From positions 1 to 64,000 of the forward strand of contig NZ_JAPVBH010000001.1 of assembly GCF_026967795.1 (NCBI RefSeq): a DNA stretch of 64,000 nucleotides, given 5' to 3'. Below, one piece after another: positions 1-64,000 of the stretch. Position 1 is the stretch's first letter. Each line of letters begins with the position of its first letter. The notes beneath the pieces were generated by a model. The model saw only the letters and a program-made list of their open reading frames with translations. It was not told where the DNA came from and ran no database searches. Origin of the DNA: Modestobacter sp. VKM Ac-2986 (lineage in GTDB: Bacteria; Actinomycetota; Actinomycetes; Mycobacteriales; Geodermatophilaceae). Made by a program: the position numbers and the translations under genes.

Positions 1-331
1 CCGTAGATGATTTGATCGCAGCTGAGACCAAGAGTTGGCACTCTCGTTCAATCAACCAAAGGAACCCAACGACATCCGAAGACATCGCATGGGGATTTGT
101 TACTTGGCACTGACTTTCGGCACGCTGTTGAGTTCTCAAGGAGCGGACGCGCACGTTCCCCGACCGATTGCTCGGCCGTTCTTCGTAGCGGTGATTCCAC
201 CTTACACCAAGTTCCGCAGCAGTCGAACCTCAGGGGTTCTGTCCGGCGGTTTCCCAGGCCCTGCGGCCCGGTCCGTTCTCGCTTGGTGCATGGAGAACGA
301 TACACGCCTTCTGAGGGGGTCTGCACGGGGG
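1..331 (-). promoter_or_regulatory. rRNA operon promoter and leader (16S lies off the left edge)
   Basis: Read on the minus strand, positions 140-119 give CTTGAGAACTCAACAGCGTG, the conserved boxA-like element of actinobacterial rrn leaders and spacers. A good sigma-A promoter lies upstream: -35 TTCGAC (227-222), 17-nt spacer, -10 TAAGGT (204-199). The window's first bases read ...ATCTACGG on the minus strand, the usual sequence directly before AGAGTTTGATC at the 16S 5' end, so 16S should begin within a few bases outside the window. No 16S 3' end is seen between promoter and boxA, which favours leader over 16S-23S spacer. This stretch is less G+C-rich than its neighbours. No protein gene is credible here; 331-388 shows nothing. 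Confidence 0.75.
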
Positions 332-388
332 GTCTGAAGGGGGGTCCAGCCACCCCGTCGCACGGGCTCTGAGCAGGGCCTTCACGGC

Positions 389-1018
389 TCAGGCGACCCC
401 GCGTGGGCGGTACTGGACGCTGACGCGCGGTCCGACCGCCCGCGTCGTCTTCGGGATGCAGTGCTCCCACGTGCGCTGACACGAGCCGCCCATGACCACG
501 AGGTCCCCGTGGCCGAGGGTGAAACGCAGGCTCTCCCCGCCACCGACCGGACGGAGCAGGAGCGGCCGGGGCGACCCGAACGAGACGATCGCGACCATCG
601 TGTCCTCGGTGCGACTCCGGCCGATCCGGTCGCCGTGCCAGGCGACGCTGTCCCGGCCGTCCCGGTACAGGCACATGCCGGCGGTCACGAAGTCCTCCGT
701 GAGCTCGGGGCGGTAGTGCGCACTGAGCGCCGACCGGGCAGCGGTCAGGGCCGGGTGCGGCAGGGGCTCCTCACCGCCGTACCAGCGGAGCAGCCGGGGC
801 ACGGCCACCTCGCGGTCGTACATCTGGCGGCGGTCCTCCCGCCAGCCGATGTCGCCCAGCAGGACGTCGAACACCTGGTCCGAGCCCTCGACCCAGCCGG
901 GCAGGTGGTCGACCCAGGCCCACTGGCTCAGCGGGTGCCGGACCACCCGCCCGGCGAGCGGGGTGGGCGAGGCCTCCTCAGCGACGTCCCACATGGACGG
1001 CTGGTGCGCGAGCGACAT
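389..1018 (-). CDS. AlkB-like 2-oxoglutarate/Fe(II) dioxygenase (alkylated nucleic acid repair)
   Basis: A 209-residue AlkB-family protein, expected to oxidatively demethylate alkylated bases in DNA or RNA using 2-oxoglutarate, O2 and Fe(II). The iron ligands are visible as H128-x-D130 in SVAWHGDRIG and H186 in RTWEHCIP; R198 and R204 (GPRVSVQYRP) match the 2-oxoglutarate and substrate arginines of E. coli AlkB (H131, D133, H187, R204, R210), so the active site looks complete. The ATG at 1018 gives the family's usual length. An SOS-box-like site sits 22-37 bp upstream (1040-1055), suggesting LexA control. It is separated from the upstream recQ by a hairpin repeat (1072-1128), so the two are probably not cotranscribed. 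Confidence 0.9.
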   Translation of the reverse strand: MSLAHQPSMWDVAEEASPTPLAGRVVRHPLSQWAWVDHLPGWVEGSDQVFDVLLGDIGWREDRRQMYDREVAVPRLLRWYGGEEPLPHPALTAARSALSAHYRPELTEDFVTAGMCLYRDGRDSVAWHGDRIGRSRTEDTMVAIVSFGSPRPLLLRPVGGGESLRFTLGHGDLVVMGGSCQRTWEHCIPKTTRAVGPRVSVQYRPRGVA

Positions 1019-1039
1019 GCCGGGAGGCTACTACCGGTT

Positions 1040-1055
1040 TCGCACAGGTGTTCGA
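1040..1055. promoter_or_regulatory. SOS-box-like LexA site upstream of the AlkB gene
   Basis: TCGCACAGGTGTTCGA differs from the actinobacterial LexA consensus (TCGAAC, four bases RNRY, GTTCGA) at one position, the fourth base. It lies 22-37 bp before the AlkB-like start codon, a normal operator position. It is also embedded in a 7-bp inverted repeat CACAGGT/ACCTGTG at 1043-1064. Binding is inferred from sequence only. Confidence 0.5.
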
Positions 1056-1071
1056 AAACCTGTGGACAGTT

Positions 1072-1128
1072 GAAGGACCCCGCCCCCTCCCCCCTCGGGA
1101 GCTCGGGGCGAGCCTCTGGGACGGGGCC
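1072..1128 (+). repeat. Dispersed intergenic hairpin repeat, copy 1
   Basis: First of three related elements in the window (others at 30191-30247 and 59561-59620). Shared pattern: GAAGGACCCCG at the left, a central CTCGG(G/C)xCGAGCC and ACGGGGCC at the right. The outer arms pair and the middle can form a second small stem. This copy fills the gap between the recQ stop codon and the AlkB promoter. Confidence 0.65.
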
Positions 1129-1130
1129 GT

Positions 1131-3371
1131 TCAGGCGGAGAGGGCCAGGACGAAGGGCAGCACCGAGGCGGCGCCGGCCAGGCGCAGCTCGCGGCCGGCG
1201 ACCGTCATCGTCCAGCGGGAGTCGGCCAGGTCGTCGACGAGCAGGACCGGGGCGTCACCGAGCTCGGCCAGTCGGGCACGCAGCTCCGGTCCGACCACGA
1301 TCCGCTGCCACACCCCGGCCAACCGGAAGGCGCTGTTGCCCCCGGGCCCGCCGGTCGGGCCACCGTGCACGAGGTCCAGGGCGCCCAGGTAGGGCAGCCG
1401 GCCGATCCGGGCCAGGCCCTCGGCCACGCCGCTCACCAGGGCAGGCCGGCGCCGGGAGGGGACGGCCACGACCGCACCGGGGCGCTGGGCCCAGTCCCAG
1501 GCGCCCAGCACCCGGGCACAGGCCTTGAGCAGCTCCTCGTCCGGCGGCGCGTCGGAGGCCAGGCCCGGCTTCATCACCCGGTGCGCGACGTCGAAGGCGG
1601 CATCCGGGTCCTCCTCGATGGAGGGGGCCTCGAGGTCCTCGGCGAGGGAGGCGACCCCACCCACCCCGTCGTCCCCCAGCAGGGTGCGGAGCTTCTGTCC
1701 CCAGCCGAGGTCGGTGAGGCGGGCGACGGCGCGGCCGGTGGCCACCTGCTCCCCCGCGGCGATCTTGCCCTTGACCTCGACGCCGAGCCGGTCGGCGCCG
1801 GTGGGCCACTGGGCGCGGGGCGCCAGCTCCACCCCGGGCCGGTCCAGCCGGGCCGAGGCGGCCTCGGAGGCGCCGGCCGGCACGTCGGTCGGGTACCAGG
1901 GGCCGGCGCACACGTCGCAACGCCCACAGGGGGCCGCGGTCGGGTCGTCGAGGGCCTCCTGCAGGAAGGCCATCCGGCACTCGGCGGTGTCGACGGGCTT
2001 GGCGTAGTCGAGCATCGAGCGCTGCTCGGCCTCCCGGGTCGCGGTGACCCGGGCGTACCGGTCGGCGTCGTAGACCCACGGCACGCCGGTGGAGCGCCAG
2101 CCGCCCTGCACCCGCTCGACCGCCCCGTCGACGGCGAGCACCTTGAGCAGCAGCTCGAGCCGCGAGCGCCGGACGTCGGCCACGGTCTCCAACCGGGCGA
2201 CCGACCACGCCTTGCCGTCGGCCATGGCGGTGAGCACCGCGGCGGCGTGGTCCTCCCGCGGCATGGACGAGGTCGCGAACCACTGCCAGATCGCGATGTC
2301 CTCCGGGCCGGGCAGCAGCAGGACGTCGGCGTGGTCGACGGCGCGGCCGGCGCGGCCGACCTGCTGGTAGTAGCTGACCGGGGACGACGGCGCCCCTAGG
2401 TGCACGACGAAGCCGAGGTCGGGCTTGTCGAAGCCCATGCCCAGGGCCGAGGTGGCGACCAGGGCCTTGACGCGGTTCTCCCGCAGCGCCTCCTCGGCGT
2501 CCTTGCGGTCGGCGTCGTCGAGCCGGCCGGTGTAGGCCCGCACCTCGTGGCCGGCGTCGCGGAGCAGGGCGGCGGTCTCCTCCGCCGCGGCGACGGTGAG
2601 CGTGTAGACGATGCCGCTGCCCGGCAGGTCGCCGATGTGCGCGGACAGCCAGGCCAGCCGGGCCCGGTCGGAGTCCAGCCGGAGCACGCCCATGCGCAGC
2701 GAGTCGCGCGCCAGCGGGCCGCGGACGGTGGTGACCTCGACGCCACCGGCGCCCAGCTGCTCGGCGACGTCGGCGACCACGCGCTCGTTGGCGGTGGCGG
2801 TGGTGGCGAGCACGGGCGTGCCCGCGGGCAGCTGGCCCAGCAGGTCGCGGATGCGGCGGTAGTCGGGCCGGAAGTCGTGGCCCCAGTCGGAGACGCAGTG
2901 CGCCTCGTCGACCACCAACAGGCCGCACCGCTCGACCAGGGCGGGCAGCTGCTCGTCTCGGAAGCGGGGGTTGGTCAGCCGCTCGGGGGAGACCAGCAGG
3001 ACGTCGACGTCGTCGGCGGCGAGCCGGGCGTTGATGTCGTCCCACTCGGTGACGTTGGAGCTGGAGATCTCCACCGCCTTGATGCCGGCGCGGCTCGCGG
3101 CGGCCACCTGGTCGCGCATCAGCGCCAGCAGCGGGCTGACCAGCACGGTGGGGCCGGCGCCGCGTCGGCGCAGCAGGGCGGTGGAGACGAAGTAGACCGC
3201 CGACTTGCCCCACCCGGTGCGCTGCACCACCAGCGCCCGCTGGTGCCGCTCGACCAGCGCGAGGACCGCGTCGTCCTGGCCCTCGCGGAAGACGGCGTCG
3301 GGGCGGCCGGTCAGCTCGCGCAGGACGCCCAGCGCCTCGTCGGCGAGATCGGGCTGCACAGCGGTCGTCAT
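1131..3371 (-). CDS. recQ: RecQ-family ATP-dependent DNA helicase with C-terminal phosphoribosyltransferase-like domain
   Basis: A 746-residue superfamily 2 helicase that should unwind DNA 3' to 5' during repair or recombination. Walker A is RTGWGKSAVYF (TGWGKS 52-57), motif II is DEAH at 155-158 followed by CVSDWGHDFRPDY, then the TATA motif, ATSALGMGFDKPDL (motif V) and YYQQVGRAGRA (motif VI). A Cys cluster (CRMAFLQE...CGRCDVC) after the helicase core is the RecQ zinc site. The last ~150 residues end in VLLVDDLADSRWTMT, a PRPP-binding-loop-like signature of the phosphoribosyltransferase fold; this replaces the usual HRDC domain. The ATG at 3371 was chosen although the frame stays open far upstream, because homology begins there and the PHP gene starts divergently at 3441. 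Confidence 0.92.
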   Translation of the reverse strand: MTTAVQPDLADEALGVLRELTGRPDAVFREGQDDAVLALVERHQRALVVQRTGWGKSAVYFVSTALLRRRGAGPTVLVSPLLALMRDQVAAASRAGIKAVEISSSNVTEWDDINARLAADDVDVLLVSPERLTNPRFRDEQLPALVERCGLLVVDEAHCVSDWGHDFRPDYRRIRDLLGQLPAGTPVLATTATANERVVADVAEQLGAGGVEVTTVRGPLARDSLRMGVLRLDSDRARLAWLSAHIGDLPGSGIVYTLTVAAAEETAALLRDAGHEVRAYTGRLDDADRKDAEEALRENRVKALVATSALGMGFDKPDLGFVVHLGAPSSPVSYYQQVGRAGRAVDHADVLLLPGPEDIAIWQWFATSSMPREDHAAAVLTAMADGKAWSVARLETVADVRRSRLELLLKVLAVDGAVERVQGGWRSTGVPWVYDADRYARVTATREAEQRSMLDYAKPVDTAECRMAFLQEALDDPTAAPCGRCDVCAGPWYPTDVPAGASEAASARLDRPGVELAPRAQWPTGADRLGVEVKGKIAAGEQVATGRAVARLTDLGWGQKLRTLLGDDGVGGVASLAEDLEAPSIEEDPDAAFDVAHRVMKPGLASDAPPDEELLKACARVLGAWDWAQRPGAVVAVPSRRRPALVSGVAEGLARIGRLPYLGALDLVHGGPTGGPGGNSAFRLAGVWQRIVVGPELRARLAELGDAPVLLVDDLADSRWTMTVAGRELRLAGAASVLPFVLALSA

Positions 3372-3440
3372 GACCCGACCGTAGGCGGCGGCACCGACAC
3401 TCCGGGACCCGGCGTGCGCTCGCTGTGGACGGGCGGTTGG

Positions 3441-4277
3441 ATGGGCAGGATGCTGCCGCCCGACAACCACGTGCACTCGGAGTTCTCGTGGGACACCGGG
3501 CCCCGGGCCTCGCTGTTGCGCGCCTGCGAGCACGCCGTGGCGATCGGCCTGCCGGCGATCGCCTTCACCGAGCACCTGGACTTCACCGTGTGGAGCCCCG
3601 GCGACCGCGCCACCACCGACGGGCTCACCGACCGGCACCCGGCCAACCAGCTGCCCATCGACGTCGACGTCTACGCCGAGACGATCTGGGAGGCCCGGCA
3701 GCGGTTTCCCCAACTGCGGGTCTGGTCCGGTGTGGAGGCCGGGGAGCCGCACCTGTTCGGCGCCAGCGTCGCGGCACACCTGCAGGCCTCGCCGGTCGAC
3801 CGCGTCCTGGGGTCGCTGCACTCGCTGCCGGTCGACGGGCGGCTGATCGGGGTCAACCGGGTGCTGCACGCACCCGACGTCGACCTGGTCGCCACGATGC
3901 GCCGCTACCTCACCGAGATGGTGACGATGATCGAGAGCAGCGACGTCTTCCAGGTGCTCGCGCACTGCGACTTCCCGCGCCGCTACTGGCCCGGCGGGCG
4001 CGACGCGTACCCGGAGGCGGTGTTCGAGGAGGAGTACCGGGCGGTGTTCCGCGCCCTGGCGGCGGGCGGCCGCGCCCTGGAGGTCAACACCACCAGCCCG
4101 CTGTGGTCGGTGGAGCTGCTGCGCTGGTACCGCGACGAGGGCGGCGACGCGGTCAGCTTCGGCAGCGACGGGCACCAGCCGCAGCTGGTCGGGCAGCGGT
4201 TCGACCTGGCTGTCGACGTCGTCGAGCAGGCCGGCTTCCGCCCGGGCCGCGACCGCTTCGACTTCTGGCGCCGCTGA
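3441..4277 (+). CDS. PHP-domain phosphoesterase (histidinol-phosphatase-like)
   Basis: A 278-residue polymerase-and-histidinol-phosphatase (PHP) domain protein. Metal-binding motifs appear in the expected order: DNHVHSEFSWD near the N-terminus, FTEHLDF around residue 45, a central SLHSLP, HCDFPRR, and GSDGHQP near the C-terminus. Members hydrolyse phosphate monoesters such as histidinol phosphate; because no histidine genes are nearby, the substrate here is unknown. The gene is divergent to recQ with a 69-bp shared upstream region. A second in-frame ATG at 3450 is an alternative start. Confidence 0.82.
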   Translation: MGRMLPPDNHVHSEFSWDTGPRASLLRACEHAVAIGLPAIAFTEHLDFTVWSPGDRATTDGLTDRHPANQLPIDVDVYAETIWEARQRFPQLRVWSGVEAGEPHLFGASVAAHLQASPVDRVLGSLHSLPVDGRLIGVNRVLHAPDVDLVATMRRYLTEMVTMIESSDVFQVLAHCDFPRRYWPGGRDAYPEAVFEEEYRAVFRALAAGGRALEVNTTSPLWSVELLRWYRDEGGDAVSFGSDGHQPQLVGQRFDLAVDVVEQAGFRPGRDRFDFWRR

Positions 4278-4299
4278 GCCACCGGTCGTCAGGGTCGAC

Positions 4300-4614
4300 G
4301 TGTCGACTGCCGATGACCACGGCGTGACTGGACTCCTCTTCGACGGCACCTTCTCCACCGAGGCGGTCGCGTCCGCCGGCCACGCACTCGTCGAGCAGCT
4401 GTTCGACGAGGCGATGGCGACCATCGCCGCGCTGGCCGAGAACTGGGACGCCCCGGTCACGGAGGCCACCGAGGTGGAGGACGACGAGCCCGTCGCCCTG
4501 GTCGAGCCCGCCAGCTGGTCGGCCACGGACGACGACGAGGACGACGTCCGTGCCCTCGCCGGTCTCGCGCTCCCCGTGCTGCTCCCCCGCCGGTCCGAGG
4601 CCGTCGCCGCCTGA
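4300..4614 (+). CDS. Small acidic hypothetical protein
   Basis: A 104-residue protein starting at GTG 4300, 22 bp after the PHP gene, so possibly cotranscribed with it. The N-terminal half is predicted helical (ALVEQLFDEAMATIAAL), the middle is strongly acidic (VEDDEP, DDDEDD) and the C-terminus has a short hydrophobic stretch ALPVLLP. I recognise no domain. Its composition loosely resembles the acidic protein at 19400-19870 but I cannot show homology. It is followed by a strong hairpin, which supports a real transcript end here. Confidence 0.5.
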   Translation: MSTADDHGVTGLLFDGTFSTEAVASAGHALVEQLFDEAMATIAALAENWDAPVTEATEVEDDEPVALVEPASWSATDDDEDDVRALAGLALPVLLPRRSEAVAA

Positions 4615-4643
4615 GACCACGCCCGCCCCGCCGTCCCGGGCCC

Positions 4644-4677
4644 ACCGGACGGCGTGGGCGGGCTCACGCCGTCCGGT
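4644..4677. terminator. Intrinsic terminator-like hairpin
   Basis: Perfect 13-bp stem ACCGGACGGCGTG / CACGCCGTCCGGT with an 8-nt loop, 30 bp after the stop of the acidic protein gene. No U-tract follows, as is usual in high-GC actinobacteria. Confidence 0.65.
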
Positions 4678-4754
4678 CGCGCGGACGGCGGTGCGGCTCG
4701 GGGAGCATCAGCGGCGACGGGGCCGACGGCCGGCCTGCCGACCCCGGAGTCACT

Positions 4755-5654
4755 GTGATCATCTCGCGCCTGCCCCGCCCCGTGCACGCCCTGCGGAGCA
4801 TCGCCGTCCCGTTCACCCTGCTGCTGGCGTGGGACGTGCTGATCACGGCGCTGTACCTCAACGACGCGACGCACTTCTCCAGCCTGGAGATCCCGACCAC
4901 GCTGTTCGGGACGGCGATCGCACTGTTCGTCGGCTTCATGGTCAACGCCGCCTACGAGCGGTGGTGGGAGGCCCGGACGCTGTGGGGCCAGGTGGTCAAC
5001 AACTCCCGGAGCCTGGCCCGGGAGGCGCTGGTGCTGATCGACGAGGACGTCGACGGTGCCCGGCGCGGCCTGGCCGGTGGTGTGGTGCAGGCGCAGATCG
5101 CCTACGTCCACGTGCTGCGGACGGCGCTGCGGGGGCAGCCGTTCCCGGTGGAGGCCCGCCGCCACCTGCCGGCCGACGTGGCCGCTGCGGTGGAGGGGTC
5201 GACGAACAGGCAGAACGCCGTGCTCACCCACGTCGGCCGGCTGCTCGGCGCCGGGGCCCGCCAGGGGAAGATCAGCGACCTCCGGCTGGTCCAGCTGGAG
5301 TCGACCCTGGTGGCCCTGTCCAACGCCCAGGGCGGGCTGGAGCGGATCAGGAACACCCCGATGCCGGTCCAGTACCGGTTCCTGCCCCGGTTCTTCAGCC
5401 AGCTGCTCGCGGTCGTGCTGCCCTTCGCCCTGGTCAACGACCTGGGCTGGGCCACCCCGATCGGCTCCGGGCTGGTCGCGCTGATGTTCCTGCTCGCCGT
5501 CCAGGTCGGCGACGACCTCGCGGAGCCCTTCGCCGACACGGTCTACGACGTCCCGATGACGGCGATCACGCGCACCGTGGAGATCGACCTCACCGAGATG
5601 ATCGGCGCCGAGCCCCCGACCGCGGTCCGCCCGGTCGACCGCGTCCTCTGGTGA
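4755..5654 (+). CDS. Bestrophin-family membrane protein
   Basis: A 299-residue integral membrane protein of the bacterial bestrophin (RFP-TM, YneE-like) family, proposed ion channels. Hydrophobic segments are seen around residues 15-35 and 45-65 and two more near 215-255. Family hallmarks include FVGFMVNAAYERWWEAR, GGLERIRNTPMP, and NDLGWATPIG before the last membrane segment. The length matches bacterial homologues. A GGAG motif (4745-4748) lies a few bases before the GTG start. The gene is flanked by hairpins on both sides and looks monocistronic. Confidence 0.8.
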   Translation: MIISRLPRPVHALRSIAVPFTLLLAWDVLITALYLNDATHFSSLEIPTTLFGTAIALFVGFMVNAAYERWWEARTLWGQVVNNSRSLAREALVLIDEDVDGARRGLAGGVVQAQIAYVHVLRTALRGQPFPVEARRHLPADVAAAVEGSTNRQNAVLTHVGRLLGAGARQGKISDLRLVQLESTLVALSNAQGGLERIRNTPMPVQYRFLPRFFSQLLAVVLPFALVNDLGWATPIGSGLVALMFLLAVQVGDDLAEPFADTVYDVPMTAITRTVEIDLTEMIGAEPPTAVRPVDRVLW

Positions 5655-5657
5655 CGT

Positions 5658-5685
5658 CCGCCGTCCCGGGGGTCCGGGACGGCGG
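5658..5685. terminator. Bidirectional terminator-like hairpin
   Basis: CCGCCGTCCCGG / CCGGGACGGCGG, 12-bp perfect stem with a 4-nt loop, exactly filling the gap between the convergent bestrophin and LCP genes. Confidence 0.75.
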
Positions 5686-5688
5686 GGG

Positions 5689-7215
5689 TCAGGCGATGCA
5701 GCTGGTGTCGTCCGCGGTGCGCTCGCTGGAGGCGTAGGTGCCGGGCTCGACCGGGACCGGGGGCGGGGCGTCGACCGCCTGGCCGACGGCGTTGAAGTCC
5801 TTGCCCAGCGTCAGCTGCACCGTGCCGGCCGCGAGCGTGGCGTCGGCGGTCACCGCAGCCCCGGGCACCTGGGCAGCCAGCGCCGCGGCCTTGCCCTCGT
5901 CACCGGGGGCGTGGGCGATCGCGGTGCGGTCGGTGTTCGCCGGGGCGTTGCCGCCGCTGCTGGCCACGAAGCCGGCCGTGCCCAGCGCGGTCGCCGCGGT
6001 CGCCGCAGCGCCGGTGACACCGGAGCCGTTGAGCACGCTGACGGTCACCTCGGACGGCGCGACCGGGGCGACCGGCGCGGGGGTCTCGGCGGCCGGCTCC
6101 TCCGCCGGCTCGCTCAGCGACGCGAAGAAGTCCTTGAGCGCGGCCGGGTCCGCGGGCACCAGCACGGCGGCGCCGTCGATGGTGTCGTCCTTGAGCCCGG
6201 GCAGGGTCTGGAAGCTGATGTCGCTCGGCTGCACCGACTGCAGCTGGGCCGCCAGGTCGAACACGTCGAGGCCGTCGTCGAAGGTGACGCTGCTGCCCAC
6301 CTGCTTGACGATCTGCTGCTGCTTGGACAGGTCCAGCAGCAGGTCCTTCGACAGCAGGTTGCGCAGCATGCCGGCGATGTAGACCTGCTGGCGGCGCTGC
6401 CGGTCCAGCTCGTTGGGCAGGCCGTGCCGCTGCCGCACGAACAGCAGCGCCTGGCTGCCGCTGAGGGTCTGGGGGCCGGCGTCGAAGTGCGCGCCGGTGA
6501 CGGTGTCGTCGACGGCCTCGCAGATGTTGACCTCGACGCCGCCGACGATGGTGCTCAGGTTGATGAAGCCGAGGAGGTTGATCTCGGCGTAGTGGTCGAT
6601 CTGCAGGCCGGAGAGCTGGCTGACCGTGCGGATCAGCGCCTGGGCGCCCGCGGCGTCCCGCTCCGCCTCCTCGCCCTCGGCGGCGTTGTAGCCACCGCCG
6701 TAGGCGGAGTTGAGCTTGCCCTCGCCGCTGCCGGGGATGGGCACGTAGAGGTCTCGCGGGAGGCTGACGAAGGAGGCCGCGGACCCGTCGGCGGGCACGT
6801 GCACCAGCATCATCGTGTCGGTGTTGAGCAGCCCGGCGGTGTCGCCGGTGACGTACTCGGCCTGCTGCTCGGGGGTCAGCCCGGCGCGGGAGTCCCGGCC
6901 CACCAGCAGCAGGTTCATCGCCTCGCCGCCGTTGCCCGCGGCGTCGACGTTGCCGTCTGTCGGGATGGCGTCGGTGCGGCTCAGGCTGGCCTCGGCGACC
7001 TTGGCCAGGTACCAGCCCCAGCCGCTGCCGGCGAGCACCAGGACGCTCAGCACGGCGGCCAGCGCCCGGACGCCGACGGCCAGCCGGCGCGTGGGGCTCA
7101 CCGGCTCGACCTCCGCGGACCGGGACGCCGTGGCGCCGCGGGGCGTGCGCGGGGTCTTCCCCGCGCGGGGGTCCAGCCGGGGAGGCAACGGCCTCGCGGA
7201 CTCGCCGGGCTCCAT
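5689..7215 (-). CDS. LytR-CpsA-Psr (LCP) family cell-wall glycopolymer ligase with LytR_C domain
   Basis: A 508-residue type II membrane protein that should transfer undecaprenyl-linked glycopolymers (arabinogalactan, teichoic-type or similar) to peptidoglycan outside the cell. A proline/arginine-rich cytoplasmic tail is followed by one membrane helix (ALAAVLSVLVLAGSGWGWYL, about residues 50-70). The LCP domain follows (NLLLVGRDSR, NTDTMMLVHV, FVSLPRDLYVPIPG, YAEINLLGFINL, FVRQRHGLPNELDRQRRQQ), then a Pro/Ala linker and a LytR_C domain (VSVLNGSGVTG...). The pyrophosphate-binding Arg and Asp residues are present. The ATG at 7215 is preceded by GGAGG at ideal spacing; an upstream TTG at 7260 is less likely. 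Confidence 0.9.
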   Translation of the reverse strand: MEPGESARPLPPRLDPRAGKTPRTPRGATASRSAEVEPVSPTRRLAVGVRALAAVLSVLVLAGSGWGWYLAKVAEASLSRTDAIPTDGNVDAAGNGGEAMNLLLVGRDSRAGLTPEQQAEYVTGDTAGLLNTDTMMLVHVPADGSAASFVSLPRDLYVPIPGSGEGKLNSAYGGGYNAAEGEEAERDAAGAQALIRTVSQLSGLQIDHYAEINLLGFINLSTIVGGVEVNICEAVDDTVTGAHFDAGPQTLSGSQALLFVRQRHGLPNELDRQRRQQVYIAGMLRNLLSKDLLLDLSKQQQIVKQVGSSVTFDDGLDVFDLAAQLQSVQPSDISFQTLPGLKDDTIDGAAVLVPADPAALKDFFASLSEPAEEPAAETPAPVAPVAPSEVTVSVLNGSGVTGAAATAATALGTAGFVASSGGNAPANTDRTAIAHAPGDEGKAAALAAQVPGAAVTADATLAAGTVQLTLGKDFNAVGQAVDAPPPVPVEPGTYASSERTADDTSCIA

Positions 7216-7321
7216 CGACGACCTCCGGGGCGCGCTGGGGGATGGGGTGCGATCGACCAACCCCCAGGATCACACGCCCGGCTGTGGAACCGGTGCAGCC
7301 GCAGCCCGCGACGCGCCGGGA

Positions 7322-8101
7322 TCAGGGCAGCGGGACGCCGCTGAGCTCCGCACAGGCCGCGAGCAGGCCGTCCTGGACGGCGACGTCGGACACCGCGGGG
7401 TGGGTCGCACGCCGGGCGCGGTGGTACCAGTGGCCACCGCTGGTGCGGGCCTCGTCGTCGGTGGAGACGGCGAGCCAGGCCTGCGTGACCGGGCCCTGCG
7501 CCAGGTCGTCCGACGCCCCGGGCCCGCCCATCCGGGTGGCCACCCACCCCGGGTCGACGGAGTTGGCGAGCACGTCGGGCCGGCGCCGGGCCACCGCCGC
7601 GGACAGTACGGCGTCCCAGAGCTTGCTGTCGGCATAGGCCTGCGACCCGTTCCACCGACGGCGGGTCCACTGCAGGTCGCCGAGGGACGGGTCGCCGCCG
7701 CGGTGCATGCCCGAGCTGAGGTACACCAGCCGGTCGGGCGGGGTCATCAGTGCGGTCAGCAGGTAGGGGGCCAGCACGTTGACCGCGAAGACGTGGGCCA
7801 GGCCGTCGGAGGTCTCGACCCGCTGCCGCTCCTGGTACCCGACGGCGGCGTTGTGGACGACGGCGTCGAACCGGCCGGCGTCCTCGGCCTGCGCGGCGAC
7901 CGCCCGCACACCGGCGATCGTGGAGAGGTCACCGACCAGCACCCCCTCGGCGGCCGGCAGCGCGGCCCGGGCGTCGTCCGCGCGGGCGTCGCTGCGGGCG
8001 TGCAGGGTGACGGCGTGGCCGTCGGCGGCGAGCAGTCGTCCGGCCAGCAGGCCCAGGCCGTCGGTGGAACCGGTGATCAGGACGCGGGACACGCGCCCCA
8101 C
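7322..8101 (-). CDS. Short-chain dehydrogenase/reductase (SDR)
   Basis: A 259-residue classical SDR. The cofactor motif is TGSTDGLG near the N-terminus, followed by NAAVG, a Ser-containing strand (YLSSGMHRGG) and an active-site AYADSK (YxxxK). The GTG start lies 1 nt from the stop of the upstream 2-oxoglutarate oxygenase gene, indicating translational coupling in a three-gene minus-strand operon. The substrate cannot be predicted. A second GTG at 8092 (VSRVLITG) is an alternative start. Confidence 0.82.
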   Translation of the reverse strand: MGRVSRVLITGSTDGLGLLAGRLLAADGHAVTLHARSDARADDARAALPAAEGVLVGDLSTIAGVRAVAAQAEDAGRFDAVVHNAAVGYQERQRVETSDGLAHVFAVNVLAPYLLTALMTPPDRLVYLSSGMHRGGDPSLGDLQWTRRRWNGSQAYADSKLWDAVLSAAVARRRPDVLANSVDPGWVATRMGGPGASDDLAQGPVTQAWLAVSTDDEARTSGGHWYHRARRATHPAVSDVAVQDGLLAACAELSGVPLP

Positions 8102-8102
8102 G

Positions 8103-9143
8103 CTACGACCGGGCGGCGAGCACCCGGGCGGCCTCGCGGTCGGCGGCGGTGTTGACCACCCCGGCCCGGGAGCCGCGCAGCTTGGCGGCCACGTGCTCCC
8201 CCACCGTCAGCGGGAGGTAGCGCGGCTCCTCACCGGGCTCCAGGCAGGAGGGCAGGGTGGTGATCAGCGCGTCGACGTCCCCGTCGTGGAAGAAGGCCGC
8301 GGACCGGCGCCGCTGGATGGTGCCGTCGACGATCGGCGGCTTGACCCGGTGCAGCGTCGACAGCCACCGCTCGTTGGTCAGCCGGGCGGTGACGTCGCCG
8401 AGGTTCACCAGCAGGGCGCCCTCGGCCGGCATCACGTCGTACCAGCCGCCGTCGCCGCCGAGCACCTGCAGGCCCGCGACCTGGTCGGCCCACAGCACGG
8501 TGACGATGCCGTAGTCGGTGTGCTCGCCCATGCCGGTCAGGTCGCCGTCGAGGCGCACGGTGCCCTCCGGGAGGGCGTAGTTGTTCATCCGCAGGACGTC
8601 GAGGGAGTGCCCGGTGAGGCGGTCGAAGAAGTCCGGTGCCAGGCCCAGGGCGTCGGCGAAGACCCGGGTGAGGGTGCGCGCGACGCGGGCGGCCTCGGTG
8701 AACCAGGCCTCGACGGCGGGCTCGAAGCCGGCGACGTCGGGCCAGGTGTTCTCCGCGTAGTCCGGCTGCGGCAGCCCGGGCGCGTGCGGGTAGGTCGCCT
8801 GGGAGGCGCCGACGTTGAACGCCTCGAAGAAGTCGTTCATCCGGCTCGCGGCCTCCACGCCCAGGGACAGCGACAACGACTCGCTCTTGGGCGGGCTGTA
8901 GCCGCGGTTGACCTCCGGCGGGGTGCGCCAGCCGTTCTTCGCCGCCAGCGGCAACCCGAAGAAGTCGTCCATCGCCCCGGCCAGCCCGGCGGCGACGGCG
9001 TCCGGGACACCGTGGCCCACGACCTGCACGAACCCGACGGTGCGGCAGGCGGCGTCCATCGCCGCCGCGGTGGCCGCGAGCTGCTCCGCCGTCCCGTCGT
9101 GCACGTAGCTGGAGATGTCCACGACCGGGACGGCGAACGTCAT
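8103..9143 (-). CDS. Isopenicillin N synthase-like 2-oxoglutarate/Fe(II) oxygenase
   Basis: A 346-residue non-haem iron oxygenase. It has the N-terminal DIOX_N region (VPVVDISSY, GFVQVVGHGVP) and the double-stranded beta-helix core with GEHTDYGIVTVL (H-x-D), the distal His in STLHRVKPP and the RRRSAAFF arginine/serine pair that binds 2-oxoglutarate. Plant and bacterial members hydroxylate or cyclise small molecules; the true substrate is unknown and this is not evidence for penicillin synthesis. It is the middle gene of an operon with two SDRs (9168-9947 upstream, 7322-8101 downstream), suggesting a short oxidation/reduction pathway. Confidence 0.85.
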   Translation of the reverse strand: MTFAVPVVDISSYVHDGTAEQLAATAAAMDAACRTVGFVQVVGHGVPDAVAAGLAGAMDDFFGLPLAAKNGWRTPPEVNRGYSPPKSESLSLSLGVEAASRMNDFFEAFNVGASQATYPHAPGLPQPDYAENTWPDVAGFEPAVEAWFTEAARVARTLTRVFADALGLAPDFFDRLTGHSLDVLRMNNYALPEGTVRLDGDLTGMGEHTDYGIVTVLWADQVAGLQVLGGDGGWYDVMPAEGALLVNLGDVTARLTNERWLSTLHRVKPPIVDGTIQRRRSAAFFHDGDVDALITTLPSCLEPGEEPRYLPLTVGEHVAAKLRGSRAGVVNTAADREAARVLAARS

Positions 9144-9167
9144 GCCGCCCAGGGTGGCGGGCCCGCG

Positions 9168-9947
9168 TTACGGCAGGATCGCGTCCACGTAGCCGCCGTC
9201 GACCCGCAGTGCGCCGCCGGTGGTGGCCGAGGCCAGCGGGGAGGCCAGGTAGACGCACATGTTCGCGATCTCCTCGGGCTCGATCAGCCGCTGGATCAGC
9301 GACTGGGGCCGGTGGGTGCGCATGAACTCGCGCTGCGCGTCGTCCCAGGACAGGTCGTCGCCGACCAGGGAGCGGACGAAGTCCTCGACGCCGCCGGTGT
9401 GCGTCGGGCCGGCGATCACCGAGTTGACCGTGACCCCGGAGCCGGCGGCCTCCTTGGCGAAGCCGCGGGAGACCGCGAGCAGCGCCGTCTTGGTCATCCC
9501 GTAGTGGATCATCTCGGCCGGCACCACGACGGCGGAGTCGCTGGCGATGTACTGCACCCGGCCCCAGCCGCGCTCGACCATGCCGGGCAGGTAGGCGCGG
9601 GTGAGCCGCACCGAGGTCAGCACGTTGGTCTCGAAGTAGCGGCGCCACTCGTCGTCGGTGATCTCCAGGGCGGGCTTGGCGCCGAAGATGCCCAGGTTGT
9701 TGACCAGGACGTCGACGTACGGCACCTGCTCGAGCAGCTGCGCCGTCCCCTCGTCGGTGGTGACGTCGCCGGCCACGGTGGTGACCTGCCCGTCGATGCC
9801 GGCTGCGGCGGCGTCGAGCTTCGCGGCGTCACGTCCGGTGAGGACGACGGCGGCGCCGGCCCCGGCCAGACCGGTGGCGATGGCCAGGCCGATGCCTTGC
9901 GAGGAGCCGGTGACGAGGGCGGTGCGCCCGGAGAGGTCGATCTGCAT
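9168..9947 (-). CDS. SDR-family oxidoreductase
   Basis: A 259-residue SDR with TGSSQGIG (cofactor binding), NNLGIFG (the usual NNAG with Ala to Leu), a Ser region (YIASDSAVVV) and HYGMTKTA (YxxxK). The C-terminus ends in RVDGGYVDAI, the common FabG-like VDGG signature. The ATG at 9947 is preceded by GGGACGGG. It is the first gene of the minus-strand operon 9947-7322 and is most like sugar or steroid dehydrogenase-type SDRs, but the substrate is unknown. Confidence 0.85.
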   Translation of the reverse strand: MQIDLSGRTALVTGSSQGIGLAIATGLAGAGAAVVLTGRDAAKLDAAAAGIDGQVTTVAGDVTTDEGTAQLLEQVPYVDVLVNNLGIFGAKPALEITDDEWRRYFETNVLTSVRLTRAYLPGMVERGWGRVQYIASDSAVVVPAEMIHYGMTKTALLAVSRGFAKEAAGSGVTVNSVIAGPTHTGGVEDFVRSLVGDDLSWDDAQREFMRTHRPQSLIQRLIEPEEIANMCVYLASPLASATTGGALRVDGGYVDAILP

Positions 9948-9997
9948 GCCCGTCCCAAGGCGCCCGGCGGCGGTGGGATTCCACCCGGGACGCGAAC

Positions 9998-10033
9998 GGG
10001 GGAGGGCAGGCCCTGACGGCACCACCCTCCCCC
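9998..10033. terminator. Hairpin downstream of ohr
   Basis: GGGGGAGGG / CCCTCCCCC, a 9-bp perfect stem with an 18-nt loop, between the end of ohr (10071, minus strand) and the next gene on the same strand. Confidence 0.45.
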
Positions 10034-10070
10034 GGGTCTCAGCAGCCCCTGCGTGGAGCGGGGCCGGTCA

Positions 10071-10493
10071 TCAAGCCGTCTCGACCTCGAGGGTGACCGG
10101 GATGTTGCCGCGGGTGGCGTTGGAGTACGGGCACACCTGGTGGGCGGCCTCGACGAGGGCCTCGGCGGCGGACTGGTCGATGCCACCGAGCTCGACGTGC
10201 AGGGTGACCTCCAGGCCGAAGCCGCCGGCGTCGTTCGGGCCGATGCCGACCTCGGCGGTCACGGCGGAGTCGGTGAAGGCCACCTCCTGCTTGCCGGCGA
10301 CCATCTTGAGCGCGCCGTGGAAGCAGGCGGCGTAGCCGGCGGCGAACAGCTGCTCGGGGTTGGCGCCACCGCCGGGGCCGCCCATCTCGGCCGGCACCTT
10401 GAGGTCGAGGTCGATGGAGCCGTCGGAGGTGCGGGTGTGGCCGTTGCGGCCCTCCCCCGTGGCGGTGGCGAGGGCGGTGTAGACGGCAGCCAT
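10071..10493 (-). CDS. ohr: Organic hydroperoxide resistance protein (Ohr/OsmC family)
   Basis: A 140-residue thiol peroxidase that detoxifies organic and lipid hydroperoxides. Both catalytic cysteines are in family context: C57 in AACFHGAL and C121 in [12 protein letters not shown]; the latter motif separates Ohr from OsmC proper. The conserved N-terminal Arg is in GRNGHTR. The ATG is preceded by AGGAGG at good spacing. It is divergent to a TetR-family gene, and a palindrome lies between them (10525-10540). In most bacteria ohr is controlled by a MarR-type OhrR, so a TetR partner is a variation. Confidence 0.93.
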
Positions 10494-10524
10494 GGCTGGG
10501 CCTCCTGGTCGGACGTCCGGGAGA

Positions 10525-10540
10525 GAGAACGGTCGTTCTC
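10525..10540. promoter_or_regulatory. Putative TetR operator between ohr and its divergent regulator
   Basis: GAGAACGGTCGTTCTC: 7-bp perfect arms (GAGAACG/CGTTCTC) around GT, embedded in GAGA/CTCCC flanks. It is 32 bp upstream of the ohr ATG and about 28 bp upstream of the tetR -35, positioned to affect both promoters. Confidence 0.7.
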
Positions 10541-10567
10541 CCTGCTCCCCCTGATTCCAGCACGCGC

Positions 10568-10603
10568 CCTGACCAGCGTCAACAGGGGGTTACCGTGATC
10601 ACC
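10568..10603 (+). promoter_or_regulatory. Likely leaderless promoter of the TetR gene
   Basis: -35-like CCTGAC (10568-10573), 17-nt spacer, -10 TACCGT (10591-10596), then 7 nt to the ATG at 10604. This spacing places the transcription start at or next to the A of ATG, the leaderless arrangement common in actinobacteria, and decides the start codon in favour of 10604 over GTG 10595. Confidence 0.5.
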
Positions 10604-11188
10604 ATGACCACCGCGACTCCGACGTCGGAGGCCCGGGAGCGCCTGCTGCGCACCGCCTCGGCGCTCTTCTACGCCGAGGGGATCCGTGGCGTCGGGGTCG
10701 ACCGCGTGGTCGCCGAGGCAGGCGTCACCCGGGCCACCTTCTACCGGCACTTCCCCGGCAAGCAGGACCTCGTGGTCGCCTACCTCCGGGGCGTCGACGC
10801 GACGGTGCGCGAGCGGGCCGGCGAGGTGCCGGCCGACGCCGCCGCAGCGGCCGGCTGGCTGCGCGCGCTCACCTCGCTGGTCGGGGACACGGTGTGCGGC
10901 GTCGGCTTCCGCGGCTGCGCCTTCATCAACGCCGCCGCCGAGCACCCCGACCCGGCCAGCGCGGTGCGCCAGGCCGTGCGGGTGCACCGGGAGTGGCTGG
11001 AGGGCAGCGTCCGGACGGCGCTCACCACGGTCGGCCACCCCGAGCCGGCCGACGCCGCCCGCCGGTGGCTGGTGCTGCGCGACGGCGCCATGGTGGCCGG
11101 CTACCTCGCCGACCCGGTGCAGGCACAGGCCGCATTGGACGCCGGGGTGGCCGAGCTGATCGCCGCGGCCGGGCAGCCGGTCGGCTGA
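10604..11188 (+). CDS. TetR-family transcriptional regulator, divergent to ohr
   Basis: A 194-residue TetR-type repressor. The N-terminal helix-turn-helix is ASALFYAEGIRGVGVDRVV...GVTRATFYRHFPGKQDLV. The ligand domain contains RGCAFINAAAEHPDP, a pattern of one TetR subgroup, with two cysteines (VCGVGFRGCAF) that could be redox-responsive; that is speculation. The divergent placement and the palindrome at 10525-10540 make ohr its probable target. It ends 3 bp from the convergent kptA stop. Confidence 0.87.
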   Translation: MTTATPTSEARERLLRTASALFYAEGIRGVGVDRVVAEAGVTRATFYRHFPGKQDLVVAYLRGVDATVRERAGEVPADAAAAAGWLRALTSLVGDTVCGVGFRGCAFINAAAEHPDPASAVRQAVRVHREWLEGSVRTALTTVGHPEPADAARRWLVLRDGAMVAGYLADPVQAQAALDAGVAELIAAAGQPVG

Positions 11189-11191
11189 GCG

Positions 11192-11713
11192 TCAGGTCCG
11201 CGCCAGGTACCGCGGCGGGACGGCGTCGACCAGCCAGACGCCGTTGGGCGAGCGGGTGAAGGTCGCGCCGTCCCGGGTCATCGCCGCCGCGTCCACCCGC
11301 AGGACGACCGGTCTCCCCCGCCGCGCCCCCACCGCCGCCGCGGTCTGCCGGTCCGGGCTCAGGTGCACCGCGTGCCGGCCCATCGGGCGCAGCCCCTCGG
11401 CCAGGACGGCGGGCAGGAACCGCTCGACCGTGCCGTGGAACAGCTCCGCGGGCGGGACGGCGGGGGCGTGGCCCAGGTCGACCGGGACGCTGTGCCCCTG
11501 GCTGGCCCGGATCCGCGTGCCGGTCTCGTCGTAGGCGTACCTCCGCTTGTCGTTGCCGGCCACGACGTCGTCCAGCTCGGCCCGCGTCAGCCGCAGCGCG
11601 GTCAGCAGGTCGGCGACCGGCACCCAGCCGTGCTCGTCCAGGGCCAGCCCGACGCTGCACGGGTCGTGCCGCAGCACCCGGGACAGCCGCTTGCTGGTCC
11701 GGACGACGTCCAC
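11192..11713 (-). CDS. kptA: RNA 2'-phosphotransferase (Tpt1/KptA family)
   Basis: A 173-residue member of the KptA/Tpt1 family, which removes a 2'-phosphate from RNA and transfers it to NAD+. Diagnostic elements are SKRLSRVLRHDP (catalytic Arg-His), the winged-helix half (LDEHGWVPVADLL), RASQGHSVPVDL, FHGTVERFLPAVLAEGL, HVHLSPD-like HAVHLSPDR, and the C-terminal Arg. Yeast Tpt1 acts in tRNA splicing; the bacterial role is unclear because bacteria lack that pathway. It lies 3 bp downstream of the small zinc-binding protein gene (11717), probably one transcript. Confidence 0.9.
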   Translation of the reverse strand: MDVVRTSKRLSRVLRHDPCSVGLALDEHGWVPVADLLTALRLTRAELDDVVAGNDKRRYAYDETGTRIRASQGHSVPVDLGHAPAVPPAELFHGTVERFLPAVLAEGLRPMGRHAVHLSPDRQTAAAVGARRGRPVVLRVDAAAMTRDGATFTRSPNGVWLVDAVPPRYLART

Positions 11714-11716
11714 GGC

Positions 11717-11983
11717 TCAGCGCTCGTCCGGCGCCAGACCCGCGTGGTCGACCAGCTCCTGGGCGCTGGCCAGCTCACCGTGCATGCGCGCGCAGGACGC
11801 GCAGCAGAAGAAGACGCCGTCGGCCTCGACGCCGTGGCCGACGACCTTCACGCCGCAGTGCTCGCAGATGGGTGCCATCGCGTGGATCGCGCACTCGAAG
11901 CTGTCGAAGGTGTGCACCGCGCCGGCGGCGTGCACCTCGAAGCTGAGCCGGTAGTCGTTGCCGCAGACCTCGCAGGCAGCCAT
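11717..11983 (-). CDS. Small cysteine-rich metal-binding protein (prokaryotic metallothionein-like)
   Basis: An 88-residue protein with ordered metal ligands: CEVCGNDY at the N-terminus, SFECAIH, CEHCGVKVVGHGVE and FFCCASCARMH. This is the pattern of a family of small actinobacterial zinc-ribbon/metallothionein-like proteins that I recognise by eye. A DNA, zinc-storage or stress role is possible but unproven. GGGAGG precedes the ATG, and a palindrome (12007-12024) lies 24 bp further upstream. Confidence 0.78.
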   Translation of the reverse strand: MAACEVCGNDYRLSFEVHAAGAVHTFDSFECAIHAMAPICEHCGVKVVGHGVEADGVFFCCASCARMHGELASAQELVDHAGLAPDER

Positions 11984-12006
11984 GGCCAGTCCCTCCCGTG
12001 GGCGTC

Positions 12007-12024
12007 GTGACCGGGACCGGTCAC
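12007..12024. promoter_or_regulatory. Palindrome upstream of the Cys-rich protein gene
   Basis: GTGACCGGGACCGGTCAC: perfect 8-bp arms around GA, 24-41 bp before the ATG at 11983. It could be an operator; no protein can be assigned. Confidence 0.4.
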
Positions 12025-12067
12025 CTGCGTGCCCGACTACCCGGGCCGGCCCCGCGGTGAACGAGGC

Positions 12068-12697
12068 TCACGTGCGGGCGAACCAGCTGTCCGCGGGCAG
12101 CTCGGGCCCCGGCGGGGGCTGGGGCGGCTCGACCCCCCGCGGGGAGACCCACGGCCAGAGGGTGACCACGCGCTCGGCGGCGGCGCGGAGTGCCGTCCCG
12201 TCCAGCTCGGTGACGGTCTCCGGGAGGCCCAGCGCGTCACAGCGGACGACGAGGCGCAGCGGCCCGGCCGGCGGCAGCGGGCTCAGCCACCACACCTGTT
12301 CGGCCGACAGCTGGCCACCGGACCCCGAGCCGTGGTGGAACACCAGCCCGTCGAGGTCACCGGGGTCGGCGAAGGCGTGGACGCTGCCCGGCACGTTGCT
12401 CGCGCGGCGGCCGTCGGCCAGCTCCACCCCGACCAGCACCTGCGGGCCCGGGCCCCGGTGACCCCAGAGCAGGTCACTGATGTCCCCGGACCCGAGCGCC
12501 TCCGGGCGGCACCGGACACCGAGCGTGAAGGTGAGGCCGGTGGTGAACACCTGCACCCCGGTCAGCGTGACCGCCGCCGTGTCGCTGCGGGCGAGCACCG
12601 CGCTGACCGGCACCGCCACGGGCGCCTCGTTCTCCGGGGCGCTGTGCCGGCGCTCCCACTCGTCGTCCGGGCCCTCGCTGCCGTCCAGGAAGTGCAT
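12068..12697 (-). CDS. Conserved-looking hypothetical protein, beta-rich
   Basis: A 209-residue soluble protein beginning MHFLDGSEGPDDEWERR. It has an alternating hydrophobic pattern typical of beta-sandwiches (AVTLTGVQVFTTGLTFTLGV, PQVLVGVELADGR, GPLRLVVRCDALGLPETV) and a proline-rich C-terminal tail. No catalytic motif or membrane segment is visible and I cannot name a family. The ATG at 12697 is chosen because the coding pattern begins there; the frame is open further upstream into the next gene. Confidence 0.65.
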   Translation of the reverse strand: MHFLDGSEGPDDEWERRHSAPENEAPVAVPVSAVLARSDTAAVTLTGVQVFTTGLTFTLGVRCRPEALGSGDISDLLWGHRGPGPQVLVGVELADGRRASNVPGSVHAFADPGDLDGLVFHHGSGSGGQLSAEQVWWLSPLPPAGPLRLVVRCDALGLPETVTELDGTALRAAAERVVTLWPWVSPRGVEPPQPPPGPELPADSWFART

Positions 12698-12765
12698 GCG
12701 GCGCAGCGTGGCCGCTCCGGTGGTCGCGGGCAAGGGAGTTCGGCCCGTATCGCCGGCCCGAGGGG

Positions 12766-14559
12766 TCAGCCGGGGGTGCGGTAGAGCAGGAACGCCACGT
12801 CGTCGTCGGGTGCGTCGGCCAGCAGCTGGTCGGTGAGCAGGTCGGACAGGACGTCGGTGGCCAGGTGCCGGCCGGCGACCAGCGCCGTCACCGCCCGGCC
12901 GATGCCCTCGTCCAGCGCCTCCTCGCGGCGCTCGACGAGCCCGTCGGTGTAGAGCAGCAGCGTCGAGCCCGGCGGCAGGCTGACCCGGGCCTCGGGCCGG
13001 TCGGCGCCCTCCAGCACCGCCAGCGGCAGACCGCGCGCACCCTCCAGCAGCTCGGCCCGGCCCTGCTCGTCGGCCAGGATCGCGGGTGGGTGCCCGGCGC
13101 TGCTGTAGCGCAGCGTGGCCGCCGAGGGGTCGACCACGCCGCAGAACACGGTGCTGCACGTGGCGCCGGGCACCAGCGCGGCGAACCGGTCCAGCGCGGA
13201 GAGCACGTGCGCCGGGGAGCGGCTCTCCAGCAGCAGCGCCCGCCCGGCGCTGCGCAGCTGGCCCATGACGGCGGCCGCGTCGAGCCCGCGCCCGACGACG
13301 TCGCCCACGACCACGCCGAACAGCCCACCGGGCAGGTCGACGACGTCGTACCAGTCGCCGCCCACCTCCAGCGTGCCCGCGGCCGGCTCGTAGTGGACCG
13401 AGAAGCCGGCCGGGAGCACGGTCGGCCCGAGGACGGCGCGCTGCAGGGTGACGGCGACCTCGGTGAAGAACTGCGCCCGCGAGTGGTCCAGCTCGGCCCG
13501 CTCGGCGGCGCGCCGGCGCTCGGCCAGCACGGCCTGGGCGTCGGCGACCGCTGCGGCCACCTGTCCGGCGGCCAGCTCCAGGAAGGTCAGGTACTCCGCG
13601 TCCACCCGCAGGTGCGGGCTGGCGCCGAGCACGAGCGCCCCGACCGGGCGGTCGCGGCCGGCCGCGGTCAGCGGCAGGGCGAAGGCGGTGTCCACGGCCG
13701 CCGGACCGACCGGGCCGGCGCCGGTGCCGGTGAGACCGGGCAGTCGGGCGCCCAGGTCACCGATCGGGACCACCGCGCCGGTGGCGACCGCCTGTCGCAC
13801 GGCCGCCTGGAGTGCGTCGTCGGACGGCGAACGCCCCGGGTCCAGGCCGAAGGCGCCGGTCCGCCGGGCACCGTGGCCGTCGTCCTCCACCAGGTGGACC
13901 AGTCCGAACGGGCAGTCGGCCCGGGCCGAGGCCAACACCTCGAGCGCGGCGGCGCAGGCCGCCTCGGTGCTCCCGTGCACCGAGCGCGGCAGGCTGCCCA
14001 GCTGCTGCAGGACCGACATCCGGCGGGCGGCGAGCACCCGCGACGTGGTCTCCACGACCGTGTCGAGGATGCCGGCCACGTGTCCGCCGGGCTCGACGAC
14101 CGGACTGAAGGAGAAGGTGAAGTAGGTCTCCTCCTCGAACCCGTCCCGGCTGGTGACGAGCAGGAGGTCCTCGCTGAAGGTCGCCTCCCCGCCGTGCACC
14201 TGCTCGACCATGCCGCGCAGGGTCGGCCAGATGTCGGCCCACACGTCGGACAGCGACCTGCCCAGCGCCTCCGGGTGCCGCGCACCGAGGAGCGGGGCGT
14301 AGGCGTCGTTGTAGACCATCACGAGGTCCGGGCCCCAGATGAGCAGCATCGGGAAGCGGGAGTTCAGGCACGTGCCCACGGTGGCGAAGAGCGTCGGCGA
14401 CCAGGTCTCGACGTCGCCCAGTGCGGTGGCCGCCCAGTCGTGCTCCAGGACCGCTCGCTGGTGCTCGGACCGCACACCGCGGGACAGCAGCTCGGCCAGT
14501 CGACGGGTCAGCGTGACACCTCTCCCCCGGGACACGGGTGTGCGCGCGGCACGGGACAC
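12766..14559 (-). CDS. PAS-GAF-PP2C (SpoIIE/RsbU-type) serine phosphatase
   Basis: A 597-residue signalling phosphatase. A PAS domain covers about residues 40-165 (FPMLLIWGPDLVMVYNDAYA), a GAF domain about 185-345, and a metal-dependent PP2C domain from about 365 to the end (VGGDWYDVVDL, VGDVVGRGLDAAAVM, YSSAGHPPAIL, LLYTDGLVERR, DDDVAFLLYR). The metal-binding aspartates are all present. Such proteins dephosphorylate STAS anti-sigma antagonists, so the STAS and HATPase genes at 49254 and 50563 are candidate partners, though distant. No clear ribosome site precedes GTG 14559; an in-frame GTG at 14535 is also possible. Confidence 0.85.
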   Translation of the reverse strand: MSRAARTPVSRGRGVTLTRRLAELLSRGVRSEHQRAVLEHDWAATALGDVETWSPTLFATVGTCLNSRFPMLLIWGPDLVMVYNDAYAPLLGARHPEALGRSLSDVWADIWPTLRGMVEQVHGGEATFSEDLLLVTSRDGFEEETYFTFSFSPVVEPGGHVAGILDTVVETTSRVLAARRMSVLQQLGSLPRSVHGSTEAACAAALEVLASARADCPFGLVHLVEDDGHGARRTGAFGLDPGRSPSDDALQAAVRQAVATGAVVPIGDLGARLPGLTGTGAGPVGPAAVDTAFALPLTAAGRDRPVGALVLGASPHLRVDAEYLTFLELAAGQVAAAVADAQAVLAERRRAAERAELDHSRAQFFTEVAVTLQRAVLGPTVLPAGFSVHYEPAAGTLEVGGDWYDVVDLPGGLFGVVVGDVVGRGLDAAAVMGQLRSAGRALLLESRSPAHVLSALDRFAALVPGATCSTVFCGVVDPSAATLRYSSAGHPPAILADEQGRAELLEGARGLPLAVLEGADRPEARVSLPPGSTLLLYTDGLVERREEALDEGIGRAVTALVAGRHLATDVLSDLLTDQLLADAPDDDVAFLLYRTPG

Positions 14560-14641
14560 CGGCGGCCGCCGTCGAGATCATGGCACGCCACCGGCACCAC
14601 CCGGTCCGGCCCGCGGGACCGGCTGTGTCGCGCCGGGCCGG

Positions 14642-15358
14642 TCACACCCCGCCCCGACGGGGATCGCCGGCAGACGTCCAGCCCTGGTCCCGGAGCCGCT
14701 CGAAGCCGTCGAGCAGCAGGTCCAGGGCGAACTCGAACTCGAACTGCTCGTCGCAGCCCCCGCCGACGGCCCCCAGGTCACCCCGGGTGGCGGCCACCGC
14801 GATCTCCAGGATGGTCGGGAACCGCCGGCCGAACTCGGCGGCCCGCGCCTCCTGCTCGGCCGGACCCGGGGCTGGTGCGGCCGGGTCGTGCGGCGCGTCG
14901 AACAGCTCGGGGCTGAAGCCCCAGATCCGGTTGCCCAGGGTGTGCATGACGTGGTGGGTCAGGTCGGCGGAGAAGCCACCGGCGCGGAAGGCCGCGGCCA
15001 GGGCCTCCATGTGGTCCAGGACCACGGGCGTCCGGGAGGTCCGCGACTCGATCGCCCTGCGCGCCCACGGGTGCCGCAGCACCGCCCGCCGGGCCCCCAG
15101 CACCCGTTGCTGCACGGCCGCCCGCCAGTCCGCCCCGGGGGCGCCCGGCTCGATCTCACCGAGCACGGCGTCGACCATGCCGTCGAGCAGCGCGTCCTTG
15201 TCCGACACGTGCTTGTACAACGCCATCGGGACCACGCCGAGCTCCTGGGCCAGGCGCCGCATGCTCAGCGACTCGATGCCGGCCGCATCGGCCAGGCCGA
15301 CGGCTGCGGCGAGCACCCGGTCGCGGTTGAGCGGCACCCGCCGCGCCTGGTCGGCCAC
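14642..15358 (-). CDS. TetR-family regulator with TetR_C domain
   Basis: A 238-residue repressor: N-terminal helix-turn-helix VLAAAVGLADAAGIESLSMRRLAQELGV...ALYKHVSDKDALL and the larger C-terminal ligand domain of the TetR class itself. I place the start at GTG 15358 (VADQARRVPL); the frame is open to 15397 but that would put the coding region through the operator. It is divergent to the membrane protein gene at 15452, with two nearly identical palindromes between them, so that gene and itself are the likely targets. Confidence 0.85.
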   Translation of the reverse strand: MADQARRVPLNRDRVLAAAVGLADAAGIESLSMRRLAQELGVVPMALYKHVSDKDALLDGMVDAVLGEIEPGAPGADWRAAVQQRVLGARRAVLRHPWARRAIESRTSRTPVVLDHMEALAAAFRAGGFSADLTHHVMHTLGNRIWGFSPELFDAPHDPAAPAPGPAEQEARAAEFGRRFPTILEIAVAATRGDLGAVGGGCDEQFEFEFALDLLLDGFERLRDQGWTSAGDPRRGGV

Positions 15359-15375
15359 CGGCGCACCGTACCCCG

Positions 15376-15404
15376 TTGACAGGTGTACGTCGTACACCTA
15401 CCGT
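15376..15404 (+). promoter_or_regulatory. Promoter of the DUF4386-like membrane protein gene
   Basis: -35 TTGACA (15376-15381), 17-nt spacer, -10 TACCGT (15399-15404). The spacer is almost entirely filled by operator 1, so a bound repressor would block RNA polymerase. Confidence 0.65.
15381..15399. promoter_or_regulatory. TetR operator 1
   Basis: AGGTGTACGTCGTACACCT: perfect 9-bp inverted repeat around a single T, lying between the -35 and -10 of the rightward promoter and 23 bp before the divergent tetR start. Confidence 0.8.
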
Positions 15405-15415
15405 CCCGCCATGCG

Positions 15416-15432
15416 GGTGTACGCCGTACACC
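15416..15432. promoter_or_regulatory. TetR operator 2
   Basis: GGTGTACGCCGTACACC: perfect 8-bp arms around C, identical arms to operator 1. Centre-to-centre distance is 34 bp, just over three helical turns, so two dimers could bind on one face. It lies in the leader of the rightward gene. Confidence 0.8.
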
Positions 15433-15451
15433 GCCGACGAGAGGTGACGTG

Positions 15452-16132
15452 ATGGACAGGGGCAACGCGCGGGCGGCCGGGGTCTTCTTCGTGGTGGCGG
15501 CGGTGGCCGCGATCGCCGGGCTGGTGCTCTACCAGCCCGCGCTGACCGACCCGGGCTACGTGCTGGGGGCCGGGGCCGACGGGCGCGTGCTCCTCGGCGG
15601 CTGGCTGGAGGTGCTCTTGGCCGCCTCGTGCATCGGCACCGCGGTCTGCGTGTACCCGGTGGTCCGGCGGGAGAGCGAGAGCCTCGCGCTGGGCTACGTC
15701 TGCGGCCGGGTCCTGGAGGCCGCGGTCATCACCACCGGCGCCGTGGCCACCCTGTCCCTGGTCACCCTGCGGCAGGGCGGTGGCCCGGAGGACGTCGCCG
15801 TCGCCCGGGCCCTGGTCGCCCTGCACGACTGGACCTTCCTCGTCGGCCCCGGGCTGGTCATCGGCGTCAACAGCCTGCTGCTCGCGCTGCTGGTGCACCG
15901 GGCCCGGCTGGTGCCGCGCTGGATCGCCGTCCTCGGGCTGGTGGGCGGGCCGCTGGTGCTGCTGTCCTCGACCGCGGTGATGGCCGGGCTGGTCGACGAC
16001 ACGTCCCCGTGGCGGTTCGTCGCCGCCCTGCCGGTCACCGCCTGGGAGATGAGCCTCGCCGTCCGGCTGGTCACCCGGGGGTTCGGGACGCCGTCCGCCG
16101 TCCGCCCGGCCACCGCGCTGACCCCCGCCTGA
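15452..16132 (+). CDS. DUF4386-like integral membrane protein
   Basis: A 226-residue protein with about six hydrophobic helices (VFFVVAAVAAIAGLVLY, LEVLLAASCIGTAVCV, VITTGAVATLSLVTL, FLVGPGLVIGVNSLLLALLV, WIAVLGLVGGPLVLL, FVAALPVTAWEMSLAV). The pattern (ARAAGVFFVV at the start, GRVLEA, LVPRW.AVLG) is that of the DUF4386 family of unknown function. GAGAGGTG (15439-15446) precedes the ATG. It is likely repressed by the divergent TetR protein, as in many inducible efflux or stress pairs. Confidence 0.75.
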   Translation: MDRGNARAAGVFFVVAAVAAIAGLVLYQPALTDPGYVLGAGADGRVLLGGWLEVLLAASCIGTAVCVYPVVRRESESLALGYVCGRVLEAAVITTGAVATLSLVTLRQGGGPEDVAVARALVALHDWTFLVGPGLVIGVNSLLLALLVHRARLVPRWIAVLGLVGGPLVLLSSTAVMAGLVDDTSPWRFVAALPVTAWEMSLAVRLVTRGFGTPSAVRPATALTPA

Positions 16133-16260
16133 CCTGGGCGGCACCCGACCGGGTGAGGCACGGGCCGGCCTCTGCAGGTCCGCACCCGCGCTGCCGATGG
16201 TGGGGTCGGGCAACCACCTCGAGACGACGGGGCGGGGGGCCACCGACCAGGGAGACCCTC

Positions 16261-17460
16261 GTGCGCAGACAGCGCTCGGAGACCGAGCAGCAGATCGCCG
16301 ACCTGCTGCAGACCGCGCGGCGATCGCTCGGCCTGAGCGTGGCCTTCTTCAGCCGGCTGGACGGCGCGACCCAGCACCTCGAGATCGTCGAGTCCTCGAT
16401 GCCGCTGGTGTTCCGGGACGGGCTCACCCAGCCGCAGGACACCAGCTTCTGCCAGGCCGTGCTCGACGGCGACCTGCCCGCGGTGATGCCCGACGTGACC
16501 GACTTCCCCGCCGCGATGAGGCTGCGGCCGGCCCGGATCCCGCGGATCCGCAGCTACGTCACCGCCCCGGTGCGGCTCAGCGACGGCACGGTCTACGGGA
16601 CCTTCTGCGCCTTCGGCCTGCGCTCGGACCCCGAGCTGTCGACCAGGGACCATGCGCTGATGGAGGTGCTGGCCGACGCGGCGTCGGTGATCATCGAGCC
16701 GGGGCTGCGCGAGGAGCAGCGGCGCACCGAGATCGAGCAGCGGATCCTGCCGGTGATGGCCGCCGGCGGCCCGGTCGTCGTCCTGCAGCCGATCGTCGAC
16801 CTGGCCACCGGCGAGCGCCGGGGTGCCGAGGCGCTCAGCCGCTTCCCCGGCGAGTGGGACCGCGCCCCCGACACCGTCTTCGCCGAGGCGCACAGCGTCG
16901 GCGCGGGCGACCGGCTGGAGCTGCAGGCCCTGGCCCGCGCGGCCGCGCTGCTGGACCACGTCCCCGGATACGTCTCGATGAACGTCTCCCCCGCCACGCT
17001 GCTCACCCCGCAGTGTGTGGACCTGCTCGCCTCGCTGCCCCTCCCGCGGGTGCTGCTGGAGCTCTCCGAGCACGACCAGGTGGCGGACTACGCCGCGCTG
17101 GAGGCCGCGCTGGCGCCCCTGCGTGCCGCCGGCATGCGGCTGGCCATCGACGACGTGGGCGCAGGCTTCAGCAGCCTGCGGCACATCGTGGTCACCGACC
17201 CCGACGTCATCAAGATCGACCGCAGCATCGTCAGCGGCCTGGACACCGACCCGGTGCTCGCCCGGCTGGTCGAGTCCCTGGTCGACTTCGCCCACGGCGG
17301 CGGCGTCCGGGTCGTGGCCGAGGGCGTGGAGACCGCGGCCGAGCACGCCGTGCTCCGGGTGCTCGGCGTCGACGACGGGCAGGGCTGGCACTTCGGGCGC
17401 CCGGCACCGGCCGGCGTCCTCCCCGTGCTCCACCAGGACACCCAGGCGCTGGCCGGCTGA
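16261..17460 (+). CDS. GAF-EAL protein, likely cyclic-di-GMP phosphodiesterase
   Basis: A 399-residue protein with an N-terminal GAF domain (about 10-150) and a C-terminal EAL domain (about 165-395). EAL catalytic elements look intact: AEALSRF (E190), MNVSP, LLELSEH, AIDDVGAGFSS (metal-binding Asp pair), VIKIDRSIV (Lys) and VVAEGVET (Glu). I therefore expect hydrolysis of cyclic-di-GMP regulated by whatever the GAF domain senses. There is no GGDEF domain and no membrane segment. GTG 16261 follows AGGGAGA; the open frame upstream belongs to the preceding gene's shadow. Confidence 0.85.
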   Translation: MRRQRSETEQQIADLLQTARRSLGLSVAFFSRLDGATQHLEIVESSMPLVFRDGLTQPQDTSFCQAVLDGDLPAVMPDVTDFPAAMRLRPARIPRIRSYVTAPVRLSDGTVYGTFCAFGLRSDPELSTRDHALMEVLADAASVIIEPGLREEQRRTEIEQRILPVMAAGGPVVVLQPIVDLATGERRGAEALSRFPGEWDRAPDTVFAEAHSVGAGDRLELQALARAAALLDHVPGYVSMNVSPATLLTPQCVDLLASLPLPRVLLELSEHDQVADYAALEAALAPLRAAGMRLAIDDVGAGFSSLRHIVVTDPDVIKIDRSIVSGLDTDPVLARLVESLVDFAHGGGVRVVAEGVETAAEHAVLRVLGVDDGQGWHFGRPAPAGVLPVLHQDTQALAG

Positions 17461-17512
17461 CCGTGTGACCTGGATCAACGCAGGCAGTCACCTGCCGGAC
17501 ACCGGGCGGCCC

Positions 17513-17526
17513 TAGGGTCCGCAGCC
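17513..17526 (+). promoter_or_regulatory. Leaderless -10 element of the AAR-like gene
   Basis: TAGGGT (17513-17518) followed by 8 nt and the GTG at 17527. A TANNNT box at this distance with no ribosome site is the typical leaderless layout. A -35 is not convincing. Confidence 0.45.
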
Positions 17527-18648
17527 GTGCCCGTCCCGACGCAGCCAGCCGTCCCCGTCACCTTCCTGGTGCACCCCCGTACCGACGTCGCCGCCGAGGT
17601 GGGCCGCTTTGTGCCGGCACTGCGCCGGGTGCCCGTCCCCGCGTTCGAGTGGGCCTTCCGGCACCTGCCGCTGCCGCCGTTCACCCTCGCCACCACCGCC
17701 CTGGCCGAGCGGCCCGACTCCCCCACCGGCCAGGTCGTGGGCGTGCCGCTCACCCCACGGCAGCTGCTCGGCGACCGGACCCTGGCCCACCGGCGGATCA
17801 CCGCGGCCGTCGACCGGGCCGCGGCGGCCGGCGTCGGCGTCGTCGGCCTCGGGGCGCTGACGGCGACGGCGACCGATGGCGGGGAGCTGTTCCGCGCGCG
17901 CACCGACGTCGGGGTGACCAACGGCAACGCCTTCACCGCCGCGATCACCGCCGAGTCGGTGCTGCGGGCGCTGCCCTCGGCGCCGCGGCCGGGCGTCGCC
18001 CTGGTCGGCGCCACCGGGTCGGTGGGCTCCGCGGTCACCCGGCTGCTCGCCCGGGCCGGCGTCCCGGACCTGCTGCTCGTCGGCCGGACGGCGGCGACGC
18101 TCACCGCCCTGGCCGCGGAGGTCGACGACCTCGGGGCGGGGGCCGTGCGCACGTCGCGGGACATGGCCGACGTCCGGGGCGCCGGGCTGGTGGTGCTGCT
18201 GACCAGCGCCACCGACGCCCTGCTGCGCAGCGAGCACCTGGGCGAGGGGACGGTCGTCATCGACGACACCCAGCCACGCAACACCTCCCCCGACCTGCCC
18301 CGCCGGCGGCCCGACGTGCTGGTGCTGGACGGGGGCATCGTCGCCACGCCCGGCATCCGCCGCCGCGGCGGGGACATCGGCCTGCCGGGGGACCAGTCCT
18401 TCGCCTGCCTGGCCGAGACGCTGCTGCTGGGCCTGGCCGGACACCGCGGGCACGGCACGCTGGGCCGCCCGACGCTGGCCGAGGTCGACCACCTGGTCGC
18501 CCTGTCCACCCGGTTCCGGCACCTGGGCTTCTCCCTCGCCGCCCCCACGTCCTTCGGCGCCCCGGTGACGCGGCAGGTGTGGCGGGCCGACGAGCCGGCG
18601 TTCTCCCGGCTCGCGGCCGGCCCGCTGGTGCTCGAGGACGCCGCCTGA
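17527..18648 (+). CDS. Acyl-ACP reductase (AAR)-like NAD(P)-dependent oxidoreductase
   Basis: A 373-residue protein whose motifs line up with cyanobacterial fatty acyl-ACP reductase: TNGNAFTAAI (GNTHTAY in cyanobacteria), the Rossmann motif VALVGATGSVGSAV at 158-170, VVIDDTQPRN, VLDGGIV and SFACLAETLLL, in which C294 corresponds to the catalytic cysteine that carries the acyl thioester. The helix LAEVDHLVALSTRFRHLGF also matches the cyanobacterial C-terminus. If active it would reduce an acyl-ACP or acyl-CoA to an aldehyde. No aldehyde-deformylating oxygenase is adjacent. Annotation pipelines would probably call it a semialdehyde or shikimate dehydrogenase. Confidence 0.65.
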   Translation: MPVPTQPAVPVTFLVHPRTDVAAEVGRFVPALRRVPVPAFEWAFRHLPLPPFTLATTALAERPDSPTGQVVGVPLTPRQLLGDRTLAHRRITAAVDRAAAAGVGVVGLGALTATATDGGELFRARTDVGVTNGNAFTAAITAESVLRALPSAPRPGVALVGATGSVGSAVTRLLARAGVPDLLLVGRTAATLTALAAEVDDLGAGAVRTSRDMADVRGAGLVVLLTSATDALLRSEHLGEGTVVIDDTQPRNTSPDLPRRRPDVLVLDGGIVATPGIRRRGGDIGLPGDQSFACLAETLLLGLAGHRGHGTLGRPTLAEVDHLVALSTRFRHLGFSLAAPTSFGAPVTRQVWRADEPAFSRLAAGPLVLEDAA

Positions 18649-18655
18649 GCCGGCG

Positions 18656-18997
18656 TCAGCCGCGGCGGTCGACCATCGCCTGCACCAGCCGGACCAGCAG
18701 GTCGCGCGGCAGCGGGGCCGTGTGCCGGAGCTGCACGGTGTCCTGACCGCTGCGCAGCGGCGCCACCTCGGCCTCGAGCTCCGGGTCCAGCCGCGGGACC
18801 GGGTAGAGGCCGAGGTGGTGCTTCCACGCGCCGACGTGCAGCAGCGGGGCGCCGTCCAGGGTGAAGACCGGCATCGCATAGCTGATCGCCTCCCCCGCCT
18901 GCGGGACGACCTCGCGGACGACGCCGCGCAGCTCCTCGAGCCGGGCCCGGACGTCGGCGGGCAGCCCGGCCAGGTACTCCTCGACGGTGGCGGCCAC
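18656..18997 (-). CDS. DUF1801-family protein
   Basis: A 113-residue protein with the DUF1801/YdhG pattern: VEEYLAGLPADVRARLEELR, AGEAISYAMPVFTLDG, HVGAWKHHLGLYPV, and a C-terminal TVQLRHTAPLPRDLLVRLV. Family members are small single-domain proteins; B. subtilis YdhG has been called an iron chaperone, which I would not transfer here. Its start abuts the stop of the upstream repeat protein (18998), so the two are cotranscribed. Confidence 0.82.
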   Translation of the reverse strand: MAATVEEYLAGLPADVRARLEELRGVVREVVPQAGEAISYAMPVFTLDGAPLLHVGAWKHHLGLYPVPRLDPELEAEVAPLRSGQDTVQLRHTAPLPRDLLVRLVQAMVDRRG

Positions 18998-19285
18998 TCA
19001 GCGCCCCCGGACCAGGACGGCGGCGAGGACGGTGGCCGCGGCGGCGCACCCGGCCGTGCGGGCGCCACCGACCGAGCGCCAGGCCCGCACCGACGTCACC
19101 GACTGCGCGGACAGGACGGAGCCGACCGAGAGCCAGCTGCCCACGGAGAACAGGGACGTCGAGGAGCCCACGCTGCCGATCGAGAGGACCGAGCCGACGC
19201 TGCCGATGGAGAGGAACGACCCCACCGAGGCGATGGACAGCGCGGAGTCCTGCGACCACAGCGACAGCCAGGACCGGGTGCTCAC
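18998..19285 (-). CDS. Small nonapeptide-repeat (SxLSIxSVG) membrane protein
   Basis: A 95-residue protein. After VSTRSWLSLWSQD it shows five 9-residue units: SALSIASVG, SFLSIGSVG, SVLSIGSVG, SSTSLFSVG, SWLSVGSVL, then a looser repeat. A hydrophobic helix follows (CAAAATVLAAVLV) and the chain ends RGR. The strict 9-residue spacing with invariant Ser/Gly suggests a short beta-solenoid or amyloid-like stack tethered to the membrane. I recognise similar Ser-Gly-Val-rich small proteins in this group of actinobacteria but no function. GTG 19285 is a weakly supported start. Coupled to the DUF1801 gene. Confidence 0.55.
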   Translation of the reverse strand: MSTRSWLSLWSQDSALSIASVGSFLSIGSVGSVLSIGSVGSSTSLFSVGSWLSVGSVLSAQSVTSVRAWRSVGGARTAGCAAAATVLAAVLVRGR

Positions 19286-19399
19286 CCCCGGCAGCCTGGC
19301 ACTGTGCCGCCGGCACCGGAACCCGTTCCGCCGCGCCGTCCGCAGATCGCCCGGCCCGGCCGGTACCGACCGGGCCGAGGACTGCCGATGGAGGAGGAC

Positions 19400-19870
19400 A
19401 TGAGCATCAACGCCGTTGCCGAGGCCGGTCAGGCGACCACGGACGCGCAGGTCATCGCCGAGCTGGCTGCCGGCGCCCTGGAGTCCATCGCCCGCATCCA
19501 CGCCGCGGGGCTGGCCGAGGTCGTCGACATCGCCGAGAACCCGGTGGTCCTCTCCCCCGAGCCGGTGGCCGAGGTCCCCGCGCCGGTCGAGGCCTCGACC
19601 GACACCGAGGTCACCGACGAGGCCGAGGCCGAGGCCGAGGCCCCGGTCGAGGACGAGACCGAGGCCCCGGTCGAGACCCCGATCGAGGCCGAGACCCTGG
19701 CCGAGACCGACGTCGAGGTGCAGGCCGAGGTGCCGGCCACCGACGCGGAGCCGGCCACCGCCGAGTTCGCCACCCCGGCCGAGGCGCTGCGGGCCGTGCC
19801 CGTGTCGACCCGCGGCCGGCACTTCTCCGAGGCCGAGACCACCGAGTTCGCCGCCCAGCGCGCGGCCTGA
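19400..19870 (+). CDS. Acidic Glu/Ala-repeat protein of unknown function
   Basis: A 156-residue very acidic protein. The first ~50 residues look helical (AQVIAELAAGALESIARI). From about residue 55 the chain is a low-complexity E/A/P/V/T run built on GAG-GCC repeats (EAEAEAEAP, EDETEAPVE, EAETLAETDVE). The C-terminal 30 residues regain complexity with VSTRGRHFSEAE. GGAGGAGG directly precedes the ATG at 19400. No domain is recognised. Two strong hairpins follow (19891-19926, 19963-19994), consistent with a well-expressed, sharply terminated gene. Confidence 0.65.
   Translation: MSINAVAEAGQATTDAQVIAELAAGALESIARIHAAGLAEVVDIAENPVVLSPEPVAEVPAPVEASTDTEVTDEAEAEAEAPVEDETEAPVETPIEAETLAETDVEVQAEVPATDAEPATAEFATPAEALRAVPVSTRGRHFSEAETTEFAAQRAA
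19619..19645 (+). repeat. Short GAGGCC tandem repeat
   Basis: Four to five consecutive GAGGCC-type hexamers inside the acidic protein gene, encoding alternating Glu-Ala. Such a tract can vary in length by slippage. Confidence 0.6.
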
Positions 19871-19890
19871 CCTCTCCCCCGCAGTCCCTC

Positions 19891-19926
19891 GACGGGCACC
19901 GTGCGCCACTGCGCACGGTGCCCGTC
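19891..19926. terminator. Strong hairpin, terminator of the acidic protein gene
   Basis: Perfect 16-bp stem (GACGGGCACCGTGCGC and its complement) with loop CACT, 20 bp after the stop codon. Confidence 0.8.
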
Positions 19927-19962
19927 GGCGTCCCCGGACCCGCTCGGCCGCCCGGACGCCAG

Positions 19963-19994
19963 GAGGGCCCCGTGGCGGCTGCCACGGGGCCCTC
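19963..19994. terminator. Strong hairpin, terminator of the beta-helix protein gene
   Basis: Perfect 14-bp stem GAGGGCCCCGTGGC / GCCACGGGGCCCTC with loop GGCT, 21 bp after the stop of the convergent minus-strand gene. It forms a back-to-back pair with the 19891-19926 hairpin. Confidence 0.8.
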
Positions 19995-20015
19995 GAGGGC
20001 CGGAGCCCGGGTCGG

Positions 20016-21299
20016 TCAGCGCCCGCAGTACCCCGCCGGGTCGCTGGTGGTGCAGCGGTTGCCCTGGATGACGACCCCCGGTCCGGTCCCGCGCAGCAGG
20101 GTGTTCGGGATCGGCCGGGTCACCCAGATGTCCACGGGCGCGTTGTCGGCGAAGGTGTTGCCGGTGACCTTGACGTGGGAGACCAGGCCGGGGTCCGGTG
20201 CGCCGGCCGGGCTCGTCCCCGGCGGGGGCGAGAAGCTGACCAGGCTCAGGCCACCGGCCGGGTAGTTGATCGGTGCGGCACCGCTCGGGACGACGGGGCG
20301 GTTGCCGGTGATCGTGTTCCTGGTGATCCGGACGGAGTCGGCGTTCGTGACGGACACCCCGACCCCGGAGACCAGCTGGCTGCCGTTCCGCCCGGCGATG
20401 CAGTAGCGGTTGTTGGCGACCGAGGAGTTCTTGTGGATCGTGACGTCACCGCCCTCGACGCTCCCCCGGGTGTCGGGGACCTCGGTGGCGGAGTCGTCGA
20501 AGACCAGGATCCCGACGCAGTTGCCGGTGACGGTGTTGCCGACGATCTCACCGCCGCGCGACTCGCGGAAGAAGACGCCGAGGTTGAACCCCTCCACGCG
20601 GTTGGCGCGGATCACCGCCCCTGCGCGGTCGGAGTCACCGATGCTGATCCCGGCGGTGCCGCCGAGGACCGGCGCGGCACGCACGACCCCCCGCTCGCGG
20701 TTGCCGGTGATCGAGATGTGCCTCGACGCGGCAGCGAGCACGCCGTAGCGCTCGTGCCCGATGCTCGCGGTGTCGTGGACGTCGAAGCCGCGGGCCCGCC
20801 ACGTGGCGATCCCGTTCGCCGGGTGGTTCTTGGTCGTCAGCCCCGTGACGGTGACCGGCCGGTCGGGGTCGAGGAAGAACAGACCGGAGACGTCGTCGGC
20901 CAGCGTGGTCGGGTCGCCCTCGGCGTCGGCAGCCTCCTGCGCGGTCCAGCACGGGGTGCTGGGGACCGCCGGCAGGTCGCTGACCCTGTTCCACTCCGGC
21001 CAGCTGATCGTGGTCCGGCCCGCGCCGGCTCCGACGACGGTCAGCCCCTTGCGGTGGACGCAGACCGCCTCCTGGTACGTGCCCGCCTGGATCTTGATGG
21101 TGTCCCCGGACCGGGCCCGGTCGACCGCTGCCTGGATCGACTCACCCTGGCGCACCACCAGCGTGGAGCCCCGGTGACCGCCGGCGGCCGCGGTGGTCGC
21201 CGGCAGCGCGGCGAGCACCAGTGCGGCGGCCACCATCACCGCCCGACCGCGGGCCCACCACGGACCTCTGACCTTCCGGACCTCGTTGGTGCCGTGCAT
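20016..21299 (-). CDS. Secreted right-handed parallel beta-helix protein
   Basis: A 427-residue exported protein. The signal peptide is RGRAVMVAAALVLAALPATTAAAG. After it comes the pectate-lyase-like opening VVRQGESIQAAVDRARSGDTIKIQAGTYQEAV, followed by PbH1-type coils rich in IxxNxxxGN motifs (ISITGNRERG, VIRANRVEGF, EIVGNTVTGNCVGI, VRITRNTITGNRP, VKVTGNTFADN). Six cysteines could form disulphides, including two near the C-terminus. Proteins of this fold bind or cleave polysaccharides, but no catalytic signature is clear. GGGAGG precedes the ATG at 21299. Confidence 0.82.
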   Translation of the reverse strand: MHGTNEVRKVRGPWWARGRAVMVAAALVLAALPATTAAAGGHRGSTLVVRQGESIQAAVDRARSGDTIKIQAGTYQEAVCVHRKGLTVVGAGAGRTTISWPEWNRVSDLPAVPSTPCWTAQEAADAEGDPTTLADDVSGLFFLDPDRPVTVTGLTTKNHPANGIATWRARGFDVHDTASIGHERYGVLAAASRHISITGNRERGVVRAAPVLGGTAGISIGDSDRAGAVIRANRVEGFNLGVFFRESRGGEIVGNTVTGNCVGILVFDDSATEVPDTRGSVEGGDVTIHKNSSVANNRYCIAGRNGSQLVSGVGVSVTNADSVRITRNTITGNRPVVPSGAAPINYPAGGLSLVSFSPPPGTSPAGAPDPGLVSHVKVTGNTFADNAPVDIWVTRPIPNTLLRGTGPGVVIQGNRCTTSDPAGYCGR

Positions 21300-21616
21300 G
21301 ACTGCCTCCCGATCGAGCCGCGCTGGTCGACGAGCCGGGTGGTCCGCGGATCCGCACCCGGTCGCTTGGCGAGGACCACCCTGTGCGACGCGACCGGCTG
21401 GTCCAAGCCGACGGGAGTCGAGTCCTGGGCCCCTCTCAAGTGGCAGACCCGACCTCCGGCCGGACCCGACCGCGACCTGAGGACACGACCGGGCAGTGCC
21501 GAGGTCGTACGCGCAGGGGCCCCCGGGCGGGACGGTCCCGTCCACGCGGTGGAAAGCGCGTCCTCCTCCGGCGGAACGGTCGACAGGTCACCGCTCCCAG
21601 GGGCACAGTCCCGCCC
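21300..21616. promoter_or_regulatory. Divergent intergenic region with overlapping palindromes
   Basis: Between the beta-helix gene (minus) and the ABC transporter (plus). Two small palindromes overlap at 21530-21553: GGACGGTCCCGTCC and TCCACGCGGTGGA. A possible leaderless promoter for the transporter is TCGACA (21580-21585), 18-nt spacer, CACAGT (21604-21609), 7 nt before ATG. No gene is credible in this stretch. Confidence 0.35.
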
Positions 21617-22624
21617 ATGCAGCCCGCACACGAGACGACCGGCGGCACGTCCGGCCCCGGGACCGCGGTCCGTGACGACGTCGTGGTGCTGGACGGGCTC
21701 ACGAAGCGGTACGGCAGCCGCACGGTCGTCGACGACCTGTCCCTGACCGTGCGGCGCGGGGAGGTGTACGGCTTCCTCGGCCCCAACGGCGCGGGCAAGA
21801 CGACCACCCTGCGGGCCGTGCTGGGGCTCATCCGGCCGACCAGCGGCACCGCGACGGTGCTGGGCCGGCCGGCGGGCTCGCCGGGCGCCCAGGTCGGCGC
21901 GCTCATCGAGAACCCGGGCTTCTACCCCTACCTCTCCGGCCGGGACAACCTCCGCGTCCTCGCCCGGTACGCCGGGGCGCCGGCAGGCCGGGTCGACGCG
22001 GTCCTGGGCACCGTCGCCCTCACCGACCGCGCCGGTGACCGCTACAGCACCTACTCGCTCGGCATGAAGCAGCGCCTCGGGGTGGCTGCCGCCCTGCTCA
22101 AGGGCCCCGAGCTGGTCATCCTCGACGAGCCCACCAACGGGCTGGACCCCGCCGGCATCACCGACGTGCGCGCCCTGCTGCAGCGGCTCACCGCCGACGG
22201 CTGCACCGTCGTGCTGTCCAGCCACCTGCTGGGCGAGGTCGAGCAGGTGTGCGACCGGGTCGCGGTGGTCTCCGCGGGGCGCCTGGTCGTGGAGAGCAGC
22301 GTCCGCGACCTGCTCGGGCTCCGCCGCCTGGTCGTGGCGGCCGAGCCCCTGGACCGGGCCGCCGCGGTCACGGCCGGGCTGCTGGGCGCCGAGCGGGTGG
22401 CGGTGCAGGACGGCGTCCTGGTCGTCCAGGCGGGCGCGGAGGACGCCGCGCGGATCAACCGCGCGCTCGTCCTGGCCGACGTCGAGGTGACCGGTCTGCG
22501 CCAGGAGGCGCAGACCCTGGAGGAGGTCTTCCTGCAGATGACCGGGTCCGAGCTCGCTGCCGCACCGCCGCCGGACGCACCGCACGAGCGCGCCCAGCGG
22601 CTGCCCCAGGGCGCCGTCCGATGA
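21617..22624 (+). CDS. ABC transporter ATP-binding protein
   Basis: A 335-residue ABC ATPase. Walker A GPNGAGKTTT, Q-region LIENPGFYPYLSG, signature YSLGMKQRLG, Walker B LVILDEPTNGLD and H-loop VLSSHLLGE are all present. The C-terminal extension (LVVAAEPLDRAA...LEEVFLQMTG) is the DUF4162-like regulatory tail of drug/bacitracin-type exporters. It overlaps the permease gene by ATGA, so the pair forms one transporter. The substrate is unknown; antibiotic or lipid export is typical. Confidence 0.92.
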   Translation: MQPAHETTGGTSGPGTAVRDDVVVLDGLTKRYGSRTVVDDLSLTVRRGEVYGFLGPNGAGKTTTLRAVLGLIRPTSGTATVLGRPAGSPGAQVGALIENPGFYPYLSGRDNLRVLARYAGAPAGRVDAVLGTVALTDRAGDRYSTYSLGMKQRLGVAAALLKGPELVILDEPTNGLDPAGITDVRALLQRLTADGCTVVLSSHLLGEVEQVCDRVAVVSAGRLVVESSVRDLLGLRRLVVAAEPLDRAAAVTAGLLGAERVAVQDGVLVVQAGAEDAARINRALVLADVEVTGLRQEAQTLEEVFLQMTGSELAAAPPPDAPHERAQRLPQGAVR

Positions 22625-23526
22625 GCACGGCGACCGGGACCCGGACGCCACAGGGCGGCTCGCCGTCCCCGGAGCCGACGGCGGCACCCCTCCGGGGGAT
22701 CGTCGCCGCTGAGCTGCTCAAGCTGCTGCGTCGCCCCGCCACCTGGGTGCTGCTCGGGCTGTGGCCGGCCCTGCAACTGGTGTTCAGCACCCTCGTCCCC
22801 TACATCAGCTACAAGCGCGGCGCCTCCTACGAGGGCAGTCCACCGGAGGCGCTGCTGGCGAGCACGCTGCCCGACCGCCTGGTCGAGAACTCGCTGTCCG
22901 GGCTCCCGCTGTTCGGCGGCGCCCTGCTGCTGACCCTCGGCGCGCTGCTCGCCGGGAGCGAGTACACCTGGGGCACGCTCACGACGCTGCTCGGGCAGGG
23001 GCCGCGCCGGCTGACGCTGCTCGCCGGCCAGCTGCTGGCGCTGGTCGTGGTCCTGGCCGCGACCGTGCTGGTGAGCTTCCTGCTCACCGCGCTGGCGGCC
23101 CGGGCCATCGCCGGCGGGGCCTCGGCAGCCGTCGACTGGCCGGGTCCCGCCCAGCTGGTCCGCGCCCTCGGTGGCGGGCTGCTCATCGCCACCACCTGGG
23201 GCGCGCTGGGGATGTTGCTGGGGACGGCGCTGCGGAGCACCGCCCTGCCGATCGCGCTGGGGCTGGTGTGGGTCCTGGCCGTCGAGAACCTGATCGTCAA
23301 CGTGGCCGCGCCGCTGCTCGGCGTCTTCGACGCAGCCCAGGCGGTGCTGCCCGGGGTCAACGCCGGGTCGCTCGTGGCGGCGTTGGCCGGGGAGGGCGCG
23401 GCACTGCGCACCCCGGGTGTCGCGGCCATCGTCGACGGTGGCCAGGCAGCGTGGGTGCTGGCGGCCTTCCTCGCGGTCTCCACCGCGCTCACCGGCCTGC
23501 TCCTCACCCGCCGCGACATCGCCTGA
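22621..23526 (+). CDS. ABC transporter permease (ABC-2 type)
   Basis: A 301-residue membrane protein starting with ATG overlapping the ATPase stop. After a polar N-terminus it has AELLKLLRRPATW, the usual pre-helix of ABC-2 permeases, then about six membrane segments (WVLLGLWPALQLVF, FGGALLLTLGALLAGSEY, LLALVVVLAATVLVSFLL, LIATTWGALGMLLG, IALGLVWVLAVENLIV, AAWVLAAFLAVSTALTGLLL). Its partner is the ATPase at 21617. It is followed by a strong hairpin. Confidence 0.88.
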   Translation: MSTATGTRTPQGGSPSPEPTAAPLRGIVAAELLKLLRRPATWVLLGLWPALQLVFSTLVPYISYKRGASYEGSPPEALLASTLPDRLVENSLSGLPLFGGALLLTLGALLAGSEYTWGTLTTLLGQGPRRLTLLAGQLLALVVVLAATVLVSFLLTALAARAIAGGASAAVDWPGPAQLVRALGGGLLIATTWGALGMLLGTALRSTALPIALGLVWVLAVENLIVNVAAPLLGVFDAAQAVLPGVNAGSLVAALAGEGAALRTPGVAAIVDGGQAAWVLAAFLAVSTALTGLLLTRRDIA

Positions 23527-23548
23527 CCTCCGTCGCCCCCCAGGCCTC

Positions 23549-23586
23549 GTCCTCCCCGCCCTGAGCTCGCGCAGGGCGGGGAGGAC
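23549..23586. terminator. Bidirectional terminator hairpin
   Basis: Perfect 15-bp stem GTCCTCCCCGCCCTG / CAGGGCGGGGAGGAC with an 8-nt loop between the ABC permease and the convergent regulator gene. Confidence 0.8.
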
Positions 23587-23595
23587 GGCCCTCCC

Positions 23596-24414
23596 TCAGG
23601 CCGCCGGGGAGTGGTCGCGGTTGAGCAGGATCGCCAGCTGCGTCCGGGTCCGGACGTCCAGGCGGCGCATCACGGCCGTGAGGTGGCTCTTGACCGTCGC
23701 CAGGCTCAGGAACAGCCGGCTGGCGATCTCCTCGTTGCTCAGGCCCTCGGCCACCAGCGCAGCCACGTCGCGCTGCCGCTCGGTGAGCCGGTCCAGCGCC
23801 CGGTCCTCGGCGTCGGCGGGGACGACGTCACCGGTCAGGTAGCGCACGAGCTGGCTGGCCACGGCGGGGTCGAGCGCGGTCTCCTGCCGGGCGAGGGCGC
23901 GGACGGCCTCCACGAGCCGTGGGGCCGCAGACCGGCGGGGCAGGTACCCCCGGACACCCGCCTGGAGCAGGTCCATCAGCCCCGCGTCGGGGGCGTGCCC
24001 GGCGTCGGCCAGCATCAGCACCGCGGTCCCGCGCCGGCACAGGTCACGCAGGACGGGCAGGCTCGAGCAGCCCACCAGCCCCTGCCCGACGACGACCACC
24101 TGCACCCCCGGGCCGTCGATCACCGAGAGCGCCTCGGTGAAGCGGCTGGTCTCGGCGACGACTGCCATGTCCGGCTGCGCCTCCAGGACCACCCGCAGGC
24201 CGAGTCGGAAGACCTCCTGGTCCTCACACAGCACCACCCGCACGAGCGGTCGCGGCGGCCGGGTCGCCCGCGGCCGTGCAGCCCCTCCGGCCGCGCGCAG
24301 CCCCGGCGGGCTCGCCCCGTCACCCCGCAGGCGGCTCCTCGGGTCGTCCGCCAGGGGCTGCAGCTCCAGCCTGCCGCGAACCGTCCCGGACCCGCCGTGG
24401 TCCGTCCTCATCAC
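23596..24414 (-). CDS. NarL/LuxR-type regulator with phosphorylation-defective receiver domain
   Basis: A 272-residue response-regulator-like protein. An unusual ~57-residue Arg/Pro/Gly-rich extension precedes the receiver (VRVVLCEDQEVFRLGLR, about 58-175). The phospho-acceptor Asp is missing: the strand reads VQVVVVGQGLVG with Gly where Asp belongs, and the conserved Lys of GYLxK is Arg (GYLPRRS). The C-terminal LuxR helix-turn-helix is canonical (LTERQRDVAALVAEGLSNEEIA, LSLATVKSHLTAVMRRL). GGGGGAG at good spacing supports the long start at 24414; GTG 24243 would give a normal-length protein but lacks a ribosome site. Probably ligand- or partner-controlled. Confidence 0.85.
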   Translation of the reverse strand: MMRTDHGGSGTVRGRLELQPLADDPRSRLRGDGASPPGLRAAGGAARPRATRPPRPLVRVVLCEDQEVFRLGLRVVLEAQPDMAVVAETSRFTEALSVIDGPGVQVVVVGQGLVGCSSLPVLRDLCRRGTAVLMLADAGHAPDAGLMDLLQAGVRGYLPRRSAAPRLVEAVRALARQETALDPAVASQLVRYLTGDVVPADAEDRALDRLTERQRDVAALVAEGLSNEEIASRLFLSLATVKSHLTAVMRRLDVRTRTQLAILLNRDHSPAA

Positions 24415-24572
24415 GTCTCCCCCGTCCCGCGAGCGCCGCCGTCGTCGTCTCTCGTCTCAGCGAGCGATACGGCAGGCCCCCGTCACGTAGTCGGCGAGAC
24501 CGTAGCGCACAACTGGACCGCACAGACCGTCTCCGCTCGCCCCGGACACAGCGGACGCACAGGTGGCCATCG

Positions 24573-25421
24573 TCACGTGGACGGTCCCGGTCCGGCAGTC
24601 ACGGGCCCGGACTCGGGGTCGGCGCCGCCGTCCCCCTGCCGGCCGGCCCGGTGCAGGTGGATCGCCAGCTGCGTCCGGTCCCGGAGTCCGAGGCGGCGCA
24701 GGGCCACGGTGACGTGGCCCTTGACCGTGGCCCGGCTGACATTGAGCCGTTCGGCGATCTCGGCGTTGGTCAGGCCCTCGGCCACGAGCCGGGAGACCGC
24801 CTGCTGCCGGGCGGTGAGCGGTCCGCCGGACGGGGACTGCCCCCCGGCGGCCGGCCGCGGCCAGTCGTCGAGACGGTGCAGCAGCTCCCCGGTGGCGGCC
24901 GCGTCCAGCACCGTCTCGCCCTGGGCGACGGCCCGCACCCCGTCGATCAGGCGCTGGGCGCTCACGGTGGTGTGCACGTACCCGCTCGCGCCGGCCTGCA
25001 GTGCGTCGATGAGGTCCCCGCCCGGTCCGGGCTCGCCGAGGAGGACCACCCGCGTGCCCAGCGCGGTCAGGGTCCGGACGAGCTCCTGGACGACGGGGCC
25101 GCGCGCCCCCAGCCCGAGCAGGGTCACGTCCGGGCGCGTGCTGGTGGCGAGCAGGAGCGCCTCCGCGGCACCGGCTGCCTCGGCGACCACGGTGACGTCG
25201 GCAGCACGGAGCAGGACGGCGCGCAGACCCCGGCGGAGCACCTCGTGGTCGTCGCAGATCAGCACCCGGATCGACGGCGCCGCGCCCCGGACCCGTACCG
25301 GCCCGCCGGGCACCGGTTCCTCGCCCCAGCGGGGTGGCCCGGGGCCACCGCCGGTGCGCGAGGTCGGCGCCTGCCCACCCGGCTCCGCACCGGCCGCGCC
25401 GGGAACCGGGTTGACGCCCAT
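24573..25421 (-). CDS. Second NarL/LuxR-type regulator with phosphorylation-defective receiver
   Basis: A 282-residue homologue of the neighbouring regulator. An N-terminal Gly/Pro-rich extension (~50 residues) precedes the receiver (SIRVLICDDHEVLRRGLRAVL). Here too the acceptor Asp is Gly (PDVTLLGLGARG) and the Lys region is GYVHTTVS. The C-terminal helix-turn-helix is intact (LTARQQAVSRLVAEGLTNAEIAERL, SRATVKGHVTVALRRL). It is divergent to the polyketide operon with a 394-bp shared region, so it is the best candidate pathway regulator. The ATG at 25421 has GGAG 8 nt upstream; the frame is open further, with ATG 25553 an alternative. Confidence 0.82.
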   Translation of the reverse strand: MGVNPVPGAAGAEPGGQAPTSRTGGGPGPPRWGEEPVPGGPVRVRGAAPSIRVLICDDHEVLRRGLRAVLLRAADVTVVAEAAGAAEALLLATSTRPDVTLLGLGARGPVVQELVRTLTALGTRVVLLGEPGPGGDLIDALQAGASGYVHTTVSAQRLIDGVRAVAQGETVLDAAATGELLHRLDDWPRPAAGGQSPSGGPLTARQQAVSRLVAEGLTNAEIAERLNVSRATVKGHVTVALRRLGLRDRTQLAIHLHRAGRQGDGGADPESGPVTAGPGPST

Positions 25422-25815
25422 GCGCTCGACTCCGCTCTCGCAGGCACCCGACCTGGCAGGGGGCCCTGGGTCGGTGCCACCGCAAGCTAGGGGATGCCCC
25501 AGCACAGCGCCACCGGCTGACCGCGCGTCGTCGCCGACGGGCCACCGGTTCATCCCGGAGTAGGGGGTGCCCGGCCCCAGGAGGTGGCAGACGGGCACCT
25601 CGGGGAGGGGCCGTCGACCGACCGCCGGGCGTCCCCGTCCGGTCCGGAGGGCGGTACCACCCCCTCGCCTGCCCCTCCGGGTGGGGCCCGCACCGACCGG
25701 CCCCACCACCTCCGGCGCAGCCCGGAAACGGCCCTTCCGGCCGATGCCGGCGGCCCGGACACCGCCCTAGCGTCTGCGGTGTCAGTCCGGTCCCGCCAGC
25801 GCCGCAGGAGCAGCC
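25422..25815. promoter_or_regulatory. Divergent control region of the polyketide operon
   Basis: No convincing gene in these 394 bp. It holds several inverted repeats: GGTGCCCG/CGGGCACC (25566-25573, 25592-25599), the near-palindrome GGGCGGTACCACCC (25649-25662) and GGTGGGGCC/GGCCCCACC (25680-25688, 25699-25707). A -10-like TAGCGT (25768-25773) faces the polyketide operon and TAGCTT (minus strand, 25489-25484) faces the regulator. These are candidate binding sites for the two atypical LuxR-type proteins; exact promoters are not clear. Confidence 0.45.
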
Positions 25816-26142
25816 GTGCACGAGACGATGATCATCGCGAAGATGGCCCCCACCGACGCCGACGAGGTGGCCGCCGTCTTCGGCCGCTCCGACGCGACGT
25901 CGATGCCCCACGACATCGGGGTGCGTCACCGGTCCCTCTTCCAGTTCCACGGCCTCTACGTGCACCTGATCGGCTTCGACCGACCGCCGTCGGAGTCGAT
26001 GCAGGTCGCGCAGTCGCTGCCGTCGTTCCGGGCGGTGAGCGACGAGCTCAGGCCCTACATCGAGCCGTACGACCCGAACTGGCGCTCACCGCAGGACGCG
26101 ATGGCGCACCGCTTCTACCACTGGACCTCGTCGCCCGCGTGA
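25816..26142 (+). CDS. TcmI-type polyketide cyclase
   Basis: A 108-residue protein of the TcmI/WhiE-ORFVII cyclase family, which folds and cyclises later rings of aromatic polyketides. The N-terminal IIAKMAPTDADEVAAVFGRSD, the IGVRHRSLFQFHGLYVHLI core and the C-terminal HRFYHWT are characteristic, and the length is exactly that of the family. It is the first gene of the operon, 29 bp before accDA. Confidence 0.88.
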   Translation: MHETMIIAKMAPTDADEVAAVFGRSDATSMPHDIGVRHRSLFQFHGLYVHLIGFDRPPSESMQVAQSLPSFRAVSDELRPYIEPYDPNWRSPQDAMAHRFYHWTSSPA

Positions 26143-26171
26143 GGGCGACGAGACTCGGTTGAGAGGCAGTC

Positions 26172-27920
26172 ATGACCCGTTCCTCGTTGACGACACCCGG
26201 GGTGCCCGCCCCGCCGGTGCACACCGGCTGGACCTCCTGCCCGTCCTGCGGCTGGCTGCTCTACAACAAGCGGCTGGAGCGCAACCTGTACGTCTGCCCG
26301 GAGTGCGACCACCACCTGCGGCTGAGCGCCCGGGCCCGGATCGACATGCTCGTCGACGCCGGCAGCTTCACCGAGACCGACGCGGTCCGCGGCGACTCGG
26401 ACCCGCTCTGCTTCACCGACCTGCGCCCCTATGCCGACCGGCTCCGCGACGCCGCGCACCGCTCCGGTGAGTCCGAGGCGGTCCTGGTGGGCGAGGCGCG
26501 GATCGGCGGGACCCCGCTGGTGCTCGCCGTCATGGACTTCGGCTTCCTGGGCGGCAGCATGGGCGTCGAGGTGGGCCGGCGGGTGAGCGGGGCCGCGGCG
26601 CTGGCGCTGGCGCTGGGTCGACCGCTGGTGGTCGTCTGTGCCAGCGGTGGCGCCCGGATGCAGGAAGGCGTCTTCTCGCTGTTCCAGATGGCCCGTGCCA
26701 GCGAGGCCCTCGGACGTCTCCGCGAGGCCGGGCTGCTCTCGGTCTGCGTGCTCACCGACCCCACCTACGGCGGTGTGTCCGCCTCCTTCGCGACCCTCGC
26801 GTCGGTGCTCATCGGGGAACGCGGCGCCCACGTGGGCTTCGCCGGCCCGCGGGTGGTGCAGGAGACGATCCGCGCCGAGCTCCCCCGCGACTTCCAGACC
26901 TCGGAGTTCCTGCTCGCCCACGGGCTGGTGGACCGGGTCGAGAACCGGGCGGACCTGCGACCGGTGCTCATCCGGCTGCTCACCCTGCACGGCCAGGACG
27001 CAGCCGGCGTCCCGGCCGAGGACGCACCGGCCGACGGACCGGACCCCGTCCTCGCCGAGGTCGCCGGCCCGCCGCCGGCGGAGACCGACCCCTGGGACGT
27101 CGTCCAGCGGGCGCGGGTCGTCGAGCGGCCGACGACGCTGGACTACCTGCACACCGCCTTCGACGACTTCGTCGAGCTGCACGGCGACCGGGCCTTCGGC
27201 GACGACCCCGCCGTGGTGGGCGGGGTGGCCGCCATCGGGGGCCGGCCGGTCGTGGTGATCGGCCACGAGAAGGGGCACTCGGTCCGCGAGCGGGTGGCCC
27301 ACAACTTCGGGATGCCGCACCCGGAGGGCTACCGGAAGGCGCTGCGCCTGCTGGGGCACGCCGAGGCCCACCGGCTGCCGGTCGTCACCCTCGTCGACAC
27401 GCCGGGGGCGCACCCGGGGCCGGAGGCGGAGGAGCGCGGGCAGTCCCACGCGATCGCCGAGATCATCATGCGCAGCAGCCGGCTGCGGGTGCCCGTGGTC
27501 GCCGTGGTCACCGGCGAGGGCGGCAGCGGTGGCGCGCTGGCCCTGTGCACCTCCGACCGGCTGCTGGTCCTGGAGAACGCCTACCTGTCGGTCATCAGCC
27601 CGGAGGGGTGCGCGGCGATCCTCTGGCGGACGGCGGCGGCGGCCCCCGCCGCGGCGCGGGCCATGCAGCTGGGCGCCACCCACCTGTACCGGTCGGGCAT
27701 CGCCACCTCCGTCGTCCCCGAGCCACCGGGCGGCGCGCACACCGACCCGGTCGCGGCGGCGGACCTGCTCCGCGCAGCACTCGTCCGCGAGCTGGACGAG
27801 CTGTCCGGGACCGACGTGGACACCCTGCTGGCCGAACGGTCGCGCCGGTTGTCCGGCATGGACGGCCACGGCGGCCGCCGCGTGCGCTCGCTGCAGCCCG
27901 TCGTCCCGGCGGGGTGCTGA
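26172..27920 (+). CDS. accDA: Acetyl-CoA carboxylase carboxyltransferase, fused beta-alpha subunits (AccDA)
   Basis: A 582-residue carboxyltransferase. The AccD half begins with a four-Cys zinc ribbon (C23, C26, C42, C45: SCPSCG...VCPECDHH) and continues with GGSMGVEVGRR, CASGGARMQEG and LTDPTYGGVSASFA. The AccA half begins around residue 310 with TLDYLHTAFDDFVELHGDR and has VTLVDTPGAHPGPEAEERGQ and ISPEGCAAILWR. It transfers CO2 from carboxybiotin to acetyl-CoA, making malonyl-CoA. Fusion of the halves is typical of copies inside polyketide clusters rather than of the housekeeping enzyme. Confidence 0.93.
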   Translation: MTRSSLTTPGVPAPPVHTGWTSCPSCGWLLYNKRLERNLYVCPECDHHLRLSARARIDMLVDAGSFTETDAVRGDSDPLCFTDLRPYADRLRDAAHRSGESEAVLVGEARIGGTPLVLAVMDFGFLGGSMGVEVGRRVSGAAALALALGRPLVVVCASGGARMQEGVFSLFQMARASEALGRLREAGLLSVCVLTDPTYGGVSASFATLASVLIGERGAHVGFAGPRVVQETIRAELPRDFQTSEFLLAHGLVDRVENRADLRPVLIRLLTLHGQDAAGVPAEDAPADGPDPVLAEVAGPPPAETDPWDVVQRARVVERPTTLDYLHTAFDDFVELHGDRAFGDDPAVVGGVAAIGGRPVVVIGHEKGHSVRERVAHNFGMPHPEGYRKALRLLGHAEAHRLPVVTLVDTPGAHPGPEAEERGQSHAIAEIIMRSSRLRVPVVAVVTGEGGSGGALALCTSDRLLVLENAYLSVISPEGCAAILWRTAAAAPAAARAMQLGATHLYRSGIATSVVPEPPGGAHTDPVAAADLLRAALVRELDELSGTDVDTLLAERSRRLSGMDGHGGRRVRSLQPVVPAGC

Positions 27921-27922
27921 CC

Positions 27923-28450
27923 GTGCACCCGAGCGAGTTCGCCCCCCGGCCCGTGCTGAGCGGCGCCCCGGTGCCGGCGGACGACACGACCCGGTCGCTG
28001 AGCGAGGAGGTGGTCGAGCTCGCCCGCAGCCTGCCCGGTGACCTGCGCCGGCTCACCGTGCGCAGCGGTGACATCGCCATCGAGGTCGAGTGGGCGGCCG
28101 AGGACCGTCCCGCCGGCGAGGGCGGGCCTGCCCTGCGGAGCACCCCGGGTGGCCGGGACGTCCCGGCCGGGGCCGTCGCGCCCGCTGTCCCGGACGACGT
28201 GGTCGCCGTCACCGCACCCCTGGTCGGGACCTTCTACCTCGCCTCGGCACCGGACGCCGACCCGTTCGTCCGGGTCGGCGATGCCGTCGAACCCGGACAG
28301 ACGCTCGCGATCGTCGAGGCGATGAAGCTGATGAACCCGATCGTGGCCGACGAGGCGGGTGTCGTCACCGAGGTCCTGGCCGGGGACGCCGAGTCGGTGG
28401 AGTACGGGCAGGTCCTGATGTACCTCCGTCCGACGGGGGCGGCGCAGTGA
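27923..28450 (+). CDS. accB: Biotin carboxyl carrier protein (AccB)
   Basis: A 175-residue BCCP. The N-terminal region (VVELARSLPGDLRRLTVRSGDIAIEVEW) and Pro/Gly linker lead to a biotinyl domain with PLVGTFYLAS and the biotinylation motif VEAMKLMNPI (Lys of MKLM). GTG 27923 starts 2 bp after the accDA stop; GTG 27914, overlapping accDA, is an alternative. It overlaps the downstream accC by GTGA, so subunits should be made in matched amounts. Confidence 0.9.
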   Translation: MHPSEFAPRPVLSGAPVPADDTTRSLSEEVVELARSLPGDLRRLTVRSGDIAIEVEWAAEDRPAGEGGPALRSTPGGRDVPAGAVAPAVPDDVVAVTAPLVGTFYLASAPDADPFVRVGDAVEPGQTLAIVEAMKLMNPIVADEAGVVTEVLAGDAESVEYGQVLMYLRPTGAAQ

Positions 28451-30189
28451 TCAGCCGGCTGCTCATCGCCAACCGCGGCGAGATCGCCGTCCGGATCGCG
28501 CGCGCCTGCCGGGAGCTGGGCATCGAGGTCGTCGCCACCTACTCCACGTCCGACCGGCACTCCGCGGTGGTGGAGATGGCCGACGAGGCGGTGCACATCG
28601 GCCCGCCCGCCCCGCGGCACAGCTACCTGCACGTGCCCAACCTCATCGAGGCCGCGCTGCGCACCGGCGCGGACGCCGTCCACCCCGGCTACGGGTTCCT
28701 CTCCGAGGACCCGGACTTCGCCGAGATCTGCGACACGGAGGGGCTCACCTTCGTCGGTCCCCCGCCGGAGGTCATGCAGCAGATGGGCAACAAGGCCACG
28801 GCCCGCCGGCTGATGGCCGAGGCCGGCCTGCCGCTGCTGCCCGGTGTGGTCGAGCCGGTCCGGACGGCGGAGGAGGGGCTGGCGATCGCCGACGAGATCG
28901 GCTACCCGGTGATCATCAAGGCGGCCGCCGGGGGCGGTGGCCGCGGGATGACCGTCGTGTCGGCACCCGAGGAGTTCGCCGAGGCCTTCACCGCCACCCG
29001 GGCGGTCGCCCGCGCGGTGTTCCGCGACCCGGCCGTCTACGTGGAGCGCTACCTGACCGGCGCCCGCCACGTGGAGGTGCAGGTCCTCTGCGACGGGCAC
29101 GGCGCGGGGATCCACCTCGGCGAGCGCGACTGCTCGCTGCAGCGCCGCCACCAGAAGCTGCTCGAGGAGGGGCCGGCGGCCCACCTCTCCCCCGAGCGGC
29201 GCGCCGAGATCGGTGCCCTGGCGGTGCGCGGTGCGCTGTCGGTGGGGTTCACCGGCGCGGGGACCGTCGAGTTCCTCGTCGATGCCGCCGGCGCGTACTT
29301 CATGGAGATGAACGCCCGCATCCAGGTCGAGCACCCGGTCACCGAGGCACTCACCGGCGTCGACCTCGTCCGGGAGCAGCTGCTGGTCGCCGGCGGCCGC
29401 CGGCTCCAGCTGCAGCAGGAGGACGTCGTGACCCGGGGTGCGGCGATCGAGTGCCGGATCAACGCCGAGGACCCGGCCCGCGGGTTCGCCCCGGCCCCCG
29501 GCCACCTCGACGTCCTGCAGGTCCCCGGCGGGCCGTGGACCCGGTTCGACACCGGCTACCGGCAGGGCGACGACGTGAGCCCGCACTACGACTCGCTGCT
29601 GGGCAAGCTCGTCGTCTGGGCCCCCGACCGCGACCAGGCCGTCCGCCGGATGGACCGGGCGCTGGCCGAGCTGCGGGTCGAGGGCCCGGGCCTGCGCACC
29701 ACCATCGCCCTGCAGCGCGCGATGCTCCGGCACCCCGAGGTGCGCGCCGACCGGCACGACATCGAGTTCCTCGACCGCAGCCTGCCCGAGCTCCTGGCCT
29801 CCGCGGCTGCCCTGGCCGCGTCCCCGGCGACGCCCATGCCCGCCGCCCACGGTCCGCTCCAGCTCGTCCCCGCGCCGTCCGGCACCGACCGGCCGGGGTC
29901 GTCCCGTCCACCCACCGATGAAGGGAACACCGCCATGCCCGACAGCCCGTTCACCCTCGAGGACCTGATGGACCTGCTCGCCGCGAAGGCCGGGCTCCCG
30001 CCGGAGTCGCGCACCACCGACCCCGACGCCCACTTCGCCGACATCGGCCTGGACTCGCTCGCCTTCCTGTCCATGCAGACCGAGCTGCACGACCGCTTCG
30101 ACACCGAGATGCCCGACGACGACCCGGACCGCTACACGCTCGGCGAGATCGTCGCGACCGTCTCCTCGGCGCAGTCGCAGATGGCCTGA
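28447..30189 (+). CDS. Biotin carboxylase fused in frame to an acyl carrier protein (AccC-ACP)
   Basis: A continuous 580-codon frame with two functional parts. Residues 1-450 are biotin carboxylase: LLIANRGEIAVRIARACRE, the ATP-grasp loop IKAAAGGGGRGM, RDCSLQRRHQKLLEE, MEMNARIQVEHPVTE and AIECRINAED. A Pro/Ala-rich linker of about 46 residues follows. Residues 497-580 are a complete polyketide ACP with the phosphopantetheine Ser in FADIGLDSLAFL (S537). There is no stop codon between them. A ribosome-site-like GAAGGGA before the internal ATG 29935 means a free ACP may also be made. It supplies carboxybiotin to AccDA and carries the growing polyketide. Confidence 0.85.
   Translation: MISRLLIANRGEIAVRIARACRELGIEVVATYSTSDRHSAVVEMADEAVHIGPPAPRHSYLHVPNLIEAALRTGADAVHPGYGFLSEDPDFAEICDTEGLTFVGPPPEVMQQMGNKATARRLMAEAGLPLLPGVVEPVRTAEEGLAIADEIGYPVIIKAAAGGGGRGMTVVSAPEEFAEAFTATRAVARAVFRDPAVYVERYLTGARHVEVQVLCDGHGAGIHLGERDCSLQRRHQKLLEEGPAAHLSPERRAEIGALAVRGALSVGFTGAGTVEFLVDAAGAYFMEMNARIQVEHPVTEALTGVDLVREQLLVAGGRRLQLQQEDVVTRGAAIECRINAEDPARGFAPAPGHLDVLQVPGGPWTRFDTGYRQGDDVSPHYDSLLGKLVVWAPDRDQAVRRMDRALAELRVEGPGLRTTIALQRAMLRHPEVRADRHDIEFLDRSLPELLASAAALAASPATPMPAAHGPLQLVPAPSGTDRPGSSRPPTDEGNTAMPDSPFTLEDLMDLLAAKAGLPPESRTTDPDAHFADIGLDSLAFLSMQTELHDRFDTEMPDDDPDRYTLGEIVATVSSAQSQMA
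29924..29937 (+). promoter_or_regulatory. Internal ribosome site and ATG of the ACP part
   Basis: GAAGGGAAC followed by ATG 29935 inside the AccC-ACP frame. If used, it yields a separate 84-residue ACP (29935-30189) beginning MPDSPFTLEDLMDLL. This is either a relic of the gene fusion or a way to make ACP in excess over AccC. Confidence 0.5.
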
Positions 30190-30190
30190 A

Positions 30191-30247
30191 GAAGGACCCC
30201 GTCCCCCTCACCCCTCGTGCGCTCGGCGCGAGCCCCTGGAGGGGGCC
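30191..30247 (+). repeat. Dispersed intergenic hairpin repeat, copy 2
   Basis: Begins 1 nt after the AccC-ACP stop codon with GAAGGACCCCGTCC and ends with GGGGGCC. Same architecture as 1072-1128 and 59561-59620. Its position inside the polyketide operon suggests partial termination or transcript stabilisation between the ACP and aromatase genes. Confidence 0.65.
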
Positions 30248-30292
30248 GCCCCCGCCAGACCCCCTGACCCAGGCACACAGCCGGAGGACCCA

Positions 30293-30787
30293 GTGAGCAC
30301 CCTCGAGAACGACAGCCGCACCGTCGGCCACACCGACAACTCGATCCTCATCGACGCGGACATCGACCACGTCTGGCGGATGACCAACGACCTGCCGTCC
30401 TGGCCGGACCTCTTCACCGAGTACGCCGAGGTGGAGGTGCTGGCCCAGCACGGCTCGACGTTCCGCTTCCGGCTCAAGATGCACCCGGACGAGTCCGGCC
30501 GGGTGTGGAGCTGGGTCTCCGAGCGCACCCTCGACGAGGACGCGCACGTGGTCGTGGCCAAGCGGGTCGAGCCCGGCCCGTTCGAGTTCATGGACATCCG
30601 GTGGGACTACGCGCCGGAGGGCACCGGCACCCGGATGCGCTGGCAGCAGGACTTCCGGATGCGGCCGGAGGCGCCGATCGACACCGCCGGCATGACCGAG
30701 CGCATCGACGCCAACAGCAAGGTCCAGATGGCCGTGATCCGCGACAAGGTGGAGGCCGCCGCCCGGCGCGCGGAGCCGGCGACATGA
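30293..30787 (+). CDS. Polyketide aromatase/cyclase (SRPBCC, TcmN/WhiE-ORFVI type)
   Basis: A 164-residue START-fold protein that controls first-ring cyclisation and aromatisation of the polyketide chain. Family features include NSILIDADIDHVWRMTNDLPSWPDLFTEYAEVEV, RVWSWVSERTLDE and MRWQQDFRMRPEAPID. Being a single domain, it resembles the TcmN N-terminal domain and WhiE ORFVI rather than di-domain ActVII. GGAGG precedes GTG 30293. It overlaps the next gene by ATGA. Confidence 0.92.
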   Translation: MSTLENDSRTVGHTDNSILIDADIDHVWRMTNDLPSWPDLFTEYAEVEVLAQHGSTFRFRLKMHPDESGRVWSWVSERTLDEDAHVVVAKRVEPGPFEFMDIRWDYAPEGTGTRMRWQQDFRMRPEAPIDTAGMTERIDANSKVQMAVIRDKVEAAARRAEPAT

Positions 30788-31752
30788 CCGGCGGCGCGGG
30801 CGCCGCGGTCGTCCTCCCGGGCGAGTGCAGCGCCCGTCCCGGCGGCCTGGACGCCTGGCTCGTCGACGGGGTCGCCCGCGAGGTGGTGGCCGAGGCCTCC
30901 GACGTGCTCGGGCGCGACGTCGTCGCCTGGTGGGGCGACCCGCTCAACCTCTCCGACCCGCTGGCCGCGCACCTGGCGGCGCTGGTCACCGGGGTGGCGG
31001 GGTACCGCAGCCTGGTCGCGGCCGGCCTGCAGCCGGTCGTCGTGGCCGGTCACGGCGTCGGGGAGTGCGCTGCGCTGGTCGCCGCCGGCGCCCTGCCGCT
31101 GGAGCAGGTGGTGGCCTTCGTCGGCCTGCGTGCGGAGGCCCTCACGCACGCGCCGCGCCCCTCCTGGGCGGGCATGGCGGCCGTGGTCGGGCCGGGTGCC
31201 GAGGAGGTCGCCCGAGCGGTGGTGGCGTCCACCGGGGCGGACGGCGGGCTCTGCGTGGCGTCCCTCGACGGCCCGGCCCAGGTGGTGCTCTCCGGCCGTC
31301 GGGAACAGCTGGAGCAGGCCCGCGCAGCCGTCACCGCGGCCGGGCTGGACCTGGTCCGGCTGTGCGGGCGGGCGCCCTGCCACGGCCCACTGGTCCAGTC
31401 GGTCGCCGACCACCTCACCGCCGCGCTCACCGACCTGGACTGGTCGGTCCCGGTCGTCCCGGTGGTCCCCAACGCCGACGCGCAGCCGACCCGCGACCCC
31501 GGCCGGCTGGCCCGGTGCCTGCAGGCACAGCTGACCTCGCCGGTGCAGTGGGAGGCCACCTCGCACGCGCTCGTCGGCGCCGGGGCCACCTGGGTCGTCG
31601 AGGTGGGCTCCGTGCCCGTGCTCGGGCCCCTCGTCCGGCAGGTCCACCCGCGCCTGCCCCTGTACCTGGCCACCGGGCCCGGTGCGTCCACCCCCATCGC
31701 AGCCCCCGAACCCGCGCTGACGGGTCCGGCACCCACCGGAGGAGACAGATGA
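30784..31752 (+). CDS. FabD-like acyltransferase with missing catalytic serine
   Basis: A 322-residue protein with the malonyl-CoA:ACP acyltransferase fold. The nucleophile motif GHSxGE reads AGHGVGECAALVAAG, so G91 replaces the catalytic Ser (codon GGC, one base from AGC). The carboxylate-binding Arg is kept (VGLRAEAL, R116) and so is the second His (PCHGPLV, H200); these match S92, R117 and H201 of E. coli FabD. The N-terminal GQGSQ is degraded to PGECSARPGG. It cannot use the normal acyl-serine route; it may bind malonyl-ACP without transferring, act structurally, or be decaying. Start and stop overlap both neighbours, so it is translated in step with the synthase. Confidence 0.8.
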   Translation: MTGGAGAAVVLPGECSARPGGLDAWLVDGVAREVVAEASDVLGRDVVAWWGDPLNLSDPLAAHLAALVTGVAGYRSLVAAGLQPVVVAGHGVGECAALVAAGALPLEQVVAFVGLRAEALTHAPRPSWAGMAAVVGPGAEEVARAVVASTGADGGLCVASLDGPAQVVLSGRREQLEQARAAVTAAGLDLVRLCGRAPCHGPLVQSVADHLTAALTDLDWSVPVVPVVPNADAQPTRDPGRLARCLQAQLTSPVQWEATSHALVGAGATWVVEVGSVPVLGPLVRQVHPRLPLYLATGPGASTPIAAPEPALTGPAPTGGDR

Positions 31753-32180
31753 CGACGATCCAGCACCCCACGGCGCAGGTCCGCTGCGGGCCCACCGTGT
31801 CGCGGGCCGACACGGTCCCCAACCGCCGCCGCGGCGGTGACATCCGGGTGCTGCTGTCCCCCACCAGCGTGGGGGCCACCGCCGGGTTCCTGGGCACCCT
31901 GACCCTCGAGCCGGGGGAGGTCGTCACCGAGCACTGGCACCCCTACTCGGAGGAGTTCCTCTACTGCGTCTCCGGCGACGTGCTGGTGACCCTGGACGGC
32001 GAGGAGCGCCGGCTGGTCGGGGAGTCGGCGCTGCACGTCCCGATCGGGGTGCGGCACCGCATCGTCAACGACGGCGCGGCCACGGCCTTCTTCGTCTTCC
32101 TCGCCGGGCCGCTGGCCCCCCGGCCGGAGCTCGGCCACGTCGACACCGAGCCCTCCCCCGGCTCCATGGGCGTCCGGTGA
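31749..32180 (+). CDS. Cupin-domain protein (WhiE-ORFII type)
   Basis: A 143-residue single cupin. The metal-binding motif 1 is [16 protein letters not shown] (two His and Glu) and motif 2 is [13 protein letters not shown]. Cupins of this size accompany the KS genes in spore-pigment clusters (whiE ORFII) and are thought to assist folding or oxidation, but the reaction is not settled. ATG overlaps the acyltransferase-like stop; its own stop overlaps KS-alpha GTG. Confidence 0.85.
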
Positions 32181-33472
32181 GCGCCGACCGGCGCCGGGTC
32201 GTCATCACCGGCATCGGCGTGGTCGCGCCCGGGTCGATGGGCCGCGAGGGCTTCTGGGACATGATCACCGCCGGCCGGACGGCCACCCGGCGGATCACCT
32301 TCTTCGACCCCAGCCGCTTCCGGTCGCAGGTGGCGGCGGAGGTCGACTTCGACGGGCGCAAGCTCGGGCTCACCGCCCACGAGGTGCACCGCAACGACCG
32401 GTTCGTGCAGATGGCCATGGTGGCCGCCGACGAGGCCGTCGCGGACAGCGGGCTGACCCTCGGTGCCGGCGGCGCCGACGACGCCCCGGACCCCGACCGG
32501 GTCGGCGTGACCCTGGGGAGCGCGGTCGGGGCGACCATGCGGCTGGAGAACGAGTACGTCGCGGTCAGCGACGCGGGGACGCACTGGCTGGTCGACCCCC
32601 GGTACGCCTCGCGGTTCCTGCACCAGGCCCTGGTGCCCAGCTGCGGGGCCACGGAGCTCGCGGTGCGCTTCGGCGCCCACGGTCCGGCCACCGTGGTCTC
32701 CACCGGCTGCACCTCGGGCATCGACGCGGTCGGCTACGGCGCCCAGTTGATCGAGGACGGCGACGCCGACGTGGTCATCGCCGGTGCCAGCGACGCGCCG
32801 ATCTCGCCGATCTCGATGGCCTGCTTCGACACCATCCGGGCCACCACGGCCAACAACGCCGACCCCGAGCACGCCTCCAAGCCCTTCGACGCCCGCCGGG
32901 ACGGCTTCGTCATGGGCGAGGGCGCCGCCGTCCTGGTGCTGGAGGAGCTCGGACACGCACGGCAGCGCGGCGCGGAGGTCTACTGCGAGGTCAGCGGCTA
33001 CGCCAACCGCTGCAACGCCTTCCACATGACCGGGCTGCGCCCCGACGGCATCGAGATGGCCGAGGCCATCGGGCTGGCGCTGGACCAGGGCCGGATCGAC
33101 CCGGACGAGGTGGGCTACGTCAACGCCCACGGCTCGGGCACCAAGCAGAACGACCGCCACGAGACCGCCGCGGTGAAGCGCAGCCTCGGCCCGGCCGCCC
33201 AGCAGGTGTCGATGAGCTCGATCAAGTCGATGGTCGGCCACTCGCTCGGCGCGATCGGGTCGATCGAGATCGCGGCGACCGCCCTGGCGGTCAAGCGCGG
33301 TGTGGTGCCGCCGACGGCCAACTACGGGGTGCCCGACCCGGAGTGCGACCTGGACTACGTGCCCAACACCGCCCGCGAGCAGAAGGTGGACGTCGCCCTG
33401 TCGGTGGGCAGCGGCTTCGGCGGCTTCCAGTCGGCCATCGTGCTGGCGTCCCCGACGAGGAGGACCGCATGA
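32177..33472 (+). CDS. Type II polyketide ketosynthase alpha (KS-alpha)
   Basis: A 431-residue beta-ketoacyl synthase that condenses malonyl units. The triad is complete: C178 in [12 protein letters not shown]318 in [12 protein letters not shown] and H355 in MVGHSLGA. The opening [15 protein letters not shown] and [15 protein letters not shown] are typical. It partners with the next gene to form the KS-CLF heterodimer and takes extender units from the ACP fused to AccC. The sequence flavour ([27 protein letters not shown]) is closest in my reading to spore-pigment KS enzymes. Confidence 0.95.
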
Positions 33473-34710
33473 CCGGGCTGCTGGTCACCGGGATCGGCGT
33501 CGTCGCGCCCACCGGCGTCGGCGTCGAGGCGCACTGGTCCTCACTCCTCCGCGGGGAGCCGGCCATCCGGCCGATCGAGGGCTTCGACACCGAGCAGTAC
33601 GGGGTGACGCTCGCCGGGCAGGTGCGCGACTTCGACCCCAAGGAGTTCGTGGCACCGCAGCTGATGGTGCAGACCGACCGCTGGACCTGGACGTCCCTGG
33701 CGGCCGCCACCCTGGCCGCGCAGGACGCGGGCTACGAGGCCCCCGAGGACGCCTACGCGACCTCGGTGTTCCTGGCCGCCGGGTCCGGCGGCAACGAGTT
33801 CAGCCAGCACGAGATCCAGGGGCTGTGGGCCAAGGGACCCAAGTCGGTCGGCGCCTACCAGTCGATCGCCTGGTTCTACGCCGCCAGCACCGGCCAGCTC
33901 TCCATCCGCGACGGCTACAAGGGCCCCTCGGGCGTCGTGGTGAGCGAGGGTGCCGGCGGCCTGGACAGCATCGGCTGGGCCCGCCGGGTGGCGCGCCGCG
34001 GCACGCCCGCCGTCCTGGTCGGGGGCACCGAGGCCGGGGTGACGCCGTACGCGCTGCTCTGCCAGGCGACCAGCGGCCGGCTGTCGACGGCCACCCGGCC
34101 CGAGGACGCCTACAAGCCCTTCGACCGCCGGGCGAACGGGCACGTCATCGGCGAGGGCGGCGCGATCCTGCTGCTGGAGGAGCCCGGCGCCGCCCGGGCA
34201 CGGGGCGCCCAGCACGTCTGGGGTGAGGTCGCCGGCTACGGCGCCACGCACGACGCCCACCACCACGAGGACCCCGCACCCGACGCCACCCAGTACGCCC
34301 GGGCGATCCGGATCGCGCTGGCCGACGCCGGGATCACCCCGGACGACGTGGACCTGGTCCTCGCCGACGGGGCCGGGCTGCCGGAGCTGGACGCGCTGGA
34401 GCTGGAGGCGCTCCAGCGGGTGTTCGGCGGGCGGGCCACGCCGGTGCCGGTGACGGCGCCGTCGTCCTGGACCGGGCGGCTGATGGCCGGCGGCTCGGCG
34501 CTCAACGTGGCGACCGCGCTGCTGGCGATCCGGGACGGCATCGTGCCCGGCACCGCGCACCTCGACGACCCGGTGGACGCGCCGGGCGTGGACCTCGTGC
34601 AGCAGAGCCGGGTGCAGGACGTGCGGACCGTCGTCGTCCTGGCCCGGGGCTTCGGGGGCTTCAACAGCAGCCTGGTGCTGCGCCGACACCAGCCAGAGGG
34701 GACGTCATGA
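33469..34710 (+). CDS. Ketosynthase beta / chain-length factor (KS-beta, CLF)
   Basis: A 413-residue KS homologue lacking the catalytic Cys, overlapping KS-alpha by ATGA as usual. The former active-site region reads [16 protein letters not shown]161 stands where actinorhodin-type CLFs carry Gln (EQAGGLD). That Gln has been linked to malonyl decarboxylation for priming, so priming may work differently here. The rest is typical ([30 protein letters not shown]). It is expected to set chain length together with KS-alpha. Confidence 0.92.
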
Positions 34711-37208
34711 CGACGGTGCAGGACACGACCGCCACCGGGCAGGACACGGCCGGGCAGGACACGACCGGACAGGACACGGCCGGGCCGGGTGGGGCGGTCC
34801 GCACGCTGCTGCGGATGCGCGTCCGCGAGGGCTGCGAGGAGCGGTTCGAGGAGGCGTGGCGCACCGCCGCGGTCGCCATCGCCGGGGAGCCGGGCAACGT
34901 CCGGCAGGAGCTGATGCGCGACGCCGACGACCCGCGCACCTTCCTGATCGCCGGCGACTGGGCCGACCGGGCGGCCGCGGACGCCTTCGGCCGTTCCAGC
35001 GCCCGCGAGGCACTGACCGCGGCCATGCGGGACCTGCGCGAGGACGCCGACCGCAGCACCTACGAGCTGCGCTACGGCATCGCCGGCGGGGAGCAGGCCG
35101 CCCACGTCCGCATCGACATCAGCACCCGGGTCGGTGAGGGCGAGGAGGAGGCGTTCGAGCGCGCGTACGCCGTGGTCGCCGGACGCCTGCAGGGGACGCC
35201 GGGGCTGATCCGGGAGGAGCTGCTCCGTGAACCCGGCACGGGGCTGTACCACATCTTCGCCGAGTGGGAGTCCGACCAGGACTTCCGCAACTGGGTCGAC
35301 GACCCCTCGCACGCCGACCGGACCGGCCCGATCATCCGGTGGCTGTCGGTGTTCTTCGAGCGGAAGCTCTACGAGATCCGGCACCGGCCACCGGAGGCCG
35401 GCGTCCGCGGCGTCGGGGGCGTCCTGAGGACCGCGACCGAGCGGGCCGTCCCCGTACCGGCTCCCGTCGCACCGGCACCCCGGACCCCGGTGCCGGTCGC
35501 GGCCGCCCCCGCCCCTCCGCGGGCCGCAGCGGCCGTCGCGACCCCACCGGCCGCCGAGGTGCTCGTCGTCGGCGCCGGGCCGACCGGGCTGACCGCCGCG
35601 ATCGAGCTGGCCCGGCGGGGGATCGCCGTCCGGGTGGTCGACCGGCGCAGCGAGGCGTCCGCCCAGGCGGACAAGGCGATCGGCGTCCACTGCCGCACGA
35701 TGGAGATCTGGGAGGACCAGGGCATCGTGACCGAGGCGATGGACGTCGGCACGTGGCTGCACGGCCAGACGGTGTTCGTGAACGGCAAGCGGACCCACCA
35801 GGTGGACTGGTCCGGGCTGGAGGAGCTGCCCTTCGCCCACCTCGGGCTGCCGCAGTACGAGACCGAGCGGCTGCTGGGCGCGAAGCTGGCGTCGCTGGGG
35901 GTCCGGGTGGAGCGCGGCGTCGAGCTGCGCGGCTTCCTGCAGGACGACCAGGGGGTGACCGCCCAGCTGGAGCACCCCGGCGGCCGGGCCGGGACCGTGC
36001 GGGCGCAGTACCTGATCGGGGCCGACGGTGCCGGCAGCGCGGTCCGCGAGCAGCTCGGGCTCACCTTCGAGGGCGGCCTGTCGATGTTCCCCCAGCTGTT
36101 CATGCTCGGCGACGTCGACGTCGACTGGGGCACCGGGGCGGAGGAGGTGCCGGCCGGCCACCTGGTGCGCTGGGTCCGGATCGAGGAGGACGGCGACTTC
36201 ACCGGGATGCTGGTCTGCGTGCCGCTCGCCGGCCGCAACCGCTACCGGGTCGCGACGCTGGCCCCCCAGCGGCTCCAGCAGACCATCGGGTCCGGCGTCG
36301 TGCCGCCCGGGTTCTGGAAGGAGTACGACCCGCCCGGCCTCGCCGACATCCAGGCCGCGATCGACGACCTCGGTCCGGCGGGCACGACCGCGACCGACCT
36401 GCGCTGGTCGTCGGTCTTCCGGGTCAAGCACGGCATCGTCGACCGCTACTCCGACGGCCGGGTGTTCGTCGCCGGCGACGCCGCGCACCTGCACCCGCCG
36501 GCGGGCGGGCAGGGCATGAACACCGGCATCCAGGACGCCTGGAACCTGGGGTGGAAGCTGGCGCTCGCCGTCCGGGGACTGGCCGCCCCCGGGCTGCTGG
36601 ACAGCTACGACACCGAGCGGCGCCCGGCGGGCAAGGCGATCGTCGACCGGGCCGTCGCCGTCGCGTTCACCGACGAGATGGACATGGACGACGAGCGGGA
36701 GCAGTTCCTGCTCGAGATGCAGATGACCATGAACTACGCGGACAGCCCGTTGGTCGCGGAGGTCACCGACGGCACGGCCTTCACCGGTGGTCCACTGCCC
36801 GGCCACCGGGCGCCGGACGTGCTGGGACTGCGCCGGTTCGGTGTCGCTCACGACCTGCGGTTGTTCGACCTGACCCGGGGCACCGCGGCCACCCTGCTGA
36901 TGTACGCCGGGTCCGGCGTGGACGCGGAGCAGCTGGCCGCGCTGGAGGAGCTGGCCGGGTCGGTGCGCCGGTCGACCGGCGGTCAGGTGCGCCCGTACCT
37001 GGTCGCCGCGCCGGACACCGTCGTCCCGCCGCTGGTCGACCTGCCGGTCGTCCGCGACGCACGGGGCGGCTTCGCCGCCGCCTACGGTGTCGCGGGCCCG
37101 GGGACGGCGGCCTACCTGGTGCGACCCGACGGGCACGTCGGCCTGCGCACCCGGCCGGTGTCCGACCACGCCGTCCGGGCGCACCTCATGGAGGTCTTCT
37201 CCGGGTGA
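34707..37208 (+). CDS. Tri-domain polyketide oxygenase: ABM-ABM-FAD monooxygenase
   Basis: An 833-residue fusion. After a short repeat tail (GQDTAGQDTTGQDTAG) come two antibiotic-biosynthesis-monooxygenase (ABM) ferredoxin-like domains, about 31-120 and 131-225. A Pro/Ala linker (226-283) leads to a PheA/TfdB-type FAD hydroxylase with VLVVGAGPTGLTAAIELARRG (286-306), a DG motif (LIGADGAGSAVR), GDAAHLHPPAGGQGMNTGI and a C-terminal thioredoxin-like region. FAD enzymes hydroxylate the aromatic product (WhiE-ORFVIII, TcmG) and ABM enzymes oxidise anthrones to quinones (TcmH, ActVA-6); here both are on one chain. It is the last gene of the operon, overlapping CLF by ATGA. Confidence 0.9.
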   Translation: MTTVQDTTATGQDTAGQDTTGQDTAGPGGAVRTLLRMRVREGCEERFEEAWRTAAVAIAGEPGNVRQELMRDADDPRTFLIAGDWADRAAADAFGRSSAREALTAAMRDLREDADRSTYELRYGIAGGEQAAHVRIDISTRVGEGEEEAFERAYAVVAGRLQGTPGLIREELLREPGTGLYHIFAEWESDQDFRNWVDDPSHADRTGPIIRWLSVFFERKLYEIRHRPPEAGVRGVGGVLRTATERAVPVPAPVAPAPRTPVPVAAAPAPPRAAAAVATPPAAEVLVVGAGPTGLTAAIELARRGIAVRVVDRRSEASAQADKAIGVHCRTMEIWEDQGIVTEAMDVGTWLHGQTVFVNGKRTHQVDWSGLEELPFAHLGLPQYETERLLGAKLASLGVRVERGVELRGFLQDDQGVTAQLEHPGGRAGTVRAQYLIGADGAGSAVREQLGLTFEGGLSMFPQLFMLGDVDVDWGTGAEEVPAGHLVRWVRIEEDGDFTGMLVCVPLAGRNRYRVATLAPQRLQQTIGSGVVPPGFWKEYDPPGLADIQAAIDDLGPAGTTATDLRWSSVFRVKHGIVDRYSDGRVFVAGDAAHLHPPAGGQGMNTGIQDAWNLGWKLALAVRGLAAPGLLDSYDTERRPAGKAIVDRAVAVAFTDEMDMDDEREQFLLEMQMTMNYADSPLVAEVTDGTAFTGGPLPGHRAPDVLGLRRFGVAHDLRLFDLTRGTAATLLMYAGSGVDAEQLAALEELAGSVRRSTGGQVRPYLVAAPDTVVPPLVDLPVVRDARGGFAAAYGVAGPGTAAYLVRPDGHVGLRTRPVSDHAVRAHLMEVFSG

Positions 37209-37216
37209 CCGGAGGC

Positions 37217-37252
37217 GGCGGGGCCCGGCGCCGGTCGCCGCCGGGCCCCGCC
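37217..37252. terminator. Terminator of the polyketide operon
   Basis: Perfect 14-bp stem GGCGGGGCCCGGCG / CGCCGGGCCCCGCC, 8-nt loop, 8 bp after the last stop codon and 8 bp before the end of the convergent reductase gene; it can serve both. Confidence 0.8.
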
Positions 37253-37260
37253 GTCCTGCG

Positions 37261-38376
37261 TCAGCTCTGGCTGAGCTGCAGGGACGGGTAGTCGGTGTAG
37301 CCCTCCGCGCCCTCGGCGTAGAAGGTCGCGCCGTTCGGCTCGTTCTCCGGGTGCCCGCCCTGCCAGCGCTCGACCAGGTCGGGGTTGGCGATGGCCGGGC
37401 GGCCGACCGCGCAGGCCTCGGCGTGCGCGGCCTCGATCAGCGCCACGGCCTCCTCGCGGGTGGTCACGGTGGAGAAGCCGCTGTTGGCGATCAGCGGGCC
37501 ACCGAAGCGGCGGCGCAGCTCCTGGACGAGGTCACCGGCGGGCTCGGCGTGCAGCACCGACAGGTAGGCCAGGCCCAGCGGGCGGAGCTGGTCGAGCAGG
37601 GTGCCGTAGGTGGCCAGGACGTCGTCCCGGTCGGTCTCCAGCGCGCCCTGGATGTTGTGCTCGGGGGAGATGCGCAGCCCCACCTTGCCGGCGCCGATGG
37701 CCTCGGCCACCGCGGTGACGACCTCGACGACGAAGCGGGCGCGGTTCTCCGGCGACCCGCCGTAGACGTCGTCGCGGGTGTTGGCCGCCGGGGAGAGGAA
37801 CTCGTGCAGCAGGTAGCCGTTGGCGCCGTGGACCTCCACGCCGTCCAGGCCGGCCTCGATCGCCCGGCGGGAGGCGGTCACGAAGGAGTCGCGGACCTCG
37901 GCGGCCTCCTCGACCGTCAGCGCGTGCGGCACCGGGTAGGGCTGCTTGCCCCTCGTGGTGTGGGTCTCGCCGTCGATCGCGATGGCCGAGGGGGCCTCGA
38001 CCCGGTGGCCGTTGTTCGTGTCGGGGTGGGTGACCCGACCGCCGTGCATGACCTGCATCACGATGCGGCCGCCGCGGGCGTGCACGGCCTCGGCGACCCG
38101 CGCCCAGCCGGCGACCTGCTCGTCGGTCACGATGCCGGGCTGGCCGACGAAGGCCTGCGACTCGAACCGGGGGTAGGTGCCCTCGGTGATGATCAGGCCG
38201 ATGCTCGCGCGCTGCGCGTAGTGCTCGACGACCAGGTCGTTCGGCACGCCCGAGGCACCGGCGCGCATGCGGGTCAGCGGGGCCATGACGACGCGGTTGG
38301 CGAGCTCGAGGTCGCCGAGGGTCACGGGGGAGAACAGGTCCATGTCCTGGGCAAGGTCGTTGCCCTCGCTCAACAT
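37261..38376 (-). CDS. Old yellow enzyme (FMN-dependent alkene reductase)
   Basis: A 371-residue OYE-family enzyme that reduces activated C=C bonds of enals, enones or nitro compounds with NAD(P)H. Features: MDLFSPVTLGDLELANRVVMAPLTRMRA, LIITEGTYPR, VMQVMHGGRVTHPD, the HGANGYLLHEFLSPAANTRDD block (His-Asn substrate pair) and GFSTVTTREEA/ACAVGRPAIANPDLV for FMN phosphate binding. Either ATG 38376 or ATG 38343 (MDLFSP) may be the start; neither has a strong ribosome site. It lies next to the polyketide operon but is convergent and separated by a terminator, so a pathway role is uncertain. Confidence 0.9.
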   Translation of the reverse strand: MLSEGNDLAQDMDLFSPVTLGDLELANRVVMAPLTRMRAGASGVPNDLVVEHYAQRASIGLIITEGTYPRFESQAFVGQPGIVTDEQVAGWARVAEAVHARGGRIVMQVMHGGRVTHPDTNNGHRVEAPSAIAIDGETHTTRGKQPYPVPHALTVEEAAEVRDSFVTASRRAIEAGLDGVEVHGANGYLLHEFLSPAANTRDDVYGGSPENRARFVVEVVTAVAEAIGAGKVGLRISPEHNIQGALETDRDDVLATYGTLLDQLRPLGLAYLSVLHAEPAGDLVQELRRRFGGPLIANSGFSTVTTREEAVALIEAAHAEACAVGRPAIANPDLVERWQGGHPENEPNGATFYAEGAEGYTDYPSLQLSQS

Positions 38377-38543
38377 TCCGGGGTGCGGTCTTCCTCACGT
38401 CCCGGCGCCGGAAGTGGTTGCAGGACGGAACACCGGGGCGCCGTCCGGTGCTGGGCACCTCCGGAGGGGCGAGGACGACGCCGTCCCGGGCCCGTGCGCC
38501 CCCGACGCCGCCTCCCCCGGACCCCACGACGAGAGGAAGACCC

Positions 38544-39368
38544 ATGGCGAAGACCTGGTTCATCACCGGCGCATCCCGCGGTTTCGGCAAGGAGTGGTCG
38601 ATCGCGGCCCTCGAGCGCGGCGACAACGTGGCGGCCACCGCCCGCGACACGGCGACCCTGGGCGACCTGGTGGCGCAGTACGGCGACCGCGTGCTGCCGA
38701 TCCAGCTCGACGTGAACGACCGCGCAGCCGACTTCGCCGCCGTCCAGCAGGCGCACGACCACTTCGGCGGCCTGGACGTGGTCGTCAACAACGCCGGCTT
38801 CGGCCAGTTCGGCATGGTCGAGGAGATCTCGGAGACCGAGGCCCGCGAGCAGTTCGAGACCAACGTCTTCGGCGCGCTCTGGGTCACCCAGGCCGCGCTG
38901 CCCTTCCTCCGGGCCAACGGCGGCGGGCACGTACTGCAGGTGTCGAGCATCGGCGGCATCTCCGCGTTCCCGAACATCGGCATCTACAACGCCTCGAAGT
39001 GGGCGCTGGAGGGCTTCACCCAGTCCCTCGCCGCCGAGGTCGCCGACTTCGGCATCAAGGTCACCCTCATCGAGCCCGGCGGGTACTCCACCGACTGGGG
39101 CGGCGCCTCGGCGAAGCACGCCGCCGAGAACCCGGCCTACGACGAGTTCCGGGTCAAGGCCGCCGAGCAGCGCAAGGCCCGGCTGGGTGGCACGCCCGGC
39201 AACCCGGTCGCCACCCGCGAGGCCGTGCTGGAGATCGTCGACGCCGAGGACCCGCCGCTGCGCGTGTTCTTCGGCGACGCCCCCCTCGGCATCGCCACCG
39301 CCGACTACGAGTCGCGGCTGGCCGAGTGGAACACCTGGGACGCCCTGTCCAAGAAGGCCCACGGCTGA
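38544..39368 (+). CDS. SDR-family oxidoreductase
   Basis: A 274-residue SDR divergent to the old yellow enzyme. TGASRGFG (cofactor), NNAGFGQFG, VSSIGG and YNASKWALEGF (YxxxK) are complete. The N-terminal MAKTWFITGASRGFGKEW and the C-terminal region typify the YusZ/DltE-like group. GAGAGGA precedes the ATG. A strong hairpin follows, so it is monocistronic; the shared upstream region with the reductase gene may imply joint control. Confidence 0.87.
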   Translation: MAKTWFITGASRGFGKEWSIAALERGDNVAATARDTATLGDLVAQYGDRVLPIQLDVNDRAADFAAVQQAHDHFGGLDVVVNNAGFGQFGMVEEISETEAREQFETNVFGALWVTQAALPFLRANGGGHVLQVSSIGGISAFPNIGIYNASKWALEGFTQSLAAEVADFGIKVTLIEPGGYSTDWGGASAKHAAENPAYDEFRVKAAEQRKARLGGTPGNPVATREAVLEIVDAEDPPLRVFFGDAPLGIATADYESRLAEWNTWDALSKKAHG

Positions 39369-39380
39369 TCACCGCCTGAC

Positions 39381-39422
39381 GCACCGAGGCCCGGTCCCCC
39401 CGCGGGGGCCGGGCCTCGGTGC
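39381..39422. terminator. Terminator after the SDR gene
   Basis: GCACCGAGGCCCGG / CCGGGCCTCGGTGC (14-bp perfect) extended by an inner CCCCC/GGGGG stem, 12 bp after the stop codon. Confidence 0.8.
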
Positions 39423-39651
39423 ATCCCGGCGGGGTCCGGCCCGCGGGCCCCGGCCTCGGCGCACTCCGTCGCGAGCGGGTCCGCCGTCGTGCGCTGGTGG
39501 TCGTCTCCCCGGCCCGGAGGCAGCCATGAGCGCACGACGGTGGGCGCAGGACCCCTGCGCCGACGCCCGGTGCGCGCTGTGGCAGCCGTCGACTGTGCGC
39601 CGAGCGGGGTCCCGGCGGGCCGGGGAGCCCGCTGAGTGCACGGTCGGCGGG
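39423..39651. other. Intergenic stretch without a convincing gene
   Basis: About 230 bp between the SDR terminator and the end of the ABC exporter gene. A 12-bp perfect inverted repeat CCGTCGTGCGCT / AGCGCACGACGG (39484-39495, 39529-39540) encloses a 33-nt segment. An ATG at 39526 opens a frame with Cys-rich beginning MSARRWAQDPC, but it runs on antisense through the ABC gene and lacks support. Confidence 0.3.
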
Positions 39652-41493
39652 TCAGGCGACGAGCTCGGCCTGGCGGACGGCGGCGCCGGCGAGCCGCGCG
39701 TAGCGACCGCCCTCGGCCAGCAGCTGCTCGTGCGTCCCCTGCTCGACGACCCGACCCGCGTCCAGGACGGCGATGAGGTCGGCGTCGCGCACCGTGGACA
39801 GCCGGTGGGCGATGGTGATCGTCGTCCGGCCGCGGCTGGCCTCGTCGAGCGCGGCCTGCACGGCCCGCTCGGTCTCGTTGTCCAGCGCGCTGGTGGCCTC
39901 GTCGAGCACCAGCACCCGCGGGTCGCGCAGCAGCGTGCGGGCGATGGCCAGCCGCTGCTTCTCCCCGCCGGAGAACCGGTGCCCGCGGGCGCCGACCACG
40001 GTCTCGTAGCCGTCGGGCAGCGCGGCGATGACGTCGTGCACCTGGGCGCGGCGGGCGGCGTCGACCATCTCGGCGTCGGTGGCGTCGGGCTTGGCGTGCC
40101 GGAGGTTCTCGGCGATGGTGCCGTGCAGCAGGTAGGTCTCCTGCGCCACGACCCCGACCACCCGGGCCAGGTCGGCCAGCGTGAGGTCGCGGACGTCGAC
40201 GCCGTCGATGGTGACCCGCCCCGACGTCGGGTCGTTGAGCCGGGCGACCAGCGAGGCCAGCGTGGACTTGCCCGAGCCGGTCTCCCCGACCAGCGCCAGC
40301 GTCGCGCCGGCGGGCACGGTGAGGTCGACGCCGGACAGCGCGTCGCGGTGGCCGTCGGGGTAGCGGAAGCCGACGCGGTCGAACCGCACCTCGCCGCGGA
40401 CGTCGTCCAGCCGCACCGGCGACGCCGGGTCGTCGATGTCGACGGGGAGGTCCAGGTACTCGAACACCCGGCTGAACAGCGCCATCGAGCTGGTCAGCTG
40501 CACGCCGATGTCCAGCAGGCCCATCAGCGGGCGGAACAGCGCGCCCTGCAGCGTGGTGAAGGCGACCAGCGTGCCGATGGTCATGCCACCGGAGGTCGCC
40601 GGGAGGCCCGCGGCCAGGTAGATCAGCGCCGGGATGCCGGCGAACACGATGCTCATCGTCGCCATCCGCCACCGCCCGGCCAGCTGCGAGCGCACCTCGA
40701 GCCCGACCAGGTCGTCCGACGTCGCGGCGAAGCGCTGGGACTGCGCGGGCCCGGCGCCCAGGGTCTTGCCGAGCAGGACGCCGCTGACGCTGAGCCCCTC
40801 CTCGACCTGGGAGTGCAGGTCGGCGAGGTGCCGCTGGCGCTGGGCGGTGATCGAGCGGCGCATGACCGCCACCCGGCGGGTGAGCCAGATCGCCGGCGGC
40901 AGGACGACGAGCGAGAGCAGCGACAGCCGCCAGCTCAGCGCGGCCATCGCCACCGCCGTCCCGACGACGGTGGTGAGGTTGGCGGCGAAGGAGGTCGCGG
41001 TGGAGGTGACCACCGACTGCATGCCGCCGATGTCGTTGGTCAGCCGCGACTGCACCTCCCCGCCCTTGGTGCGGGTGAAGAAGCCCAGCGACTGGCGCTG
41101 CAGGTGGGTGAAGACCGAGGTGCGCAGCCCGTGCATGACGTGCTGGCCGACGGTGGTGGAGATCCAGGTCTGCAGCACGCCGAGGACGGCGGTGGCCGCG
41201 GCGACGGCGAGCATGCCGCCCACCGCCCAGGCCAGCAGCCGCACGTCCTGGCGGGGCAGGGCCTCGTCGATCACCAGCCGGACGAGGAACGGGCTGGCCA
41301 GGGCGATGGCGGAGCTGGCCACGATGAGCCCGACCACGAGGGCGAGCTGCCAGCGGTACGGGCGGAAGAGCCCGGCGACCCGGCTCCAGCGCACGGGCGA
41401 GCGGTCGAGCTGGGCGCGGTCGGCCGGGTCGGGCCGCCCGCCCGGGCGCCCGCCTCCCCGGCCCGGGGTCGTGGTGTCGGCGATGGCGACCAC
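39652..41493 (-). CDS. ABC exporter, fused membrane and ATPase domains (multidrug type)
   Basis: A 613-residue half-transporter. Six membrane helices occupy about residues 45-330 (WQLALVVGLIVASSAIAL, LLAWAVGGMLAVAAATAV, LTTVVGTAVAMAALSW, LLSLVVLPPAIWL and two near 270-310). The nucleotide-binding domain has Walker A GETGSGKST, Q-loop VVAQETYLLHGT, signature FSGGEKQRLAIAR, Walker B VLVLDEATSALD and HRLST. It should act as a homodimer exporting lipids or drugs. GTG 41493 follows GAGAGG. It is divergent to a MarR gene with two operators between, so it is probably inducible by its substrate. Confidence 0.92.
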   Translation of the reverse strand: MVAIADTTTPGRGGGRPGGRPDPADRAQLDRSPVRWSRVAGLFRPYRWQLALVVGLIVASSAIALASPFLVRLVIDEALPRQDVRLLAWAVGGMLAVAAATAVLGVLQTWISTTVGQHVMHGLRTSVFTHLQRQSLGFFTRTKGGEVQSRLTNDIGGMQSVVTSTATSFAANLTTVVGTAVAMAALSWRLSLLSLVVLPPAIWLTRRVAVMRRSITAQRQRHLADLHSQVEEGLSVSGVLLGKTLGAGPAQSQRFAATSDDLVGLEVRSQLAGRWRMATMSIVFAGIPALIYLAAGLPATSGGMTIGTLVAFTTLQGALFRPLMGLLDIGVQLTSSMALFSRVFEYLDLPVDIDDPASPVRLDDVRGEVRFDRVGFRYPDGHRDALSGVDLTVPAGATLALVGETGSGKSTLASLVARLNDPTSGRVTIDGVDVRDLTLADLARVVGVVAQETYLLHGTIAENLRHAKPDATDAEMVDAARRAQVHDVIAALPDGYETVVGARGHRFSGGEKQRLAIARTLLRDPRVLVLDEATSALDNETERAVQAALDEASRGRTTITIAHRLSTVRDADLIAVLDAGRVVEQGTHEQLLAEGGRYARLAGAAVRQAELVA

Positions 41494-41508
41494 CCCTCTC
41501 TGTCGATG

Positions 41509-41523
41509 GTGAGGTTACCTCAC
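41509..41523. promoter_or_regulatory. MarR operator 1
   Basis: GTGAGGTTACCTCAC: perfect 7-bp inverted repeat around T, 16-30 bp before the ABC exporter start and upstream of the MarR promoter. Confidence 0.7.
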
Positions 41524-41540
41524 GGTGTGGTAACCGCACC
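41524..41540. promoter_or_regulatory. MarR operator 2
   Basis: GGTGTGGTAACCGCACC: 8-bp arms with one mismatch, directly abutting operator 1 (centres 16 bp apart). Both share a GGT(T)ACC core, consistent with one repressor binding both. Confidence 0.65.
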
Positions 41541-41548
41541 GATGTCGC

Positions 41549-41560
41549 TAGGATTCCCGC
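41549..41560 (+). promoter_or_regulatory. Leaderless -10 element of the MarR gene
   Basis: TAGGAT (41549-41554) followed by 6 nt and then ATG 41561, so transcription should begin at the start codon. The operators occupy the -35 region. Confidence 0.5.
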
Positions 41561-41989
41561 ATGACCGCCTCCCCGCCCGACGACGGGACGGCGGTGCTCG
41601 GCGAGCTGGTGATGGGCGTGGCCCGCACGCTGCGCCGCCGGTTCATGGCCGCCCTCGCCCCCTGGGACCTCTCCCCCCACCAGGCCCGCGCGCTGCGGGT
41701 GGTGTGCGGGCGCGACGGCGTGCGGTTGTCGGAGCTGGCCGAGGCGCTGCGGATCGCCCCGCGCTCGGCCACCGAGGTCGCCGACGGGCTGCAGGAGCGC
41801 GGGCTGGTCGAGCGCTCCCCCGACCCGGCCGACCGGCGGGCGGTGGTGCTCACGCCCACGCCGGCCGGCCGGCAGGTGCAGCAGGAGGTGGACGCCGCCC
41901 GCGGCGCCGACGCGGGCGAGCTGTTCACGCGGCTGTCGGCCGACGACCGCGCCGAGCTCGCCCGGATGCTGCGGGCGCTCACCGACTGA
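41561..41989 (+). CDS. MarR-family transcriptional regulator
   Basis: A 142-residue winged-helix repressor. DLSPHQARALRVVCGRDGVRLSELAEALRIAPRSATEVADGLQ is the recognition region, and LVERSPDPADRRAVVLTPT is the wing with the conserved DxRxxxxxLT pattern. It is divergent to the ABC exporter at 39652-41493, which it most likely controls along with itself. Confidence 0.9.
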   Translation: MTASPPDDGTAVLGELVMGVARTLRRRFMAALAPWDLSPHQARALRVVCGRDGVRLSELAEALRIAPRSATEVADGLQERGLVERSPDPADRRAVVLTPTPAGRQVQQEVDAARGADAGELFTRLSADDRAELARMLRALTD

Positions 41990-42135
41990 GCTCCCGCCCC
42001 GCAGGCGGTGGTGCGCAGTCGTCGGGCTCTCCGCATGCGGTGTGACCCCGACGTCTGCGCAGTGGCGGGGCCCGGCGGCGACCCGCGCGCGAGGGGGTCT
42101 CGACCGCGGGCACCCGGTGGGTCCACCATCAGGCG

Positions 42136-42975
42136 ATGACAGTGCCGTCATCCCCCGACTCGTCCCCCGACGTGCTGGCCGGCTGGACCGAGGAGTCCTT
42201 CACCAACGCCGGCCTCACCCACACGATCCACTCGCGGGGCTCGGGCCCCGGGGTGGTGCTGTTGCCCGAGCTCCCCGGCATGACGCCGGCGGTGCTGGGC
42301 CTGGCCGACCACCTGGTCGGTGCCGGCTTCACCGTCGACGTCGTCAGCCTGTTCGGTGAGCCCGGCCGGCCACTGTCCCCCGGCTATGCCGCCCGCAGCA
42401 TCGCCTCGGCCTGCATCAGCCGGGAGTTCCGCGCCTTCGCCACGCGCGCCGACCGGCCGGTCGCGGAGTACGTGCGGGCCGCCGCGCGCCGGCTGCACGA
42501 CCGGGTGGGCGGCCCGGGCGTCGGGGTGATCGGCATGTGCTTCAGCGGCGGCTTCGCCCTGGCCTCGGCCGCCGAGCCCGCCGTCCTGGCGCCGGTGGCC
42601 AGTCAGCCCGGCGTGCCGTTCCCGCTCACCGCCGGCCACCGCCGCGACATCGGGATGTCGGCGCGGGAGGCCGACGTGATCAGCGAGCGGGTGCGCAGCG
42701 AAGGGCTGTGCCTGATGGGCCTGCGGTTCAGCGAGGACACCGCCTCGCCCCGGGACCGCTTCCGCGCGCTGCGGGCGACCTTCGGCGACGGCTGGCTGCC
42801 GGTGCAGCTGAACTCCCGGCCCGGCAACGAGGCCGGCATCGGGCCCAACGAGCACAGCGTGCTGACCAGCGCGGACGTCGAGACGCCCGGGCACCCCACG
42901 CACGAGGCGCGCGAGCAGGTGGTCGCGTTCCTGCGGGAACGCCTGGCCGCGGTCCCGGCCGGGCCGAGGCGCTGA
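42136..42975 (+). CDS. Dienelactone hydrolase-family protein
   Basis: A 279-residue alpha/beta hydrolase. The nucleophile elbow GVIGMCFSGGFAL carries Cys in the GxCxGG form typical of dienelactone hydrolase; a Glu near PELPG and the C-terminal His (GPNEHSVLT) complete a Cys-Asp/Glu-His set. Dienelactone hydrolases open lactones in chlorocatechol breakdown, but many relatives have other ester substrates and no catechol genes are nearby. The start lacks a clear ribosome site. It is convergent to the large surface protein gene. Confidence 0.82.
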   Translation: MTVPSSPDSSPDVLAGWTEESFTNAGLTHTIHSRGSGPGVVLLPELPGMTPAVLGLADHLVGAGFTVDVVSLFGEPGRPLSPGYAARSIASACISREFRAFATRADRPVAEYVRAAARRLHDRVGGPGVGVIGMCFSGGFALASAAEPAVLAPVASQPGVPFPLTAGHRRDIGMSAREADVISERVRSEGLCLMGLRFSEDTASPRDRFRALRATFGDGWLPVQLNSRPGNEAGIGPNEHSVLTSADVETPGHPTHEAREQVVAFLRERLAAVPAGPRR

Positions 42976-42993
42976 GCACCCCGGCCCGGGCCG

Positions 42994-43034
42994 GCCGGCG
43001 GGTGGTCACCAGCGGCGGCTGACCACCCGCCGGC
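42994..43034. terminator. Inverted repeat overlapping the surface-protein stop codon
   Basis: Perfect 15-bp arms GCCGGCGGGTGGTCA / TGACCACCCGCCGGC with an 11-nt loop. The left arm contains the TGA of the minus-strand gene (43008-43006), so the last codons lie in the hairpin. It likely terminates both convergent genes. Confidence 0.7.
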
Positions 43035-46000
43035 GGGCCAGCACCAGCAGCAGCAGCAGTGACCCGAGCAGGACCGACAGCGCACCGAGCACCAGCGGCG
43101 GACCGACGTCCGTGCCGGTCGACGCCAGGGCCGCGGGCGGGACGGTCGGCGTGCTGCCGGACCCCGCGGCCGCCGGGGTGCCACCGGGTGCCCCGGTGGC
43201 CGGGGTGCCACCGGCTGCCCCGGCGGCCGGGGTCTCCTGGTCGGCGGGGGCCGCGACCGGCGCGAGGACGTCGATCGACGGGGCGGGCACCGGAGCCGGG
43301 GCCGACGGGACAGCGGGGTCCGGCAGCGGGACCGGAGGGGCGACCGGGGGGCCGACCGGCGGGGCGGTGTCGCCGGGCGCGGGGACCGGGTCGGGCGGGA
43401 CCACCGTGACGGCGACCTCCGCCCAGTGGCTGGCCAGCAGCGCACCCGACCCGGCCGGCGGGTCGGCGGCCGCCGTCGCCGACCGGACCAGCCGGCCGGT
43501 CCGCGCGTCCTCGGCGGTCACCCGGTAGGGCGCCGACACCGCGCACGTCGTGGTCTCACCACGCGCCAGCGTCACCGCCTGGCAGGTCGTGGGCACACCG
43601 GCGGAGTCCCGCACCTCCAGCGAGGTGAGGCGGACGTTGCCGTTGTTGCGGACCAGGAACCGGTACAGCAGCTCGTCACCGGGACGCACGGCCTCGACCG
43701 GGTCGGTGCCCGAGGCGGTCGTGACGGTGGTCGTCATGCCGATCTCCGCACGGACCGCGGCCAGCAGCACCGAGGCGGTGTCGGGGAGGGACTCCACCGA
43801 CGTCCCGGCGGCGTCTCCGCGGGCGGTCGCGGTGTGGGTCACCCGGCCGGCCAGGAGATCGGCCTCGGTCACCACGTGGGTGACCTGGACGGGGCACAGC
43901 ACCGAGGCGCCGGGCTGCAGCAGCGCGGCCGCGCAGGCGGTCGGGCCGCCGTCAGCGTCGACCACCGCGACGTCCCGGACGCCGACGTTGCCGACGTTGG
44001 TCACCCGGTGGCGCCACTGGACGACGTCCCCGACGTCGGGGAGCGCGGCGCCGCCCGGCACCCGGGACACGGCCGTCTCCAGCGCCGGCGCGGGATCGGA
44101 CGGGCTCGACACCCACGACGACGCACTGGCCCGCGGGCCACCGCGCGGCTCGGCCGCGGTCACGGTGGGCCGGTACTCGAGGACACCGGCCGTGACGTCG
44201 GCAGGGGTGACCGAGTACGCCGCTGCCGTGCAGGTGGTGGAGGCGCCCGGGGGCAGGCTCGTCCGGGCGCACACCGCCGCCGGTGACACCAGCGCCTCGA
44301 CCGTGAGGTCGCTGAGGGTGACGTCCCCGGTGTTCGTCACGTAGACGCTCCACAGGACCGACTGCCCGTCGACCAGCGCGTCCCTCGGACCGACACCGGG
44401 GCGGTGGGCCACCGCGACCGCGGTCAGCGCCGGGGTGGCCGGGCCCACCGGCACGGTGGCCACCACGGGGCCGAAGGCCAGCGGCGTGGTCGAGTCCGGC
44501 GCGCTGCCGGTCACCGTGGCGGCGGAGACGACGCCCTGCCCGGCGTCGAACTCGCCCTGGGTCACCCGGTGGGTCGCCAGTGCGGTGCAGGTCATGGCGG
44601 TTCCCGGTGCCAGCGACGACTGCGGGCAGGTGGCTGCCCCGACGAGCTGGTCGGTGACCTCGACACCGGTCATCTCCACGTTGCCGTCGTTGGCGACGAG
44701 GTACCGGTACGCGATGCCGTCGCCCGACCGGACCCCCGCGGCATCGGCCGGCGCGGCCACCGTCGACAGGGGCGTCACCGTCAGCGAACGGGCTGCCGGG
44801 ACGACGTCGACCGTCACCGAGGCGGTGTCGTTGCCGCGCACCGGGTCCGCGTCCTCCGCCGACAGGAACAGCGCCTCGTCGACCACCGGGTCCGCCGACT
44901 GCACGGTCCCGACGACGTCCAGGGTGACCTCGTCGCCGACCGCGAGGTACGGCACCCGCCACGACCCGTTGGCCGCGCTGTAGGCACCGGAGCTGGGGGC
45001 GCCGGAGGTGACGAGGACACCGGGGTGCGGGGCGTTGCGCAGCAGCAGGTCCCGCGCGTCGGAGGGACCACGGTTGGTCACCACGACCTGGAAGGACACC
45101 GACTGGGTCTGCACCACCCGCTGCGCGCTGGCCGTCATGCGGACGTCGATGTCGGAGCGCCGCACCTGGGGCCGGTCGAGCACGTGCACGTTGTCGCCGG
45201 TGTCCGGGTCGGGTGAGGCGGCGGAGACCCGACGGGTGCGGGTGAACCGGTCGTCCTTGGACGAGGCGCGCAGCACCGTGTCCGAGGTGACCGTCCAGTC
45301 GGCGCCCACCGCCAGGGTCTCCAGGGTGCAGACCACGACGGCCCCGTCGGCGGAGACCCCGCCGACGACGCTGCCCTCGTAGTGACAGGTCCCGCCACCG
45401 GCGCCCAGCTCCGGCACCGGCTGCCCGGTGGGCACGGGCATCCGCAGCACGACGCCGTCGGCGCGGGTCCGTCCGGCGTTGTGGACGGTGACGACGGCGT
45501 GCACCGGCTCGCCGGCGACGAGGTCGGGCCCGCGGGGGTCGGCCGCCTCCTGCGTGACCGACAGGTCCGCCTCCAGGTACACCTCGAGGGAGACGGTGGC
45601 GGTGTCGTTGCGCGGCTCCACGTCCTGCACCGGGGACACGGCGGTCGCCGTGGCCGACGCGAGACCGGCCGGCGCCGTGGGACGCACCGCGGCGGTGCCG
45701 GTCAGGGTCTCGGTCCCGTCCACCGCGATCTCCGGGATCGTGCAGCCGGACGTCGTGGTGCTGCACGGCACCCCGGCGACGTCGGTGATGTCGATGCCCG
45801 GCGGCAGGACGCTGAGGAACGACACGTGCTGGGCGGTGGAGGGACCGAGGTTGGTGACGGCGAGGGTGAAGGTGAAGGTCTCGCCGGGCCTGACCCGGCC
45901 GGGGACGGCGGTGTGCAGGTCCAGGGCCACAGCGAGGTCGGCCCGCTCGCCCACCGGGTCGGCGTAGGAGGCGTTGTTGTCCGTGACGTCCGGGTCGGGG

Positions 46001-47805
46001 GTCTCGGCCAGCACGACCACGCTGTTGTCGACCACGTCGCTGCCCGACGCCGACAGCCTGACCACCATCTCGACGGTGGCCGAGGCGCCGGGGCCGAGGT
46101 CGGGGAGCGGGCACTCCACCGTGCCGGTCCCCGGGTCGACCACGCAGCTGACCGGGGTCCCGTCGACGCTCGCGGAACGGAAGGACGCCCCCACCGGCAA
46201 CGGGTCCACCAGCCGGACGCCCCGGGCCACCGACGGCCCCTCGTTGGTGACCACGGACGTGTAGGTGACGTCCTGTCCGGCGATGGCCCCGCCGCTGCTG
46301 TTCAGGGTCACGCCGAGGTCGGCCGAGGTCGTGACCGTGTCGCTCGTCGTCCGGACGTTGTTGCCGGCCACCTGGTCGAACGTGCCGGAGGCCGTCGCGG
46401 TGAGGAACGCGTACTGCGCGCCCGGCGCCGCGCCCGCCGGCACGGTGCCGGTGATGGTCAGCGACCGGGACTGCGCGACGGCGAGGGTGTCGTAGTCGCA
46501 CGTGACCGTCTGCCCGGACAGCGTGCACGTGCCGTCCGCCGTGCTCACCGTGGCGCCGTCGAGCTCCGGGAGCGTGGCGGTGACCCGTGCGTCGGGCTCG
46601 GTGCTGGGCCCGTTGTTGACCAGCGCGACGGTGTACTCGGCCGTGCGTCCGGCCACCAGCGGACGGGTGACCTGGGTGGCGGTCACGGCGAGGTCCGCTG
46701 CCGGGTCGACCCGCGTGACCACCTGGTTCGACGTCGAGGTGCGCCGCTGGCCGGCCAGGTCGTCGTCGAAGGAGACGGTGGCGTCGTCGGTGATCGTCGA
46801 CTCGGCGCTCGCGGTGTCCACCCGCACCTGGTAGGAGATGCTGCGGTTGTCGTCGGGCCGGATGACGCCACCGGCGGTCGCGGTCGACCCCAGCCCCACC
46901 CGCACGCGCACCGTCCGGGTGGCCGCGTCGTACTCCCCCTGGTCGTCTCCGGCGGCGTCCGAGCGGACCTCCGTCGCCGAGGCGGTGATCGCCCGGATGG
47001 ACCCGGGCACGAAGGTGACGCCGGCCGGGAGCACGTCGGTGACGACCGCGTTCCTGGCCGGGTTGCCGCCGGCGTTGGCCGCGCTGACGGTGTAGGTGAG
47101 GAGCTCACCGACGTTGGCCGTCGGGCCGCCGTAGCGGGTGGTCGCGGTGGTGGTGGCCACCACGCACGGCCCGGTGCCGAAGGAGATGTTGTCCAGGAAG
47201 TTGCCGACGGAGGGGTTGCCGCCGGCCGACGTGACGGCGCGGAAGCCGAACCGGGTGGTGGTCTGGCCGGCCGGCACGGTGTAGGTGCCCGAGTGCACGC
47301 CCCACGCCGTCCGTCCGTCGCTGAGGTTGCCCTGTCCGGTCAGCAGCCCGCTCGGTGCACCGAGGACGACGGACATGACGTCGGTGCCCGACCGGCCGCG
47401 GTGCGCGAGCTCCCAGCGCAGCGTCTGCCCGGGGGTGGTCGGCAGGTCCTGGTAGAGCGTCGACGGCTGGGTGGCGTTGAGCTCGGCGAACTGGCTGCCC
47501 GCCGCGGCCGGCACCCCCTGGAAGGGCGCCCGCCACAGCTCGATGAGGCCATCGGTGGCCGTGGTCCGCCAGCCCGGCACCTGGTTCTCGGGGAGGAACG
47601 CGAAGCTGTTGTCCGGGATGACGGGGAGCTCGAAGCCGCCGTCGGCCAGTGCCACGCTCGCGCTGCACGACGCGGGGGTCTGGGCAGCGGCGGCCGAGGT
47701 CGCCGACGTCACAGGGACGATGCCCACCACCAGCCCGGCCAGGAGGGCACCGACCGCACCGGGCGCCGTCCGTCGTGGCCGCGCGCCCCATCGAGCACCA
47801 CGCAT
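43006..47805 (-). CDS. Large secreted DUF11-repeat surface protein with LAxTG sorting signal
   Basis: A 1599-residue exported protein. An Arg-rich n-region and hydrophobic core (GAVGALLAGLVVGIVPV) followed by AAAAQTP form the signal peptide. An N-terminal lectin-like domain follows (GGFELPVIPDNSF...FLDNISFG). Then come many ~120-residue DUF11-type beta-sandwich repeats of the form YTVxxxNxGPSxAxxVxxxDxLPxG (for example TYTSVVTNEGPSVARGVRLV). The C-terminus has a Pro/Ala/Gly-rich wall spacer, LASTGTD, a hydrophobic helix (LVLGALSVLLGSLLLLLVL) and RRRVVSRRW, a sortase substrate of the LAxTG type. Probably a cell-wall-anchored adhesin or spore/cell coat fibre. The ATG at 47805 follows GGGGGTGA. 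Confidence 0.88.
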   Translation of the reverse strand: MRGARWGARPRRTAPGAVGALLAGLVVGIVPVTSATSAAAAQTPASCSASVALADGGFELPVIPDNSFAFLPENQVPGWRTTATDGLIELWRAPFQGVPAAAGSQFAELNATQPSTLYQDLPTTPGQTLRWELAHRGRSGTDVMSVVLGAPSGLLTGQGNLSDGRTAWGVHSGTYTVPAGQTTTRFGFRAVTSAGGNPSVGNFLDNISFGTGPCVVATTTATTRYGGPTANVGELLTYTVSAANAGGNPARNAVVTDVLPAGVTFVPGSIRAITASATEVRSDAAGDDQGEYDAATRTVRVRVGLGSTATAGGVIRPDDNRSISYQVRVDTASAESTITDDATVSFDDDLAGQRRTSTSNQVVTRVDPAADLAVTATQVTRPLVAGRTAEYTVALVNNGPSTEPDARVTATLPELDGATVSTADGTCTLSGQTVTCDYDTLAVAQSRSLTITGTVPAGAAPGAQYAFLTATASGTFDQVAGNNVRTTSDTVTTSADLGVTLNSSGGAIAGQDVTYTSVVTNEGPSVARGVRLVDPLPVGASFRSASVDGTPVSCVVDPGTGTVECPLPDLGPGASATVEMVVRLSASGSDVVDNSVVVLAETPDPDVTDNNASYADPVGERADLAVALDLHTAVPGRVRPGETFTFTLAVTNLGPSTAQHVSFLSVLPPGIDITDVAGVPCSTTTSGCTIPEIAVDGTETLTGTAAVRPTAPAGLASATATAVSPVQDVEPRNDTATVSLEVYLEADLSVTQEAADPRGPDLVAGEPVHAVVTVHNAGRTRADGVVLRMPVPTGQPVPELGAGGGTCHYEGSVVGGVSADGAVVVCTLETLAVGADWTVTSDTVLRASSKDDRFTRTRRVSAASPDPDTGDNVHVLDRPQVRRSDIDVRMTASAQRVVQTQSVSFQVVVTNRGPSDARDLLLRNAPHPGVLVTSGAPSSGAYSAANGSWRVPYLAVGDEVTLDVVGTVQSADPVVDEALFLSAEDADPVRGNDTASVTVDVVPAARSLTVTPLSTVAAPADAAGVRSGDGIAYRYLVANDGNVEMTGVEVTDQLVGAATCPQSSLAPGTAMTCTALATHRVTQGEFDAGQGVVSAATVTGSAPDSTTPLAFGPVVATVPVGPATPALTAVAVAHRPGVGPRDALVDGQSVLWSVYVTNTGDVTLSDLTVEALVSPAAVCARTSLPPGASTTCTAAAYSVTPADVTAGVLEYRPTVTAAEPRGGPRASASSWVSSPSDPAPALETAVSRVPGGAALPDVGDVVQWRHRVTNVGNVGVRDVAVVDADGGPTACAAALLQPGASVLCPVQVTHVVTEADLLAGRVTHTATARGDAAGTSVESLPDTASVLLAAVRAEIGMTTTVTTASGTDPVEAVRPGDELLYRFLVRNNGNVRLTSLEVRDSAGVPTTCQAVTLARGETTTCAVSAPYRVTAEDARTGRLVRSATAAADPPAGSGALLASHWAEVAVTVVPPDPVPAPGDTAPPVGPPVAPPVPLPDPAVPSAPAPVPAPSIDVLAPVAAPADQETPAAGAAGGTPATGAPGGTPAAAGSGSTPTVPPAALASTGTDVGPPLVLGALSVLLGSLLLLLVLARRRVVSRRW
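43175..43228. repeat. 27-bp tandem repeat in the wall-spacer region
   Basis: Two near-identical 27-bp units (GGGGTGCCACCGG.TGCCCC...) encoding GTPA.GA.G nonapeptides in the spacer of the large surface protein, with degenerate flanking copies. Confidence 0.6.
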
Positions 47806-48025
47806 CCCGTCACCCCCGCACCGTCCGTCACAGCGACCCCACTGGTCACGCGACGCGGTGGACCTTGACAGCCCGCGTGGTGCCGCCACGCACGCCGCGC
47901 GGCACGCCGCGGAGATGTCGCGACGACCGTTCCTGCAGGTCGACAAGGCGATCGGGCGTCAGGCACCCACCGGCCCGCGTGGCCAGCGCTGGCCTCCCGG
48001 GGACGGGACGGGCAGGCTCGGTGCC
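47806..48025. other. Upstream region of the large surface protein gene
   Basis: 220 bp with no convincing gene. It contains an isolated TTGACA (47865-47870, plus strand) without a good -10, and G+C-rich inverted segments. The promoter of the minus-strand surface protein must lie here but I cannot define it. Confidence 0.3.
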
Positions 48026-48157
48026 GTGACCGGACCCGCGCACGACCCAGACCAGGTCAACCTGCACCCCGGGCAGCACGACGAGGGCGGGGAGGGCGGC
48101 ATGGCCACCCGCGAGCTGGCCGCCCGGCACCAGGCGGAGGACGACGAGGAGGACTGA
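48026..48157 (+). CDS. Very small acidic/hydrophilic protein
   Basis: A 43-residue open frame from GTG 48026: starts VTGPAHDPDQVNLHPGQHD, has GGEGG in the middle and ends RHQAEDDEED. No hydrophobic core, so it is probably unstructured. It ends 3 bp from the convergent DUF1992 gene, which is a typical real gene boundary, and a GGCAGG lies upstream. I do not recognise it; it could be chance. Confidence 0.4.
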   Translation: MTGPAHDPDQVNLHPGQHDEGGEGGMATRELAARHQAEDDEED

Positions 48158-48160
48158 GCC

Positions 48161-48649
48161 TCAGCCCGCCCGGCGCCGCCACCAGCCCCGGCGGCGGGAC
48201 GGCGCGGGTGGCGCCGGCACCTCGACCGGCGGCTCGGGCACGGCGGGGTGCTCCGCCCGCCACCGGGCCAGCTCCTCGTCCAGGTCGGCCATGCCCACCG
48301 CGATCCAGACACCCTCGACCGGCCGCCGGTAGTACTGGTCGACGCGCGCGTTGTGCGCCTCCACCACCGCCCGCGCCCGCTCCTCGGTGGGCTGGGCGGC
48401 GACCAGCGCGGGGAGGTCCTCGCGTTCCTTGCGCAGCACCAGCCCCGAGGGCAGCATCGACACGGGGTCGGCCTCTTCACGGCGGGCCCATTCCAGGGCC
48501 CACTCGTAGCTGCTCTTCTCCCTGTCCCGGCGCGGCAACGGCTTGCCCGCCCCCGCCAGGCCCTCGAAGGCACCCCGTTCCCGGCCCTGGGCGATCTGCT
48601 GCTCGACCCAGGACCCGAACGACATGCCCTCGGGCTTGCGCTCGGTCAT
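48161..48649 (-). CDS. DUF1992 (DnaJ-homologue subfamily C member 28-like) protein
   Basis: A 162-residue protein. The DUF1992 core is GSWVEQQIAQGRERGAFEGLAGAGKPLP, followed by ALEWARREEADPVSMLPSGLVLRKEREDL. The C-terminus is Pro- and Arg-rich (PPVEVPAPPAPSRRRGW). The function of the family is unknown. GGGAGG precedes the ATG at 48649. It is divergent to the NUDIX gene with only 32 bp between starts. Confidence 0.85.
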   Translation of the reverse strand: MTERKPEGMSFGSWVEQQIAQGRERGAFEGLAGAGKPLPRRDREKSSYEWALEWARREEADPVSMLPSGLVLRKEREDLPALVAAQPTEERARAVVEAHNARVDQYYRRPVEGVWIAVGMADLDEELARWRAEHPAVPEPPVEVPAPPAPSRRRGWWRRRAG

Positions 48650-48681
48650 CGTCGTCCTCCCGGTCTGCCAGGCTAGGTCGC

Positions 48682-49224
48682 GTGCGGACGACGAGCAGCC
48701 GAGAGGTCTACCGGAACCCCTGGATACGGGTGCGGGAGGACGCCGTGGAACGACCCGACGGCTCCGCCGGCATCTACGGCGTGGTCGAGAAGCCCGACGC
48801 CGCACTGGTGATCGCCGCCGAGCGGGGCGGCTTCTGGCTGGTGGAGCAGTTCCGCCACCCGCTGGGCCGCCGGTCCTGGGAGTTCGTGCAGGGCACCTGG
48901 CCCAGCGGTGGCGGCGGGACGGCGGAGGAGCTGGCCCGCGCCGAGCTGGCCGAGGAGACCGGCCTGCGTGCCGGGGCGATGCGGCTGCTGGGACGGATCG
49001 ACATCGCCCCGGGCCTGACCGACCAGCAGACCGACGTCTGGCTGGCCGGTGACCTGACCCCCGGCCCCACCGCGCGCGAGGACACCGAGGCCGACATGCG
49101 CCAGCAGTTCGTGTCCGAGGCCGAGCTGCGCGCGATGGTCGGCGACGGGCGGTTCACCGACGCCCCGTCGCTGGCCGCGCTCTCGCTGCTGCTCCTGGAC
49201 CGCGGCGCGGCGTCCGAGGAGTGA
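48682..49224 (+). CDS. NUDIX hydrolase (ADP-ribose pyrophosphatase-like)
   Basis: A 180-residue NUDIX enzyme. YRNPWIRVREDAV and ALVIAAERGGFWLVEQFRHPLGRRSWEFVQGTWP resemble ADP-ribose/nucleotide-sugar diphosphatases. The Nudix box reads TAEELARAELAEETGL, so the usual Arg of RE is Ala, while both metal-binding Glu of EE are kept. GTG 48682 is the start; no ribosome site is obvious. The STAS gene follows 29 bp later and may share its transcript. Confidence 0.85.
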   Translation: MRTTSSREVYRNPWIRVREDAVERPDGSAGIYGVVEKPDAALVIAAERGGFWLVEQFRHPLGRRSWEFVQGTWPSGGGGTAEELARAELAEETGLRAGAMRLLGRIDIAPGLTDQQTDVWLAGDLTPGPTAREDTEADMRQQFVSEAELRAMVGDGRFTDAPSLAALSLLLLDRGAASEE

Positions 49225-49253
49225 ACCGGGGCACTCCCGGGCAAGGACGGGGC

Positions 49254-49649
49254 ATGGACGATGCTGAGGACACCGTCGAGGTCACCGTCACCGAGCACGA
49301 CGCGGAGACCGCCGAGATCCGCGTCGTCGGCGAGCTCACCGAGGGTGCCCGCCGGCCGCTGGTCCGGGCGATGACCGACCTGATGCTCGGCGCCCCCACG
49401 CTGAAGAAGGTCCAGCTGGACACCTGCGGGGTCACCTTCATGAACTCCGCCGGCATCGCCTCGCTGGTGCAGCTGCACAAGATGGTCCAGCCCCGCGGGA
49501 TCGAGCTGCCGCTGGTCGTGCACTCCACCACGGTCGCCCGGCCGCTGCAGCTGTCGGGCCTGTGGCACCGGTTCACCGTCGTCGACCGCCGGGACGACGG
49601 CCCCGACGTCGTCCACGAGTCCACCCACCGGCGCACCGAGCACAGCTGA
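49254..49649 (+). CDS. STAS-domain anti-sigma factor antagonist
   Basis: A 131-residue single STAS domain: EIRVVGELTEGARRPLVRAM, VQLDTCGVTFMNSAGIASLVQL and PLQLSGLWHRFTVV. The phosphorylatable Ser is in FMNSAGIASL (normally D-S-x-G). Such proteins bind an anti-sigma kinase when dephosphorylated, releasing the sigma factor. The HATPase protein at 50563 and the PP2C phosphatase at 12766 are plausible members of the same switch. AAGGA precedes the ATG at 49254; a GTG at 49221 is less likely. Confidence 0.88.
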   Translation: MDDAEDTVEVTVTEHDAETAEIRVVGELTEGARRPLVRAMTDLMLGAPTLKKVQLDTCGVTFMNSAGIASLVQLHKMVQPRGIELPLVVHSTTVARPLQLSGLWHRFTVVDRRDDGPDVVHESTHRRTEHS

Positions 49650-49650
49650 C

Positions 49651-49673
49651 GCACCCCCTCCTCGGAGGGGCGC
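49651..49673. terminator. Short terminator-like hairpin
   Basis: CCCCTC/GAGGGG stem with loop CTCG plus flanking GC pairs, between the convergent STAS and NmrA-like genes. Confidence 0.5.
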
Positions 49674-50504
49674 CTACAGGTCCAGGTCGGCGAGGTGCTC
49701 GGCGTAGCCGCGGGGCGGGCGGCCGAGCAGGCTGGTCAGCACGCGGGGACTGCCCACGAACCCGTGCGCCCGGTGGTGGTCGTACGTGGTGCGCCGGCAG
49801 CGGGCCACGTACGAGGTGGGCACCTCGCCACCCGGGACGACGTCGTCGGCGACGACCTCACGCCCCAACCGCTCACCGATCAGCTCGGCCATCCGCGGGG
49901 CGGTCAGCGCCTCGGGCCCGGCGGCCTCGAACGTGCCGCCGTCCAGGCCGTCCTCCAGGAGGAGCACCGCGGCGGCCTCGGCGACGTCGCGCAGGTCGAC
50001 CAGCGACTGCCCGGTGCGCAGGCCCCACGGGCTGCGCAGCACCCCGGACGCCCGGACCGCGGCGAGCTGGTCGTCGTCGGTGCCGGCGTAGGTGCAGGGC
50101 CGCAGCACCCGCCACGAGCGCAGACCGCTGGTGTCCAGCGCCTCCTCGGCGCGGTCCTTGGCGGCGTGGTGCGGCAGCGCGCGCAGCTGCGGGCGCAGCA
50201 CCGAGTGGTAGACGACGCGGGGGACGCCGGCCCGGCGCGCCTCGGCGAACAGCGCCGGCGCCCCCTCGGCCTCGTCGGGGTCGAAGGCGGGCCAGACCAG
50301 GTACAGCGCGTCGGCGCCGGCCAGCACGGACGACCAGGACATCGGTGCGGTCAGCTCGGCGACGACCACCTCGGCCCCGAGGGCGGTGAGCTCCGGGCGG
50401 GGGCCGCGGCGCGAGACGACCGCACGCACCTGCTCGCCCCGGCTGCGCAGCTCACGGACGGCGGCCGTGCCGGTGGGCCCCCCGGCCGCGGTGACCACGA
50501 TCAC
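49674..50504 (-). CDS. NmrA-like NAD(P)-binding protein
   Basis: A 276-residue atypical SDR of the NmrA/QOR2-like group: VIVVTAAGGPTGTAAVRELRSRGEQVRAVVSR (Rossmann motif), ADALYLVWPAF, VVYHSVLR, a YAG-containing segment, and substrate-domain EALTAPRMAELIGERLGREV. Some relatives are redox sensors, others quinone reductases; the classical YxxxK pair is not evident. I prefer GTG 50504 because homology begins at VIVVT; the frame is open to 50537. Confidence 0.82.
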   Translation of the reverse strand: MIVVTAAGGPTGTAAVRELRSRGEQVRAVVSRRGPRPELTALGAEVVVAELTAPMSWSSVLAGADALYLVWPAFDPDEAEGAPALFAEARRAGVPRVVYHSVLRPQLRALPHHAAKDRAEEALDTSGLRSWRVLRPCTYAGTDDDQLAAVRASGVLRSPWGLRTGQSLVDLRDVAEAAAVLLLEDGLDGGTFEAAGPEALTAPRMAELIGERLGREVVADDVVPGGEVPTSYVARCRRTTYDHHRAHGFVGSPRVLTSLLGRPPRGYAEHLADLDL

Positions 50505-50562
50505 CCCGCCACGGTAGCTGCCGGGCACCGGCACCACGGGGCGCCACGACCGAGCGGGCGGG

Positions 50563-51588
50563 TCAGCGCAGGGAGGTGCTGAGCCGCACGGTCAGGCCGG
50601 TGGGGGCCGCGACCAGGTCGACGTGGTCCCACAGCTTGCGGGCCAGCCACAGGCCCATGCCGCCGCGGGAGAGGTCGGTGCCGTGGGCGGGCTGGAAGCC
50701 GGCCAGCTCGTCGGCGGCCCCGGTGCCCCGGTCGGTGATCGTGCAGACGACCCGGTCGGCGGAGGCCCAGACGCGGGCCGAGACCGGGGGGACGCCGTGC
50801 CGGAAGGCGTTGGCGGCGATCTCGCTGACCGCCAGGTGCAGGTCCTGGCACCGCTCCCGGTCGGGCACGTGGGCGGCCAGCGCCGCGCGCAGCTGGTGCC
50901 GGAAGTGCGGGAGCGACCGGGCGCCGTCGACGGCGAAGGCCGGCGGGCGCTCCTCCATCGGCTCGCGCGGGATCGGCAGCGACCGGACGTACGTCTCCGG
51001 GCGCCGGTAGCCGCGGTTGGTGAAGACGTTGCCGCCGGCCAGCAGGTGCGGGTGGGTGGCGGTGGCGCTGGCCACCGCGTCCGGCGACAGCACCCGCCGG
51101 TCGTACACGCACAGGCGGTCGACGGGGGCCCCGGCGAAGAGCAGGTTGAGCACGGCCTCGAAGCGCTGGGTCTCGTGCCGGTCACGCGCGGCGGAGCCGA
51201 AGGAGGGCATCCCGAGGACGCGCACCCGGCCCGTCGTGCACTCCCCCGCACGCTCCACCAGCAGGCGGAGCGCACCGACGGCGTCCGGCGGGCGGGTGCC
51301 GTGCAGGGCGATGCCGGGGTCGCTGACCAGGTCCGCACCGTCGGCGCCGAGCGCGTCGCGCAGCTGGTCGGTGGTCTCCGGGTCGCAGGCCAGTACGGTG
51401 AGGTCGCCGTCGGCGAGGCCGGTGGCGAGCCACGGCAGCGCCACGTCCAGGAGCTCGGCCGAGGACCCGACCACGGCTGCGGTGTGGCCGTGGGTGCGCT
51501 CAGCGGTCAGGGCGCCGGCGCCCGCCCCGGCACTGCCGGCCCGGGCGCGCTGCAGCCAGCGCGGTGGATGACCTCCGAGCACGCTCAC
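50563..51588 (-). CDS. MEDS-domain sensor with anti-sigma HATPase domain
   Basis: A 341-residue regulator. The N-terminal MEDS domain (about 30-180; HTAAVVGSSAELLDVALPWLATGL, DRLCVYDRRVLSPD) is associated with sensing of methanogen/methylotroph-type or hydrocarbon signals. The C-terminal GHKL ATPase (about 215-341) has LAVSEIAANAFRHG (N-box), ITDRGTGA and GMGLWLARKL, as in RsbW/SpoIIAB anti-sigma kinases. It may phosphorylate the nearby STAS protein (49254). The start at 51588 is preceded by GCGAGGTG; GTG 51603 is also possible. Confidence 0.87.
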   Translation of the reverse strand: MSVLGGHPPRWLQRARAGSAGAGAGALTAERTHGHTAAVVGSSAELLDVALPWLATGLADGDLTVLACDPETTDQLRDALGADGADLVSDPGIALHGTRPPDAVGALRLLVERAGECTTGRVRVLGMPSFGSAARDRHETQRFEAVLNLLFAGAPVDRLCVYDRRVLSPDAVASATATHPHLLAGGNVFTNRGYRRPETYVRSLPIPREPMEERPPAFAVDGARSLPHFRHQLRAALAAHVPDRERCQDLHLAVSEIAANAFRHGVPPVSARVWASADRVVCTITDRGTGAADELAGFQPAHGTDLSRGGMGLWLARKLWDHVDLVAAPTGLTVRLSTSLR

Positions 51589-51741
51589 GACACCTCGCCT
51601 CACGCCGACTCCTCGCAGGGACGGGTGGCATCTTCGCCCCACCCACCACTGATCTCGGCAGCCGGGGGCCCGGGCCTGACCCCCTCGTCCGGGTGATCCG
51701 GACCATCGCTGGACCCAGCGCGACCGGCCCCCTGCCCACGG

Positions 51742-52962
51742 TCAGCCAGGACCACGTGTCGTCCCCCGCCGGCCGGCGAGCGTGTCGAGCACCGTGCGGT
51801 CCAGGCCGGTCGCCGCCTCGACCTCCGCGACGTCCAGGGCACCGCAGTCCAGCCCCCGCAGCACGACGGAGGCCAGCGCCCGCGCGGTCGCGGGCTCGTC
51901 GAGCACGCCGCCCTCGACCCGGCCGACGTAGGCCGACAGCCGGGCGGCGGCAGCGGGGAGGGCGGCCCGGTAGAAGGCGTAGGTGGCCAGGTACCGGGTG
52001 ACCAGCTGCGCGGGGTGCAGGTCCCAGCCCTGGTGGAAACCGCGCTCCAGGGCGCGGCGCACCAGCCCGGCGTGCAGCCGCCAGGCCGCGTGCACCTCGG
52101 CGGTGCCCCCGACGGGCAGCACGTTGGTCGAGCCGTCGACCGCCCGCGCCCCGGTGCCGGCCACCGCGACCTGCATCGCCTGCTTGGCGACGTCGGCCGC
52201 GGGGTGGTCGGAGGACTGGTGGGCCGCGGCGATGCCCAGCGCGGCGCTGTAGTCGTAGGTCCCGTAGTGCAGCCCCGTCACCCGGCCCGCGCCGGCGTGC
52301 AGCATCCGGGCCAGCGTCGTCGTCCCGTCGGCACCCAGCACCGCCTGGGGGGTCTCGACCTGCAGCTCCAGGTCCAGCCCCAGGCCGGTGCCGGCCTCGA
52401 GGGCGTCCAGCACCGGCAGGAACGCGGCGACCTGCTCGACCGCGGTGACCTTGGGCAGGGTCACCACCGCGCGCTCGCGCCCGGCCGCGGCCAGGCCGGT
52501 GAGGAACAGGTCCAGGCTGCGCACCCCGCGGTGCCGGGTCGGGCCCTCCAGCGACTTGGCGCGCACCCCCAGCGACACCGGCAGCCCCGGCTCGGCGGCC
52601 AGCACCGCCGCCGCCGCGGTCACGTCGCCGTCCTCGGCGTCCGGGCCGCCCCGGTAGCCGTCCTCGGCGTCGACCCGCAGGTCCTCCACCGGCTCGGTGG
52701 CCAGCTTGGCCCGCACCCGCGGCAGCACGTCGGCGACCAGGGCGGCGTCCAGGCCGAGGTCGGGCAGGCCGTGCTCGTCGAGCGCGGCCAGCGCCGCGGC
52801 CCCCCAGTGCCCGGTCAGCCCGGGGACGACGGCGTCGGCCGGGACGTAGCAGGTGTGTACCGGCTGCCGGGACGACGACTCCCCCGGGTAGGCGGCCAGC
52901 CGGGCGGCGTCGACCGGGTCCAGCCGCCGGTCGAGCTCGGCGAGGACGTGTTCGGGGACCAC
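51742..52962 (-). CDS. DUF6986 aldolase/citrate-lyase-like TIM-barrel protein
   Basis: A 406-residue protein with features of the HpcH/CitE aldolase superfamily: VDAEDGYRG (acidic metal site), LPKVTAVEQVAAFLPVL, LELQVETPQAVLG (Glu metal ligand) and GLHYGTYDYSAALGI. Similar genes are often found beside urate genes in actinobacteria, and here it is divergent to uraD with 52 bp between starts. The reaction is unknown; a role in disposal of a purine-ring breakdown product is inference. GAGGAGG precedes GTG 52962. Confidence 0.8.
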   Translation of the reverse strand: MVPEHVLAELDRRLDPVDAARLAAYPGESSSRQPVHTCYVPADAVVPGLTGHWGAAALAALDEHGLPDLGLDAALVADVLPRVRAKLATEPVEDLRVDAEDGYRGGPDAEDGDVTAAAAVLAAEPGLPVSLGVRAKSLEGPTRHRGVRSLDLFLTGLAAAGRERAVVTLPKVTAVEQVAAFLPVLDALEAGTGLGLDLELQVETPQAVLGADGTTTLARMLHAGAGRVTGLHYGTYDYSAALGIAAAHQSSDHPAADVAKQAMQVAVAGTGARAVDGSTNVLPVGGTAEVHAAWRLHAGLVRRALERGFHQGWDLHPAQLVTRYLATYAFYRAALPAAAARLSAYVGRVEGGVLDEPATARALASVVLRGLDCGALDVAEVEAATGLDRTVLDTLAGRRGTTRGPG

Positions 52963-53014
52963 CGGACCTCCTCAGGTGCTCGTGCAGGGCGACTGAGCTG
53001 GCATCCTGCCCCAC

Positions 53015-53530
53015 GTGACCAAACCCGGTGGCGACGATGCGCTGGCCCGTTTCAACGACGCACCCCAGGCGGAGGCGGCCGAGCAGGCGTTCGGCTGGCT
53101 GGGCGCCCCGGCGTTCGCCATGGTGCTGACCGCGGGCCGGCCCTACGCCTCGGTCGGCGCCCTGGTCACCCGGGCCGCCGAGCTCGCACGGGCGCTGTCC
53201 TGGGGCCACGTCTCCGCGGCGCTGGACGCGCACCCGCGGATCGGCGACCGGGTCGAGGGGGCGTCGGCCTCGGCGGAGGCCTCCCGGCGGGAGCAGAGCG
53301 GCATGGCCGACGCCGACGACGAGGTGCGCACCGCGATCGCCGAGGGCAACCGGGCCTACGAGGAGCGCTTCGGGCACGTCTTCCTCGTCCGGGCGGCGGG
53401 GCGGTCGCCCGAGGAGATGCGCCGCGAGCTGGAGCGCCGGCTGTCCAACACCCCGGAGGCCGAGCGGGTCGAGGTGCAGGCGCAGCTGGTGGAGATCACC
53501 GCGCTGCGGGTGCGCGAGGCGATGCGGTGA
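53015..53530 (+). CDS. uraD: OHCU decarboxylase
   Basis: A 171-residue enzyme converting 2-oxo-4-hydroxy-4-carboxy-5-ureidoimidazoline to S-allantoin, the third step of urate breakdown. Conserved elements are FNDAPQAEAAEQAFGWLG, the catalytic His in DAHPRIGDR, SRREQSGM and NRAYEERFGHVFLV. Operon order uraD-uraH-uricase follows the pathway in reverse. Its stop overlaps uraH by GTGA. Confidence 0.93.
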   Translation: MTKPGGDDALARFNDAPQAEAAEQAFGWLGAPAFAMVLTAGRPYASVGALVTRAAELARALSWGHVSAALDAHPRIGDRVEGASASAEASRREQSGMADADDEVRTAIAEGNRAYEERFGHVFLVRAAGRSPEEMRRELERRLSNTPEAERVEVQAQLVEITALRVREAMR

Positions 53531-53844
53531 GCGTCTCGACGCACGTCCTGGACTCCGTCACCGGCCGGCCCGCCGCCGGGGTCGCCGTCGCGCTGCACTC
53601 GGCCGAGGGGCCGGTGGCCGAGGGGACGACGGACGCCGACGGGCGCTGCCGGCTCGTCGAGGGCCCGACCGGCGCCGGCCCGCACCGGCTGGTGTTCGGC
53701 ACCGGCGCGTGGGCCGCGGCGCGGGGTGAGGAGACGTTCTGGCCGGAGGTCGTGCTGACCTTCGCCGTCCGCGAGCCGGCCGAGCACCACCACGTCCCGC
53801 TGCTGCTCTCCCCCTTCGCGTACTCCACGTACCGAGGCAGTTGA
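53527..53844 (+). CDS. uraH: 5-hydroxyisourate hydrolase (transthyretin-like)
   Basis: A 105-residue HIU hydrolase, the second step of urate breakdown. STHVLDSVTGRPAAGVAVAL, the DADGRCR loop, PEVVLTFAV and the signature C-terminus YSTYRGS are all present, with catalytic His residues in THVLD and EHHHVPLLLSP. It overlaps uraD; the uricase follows after an 88-bp gap that contains a hairpin. Confidence 0.95.
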   Translation: MSVSTHVLDSVTGRPAAGVAVALHSAEGPVAEGTTDADGRCRLVEGPTGAGPHRLVFGTGAWAAARGEETFWPEVVLTFAVREPAEHHHVPLLLSPFAYSTYRGS

Positions 53845-53885
53845 CGGAGTGGATCCGTCGGCGTGACCGCGACGGGTCCACTCCG
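53845..53885. terminator. Hairpin between uraH and the uricase gene
   Basis: Fifteen-bp imperfect stem, GGAGTGGATCCGTC paired with GACGGGTCCACTCC with one mismatch, loop 11 nt. It starts at the uraH stop and ends 48 bp before the uricase ATG. It may be a terminator/attenuator or an operator; CACGTG follows at 53891-53896. Confidence 0.5.
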
Positions 53886-53932
53886 GTTCCACGTGCAACA
53901 TCGGCGCAACGCGAGCAGGGCAGGGTGCACTC

Positions 53933-54838
53933 ATGGCGATCGTGCTCGGACCCAACCAGTACGGGAAAGCGGAGGTCCGCGTCGTCGCGGTCGACCGCTC
54001 CACCCCGCGGCACTCCCTGGTCGACCTCAACGTGAGCTCAGCGCTGCGGGGTGACTTCGCCGCCGCGCACACCGCCGGGGACAACGCCCACGTGCTGACC
54101 ACCGACGCGCAGAAGAACACCGTGTTCGCCTTCGCCCGCGACGGCATCGGCTCCCCCGAGGAGTTCGGGATCCGGCTGGCCGACCACTTCACCGGCTCGC
54201 AGCCCTGGGTCACCGGCGCCCGCGTGGCGATCGAGTCCTACGGCTGGGACCGGATCAGCGTCGGCGGGCAGCCGCACGACCACGCCTTCCGCCGTCCCGG
54301 GGGCGAGGTGCGCACCGCCGTCGTCACGGTGGACGGGGACGACGTGCACGTGCTGGCCGGGCTGACCGACCTCGTCGTCCTCAAGAGCACCGGCTCGGAG
54401 TTCTGGGGCTTCCCCCGCGACCGGTACACGACCCTGCCGGAGACCACCGACCGGATCCTGGCCACCGCGGTCACCGCCCGGTGGCGGTACACCGGTACCG
54501 ACGTCGACTGGAACGGCACCTACGACGCCGTCCGGACGACGCTGCTGGAGACCTTCGCCGCCACCCACTCCCTCGCGCTGCAGCAGACGCTGTTCGCGAT
54601 GGGCGAGGCGGCGCTCACCGCGCACCCCGACGTGGCCGAGATCCGGTTCTCGATGCCGAACAAGCACCACTTCCTGCAGGACCTGTCGGCGTTCGGGCTG
54701 GACAACGACCTCGACGGGCCCGGCGCGGTCGTCTACCACGCCGACGACCGGCCCTACGGGCTGATCGAGGGCACCGTGCTGCGCGACGAGGTGCCGGCCG
54801 CGCCGGTGGCCTGGCAGGCCACGCCCGGGTTCTGCTGA
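53933..54838 (+). CDS. uaZ: Urate oxidase (uricase)
   Basis: A 301-residue cofactor-free uricase converting urate to 5-hydroxyisourate. Hallmarks: NQYGKAEVRVVAVDR with the catalytic Lys, VLTTDAQKNTVFAFAR (catalytic Thr), STGSEFWGFPRDRYTTLPET, RFSMPNKHHF (catalytic His pair) and a GxxR region. Together with uraD and uraH it forms a full urate-to-allantoin pathway. It has its own upstream spacer with a hairpin, so it may be expressed separately from uraDH. It ends 16 bp from a convergent gene. Confidence 0.95.
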   Translation: MAIVLGPNQYGKAEVRVVAVDRSTPRHSLVDLNVSSALRGDFAAAHTAGDNAHVLTTDAQKNTVFAFARDGIGSPEEFGIRLADHFTGSQPWVTGARVAIESYGWDRISVGGQPHDHAFRRPGGEVRTAVVTVDGDDVHVLAGLTDLVVLKSTGSEFWGFPRDRYTTLPETTDRILATAVTARWRYTGTDVDWNGTYDAVRTTLLETFAATHSLALQQTLFAMGEAALTAHPDVAEIRFSMPNKHHFLQDLSAFGLDNDLDGPGAVVYHADDRPYGLIEGTVLRDEVPAAPVAWQATPGFC

Positions 54839-54854
54839 CCGGGAGGACCGACCG

Positions 54855-57800
54855 TCAGCTCTCGGCCGGCCGGCCGCCGACCCGACCGGCGGACCGCCTC
54901 CGGACGGCGGCTCTCCCGGCTGCGTGGCGCCCCCCACCGGTGGTGCGCCGCCGGGGACTGGTCCCCCCGGCCGCGTGCCGCCCCCGCGGGGACCGGTCGC
55001 GGCCCGCCGGACCGGCCGGGTGGGTGCGCGGAGCCCGGCCGGCGACCAGCAGGACCAGGCCGAGGGCGACCGACGCCACGCCCTGCCCGGCCAGCACCTG
55101 CAGGTCGGCGCCGGTCCAGGCCAGCTCGGGTGACCCCGGGGTCACAGGGGCCGACGTCGGCTCGTCCGCGGCGCCGAGGGTGGGCGGGGTCGGGGCGGAC
55201 GGGGTCGATGCGGGCGCCGCCGAGGCAGGCGCGCGCGGGGCAGGTGGGCTCGAGGTGGCCGGGCCCGGGGTGGGTGAGGTCACCACGGGCGACGTCGAGG
55301 TCGGCCGGGTCGAGGTGGCCGGGATCGGGGCCGGGGTTGGGGCCGGCGGGAGCGGCGCGTCGGCGGGGGGCGCCGCCGCGGTGACGGTGGCCGACCAGTG
55401 GCCGTCGGCGGTCTGGCCGTAGGCGTCGGTCAGCCGGTAGGTGATCACCGTCGTGCCGTCGTACCCGGGCGCCGGCCGGAACACGGCCGACCCGGTCACG
55501 GGGTCGAGCTCGACCGTCCCCCGGCCGGGGAGCACCACCGTCGCCGCGGGGGCCCCGTCGACGTCCACCAGCGTCCGGGCGCCGCCCACCGGGGCCTCGG
55601 GCAGCAGGACCGTATGGACCGAGCTCCCGACTCCCGTCGACGTCCGTGGCTCGGCGACCGGTGGAGCGGGCGCCAGCACCGTCGGGGTCCAGGTCGCGTC
55701 GACCGACTGCCCGTAGGCGTCCGTCACGCGGTAGGTGAGCGGTGACGCGGCGCCGTGGAACCCCAGCTCCGGGTCGAACACCGCCGAGCCGGCGGGCGCG
55801 TCCCAGCGGTAGGTGCCCTGGCCCGGCAGGGTCACCGACGTCGCGGGCCGGCCCTCACCGTCGAGGACGGTGACGACACCACCCTCGGGGACCGTCGGCG
55901 AGGTGGTCTGCTGCTGGGCGGTGCCGACCCCGGTGGTGGCCTCCGCGACGGGGGCCGGCGGCTCCGGCCGGAGCACCTCCGGTCGGTAGGACCCGTCGGA
56001 CCAGGACCCGTAGGCGTCCGTCGACCGGTACGCGACGCTGCCCACGGCGGCGAAGCCCAGCACCGGGGAGAAGGAGACCGTGCCGCTGGCCGGGTCCAGG
56101 ACGTAGCGGCCCTCGCCGGGCACGTCGACCACGGCGGCCGGCATCCCAGCGCCGTCCAGCAGCGTCCTCGACCCGCCGGCCGGTGCCGCGGGGAGGACGA
56201 CCTGCTGCGGCGTCGTGCCGACGTCGCGGGAGGTGAGCACGGCGCCGGCCGGTGGCCCGGCCGGCCGGCCGACGACCGGGGCGTCGGTCCCGGTGGCCGA
56301 CTGGCCGTAGGCGTCGGTGAGCCGGTAGCGGACCGGGGTGGCCGGCCCCTGGAAGCCGAGGACGGGGGTGAAGGTGACCGTGCCGGAGGACGCGTCGTGG
56401 TCGTACGTGCCCTGCCCGGGGCGGACGACCCGCGACACCGGGGCGTCGTCGTCGTCGAGCAGGGTGCGGGAGCCACCGTCCGGGGCCGGCGGCAGGACCA
56501 CCTGCTGGGGCGCCGTCCCCGTGCCGCTCGAGGTCAGCGCCGGCGCCGCGGGAGGTGCCGGGGGCTGCACGGTCGCGGTGTACCCGCCGACGCCGGTGGC
56601 ACCCGAGCCGTCGGTGACCCGGAACCTCGCCGTCGCCGCGGTGCCCGACCAGCCGTACGCAGGGGTGAACGTCAGCGCGTCGTCGTCCACGGCGTAGCGC
56701 CCGCCCGGGACGTCGAGGGTCGGGACCGGGGTGGTGCCGTCGAGCAGCGTGACCGCGCCGCCGGCCGGGACACCGGGGAGGACGGTCTGCTCCTGCGTGC
56801 CGACGCCGCTCGAGGTGAGCACCTGGTCCGGGGTGAGGACCAGGAGCGCGCTGCTGACGGTGGGGTCCTCCTCGTTGCCCAGCACGCCGATCGGCGCGGA
56901 CACCGACACCGCTCCGGCGGCGGGGGAGGTCGCGGTGAAGGTGAAGTCGTCGGAGCCACCGTCGACCAGCGGGCCCACCACGCAGGTGACCGTCCCGGCG
57001 GGGACCGTGCACCCGGGAGGGAGCTGGAGCGCGGTCAGCCCGGTGGGCACCGCGAAGGTGACGGTGGAACCCGAGGAGGGACCGGGGCCGGCGTTGCGGA
57101 CCGTCACCGTCCAGGAGACCGGGCTGGACGGGTGCACGGGACCCGGCGTGGGGGCCGCCAGCACCAGGTCGGCCGGCTGCGTGGCCAGCGTGCTGGCGCC
57201 GTCGTTGCTCCCCCCGGGGTCGGCCTGCACGTGTGCGACGGCGGTGAGCGTCGGGGAGGCCGACGTCGGACCGCCGATCCGGACCTGCGTGATGACGCCG
57301 CTGCCGTTGCTCAGCAGCGCGATGTTCCCGTTGCCGTACCGCCATGCCGCCCCGTAGTCGCCGGAGTCGTCGGCCGGGAGGACCGACCCGGCGGGGATCC
57401 GCGTGACCGCCCCGGTCGCGACGTCCAGCCGGACGACGCTCCTGGTGCCGCCGTCGACCTCCCCGCCCCACAGGTGGCCCGCGCTCCAGGTGAAGTCGAA
57501 CAGCCGCACGGTGGTGGACGGCGCGACCGACCCGGTCACCACCCGGTCGGCGACGTCGACGAGGTACAACCGCCCGGCCCCGTTGTTGTCCTTGACGATG
57601 AGCGTGTCGGCGTAGGCGCCCTCACCGAAGGTGCCGCTCAGGTACGCATCGCTCCCCGGCGTGGCCGGCAACCCGTCGACCGGGCCGAGCAGGGTCACCT
57701 CGCCGCCGGACCCCACGCGCACGAGCTGGTCGCTGCTCGGGCCGGAGCGCACGATCCCGTAGAGGTGCCCGTCGGCCGCCCGGTGTCCGACCGCGTTGTA

Positions 57801-58058
57801 CTCGTAGGGCGACTCCCCGCCGACGTCGGACACGGTGACCCCGCCCGCCCCGGCATGGGCGTACCGGTCCTGGGCGAGCACCCGCAGCGTCGAGCCGCTG
57901 TCCCCGGACCGCACCTGGCTCATGAAGAACGCCGGGACGGGCGAGGTCACCGGAGCCGCGGCCACGGTCGGCGCCACGGCGGCAGCCGAGGTCAGCAGCA
58001 CGGTCAGCAGACCCACGGCTGCGGACGAGCGGCCGGCGCGCGACGGACGGGGTGACAC
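54855..58058 (-). CDS. Secreted CshA-repeat surface protein with LAWTG motif
   Basis: A 1067-residue exported protein. The signal peptide (SSAAVGLLTVLLTSAAAVAPTVAAAP) is followed by a beta-propeller-like ~250-residue domain (GHLYGIVRSGPSSDQLVRV, LFDFTWSAGHLWGGEVDG), a DUF11-type repeat and five ~100-residue CshA fibril repeats, each of the form TSSGVGTxxQxVxLPxxPxGG and ending YRLTDAYGQS. A Thr/Pro-rich spacer leads to ELAWTGADLQ and a hydrophobic helix (VASVALGLVLLVAG). Unusually the helix is followed by a ~60-residue Arg/Gly-rich tail rather than a few basic residues, which may hinder sortase sorting. GTG 58058 is preceded by GAGGAGG. Confidence 0.85.
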   Translation of the reverse strand: MSPRPSRAGRSSAAVGLLTVLLTSAAAVAPTVAAAPVTSPVPAFFMSQVRSGDSGSTLRVLAQDRYAHAGAGGVTVSDVGGESPYEYNAVGHRAADGHLYGIVRSGPSSDQLVRVGSGGEVTLLGPVDGLPATPGSDAYLSGTFGEGAYADTLIVKDNNGAGRLYLVDVADRVVTGSVAPSTTVRLFDFTWSAGHLWGGEVDGGTRSVVRLDVATGAVTRIPAGSVLPADDSGDYGAAWRYGNGNIALLSNGSGVITQVRIGGPTSASPTLTAVAHVQADPGGSNDGASTLATQPADLVLAAPTPGPVHPSSPVSWTVTVRNAGPGPSSGSTVTFAVPTGLTALQLPPGCTVPAGTVTCVVGPLVDGGSDDFTFTATSPAAGAVSVSAPIGVLGNEEDPTVSSALLVLTPDQVLTSSGVGTQEQTVLPGVPAGGAVTLLDGTTPVPTLDVPGGRYAVDDDALTFTPAYGWSGTAATARFRVTDGSGATGVGGYTATVQPPAPPAAPALTSSGTGTAPQQVVLPPAPDGGSRTLLDDDDAPVSRVVRPGQGTYDHDASSGTVTFTPVLGFQGPATPVRYRLTDAYGQSATGTDAPVVGRPAGPPAGAVLTSRDVGTTPQQVVLPAAPAGGSRTLLDGAGMPAAVVDVPGEGRYVLDPASGTVSFSPVLGFAAVGSVAYRSTDAYGSWSDGSYRPEVLRPEPPAPVAEATTGVGTAQQQTTSPTVPEGGVVTVLDGEGRPATSVTLPGQGTYRWDAPAGSAVFDPELGFHGAASPLTYRVTDAYGQSVDATWTPTVLAPAPPVAEPRTSTGVGSSVHTVLLPEAPVGGARTLVDVDGAPAATVVLPGRGTVELDPVTGSAVFRPAPGYDGTTVITYRLTDAYGQTADGHWSATVTAAAPPADAPLPPAPTPAPIPATSTRPTSTSPVVTSPTPGPATSSPPAPRAPASAAPASTPSAPTPPTLGAADEPTSAPVTPGSPELAWTGADLQVLAGQGVASVALGLVLLVAGRAPRTHPAGPAGRDRSPRGRHAAGGTSPRRRTTGGGRHAAGRAAVRRRSAGRVGGRPAES

Positions 58059-58277
58059 GTGACCTCCTCGAGTGGTGTCCCACCCTCTGCATCGGCCCCC
58101 GGTGCAGCTGCTTGAGCAGGTGACCGGTCCCCGCCCCCCGGGACGGCGGTCAGGCCGACCTCGTCCGGTGTGTCGGACCCCGACCGGCCGGGGTAGTGGC
58201 CACTGGCGCGGCGCCCTCGCTGTGGCGGGGGGTCCAGCAAGCGGCCGGTCCTGCCCGGGCCCCGCCGGGAGGACACC
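58059..58277. promoter_or_regulatory. Divergent region upstream of the CshA-type protein and GAF-ANTAR gene
   Basis: 219 bp without a gene. A 9-bp inverted repeat with one mismatch, CTGCATCGG / CCGGTGCAG, lies at 58087-58107, 29 bp before the surface-protein start. No clear riboswitch or promoter pair is visible. Confidence 0.35.
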
Positions 58278-59015
58278 ATGGACCTCGCACGGGAGTTCGC
58301 TGCCCAGGTCACCGCCGCCGAGCTGGAGCTGCCCGGCCCCGAGCTGCTGCCCGACCGGTTGGCCCGGGCCTGCGCCGCCGTCCTGCCGGTCGACGGCGTG
58401 GGGCTGAGCGTCTACTTCTCCGCCGAGCGGCGGCTGCCGCTGGGCTCCAGCGACCCGACGGCAGCCACCGCCGAGCGGCTGCAGTTCACCCTCGGGGAGG
58501 GTCCCTGCCTCAGCGCGCACGCCACCGGGATGCCGGTGCTCGCCGACGAGGCGGAGCTGCGGGCCCGCTGGCCCAGCTACCACGACGTGCTCGTGGCGCA
58601 CACCCCCGTGCGCGGGGTCATCTCCCTGCCGCTGCACGGCGGCCTGCAGGACGTCGGCGCGCTGGACATGTACCTGCACGCACCGGGCGACGTCCGGGCG
58701 CTCGGGCTGGCCGACTCGCTGACCGTCACCGCCGCGCTGTCCGACGCGTTCGCCGCTGCGATGGCCGCCGAGCCGCACACCGAGGACGGCCCGGCCTGGC
58801 TGGACGCCCCCGGCGCCGGCCGCCGGGCACAGGTCTGGCAGGCGGTGGGCTTCGTCAACGTGGGGCTGGGACTGCCCAGCCCCGACGCGCTGGCGCTGCT
58901 CCGGGGCTGGGCCTACGGGCACGACGCGGTGCTCGACGACGTCGCCGAGGCCGTGCTGGAGCGGCGGCTGACCCTCGAGGAGCTGGCCATGACGACCGGC
59001 ACCTCCGCCTCGTGA
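58278..59015 (+). CDS. GAF-ANTAR protein
   Basis: A 245-residue regulator. The GAF domain (about 20-165) contains VLPVDGVGLSVYFSAERR, TLGEGPCLSAHATGMPVLADEAELRARWP and VRGVISLPL. The C-terminal 60 residues (AQVWQAVGFVNVGLGLPSPDALALLRGWAYGHD, then VLERRLTLEEL) have the shape of an ANTAR RNA-binding helical domain, which prevents transcription termination by binding dual hairpins in mRNA leaders. This ANTAR is divergent, so the RNA role is a family-level guess. GGGAGGACACC precedes the ATG. Confidence 0.82.
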   Translation: MDLAREFAAQVTAAELELPGPELLPDRLARACAAVLPVDGVGLSVYFSAERRLPLGSSDPTAATAERLQFTLGEGPCLSAHATGMPVLADEAELRARWPSYHDVLVAHTPVRGVISLPLHGGLQDVGALDMYLHAPGDVRALGLADSLTVTAALSDAFAAAMAAEPHTEDGPAWLDAPGAGRRAQVWQAVGFVNVGLGLPSPDALALLRGWAYGHDAVLDDVAEAVLERRLTLEELAMTTGTSAS

Positions 59016-59061
59016 GGACGGCGGCCTGGCCCCCGTCCGCGCGGACTGCGACGATCACCGC

Positions 59062-59562
59062 GTGAGCGCACCGGAGCCCGCCCGCGAGACCCTGACCTAC
59101 GAGGACTTCGGGCGGGCCGCCCGTGAGCTCGCCCAGCAGGTCGCCGACGACGGCTTCGAGCCCGACATCATCCTGTCGATCGCCCGCGGCGGGCTCTTCC
59201 TCGGCGGGGCGCTGGGCTACGCGCTCGACGTCAAGAACCTGTTCGTGATGAACGTGGAGTTCTACACCGGCGTCGACCAGCGGCTGGACCTACCGGTGGT
59301 GCTGCCGCCGACCCTCGACGTGGTCGACCTGACCGGCGCGAAGGTGCTCATCGCCGACGACGTCGCCGACACCGGCAAGACCCTCGAGCTGGTCAAGGAC
59401 TTCTGCGCCGGCCACGTCACCGACGTGCGCACCGCGGTCGTCTACGAGAAGCCCCGGTCGCTGGTGACCTGCGACTACGCCTGGAAGCGCACCGAGGCCT
59501 GGATCGACTTCCCGTGGTCGACCCTGCCCCCGGTCGTCTCCCGCGGCGGTTCCGGCCACTGA
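59062..59562 (+). CDS. Purine-type phosphoribosyltransferase
   Basis: A 166-residue type I PRTase. DIILSIARGGLFLGGALGY is the PPi/substrate loop and VLIADDVADTGKTLELV the PRPP-binding motif (acidic pair DD then TGKT). The size and the C-terminal EKPRSLVTCDYAWKRTEAWIDFPW resemble actinobacterial xanthine/hypoxanthine PRTases. It may salvage purine bases; the urate genes 5 kb away make a purine context attractive but are not linked. It is followed directly by repeat copy 3. Confidence 0.87.
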   Translation: MSAPEPARETLTYEDFGRAARELAQQVADDGFEPDIILSIARGGLFLGGALGYALDVKNLFVMNVEFYTGVDQRLDLPVVLPPTLDVVDLTGAKVLIADDVADTGKTLELVKDFCAGHVTDVRTAVVYEKPRSLVTCDYAWKRTEAWIDFPWSTLPPVVSRGGSGH

Positions 59563-59620
59563 AGGAGGACCCCGTCCTCCTCATCCCTCGCACGCTCGGG
59601 ACGAGCCTCTGGACGGGGCC
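59561..59620 (+). repeat. Dispersed intergenic hairpin repeat, copy 3
   Basis: GAAGGAGGACCCCGTCC at the left, CGCTCGGGACGAGCC in the middle, GGACGGGGCC at the right. It starts inside the stop codon of the PRTase gene and is the best-preserved copy; outer arms CCCCGTCC/GGACGGGG pair perfectly. Confidence 0.7.
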
Positions 59621-59646
59621 GACGGCACGTGCGGGCGAGGGGGCCG

Positions 59647-60780
59647 TCAGCGGCGGGTGCTGGCCGTGACGGTGAAGGTGGGGTTGCGGGTCACCTGGCG
59701 GGTGGGGCCGACGAGGCGGGTGAGCGCCTGGCGGTGCGGCAGGTGGGAGTTGTAGACGCACCACAGCTCCCCGCCCGGGCGCAGCGCCCGCGCCGCCCCC
59801 TCGAACAGCCGGTGCGCGACGGTCTCGTCGACCGCGACCCCGGAGTGGAACGGCGGGTTGCAGACCACCAGGTCCACGCTGCCCTCGGCCAGGCCGCTGC
59901 CGGCGTCGTCCCGGGTGACCGTGACCCGGTCGGTGAGCCCGTTGGCCGCCGCCGTCGCCTGCGCCGAGGCCACCGCGGCCGCCGACTGGTCGACGGCCAG
60001 CACCCGCAGGCCCGGCCGGGCGGAGGCCAGCGCCGCGGCCAGCACGCCGGTGCCGCAGCCGAGGTCCAGGGCGGTCGCGGCGTCGGGCACCGCACCGGCG
60101 AGCACCGCCAGCAGCGCCTGGGTGCCCCGGTCGACCTTCGCGCCGGCGAACGCGGCGCCGTGCGCGCAGACGGTGAGCCCCAGCTCGGCGTGCTCGCGGC
60201 ACTGCGGGAACGACGGGGTGACGCCGGCCCGCGGCCCGCGGGCGACGAGCACCCGGGACTTCTGCCGCCCCAGCGAGGCCCGCACCTCGGTGAAGGACTC
60301 GGCCAGGACGTCGTTCATCGCCCGCGTCATGTGCTTGACCCGCCCACCGACGAACAGGGTCACGTCCGGGTCGGCGTCGGCGGCGACGACCTCGGCGAGC
60401 TCGCGCAGCGCGTCCAGGCCCTTGGGCGCCTTGGCCAGCACCGTGGTGGCCCCGCGCACCAGCTCCGGGCCCAGCGGCAGCAGCCGGTAGCTGCCGGCGT
60501 GGCCGGTGCGCTCGGCGTTGGCGGCCAGCGCCAGCTCACCGAGCAGCAGGTCGGTGCCCACCCGTGGGGAGACGGCGCCGTGCAGCACGACCGCACCCAG
60601 GGTCAGTGCGCCGTGCGAGTCGTCGACGACCGCGACCGCGTCGGGACCCGCGGCCAGGGCGTCCGCGGCCTCGTCGAGCAGCAGCCGGTCGGTGGCGTCG
60701 ACGGCGACCAGCTCGGGGGCCTCGACGTCCGGTTCGCGGCGGAGCTGGGCGAACAGGTCGGGCGCGTCGCTGGAGGTCAC
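59647..60780 (-). CDS. RsmC/RlmG-like class I SAM methyltransferase
   Basis: A 377-residue two-domain methyltransferase. The N-terminal half is a degenerate methyltransferase-like domain (LLLDEAADALAAGPDAVAVVDD). The C-terminal half is catalytic: TALDLGCGTGVLAAALA (SAM motif I), VLAVDQSAAAV, VTRDDAGSG and the N2-guanine-type motif VVCNPPFHSGVAVDE. This duplicated architecture with NPPFH is that of rRNA m2G methyltransferases RsmC and RlmG; which base is modified cannot be told. GTG 60780 has GGGGGAG 9 nt upstream; GTG 60789 is an alternative. Confidence 0.88.
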   Translation of the reverse strand: MTSSDAPDLFAQLRREPDVEAPELVAVDATDRLLLDEAADALAAGPDAVAVVDDSHGALTLGAVVLHGAVSPRVGTDLLLGELALAANAERTGHAGSYRLLPLGPELVRGATTVLAKAPKGLDALRELAEVVAADADPDVTLFVGGRVKHMTRAMNDVLAESFTEVRASLGRQKSRVLVARGPRAGVTPSFPQCREHAELGLTVCAHGAAFAGAKVDRGTQALLAVLAGAVPDAATALDLGCGTGVLAAALASARPGLRVLAVDQSAAAVASAQATAAANGLTDRVTVTRDDAGSGLAEGSVDLVVCNPPFHSGVAVDETVAHRLFEGAARALRPGGELWCVYNSHLPHRQALTRLVGPTRQVTRNPTFTVTASTRR

Positions 60781-60803
60781 GCCGTCCACTCTCCCCCGCG
60801 CGC

Positions 60804-60842
60804 CCCCAGGGGCCAAAGTCGTCGCGACCCCGGCCCCTGGGG
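60804..60842. terminator. Hairpin downstream of the alpha-xylosidase gene
   Basis: Perfect 11-bp stem CCCCAGGGGCC / GGCCCCTGGGG with a 17-nt loop in the 118-bp gap between the xylosidase stop and the methyltransferase start, both minus strand. Confidence 0.5.
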
Positions 60843-60898
60843 AGCCGGGGGCGCGACCCCGGCCGGGCGGGAGGTCCGGGGACCGGGCCGCGGCGCGG

Positions 60899-63175
60899 TC
60901 AGAGGCGCAGCTGCACCGACGCCGCCCCGGTGGCCGGGACGGCCGTCGCGGCGTCGCCGGCGACCTGCACGCTCCAGGCACCCGGCGCGTGCGCGGCGGT
61001 GACGGTCACGAGGTCACCGGTGCGCTCGACGGTGAAGACGGCGTCCGCGCCACCGCTGCCGTCACCGGGGACGACGACCTGCGAGCGGTGCCCGTCGCGC
61101 AGCCGGTACAGGCGCAGGACGACGCCGTCGGTCCAGTCGTAGTCGGGCCGGTCGCTGCGGGCACCGACCGGCAGCACGGTGTCCGGGCGCACCAGCAGCG
61201 GCAGGCTCAGCGCGTCGTGCTGCTCGGTGACCCAGCGCGGGCCGGCGACGACGTCCCCGGACAGCAGCGACGTCCACTCCCCCTCCGGCACGTAGTACCG
61301 GACGGTGCCGTCGGCGGAGAACACCGGCGCGACCAGCAGCGACTCGCCCAGGTGGTACTGCCGGTCCAGGAACGACGTCGTCGGGTCGTCGGGGTGCTCC
61401 AGCAGCATGGCGCGGGCCATCGGCAGCCCGTCCTCGCTGGCCTGCCGGGCCACCGCGCCCAGGTAGGGCATCAGCGACAGCTTCAGCTGCGTGAAGGAGC
61501 GCAGCACGTCGACGGCCTCCTCGTCGAAGGCCCACGGCACCCGGTAGGAGCTCGACCCGTGCAGCCTGCTGTGCGAGGACAGCAGCCCGAACGCGACCCA
61601 GCGCTTGAACACCTCCGGGTCCGGGGTGCCCTCGAAGCCGCCGATGTCGTGGCTCCAGTAGCCGAAGCCCGACAGCCCCAGGCTCAGCCCGCCGCGCAGC
61701 GTCTCGGCCATGGCCTCGAAGGTGGAGAAGCAGTCACCGCCCCAGTGCACCGGGAACTGCTGGCCGCCGGCGGTCGCCGAGCGGGCGAAGACGACGGCCT
61801 CGCCCTCGCCGCGCTCCTCGCGCAGCAGGTCGAACACGGCGGCGTTGTAGGCCTGCGCGTAGTAGTTGTGCATCCGCTGCGGGTCCGAGCCGTCGTGCCA
61901 GACGACGTCGGTGGGGATGCGCTCACCGAAGTCGGTCTTGAACGCGTCCACGCCCATGTCCAACAGGCCGCGGAGCTTGCCCTGGTACCAGGCGACGGCG
62001 CCGGGGTTCGTGAAGTCGACCAGGCCCATGCCGGCCTGCCACATGTCCCACTGCCACACGCTGCCGTCGGCCCGGCGCACCAGGAAGCCCTGCGCGGCGG
62101 CCTCGGCGAACAACGGTGAGGCCTGGGCGATGTAGGGGTTGATCCACACGCAGACCCGCAGGCCACGCGCCTTGAGCCGGGCCAGCATCTCCTCGGGCTC
62201 GGGGAAGACCTCCGGGTCCCACTCGAAGTCGCACCAGCGGAACTCGCGCATCCAGAAGCAGTCGAAGTGGAAGACGCTCAGCGGGATGTCCCGCTCGGCC
62301 ATCCCCTCGATGAACGAGGTCACGGTGGCCTCGTCGTAGTCGGTGGTGAACGACGTCGACAGCCACAGCCCGTAGGACCAGGCCGGCACCTGCGGCGGCC
62401 GCCCGGTGAGCGCGGTGTAGCGGCGGAGGACGTCCTTCGGCGTCGGGCCGTTGACGACGTAGTACTCCAGCGTCTGCCCCGGCACGCTGAACTGGGTGCG
62501 GGACACGACCTCGGAGGCGACCTCGAACGAGACGTGCTCCGGGTGGGCGACGAAGACCCCGTAGCCGCGGTCGGAGAGGTAGAACGGCACGTTCTTGTAG
62601 GCCTGCTCGCTGGACGTGCCGCCGTCGGCGTTCCAGACGTCGACCACCTGGCCGTTGCGCACGAACGGGGTGAACCGCTCCCCCAGCCCGTAGACGTGCT
62701 CGTCGACGGCCAGTGCGAGCTGCTCGTGCACGTGGTGCTCACCGGCGTCGGTGGTCACGATGCCGACGGACTTCGACCCGCTGGAGGTGAGCACCCGGCC
62801 GTCGGCGACGAACTCGGCCAGCCAGCCCGGCCCGCGCGGCACCCGCACCGACAGCCCGCCGGAGGTCAGCACGCCTGCCTCGGCGTCCACCTCGACCTTG
62901 ACGTGCTGGGACGGGTCCTCGGCGACCGCGAACTCCGGACGCCGCGGGACGCCGCCGGCCCAGTGCTCGATACGCACCCGGATCACGTCCGGGGCCGGCG
63001 AGCTGTAGGTGATCGTGACGGCCGGCTGGTTGAGCGTGTTGCCGCGCTCGCGGATCACCGCGGTCGGGGCCAGCACGGTCATCGAGTCGGCCGCGGCGGT
63101 GATCGCCCGGACGTCGCGGGGGCGGAGCACGGAGAAGCCCGCACGGTCCTGCCAGTAGCCGTCGGTGAACTTCAT
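60899..63175 (-). CDS. yicI: GH31 alpha-xylosidase
   Basis: A 758-residue family 31 glycosidase, cytoplasmic (no signal peptide), expected to release alpha-xylose from xyloglucan oligosaccharides such as isoprimeverose. The opening MKFTDGYW, the nucleophile region GVDAFKTDFGERIPTDV (catalytic Asp after KT) and the acid/base region GYWSHDIGGFEG match E. coli YicI closely, as do HFDCFWMREFRWCDFEWD and WINPYIAQ. The ATG at 63175 gives the YicI length. A LacI-type operator lies 31-50 bp upstream and the gene is divergent to a LacI regulator, so induction by a xyloside is likely. Confidence 0.92.
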   Translation of the reverse strand: MKFTDGYWQDRAGFSVLRPRDVRAITAAADSMTVLAPTAVIRERGNTLNQPAVTITYSSPAPDVIRVRIEHWAGGVPRRPEFAVAEDPSQHVKVEVDAEAGVLTSGGLSVRVPRGPGWLAEFVADGRVLTSSGSKSVGIVTTDAGEHHVHEQLALAVDEHVYGLGERFTPFVRNGQVVDVWNADGGTSSEQAYKNVPFYLSDRGYGVFVAHPEHVSFEVASEVVSRTQFSVPGQTLEYYVVNGPTPKDVLRRYTALTGRPPQVPAWSYGLWLSTSFTTDYDEATVTSFIEGMAERDIPLSVFHFDCFWMREFRWCDFEWDPEVFPEPEEMLARLKARGLRVCVWINPYIAQASPLFAEAAAQGFLVRRADGSVWQWDMWQAGMGLVDFTNPGAVAWYQGKLRGLLDMGVDAFKTDFGERIPTDVVWHDGSDPQRMHNYYAQAYNAAVFDLLREERGEGEAVVFARSATAGGQQFPVHWGGDCFSTFEAMAETLRGGLSLGLSGFGYWSHDIGGFEGTPDPEVFKRWVAFGLLSSHSRLHGSSSYRVPWAFDEEAVDVLRSFTQLKLSLMPYLGAVARQASEDGLPMARAMLLEHPDDPTTSFLDRQYHLGESLLVAPVFSADGTVRYYVPEGEWTSLLSGDVVAGPRWVTEQHDALSLPLLVRPDTVLPVGARSDRPDYDWTDGVVLRLYRLRDGHRSQVVVPGDGSGGADAVFTVERTGDLVTVTAAHAPGAWSVQVAGDAATAVPATGAASVQLRL

Positions 63176-63205
63176 GCGTGTGCGTCCGCCTCGTCGTCGA
63201 GTGGC

Positions 63206-63225
63206 CCGTCGATACGCTTCGACGG
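63206..63225. promoter_or_regulatory. LacI-type operator near the xylosidase promoter
   Basis: CCGTCGATACGCTTCGACGG: 7-bp perfect arms CCGTCGA/TCGACGG around TACGCT. Core TCGATACGCTTCGA shares the TCGAxxCGxxTCGA pattern with the site at 63363-63376. Confidence 0.6.
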
Positions 63226-63320
63226 CTGCTGCGGAGGGACGGTAGGGCACCGCCCCGCGCCTCGGCAAGCCGTCGCCCGCGAGAGCTCCCAGGTCAGCCG
63301 ATCGTCGTGGAAAGAGGGTC

Positions 63321-63350
63321 TTGCGCTGCCGAGCGTGACGTTGCTAACGT
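63321..63350 (+). promoter_or_regulatory. Promoter of the LacI-family gene
   Basis: -35 TTGCGC (63321-63326), 18-nt spacer, -10 TAACGT (63345-63350). A palindrome GACGTTGCTAACGTC (63337-63351) overlaps the -10, and another operator lies just after the expected transcription start. Confidence 0.5.
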
Positions 63351-63362
63351 CCGGTTCCGCAG

Positions 63363-63376
63363 TCGATCCGTATCGA
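63363..63376. promoter_or_regulatory. LacI-type operator in the regulator's own leader
   Basis: TCGATCCGTATCGA, 12 of 14 bases symmetric with the central CG typical of LacI-family sites. It lies about 6-19 nt downstream of the predicted start of transcription, implying autoregulation. Confidence 0.6.
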
Positions 63377-63397
63377 TGATGATCGGAGGGGGTGGTG

Positions 63398-64000
63398 ATG
63401 GCCGCGTTCACCAGCCGGGACGTCGCCCGCCTCGCGGGCGTCTCGCAGAGCACCGTCTCCTACGTCATGAGCGGCCGCCGGCCCATCTCGGCCGACACGC
63501 GCAAGCGGGTCCAGGCGGCGATCGACCAGCTGACCTACCAGCCCAACGCCGGCGCCCGGGCCCTGGCGAGCCAGCGCACCCAGGTCGTCGGCCTGGTCGT
63601 CCCCTTCGGGACGGCCGGGGACACCACCGCGCTGCTGCCCTTCATCGAGACGATCGCCGGGTGCGCGCGAGCGGAGGACCACGACGTCCTGCTGGTCACC
63701 GACAACGAGGGCACCGCGGCGCTGACCCGGCTGGCCGGTCGGTCGCTGTGCGACGCGATCGTGCTGATGAACATCGCCGCCGCCGACGCCCGGCTGCCGG
63801 TGGCGGCCGCCAGCCGGGTCCCGGTCATCCTGATCGGCATCCCGGACGACCCCCAGGGCCTGCCCTGCGTCGACCTGGACTACCCGGAGGCCGCGCGGCT
63901 GTCGGTGGCCGAGGTCGTCGCTGCCGGCCACGACCGCGTCGTCGTCCTGGGCTGGTCCGCCGAGGAGATCGCCCGGGGGGCCAACTACGTCGGGCGCTTC
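63398..64000 (+). CDS. LacI-family transcriptional regulator (partial, cut by window edge)
   Basis: The first 201 residues of a LacI/GalR repressor. The DNA-binding headpiece FTSRDVARLAGVSQSTVSYVMSGRRPISADTRKRVQAAIDQLTYQPNA is canonical, with YQPNAGARAL leading to the hinge helix. The periplasmic-binding-like domain follows (VVGLVVPFG, DHDVLLVTDNEG, CDAIVLMNI, VPVILIGIPDD) and continues beyond the window. GGAGGGGG precedes the ATG; GTG 63395 is also possible. Divergent to the GH31 alpha-xylosidase, its likely target. Confidence 0.92.
   Translation, partial: MAAFTSRDVARLAGVSQSTVSYVMSGRRPISADTRKRVQAAIDQLTYQPNAGARALASQRTQVVGLVVPFGTAGDTTALLPFIETIAGCARAEDHDVLLVTDNEGTAALTRLAGRSLCDAIVLMNIAAADARLPVAAASRVPVILIGIPDDPQGLPCVDLDYPEAARLSVAEVVAAGHDRVVVLGWSAEEIARGANYVGRF

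What the first reader, a model, noticed from the sequence alone, without database searches (positions are those of the whole stretch)
28447..30189. Biotin carboxylase fused to the polyketide ACP in one frame
The accC frame runs without a stop through a ~46-residue Pro/Ala linker into a complete ACP with its phosphopantetheine serine (DIGLDSLAFL). Both parts look intact. A fusion would tether the enzyme that starts malonyl-CoA synthesis to the carrier that consumes it, a form of substrate channelling I have not seen described for type II polyketide synthases. An internal ribosome site before ATG 29935 could also give free ACP, so two forms from one gene are possible.
Basis: partly seen in the sequence, partly recalled or inferred. 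Interest (0 to 1): 0.8.

Follow-up and report, generated by a model that had tools for sequence, protein, structure and literature searches.

The report
Biotin carboxylase fused to polyketide carrier
In several genera of one actinobacterial family, a gene for an enzyme of malonyl-CoA synthesis reads without a stop into the gene for the polyketide carrier protein, whose own start signal is kept, so one gene probably yields both a fused and a free carrier.

Summary
AccC (GTG 28447) reads without a stop into a complete acyl carrier protein (ACP) ending at 30189 (580 aa). It is not a sequencing error: of 112 family genomes searched, 35 have the locus at E at most 1e-170; in 16 of 35, in five genera, accC and ACP share one frame, in 19 of 35 they are separate overlapping frames, and the third register occurs in none. 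All 16 fused genes keep a Shine-Dalgarno sequence and ATG/GTG at the ACP start. The best-matching outgroup (G249) and many order-level relatives have the same gene order with separate genes, often sharing ATGA. The fusion probably arose from such a coupled overlap and was undone twice, though the rooting is weak. One apparently independent fused case (G356) also has an internal start. I read it as a dual-output gene: AccC-ACP plus free ACP. Substrate channelling is untested and weakened by the unfused operons; free-ACP initiation is also untested, and predicted mRNA pairing at its Shine-Dalgarno is slightly stronger in fused loci. Side finding: the operon's acyltransferase-like protein has Gly at the catalytic Ser in 33 of 34 loci. 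No protein was measured.

The parts
26172..27920 (+). accDA: fused carboxyltransferase beta-alpha subunit (Zn ribbon, Carboxyl_trans, ACCA)
   Evidence: Pfam; NCBIfam TIGR00513 above cut-off
27950..28450 (+). BCCP (biotin carboxyl carrier protein), AMKLM biotin motif; start not determined, coordinates are those of the piece I searched with; stop overlaps the accC GTG (GTGA)
28447..30189 (+). accC-ACP single reading frame, 580 aa
28447..29781 (+). AccC (biotin carboxylase) body, residues 1-445
   Evidence: Pfam/NCBIfam; active-site residues
29782..29934 (+). linker, residues 446-496, with an LPA..GPLQLVPAP-type motif shared by most fused and unfused relatives (unclear in G096 and G097)
   Evidence: low pLDDT
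29919..29934 (+). Shine-Dalgarno region (TGAAGGGAACACCGCC) before the internal ACP start
29935..30189 (+). ACP with its own ATG; phosphopantetheine Ser is Ser537 of the fusion (GLDSLAFL)
   Evidence: PF00550; conserved start
30293..30787 (+). polyketide cyclase (Polyketide_cyc, Polyketide_cyc2)
30784..31752 (+). acyltransferase-like (Acyl_transf_1) protein with Gly in place of the catalytic Ser (GHGVGE)
31749..32180 (+). cupin protein
32177..33472 (+). ketosynthase KS-alpha with active-site Cys motif
33469..34710 (+). chain length factor (KS-beta)
34707..37208 (+). ABM plus FAD-dependent monooxygenase in one frame

Best explanation
A dual-output gene formed by loss of the stop at a translationally coupled gene junction in a type II polyketide operon (accDA-BCCP-accC-ACP-cyclase-AT-cupin-KS-CLF). 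Inferred history: two separate genes overlapping at ATGA; a register change in the accC tail put accC in frame with ACP; two later register changes separated them again in two clades. Inferred working: every ribosome that finishes AccC also makes a C-terminal ACP on a flexible linker, so AccC exists as AccC-ACP, while ribosomes that start at the kept internal site make free 9-kDa ACP for the polyketide synthase. Shown by sequence: the single frame, its presence in 16 of 35 loci, the kept internal start, the syntenic unfused relatives. Inferred: that both proteins are made, that both are phosphopantetheinylated, and which one works with KS-CLF.
For: Single frame in 16 of 35 family loci, five genera. 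Start codon plus Shine-Dalgarno at the ACP start in 16 of 16 fused genes (15 ATG, 1 GTG); predicted anti-SD binding there is matched by 21 of 421 in-frame ATG/GTG codons in the AccC bodies of the same 16 genomes, 0 to 4 per genome. Outgroup G249 has the same gene order with an ATGA overlap; of all 43 places outside the family listed, 36 have an ACP right after accC and 35 of these are separate ORFs, 23 by ATGA. The fused/separate label needs 2 changes on the operon tree, 3 with G249 counted as separate. 11 of 13 inferred length changes between the tail motif and the ACP start are multiples of three (14 of 16 when measured from the end of the AccC body). In the window's genome, of 4 PP-binding matches this is the only one apart from a 111-aa frame beside an acyltransferase on C8 and two in frames of about 900 aa on C11. 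G356 has an apparently independent AccC-ACP frame, also with GAGGAG and ATG at the ACP start.
Against: No transcript or protein data. The linker is weakly constrained (pN/pS 0.76 and 0.69 in two fused clades against 0.13 and 0.15 in the AccC body), so the fused form may be tolerated rather than used. The outgroup branch is long and the first branches differ between the two trees that have outgroups, so gain-then-loss against repeated gain is not settled. In the Shine-Dalgarno test the ACP start was the best of 1 or 2 candidates in each fused locus, the control codons were not chosen so, and genomes are not independent. In the length-change count, ties were broken towards multiples of three and the tree was rooted on G124 by my choice.
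Confidence: 0.7

Rival explanations
1. Tolerated read-through (an answer to what the fused form is for, not exclusive of the dual-output reading): the fusion is a near-neutral by-product of drift at an overlapping junction in very GC-rich DNA, where stops are rare. Only free ACP from the internal start matters, and the ACP on AccC is idle.
For: 19 of 35 loci do without it; weakly constrained linker; the separate state arose at least once, probably twice, with the operon kept.
Against: The single frame is kept in five genera and only 2 of 13 inferred length changes altered the register. A similar fusion exists in G356.
Confidence: 0.4
2. Functional tether: AccC-ACP keeps a carrier at the carboxylase complex so that locally made malonyl-CoA is loaded with little loss.
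For: The operon carries a complete carboxylase set beside KS and CLF; low-confidence, apparently flexible linker in the model; similar fusion in G356.
Against: AccC does not handle malonyl-CoA (recalled). The operon's own acyltransferase-like protein lacks the catalytic Ser in 33 of 34 loci. 19 of 35 loci are unfused.
Confidence: 0.15
3. Only the fusion is made and the internal start is a relic.
For: No stop before the ACP in the 16 fused loci; Shine-Dalgarno stretch predicted to be more paired in fused loci.
Against: Shine-Dalgarno and start kept in 16 of 16 fused genes although the linker around them changes.
Confidence: 0.08
4. Sequencing or assembly error in the window.
For: Weak codon-position signal over 29866-29940; the unfused same-genus relatives differ by one register.
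Against: Same frame in 15 further genomes, one of which I equate with a named public record.
Confidence: 0.01

Closest known systems
Acetyl-CoA carboxylase biotin carboxylase subunit (AccC; NCBIfam PRK08591 / TIGR00514)
   Same: Residues 2-446 match PRK08591 above its cut-off (604 against 597 bits); solved AccC structures match over about residues 2-446.
   Different: Below the TIGR00514 equivalog cut-off (589.1 against 626.5); carries a 51-residue tail and an ACP. In the solved structures shown (60 of 85) no match reaches into the ACP part.
Type II polyketide ACP (for example actinorhodin ACP, 2k0x)
   Same: PP-binding match and DSL Ser; actinorhodin ACP is among the matches.
   Different: Normally a free protein of about 9 kDa (recalled); here it is also the C-terminus of AccC. 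The sequence match to 2k0x is weak (E 7e-4).
Unfused syntenic operons (G249; many order-level genomes) and the Pseudonocardia plasmid pBCI1-2
   Same: accDA-BCCP-accC near KS, CLF and ACP.
   Different: ACP is a separate ORF; on the Pseudonocardia plasmid it lies before accD.
In-frame genes with internal translation starts, and BC-BCCP fusions of actinobacteria (both recalled)
   Same: One frame, two products; fusion of a carboxylase part with a carrier domain.
   Different: The carrier here is a phosphopantetheine ACP of another pathway step, not a biotin carrier.

Membership tests
AccC biotin carboxylase | Biotin_carb_N, CPSase_L_D2 (ATP-grasp) and Biotin_carb_C domains | tested here: met
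   above cut-off
AccC biotin carboxylase | Active-site residues (11 positions; list recalled from E. coli AccC) | tested here: met
   all 11 present
AccC biotin carboxylase | TIGR00514 equivalog cut-off | tested here: not met
   589.1 against 626.5 bits; the subfamily model PRK08591 is met
AccC biotin carboxylase | Biotin carboxylation activity | not testable with these tools
   no assay
Type II PKS operon | KS-alpha with active-site Cys, and CLF without it | tested here: met
   KS Cys motif in 35 of 35; CLF has Gly (33), Ala (1) or Ser (1) at that place
Type II PKS operon | Discrete, free ACP | tested here: inconclusive
   an own start and Shine-Dalgarno are kept, but the frame is fused to accC
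Type II PKS ACP | PP-binding domain with DSL Ser | tested here: met
   PF00550 36.1 bits against cut-off 20.8
Dual-start gene | Conserved internal Shine-Dalgarno and start | tested here: met
   16 of 16 fused loci
Dual-start gene | Two proteins detected | not testable with these tools
   no proteomics
Substrate-channelling enzyme | Faster or more retained transfer when fused | not testable with these tools
   no assay

The most novel reading that the evidence does not exclude
AccC-ACP is the core of a malonyl-supply complex for one polyketide synthase: the tethered ACP is held at the carboxylase, the operon's acyltransferase-like protein that lost its catalytic Ser acts as a binding scaffold rather than an enzyme, and free ACP made from the internal start of the same gene carries the growing chain, so one gene sets the ratio of loading carrier to elongating carrier.
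Probability: 0.1. Interest if true: 0.85.

Novelty: new variant of a known kind. Interest (0 to 1): 0.52.

Why it matters
It is a natural series of one gene junction in two registers (overlap and fusion) across 35 related operons, so the cost and benefit of tethering a carrier protein to a carboxylase can be tested by comparing close relatives. It also suggests that annotation by longest ORF may hide the ACP of these polyketide operons inside AccC, so that the operon looks as if it had no ACP (inference; no annotation of a fused locus was read).

Tried and rejected
Sequencing error, or a lost stop in this strain only: rejected, same frame in 15 other genomes. A second type II ACP elsewhere in the genome: none seen among 4 PP-binding matches. 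mRNA structure at the internal start: fused loci have a somewhat more paired Shine-Dalgarno stretch than separate ones; this runs against free ACP and is kept as evidence against. AlphaFold model: ACP part about 70-89 pLDDT by blocks, linker 23-33, mean 47.3; the AccC part is poor, probably because only 10 sequences were aligned, so no fold search was run. Fusions outside the family: in samples drawn from class and phylum (394 and 396 genomes, E at most 1e-190, 3 candidates scored per genome) the only match besides the window's was G915, over residues 1-447; these limits would miss distant fusions such as G356, which was found only by reading order-level loci. In the plasmid collection 0 of 1224 matching records cover 80% of the query. 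The family search scored at most 12 candidates per genome and the order search 3, so loci may have been missed. Papers: ten searches; no listed title or abstract start speaks of an AccC-ACP fusion. I saw only these listings, plus three passages of PMC3848822. The library lacks most subscription journals.

First attempts that were wrong: one search did not turn minus-strand loci and is superseded. In one search a motif pattern missed the ACP of eight fused loci, although the printed translations show it, and took a wrong anchor for G059. One search stopped on an error after 33 of 35 loci; searches cover all 35. In one search G411 was flagged fused because of a Gly-Ser repeat; one search corrects it.

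Full report
What is there. The frame that begins at GTG 28447 runs to TGA 30189 without a stop. It holds a complete biotin carboxylase (residues 1-445), a Pro/Ala-rich linker (446-496) and a complete ACP with its Ser. The BCCP stop overlaps the accC GTG, and the junctions cyclase-AT, AT-cupin, cupin-KS, KS-CLF and CLF-monooxygenase are ATGA or GTGA overlaps too. At the accC-ACP junction the stop is missing; between ACP and cyclase there is a gap of about 100 bases.

Setting. The operon is accDA, BCCP, accC-ACP, cyclase, an acyltransferase-like gene, cupin, KS-alpha, CLF, and an ABM/FAD monooxygenase. Matches to accDA, BCCP, accC, ACP, cyclase, cupin, KS and CLF lie in this order in 35 of 35 family loci. 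The genome has a second AccC, 50% identical, and 4 PP-binding matches: this one, one in a 111-aa frame about 1.4 kb from the genome's other acyltransferase match on C8, which I take for the fatty-acid ACP, and two in frames of about 900 aa on C11. So the fused gene is the operon's only evident ACP source.

Relatives. Of 23 genomes searched in the genus, 12 have the locus at E at most 1e-170; of 112 in the family, 35. In these 35 the distance from the AccC body to the ACP start is a multiple of three in 16 and leaves remainder 2 in 19; remainder 1 occurs in none. In the 19, the accC frame stops at the ACP start in 3 (two ATGA, one TGATG), 16 bases inside in 1, and in 15 at a TGA formed by ACP codons about 31-61 bases inside: CTG-ATG in 7, ATG followed by A in 8. 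In the unseen third register the next stop would lie beyond the ACP end in 30 of 35 loci, inside the ACP in 1, and before the ACP start in 4, all four fused. A long out-of-frame overlap may explain why that register is not seen, but not for those four; this is inference.

Internal start. All 16 fused genes keep ATG (15) or GTG (1) at the ACP start with a Shine-Dalgarno sequence before it. Predicted binding to the anti-Shine-Dalgarno is as strong at 21 of 421 in-frame ATG/GTG codons of the AccC bodies in the same genomes, 0 to 4 per genome; the ACP start was the best of 1 or 2 candidates, the controls were single codons. A fused protein alone would not need this site.

History. On trees of the AccC body and of six concatenated proteins the label fused/separate needs 2 changes (2 to 3 over bootstrap trees); with G249, which has an ATGA overlap, counted as separate, it needs 3. 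In the two trees with outgroups the first branches within the family are fused, but they are G124 and G123 in one and G096 and G097 in the other, with modest support (84/81 and 86/90; 87/82 and 94/100), and the outgroup branch is long and was flagged by the program. The tree was rooted on G124 by choice and says nothing on the root. One gain and two losses is thus preferred, not proven. Between a tail motif and the ACP start, parsimony infers 13 length changes, 11 of them multiples of three; from the end of the AccC body, 16 changes, 14 of them multiples of three (P = 0.0002 for 11 of 13 if one third were expected). Ties were broken slightly towards multiples of three, the tail motif is uncertain in G096 and G097, and changes on branches that stay fused must be multiples of three by definition, so the weight lies on there being only two others. 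Substitutions in the linker are weakly constrained (pN/pS 0.63-0.87 in four clades, fused and separate alike, 26 of 35 loci; AccC body 0.13-0.19); the ACP itself shows 0.30, 0.50, 0.75 and 0.77.

Beyond the family. At order level 397 genomes were searched and 72 matched at E at most 1e-170. I read all 43 listed places outside the family: 36 have an ACP right after accC, of which 23 share ATGA, 2 share TGATG, 9 have a short gap, 1 has a long out-of-frame overlap (G155) and 1 is fused (G356); 7 have no ACP found directly after accC. G356 is a different kind of operon (its matching KS gene lies on the other strand), its ACP is 28% identical to the window's over the matched part and its linker is short, so it is most simply an independent fusion. 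It too has GAGGAG and ATG at the ACP start. Its genus holds no other searched genome.

Reading. The best-supported mechanism is a dual-output gene: AccC-ACP by completing the frame, free ACP by internal initiation. Shown are the frame, the kept start and the comparative pattern; the proteins, their modification and their use are inferred. Whether the tether helps is open: I give tolerated read-through 0.4 and useful tether 0.15; these answer what the fused form is for and do not exclude the dual-output reading. The operon's own acyltransferase-like protein has Gly at the catalytic Ser in 33 of 34 loci and Glu at the GQG glutamine in 32 of 34, with G096 alone keeping Ser; the catalytic His column is His in 32 of 34. 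One locus, G101, has no match. The loading enzyme is therefore more likely the one on C8, which keeps GHSVGE.

Compared with what is known. The parts belong to known families; the join is not named in any title or abstract start that ten searches of the held open library listed. Carboxylase genes inside type II PKS clusters are seen in annotated records, for example a Pseudonocardia plasmid where the ACP is a separate gene before accD. I rate it a new variant of a known kind.

Noticed in passing
window 30784-31752 (+) and 34 of 35 family loci: Acyltransferase-like (Acyl_transf_1) protein in the operon with Gly at the catalytic Ser in 33 of 34 loci and Glu at the GQG glutamine in 32 of 34, yet conserved; no match in 7 of 7 outgroup loci tested, some of them short.
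   Followed up: partly
window 33469-34710: The chain length factor has Gly at the position of the ketosynthase Cys in 33 of 35 loci (Ala 1, Ser 1), where Gln is usual in described factors (recalled).
   Followed up: partly
L179 / L214 (G356): Apparently independent AccC-ACP single frame of 534 aa in another family of the order, with its own internal Shine-Dalgarno and ATG.
   Followed up: partly
L209 (G155): accC frame runs on for 867 codons, overlapping ACP and the following DNA out of frame by 1118 bases; whether real or an assembly error was not checked.
   Followed up: no
L187, L195, L202 and other order-level loci: AccC tails are long, low-complexity and very variable (total 457 to 620 aa in the separate loci with an ACP, G155 aside), yet many still end in an ATGA overlap with the ACP.
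   Followed up: no
window 34707-37208: ABM domains and an FAD-dependent monooxygenase in one 833-aa frame.
   Followed up: no
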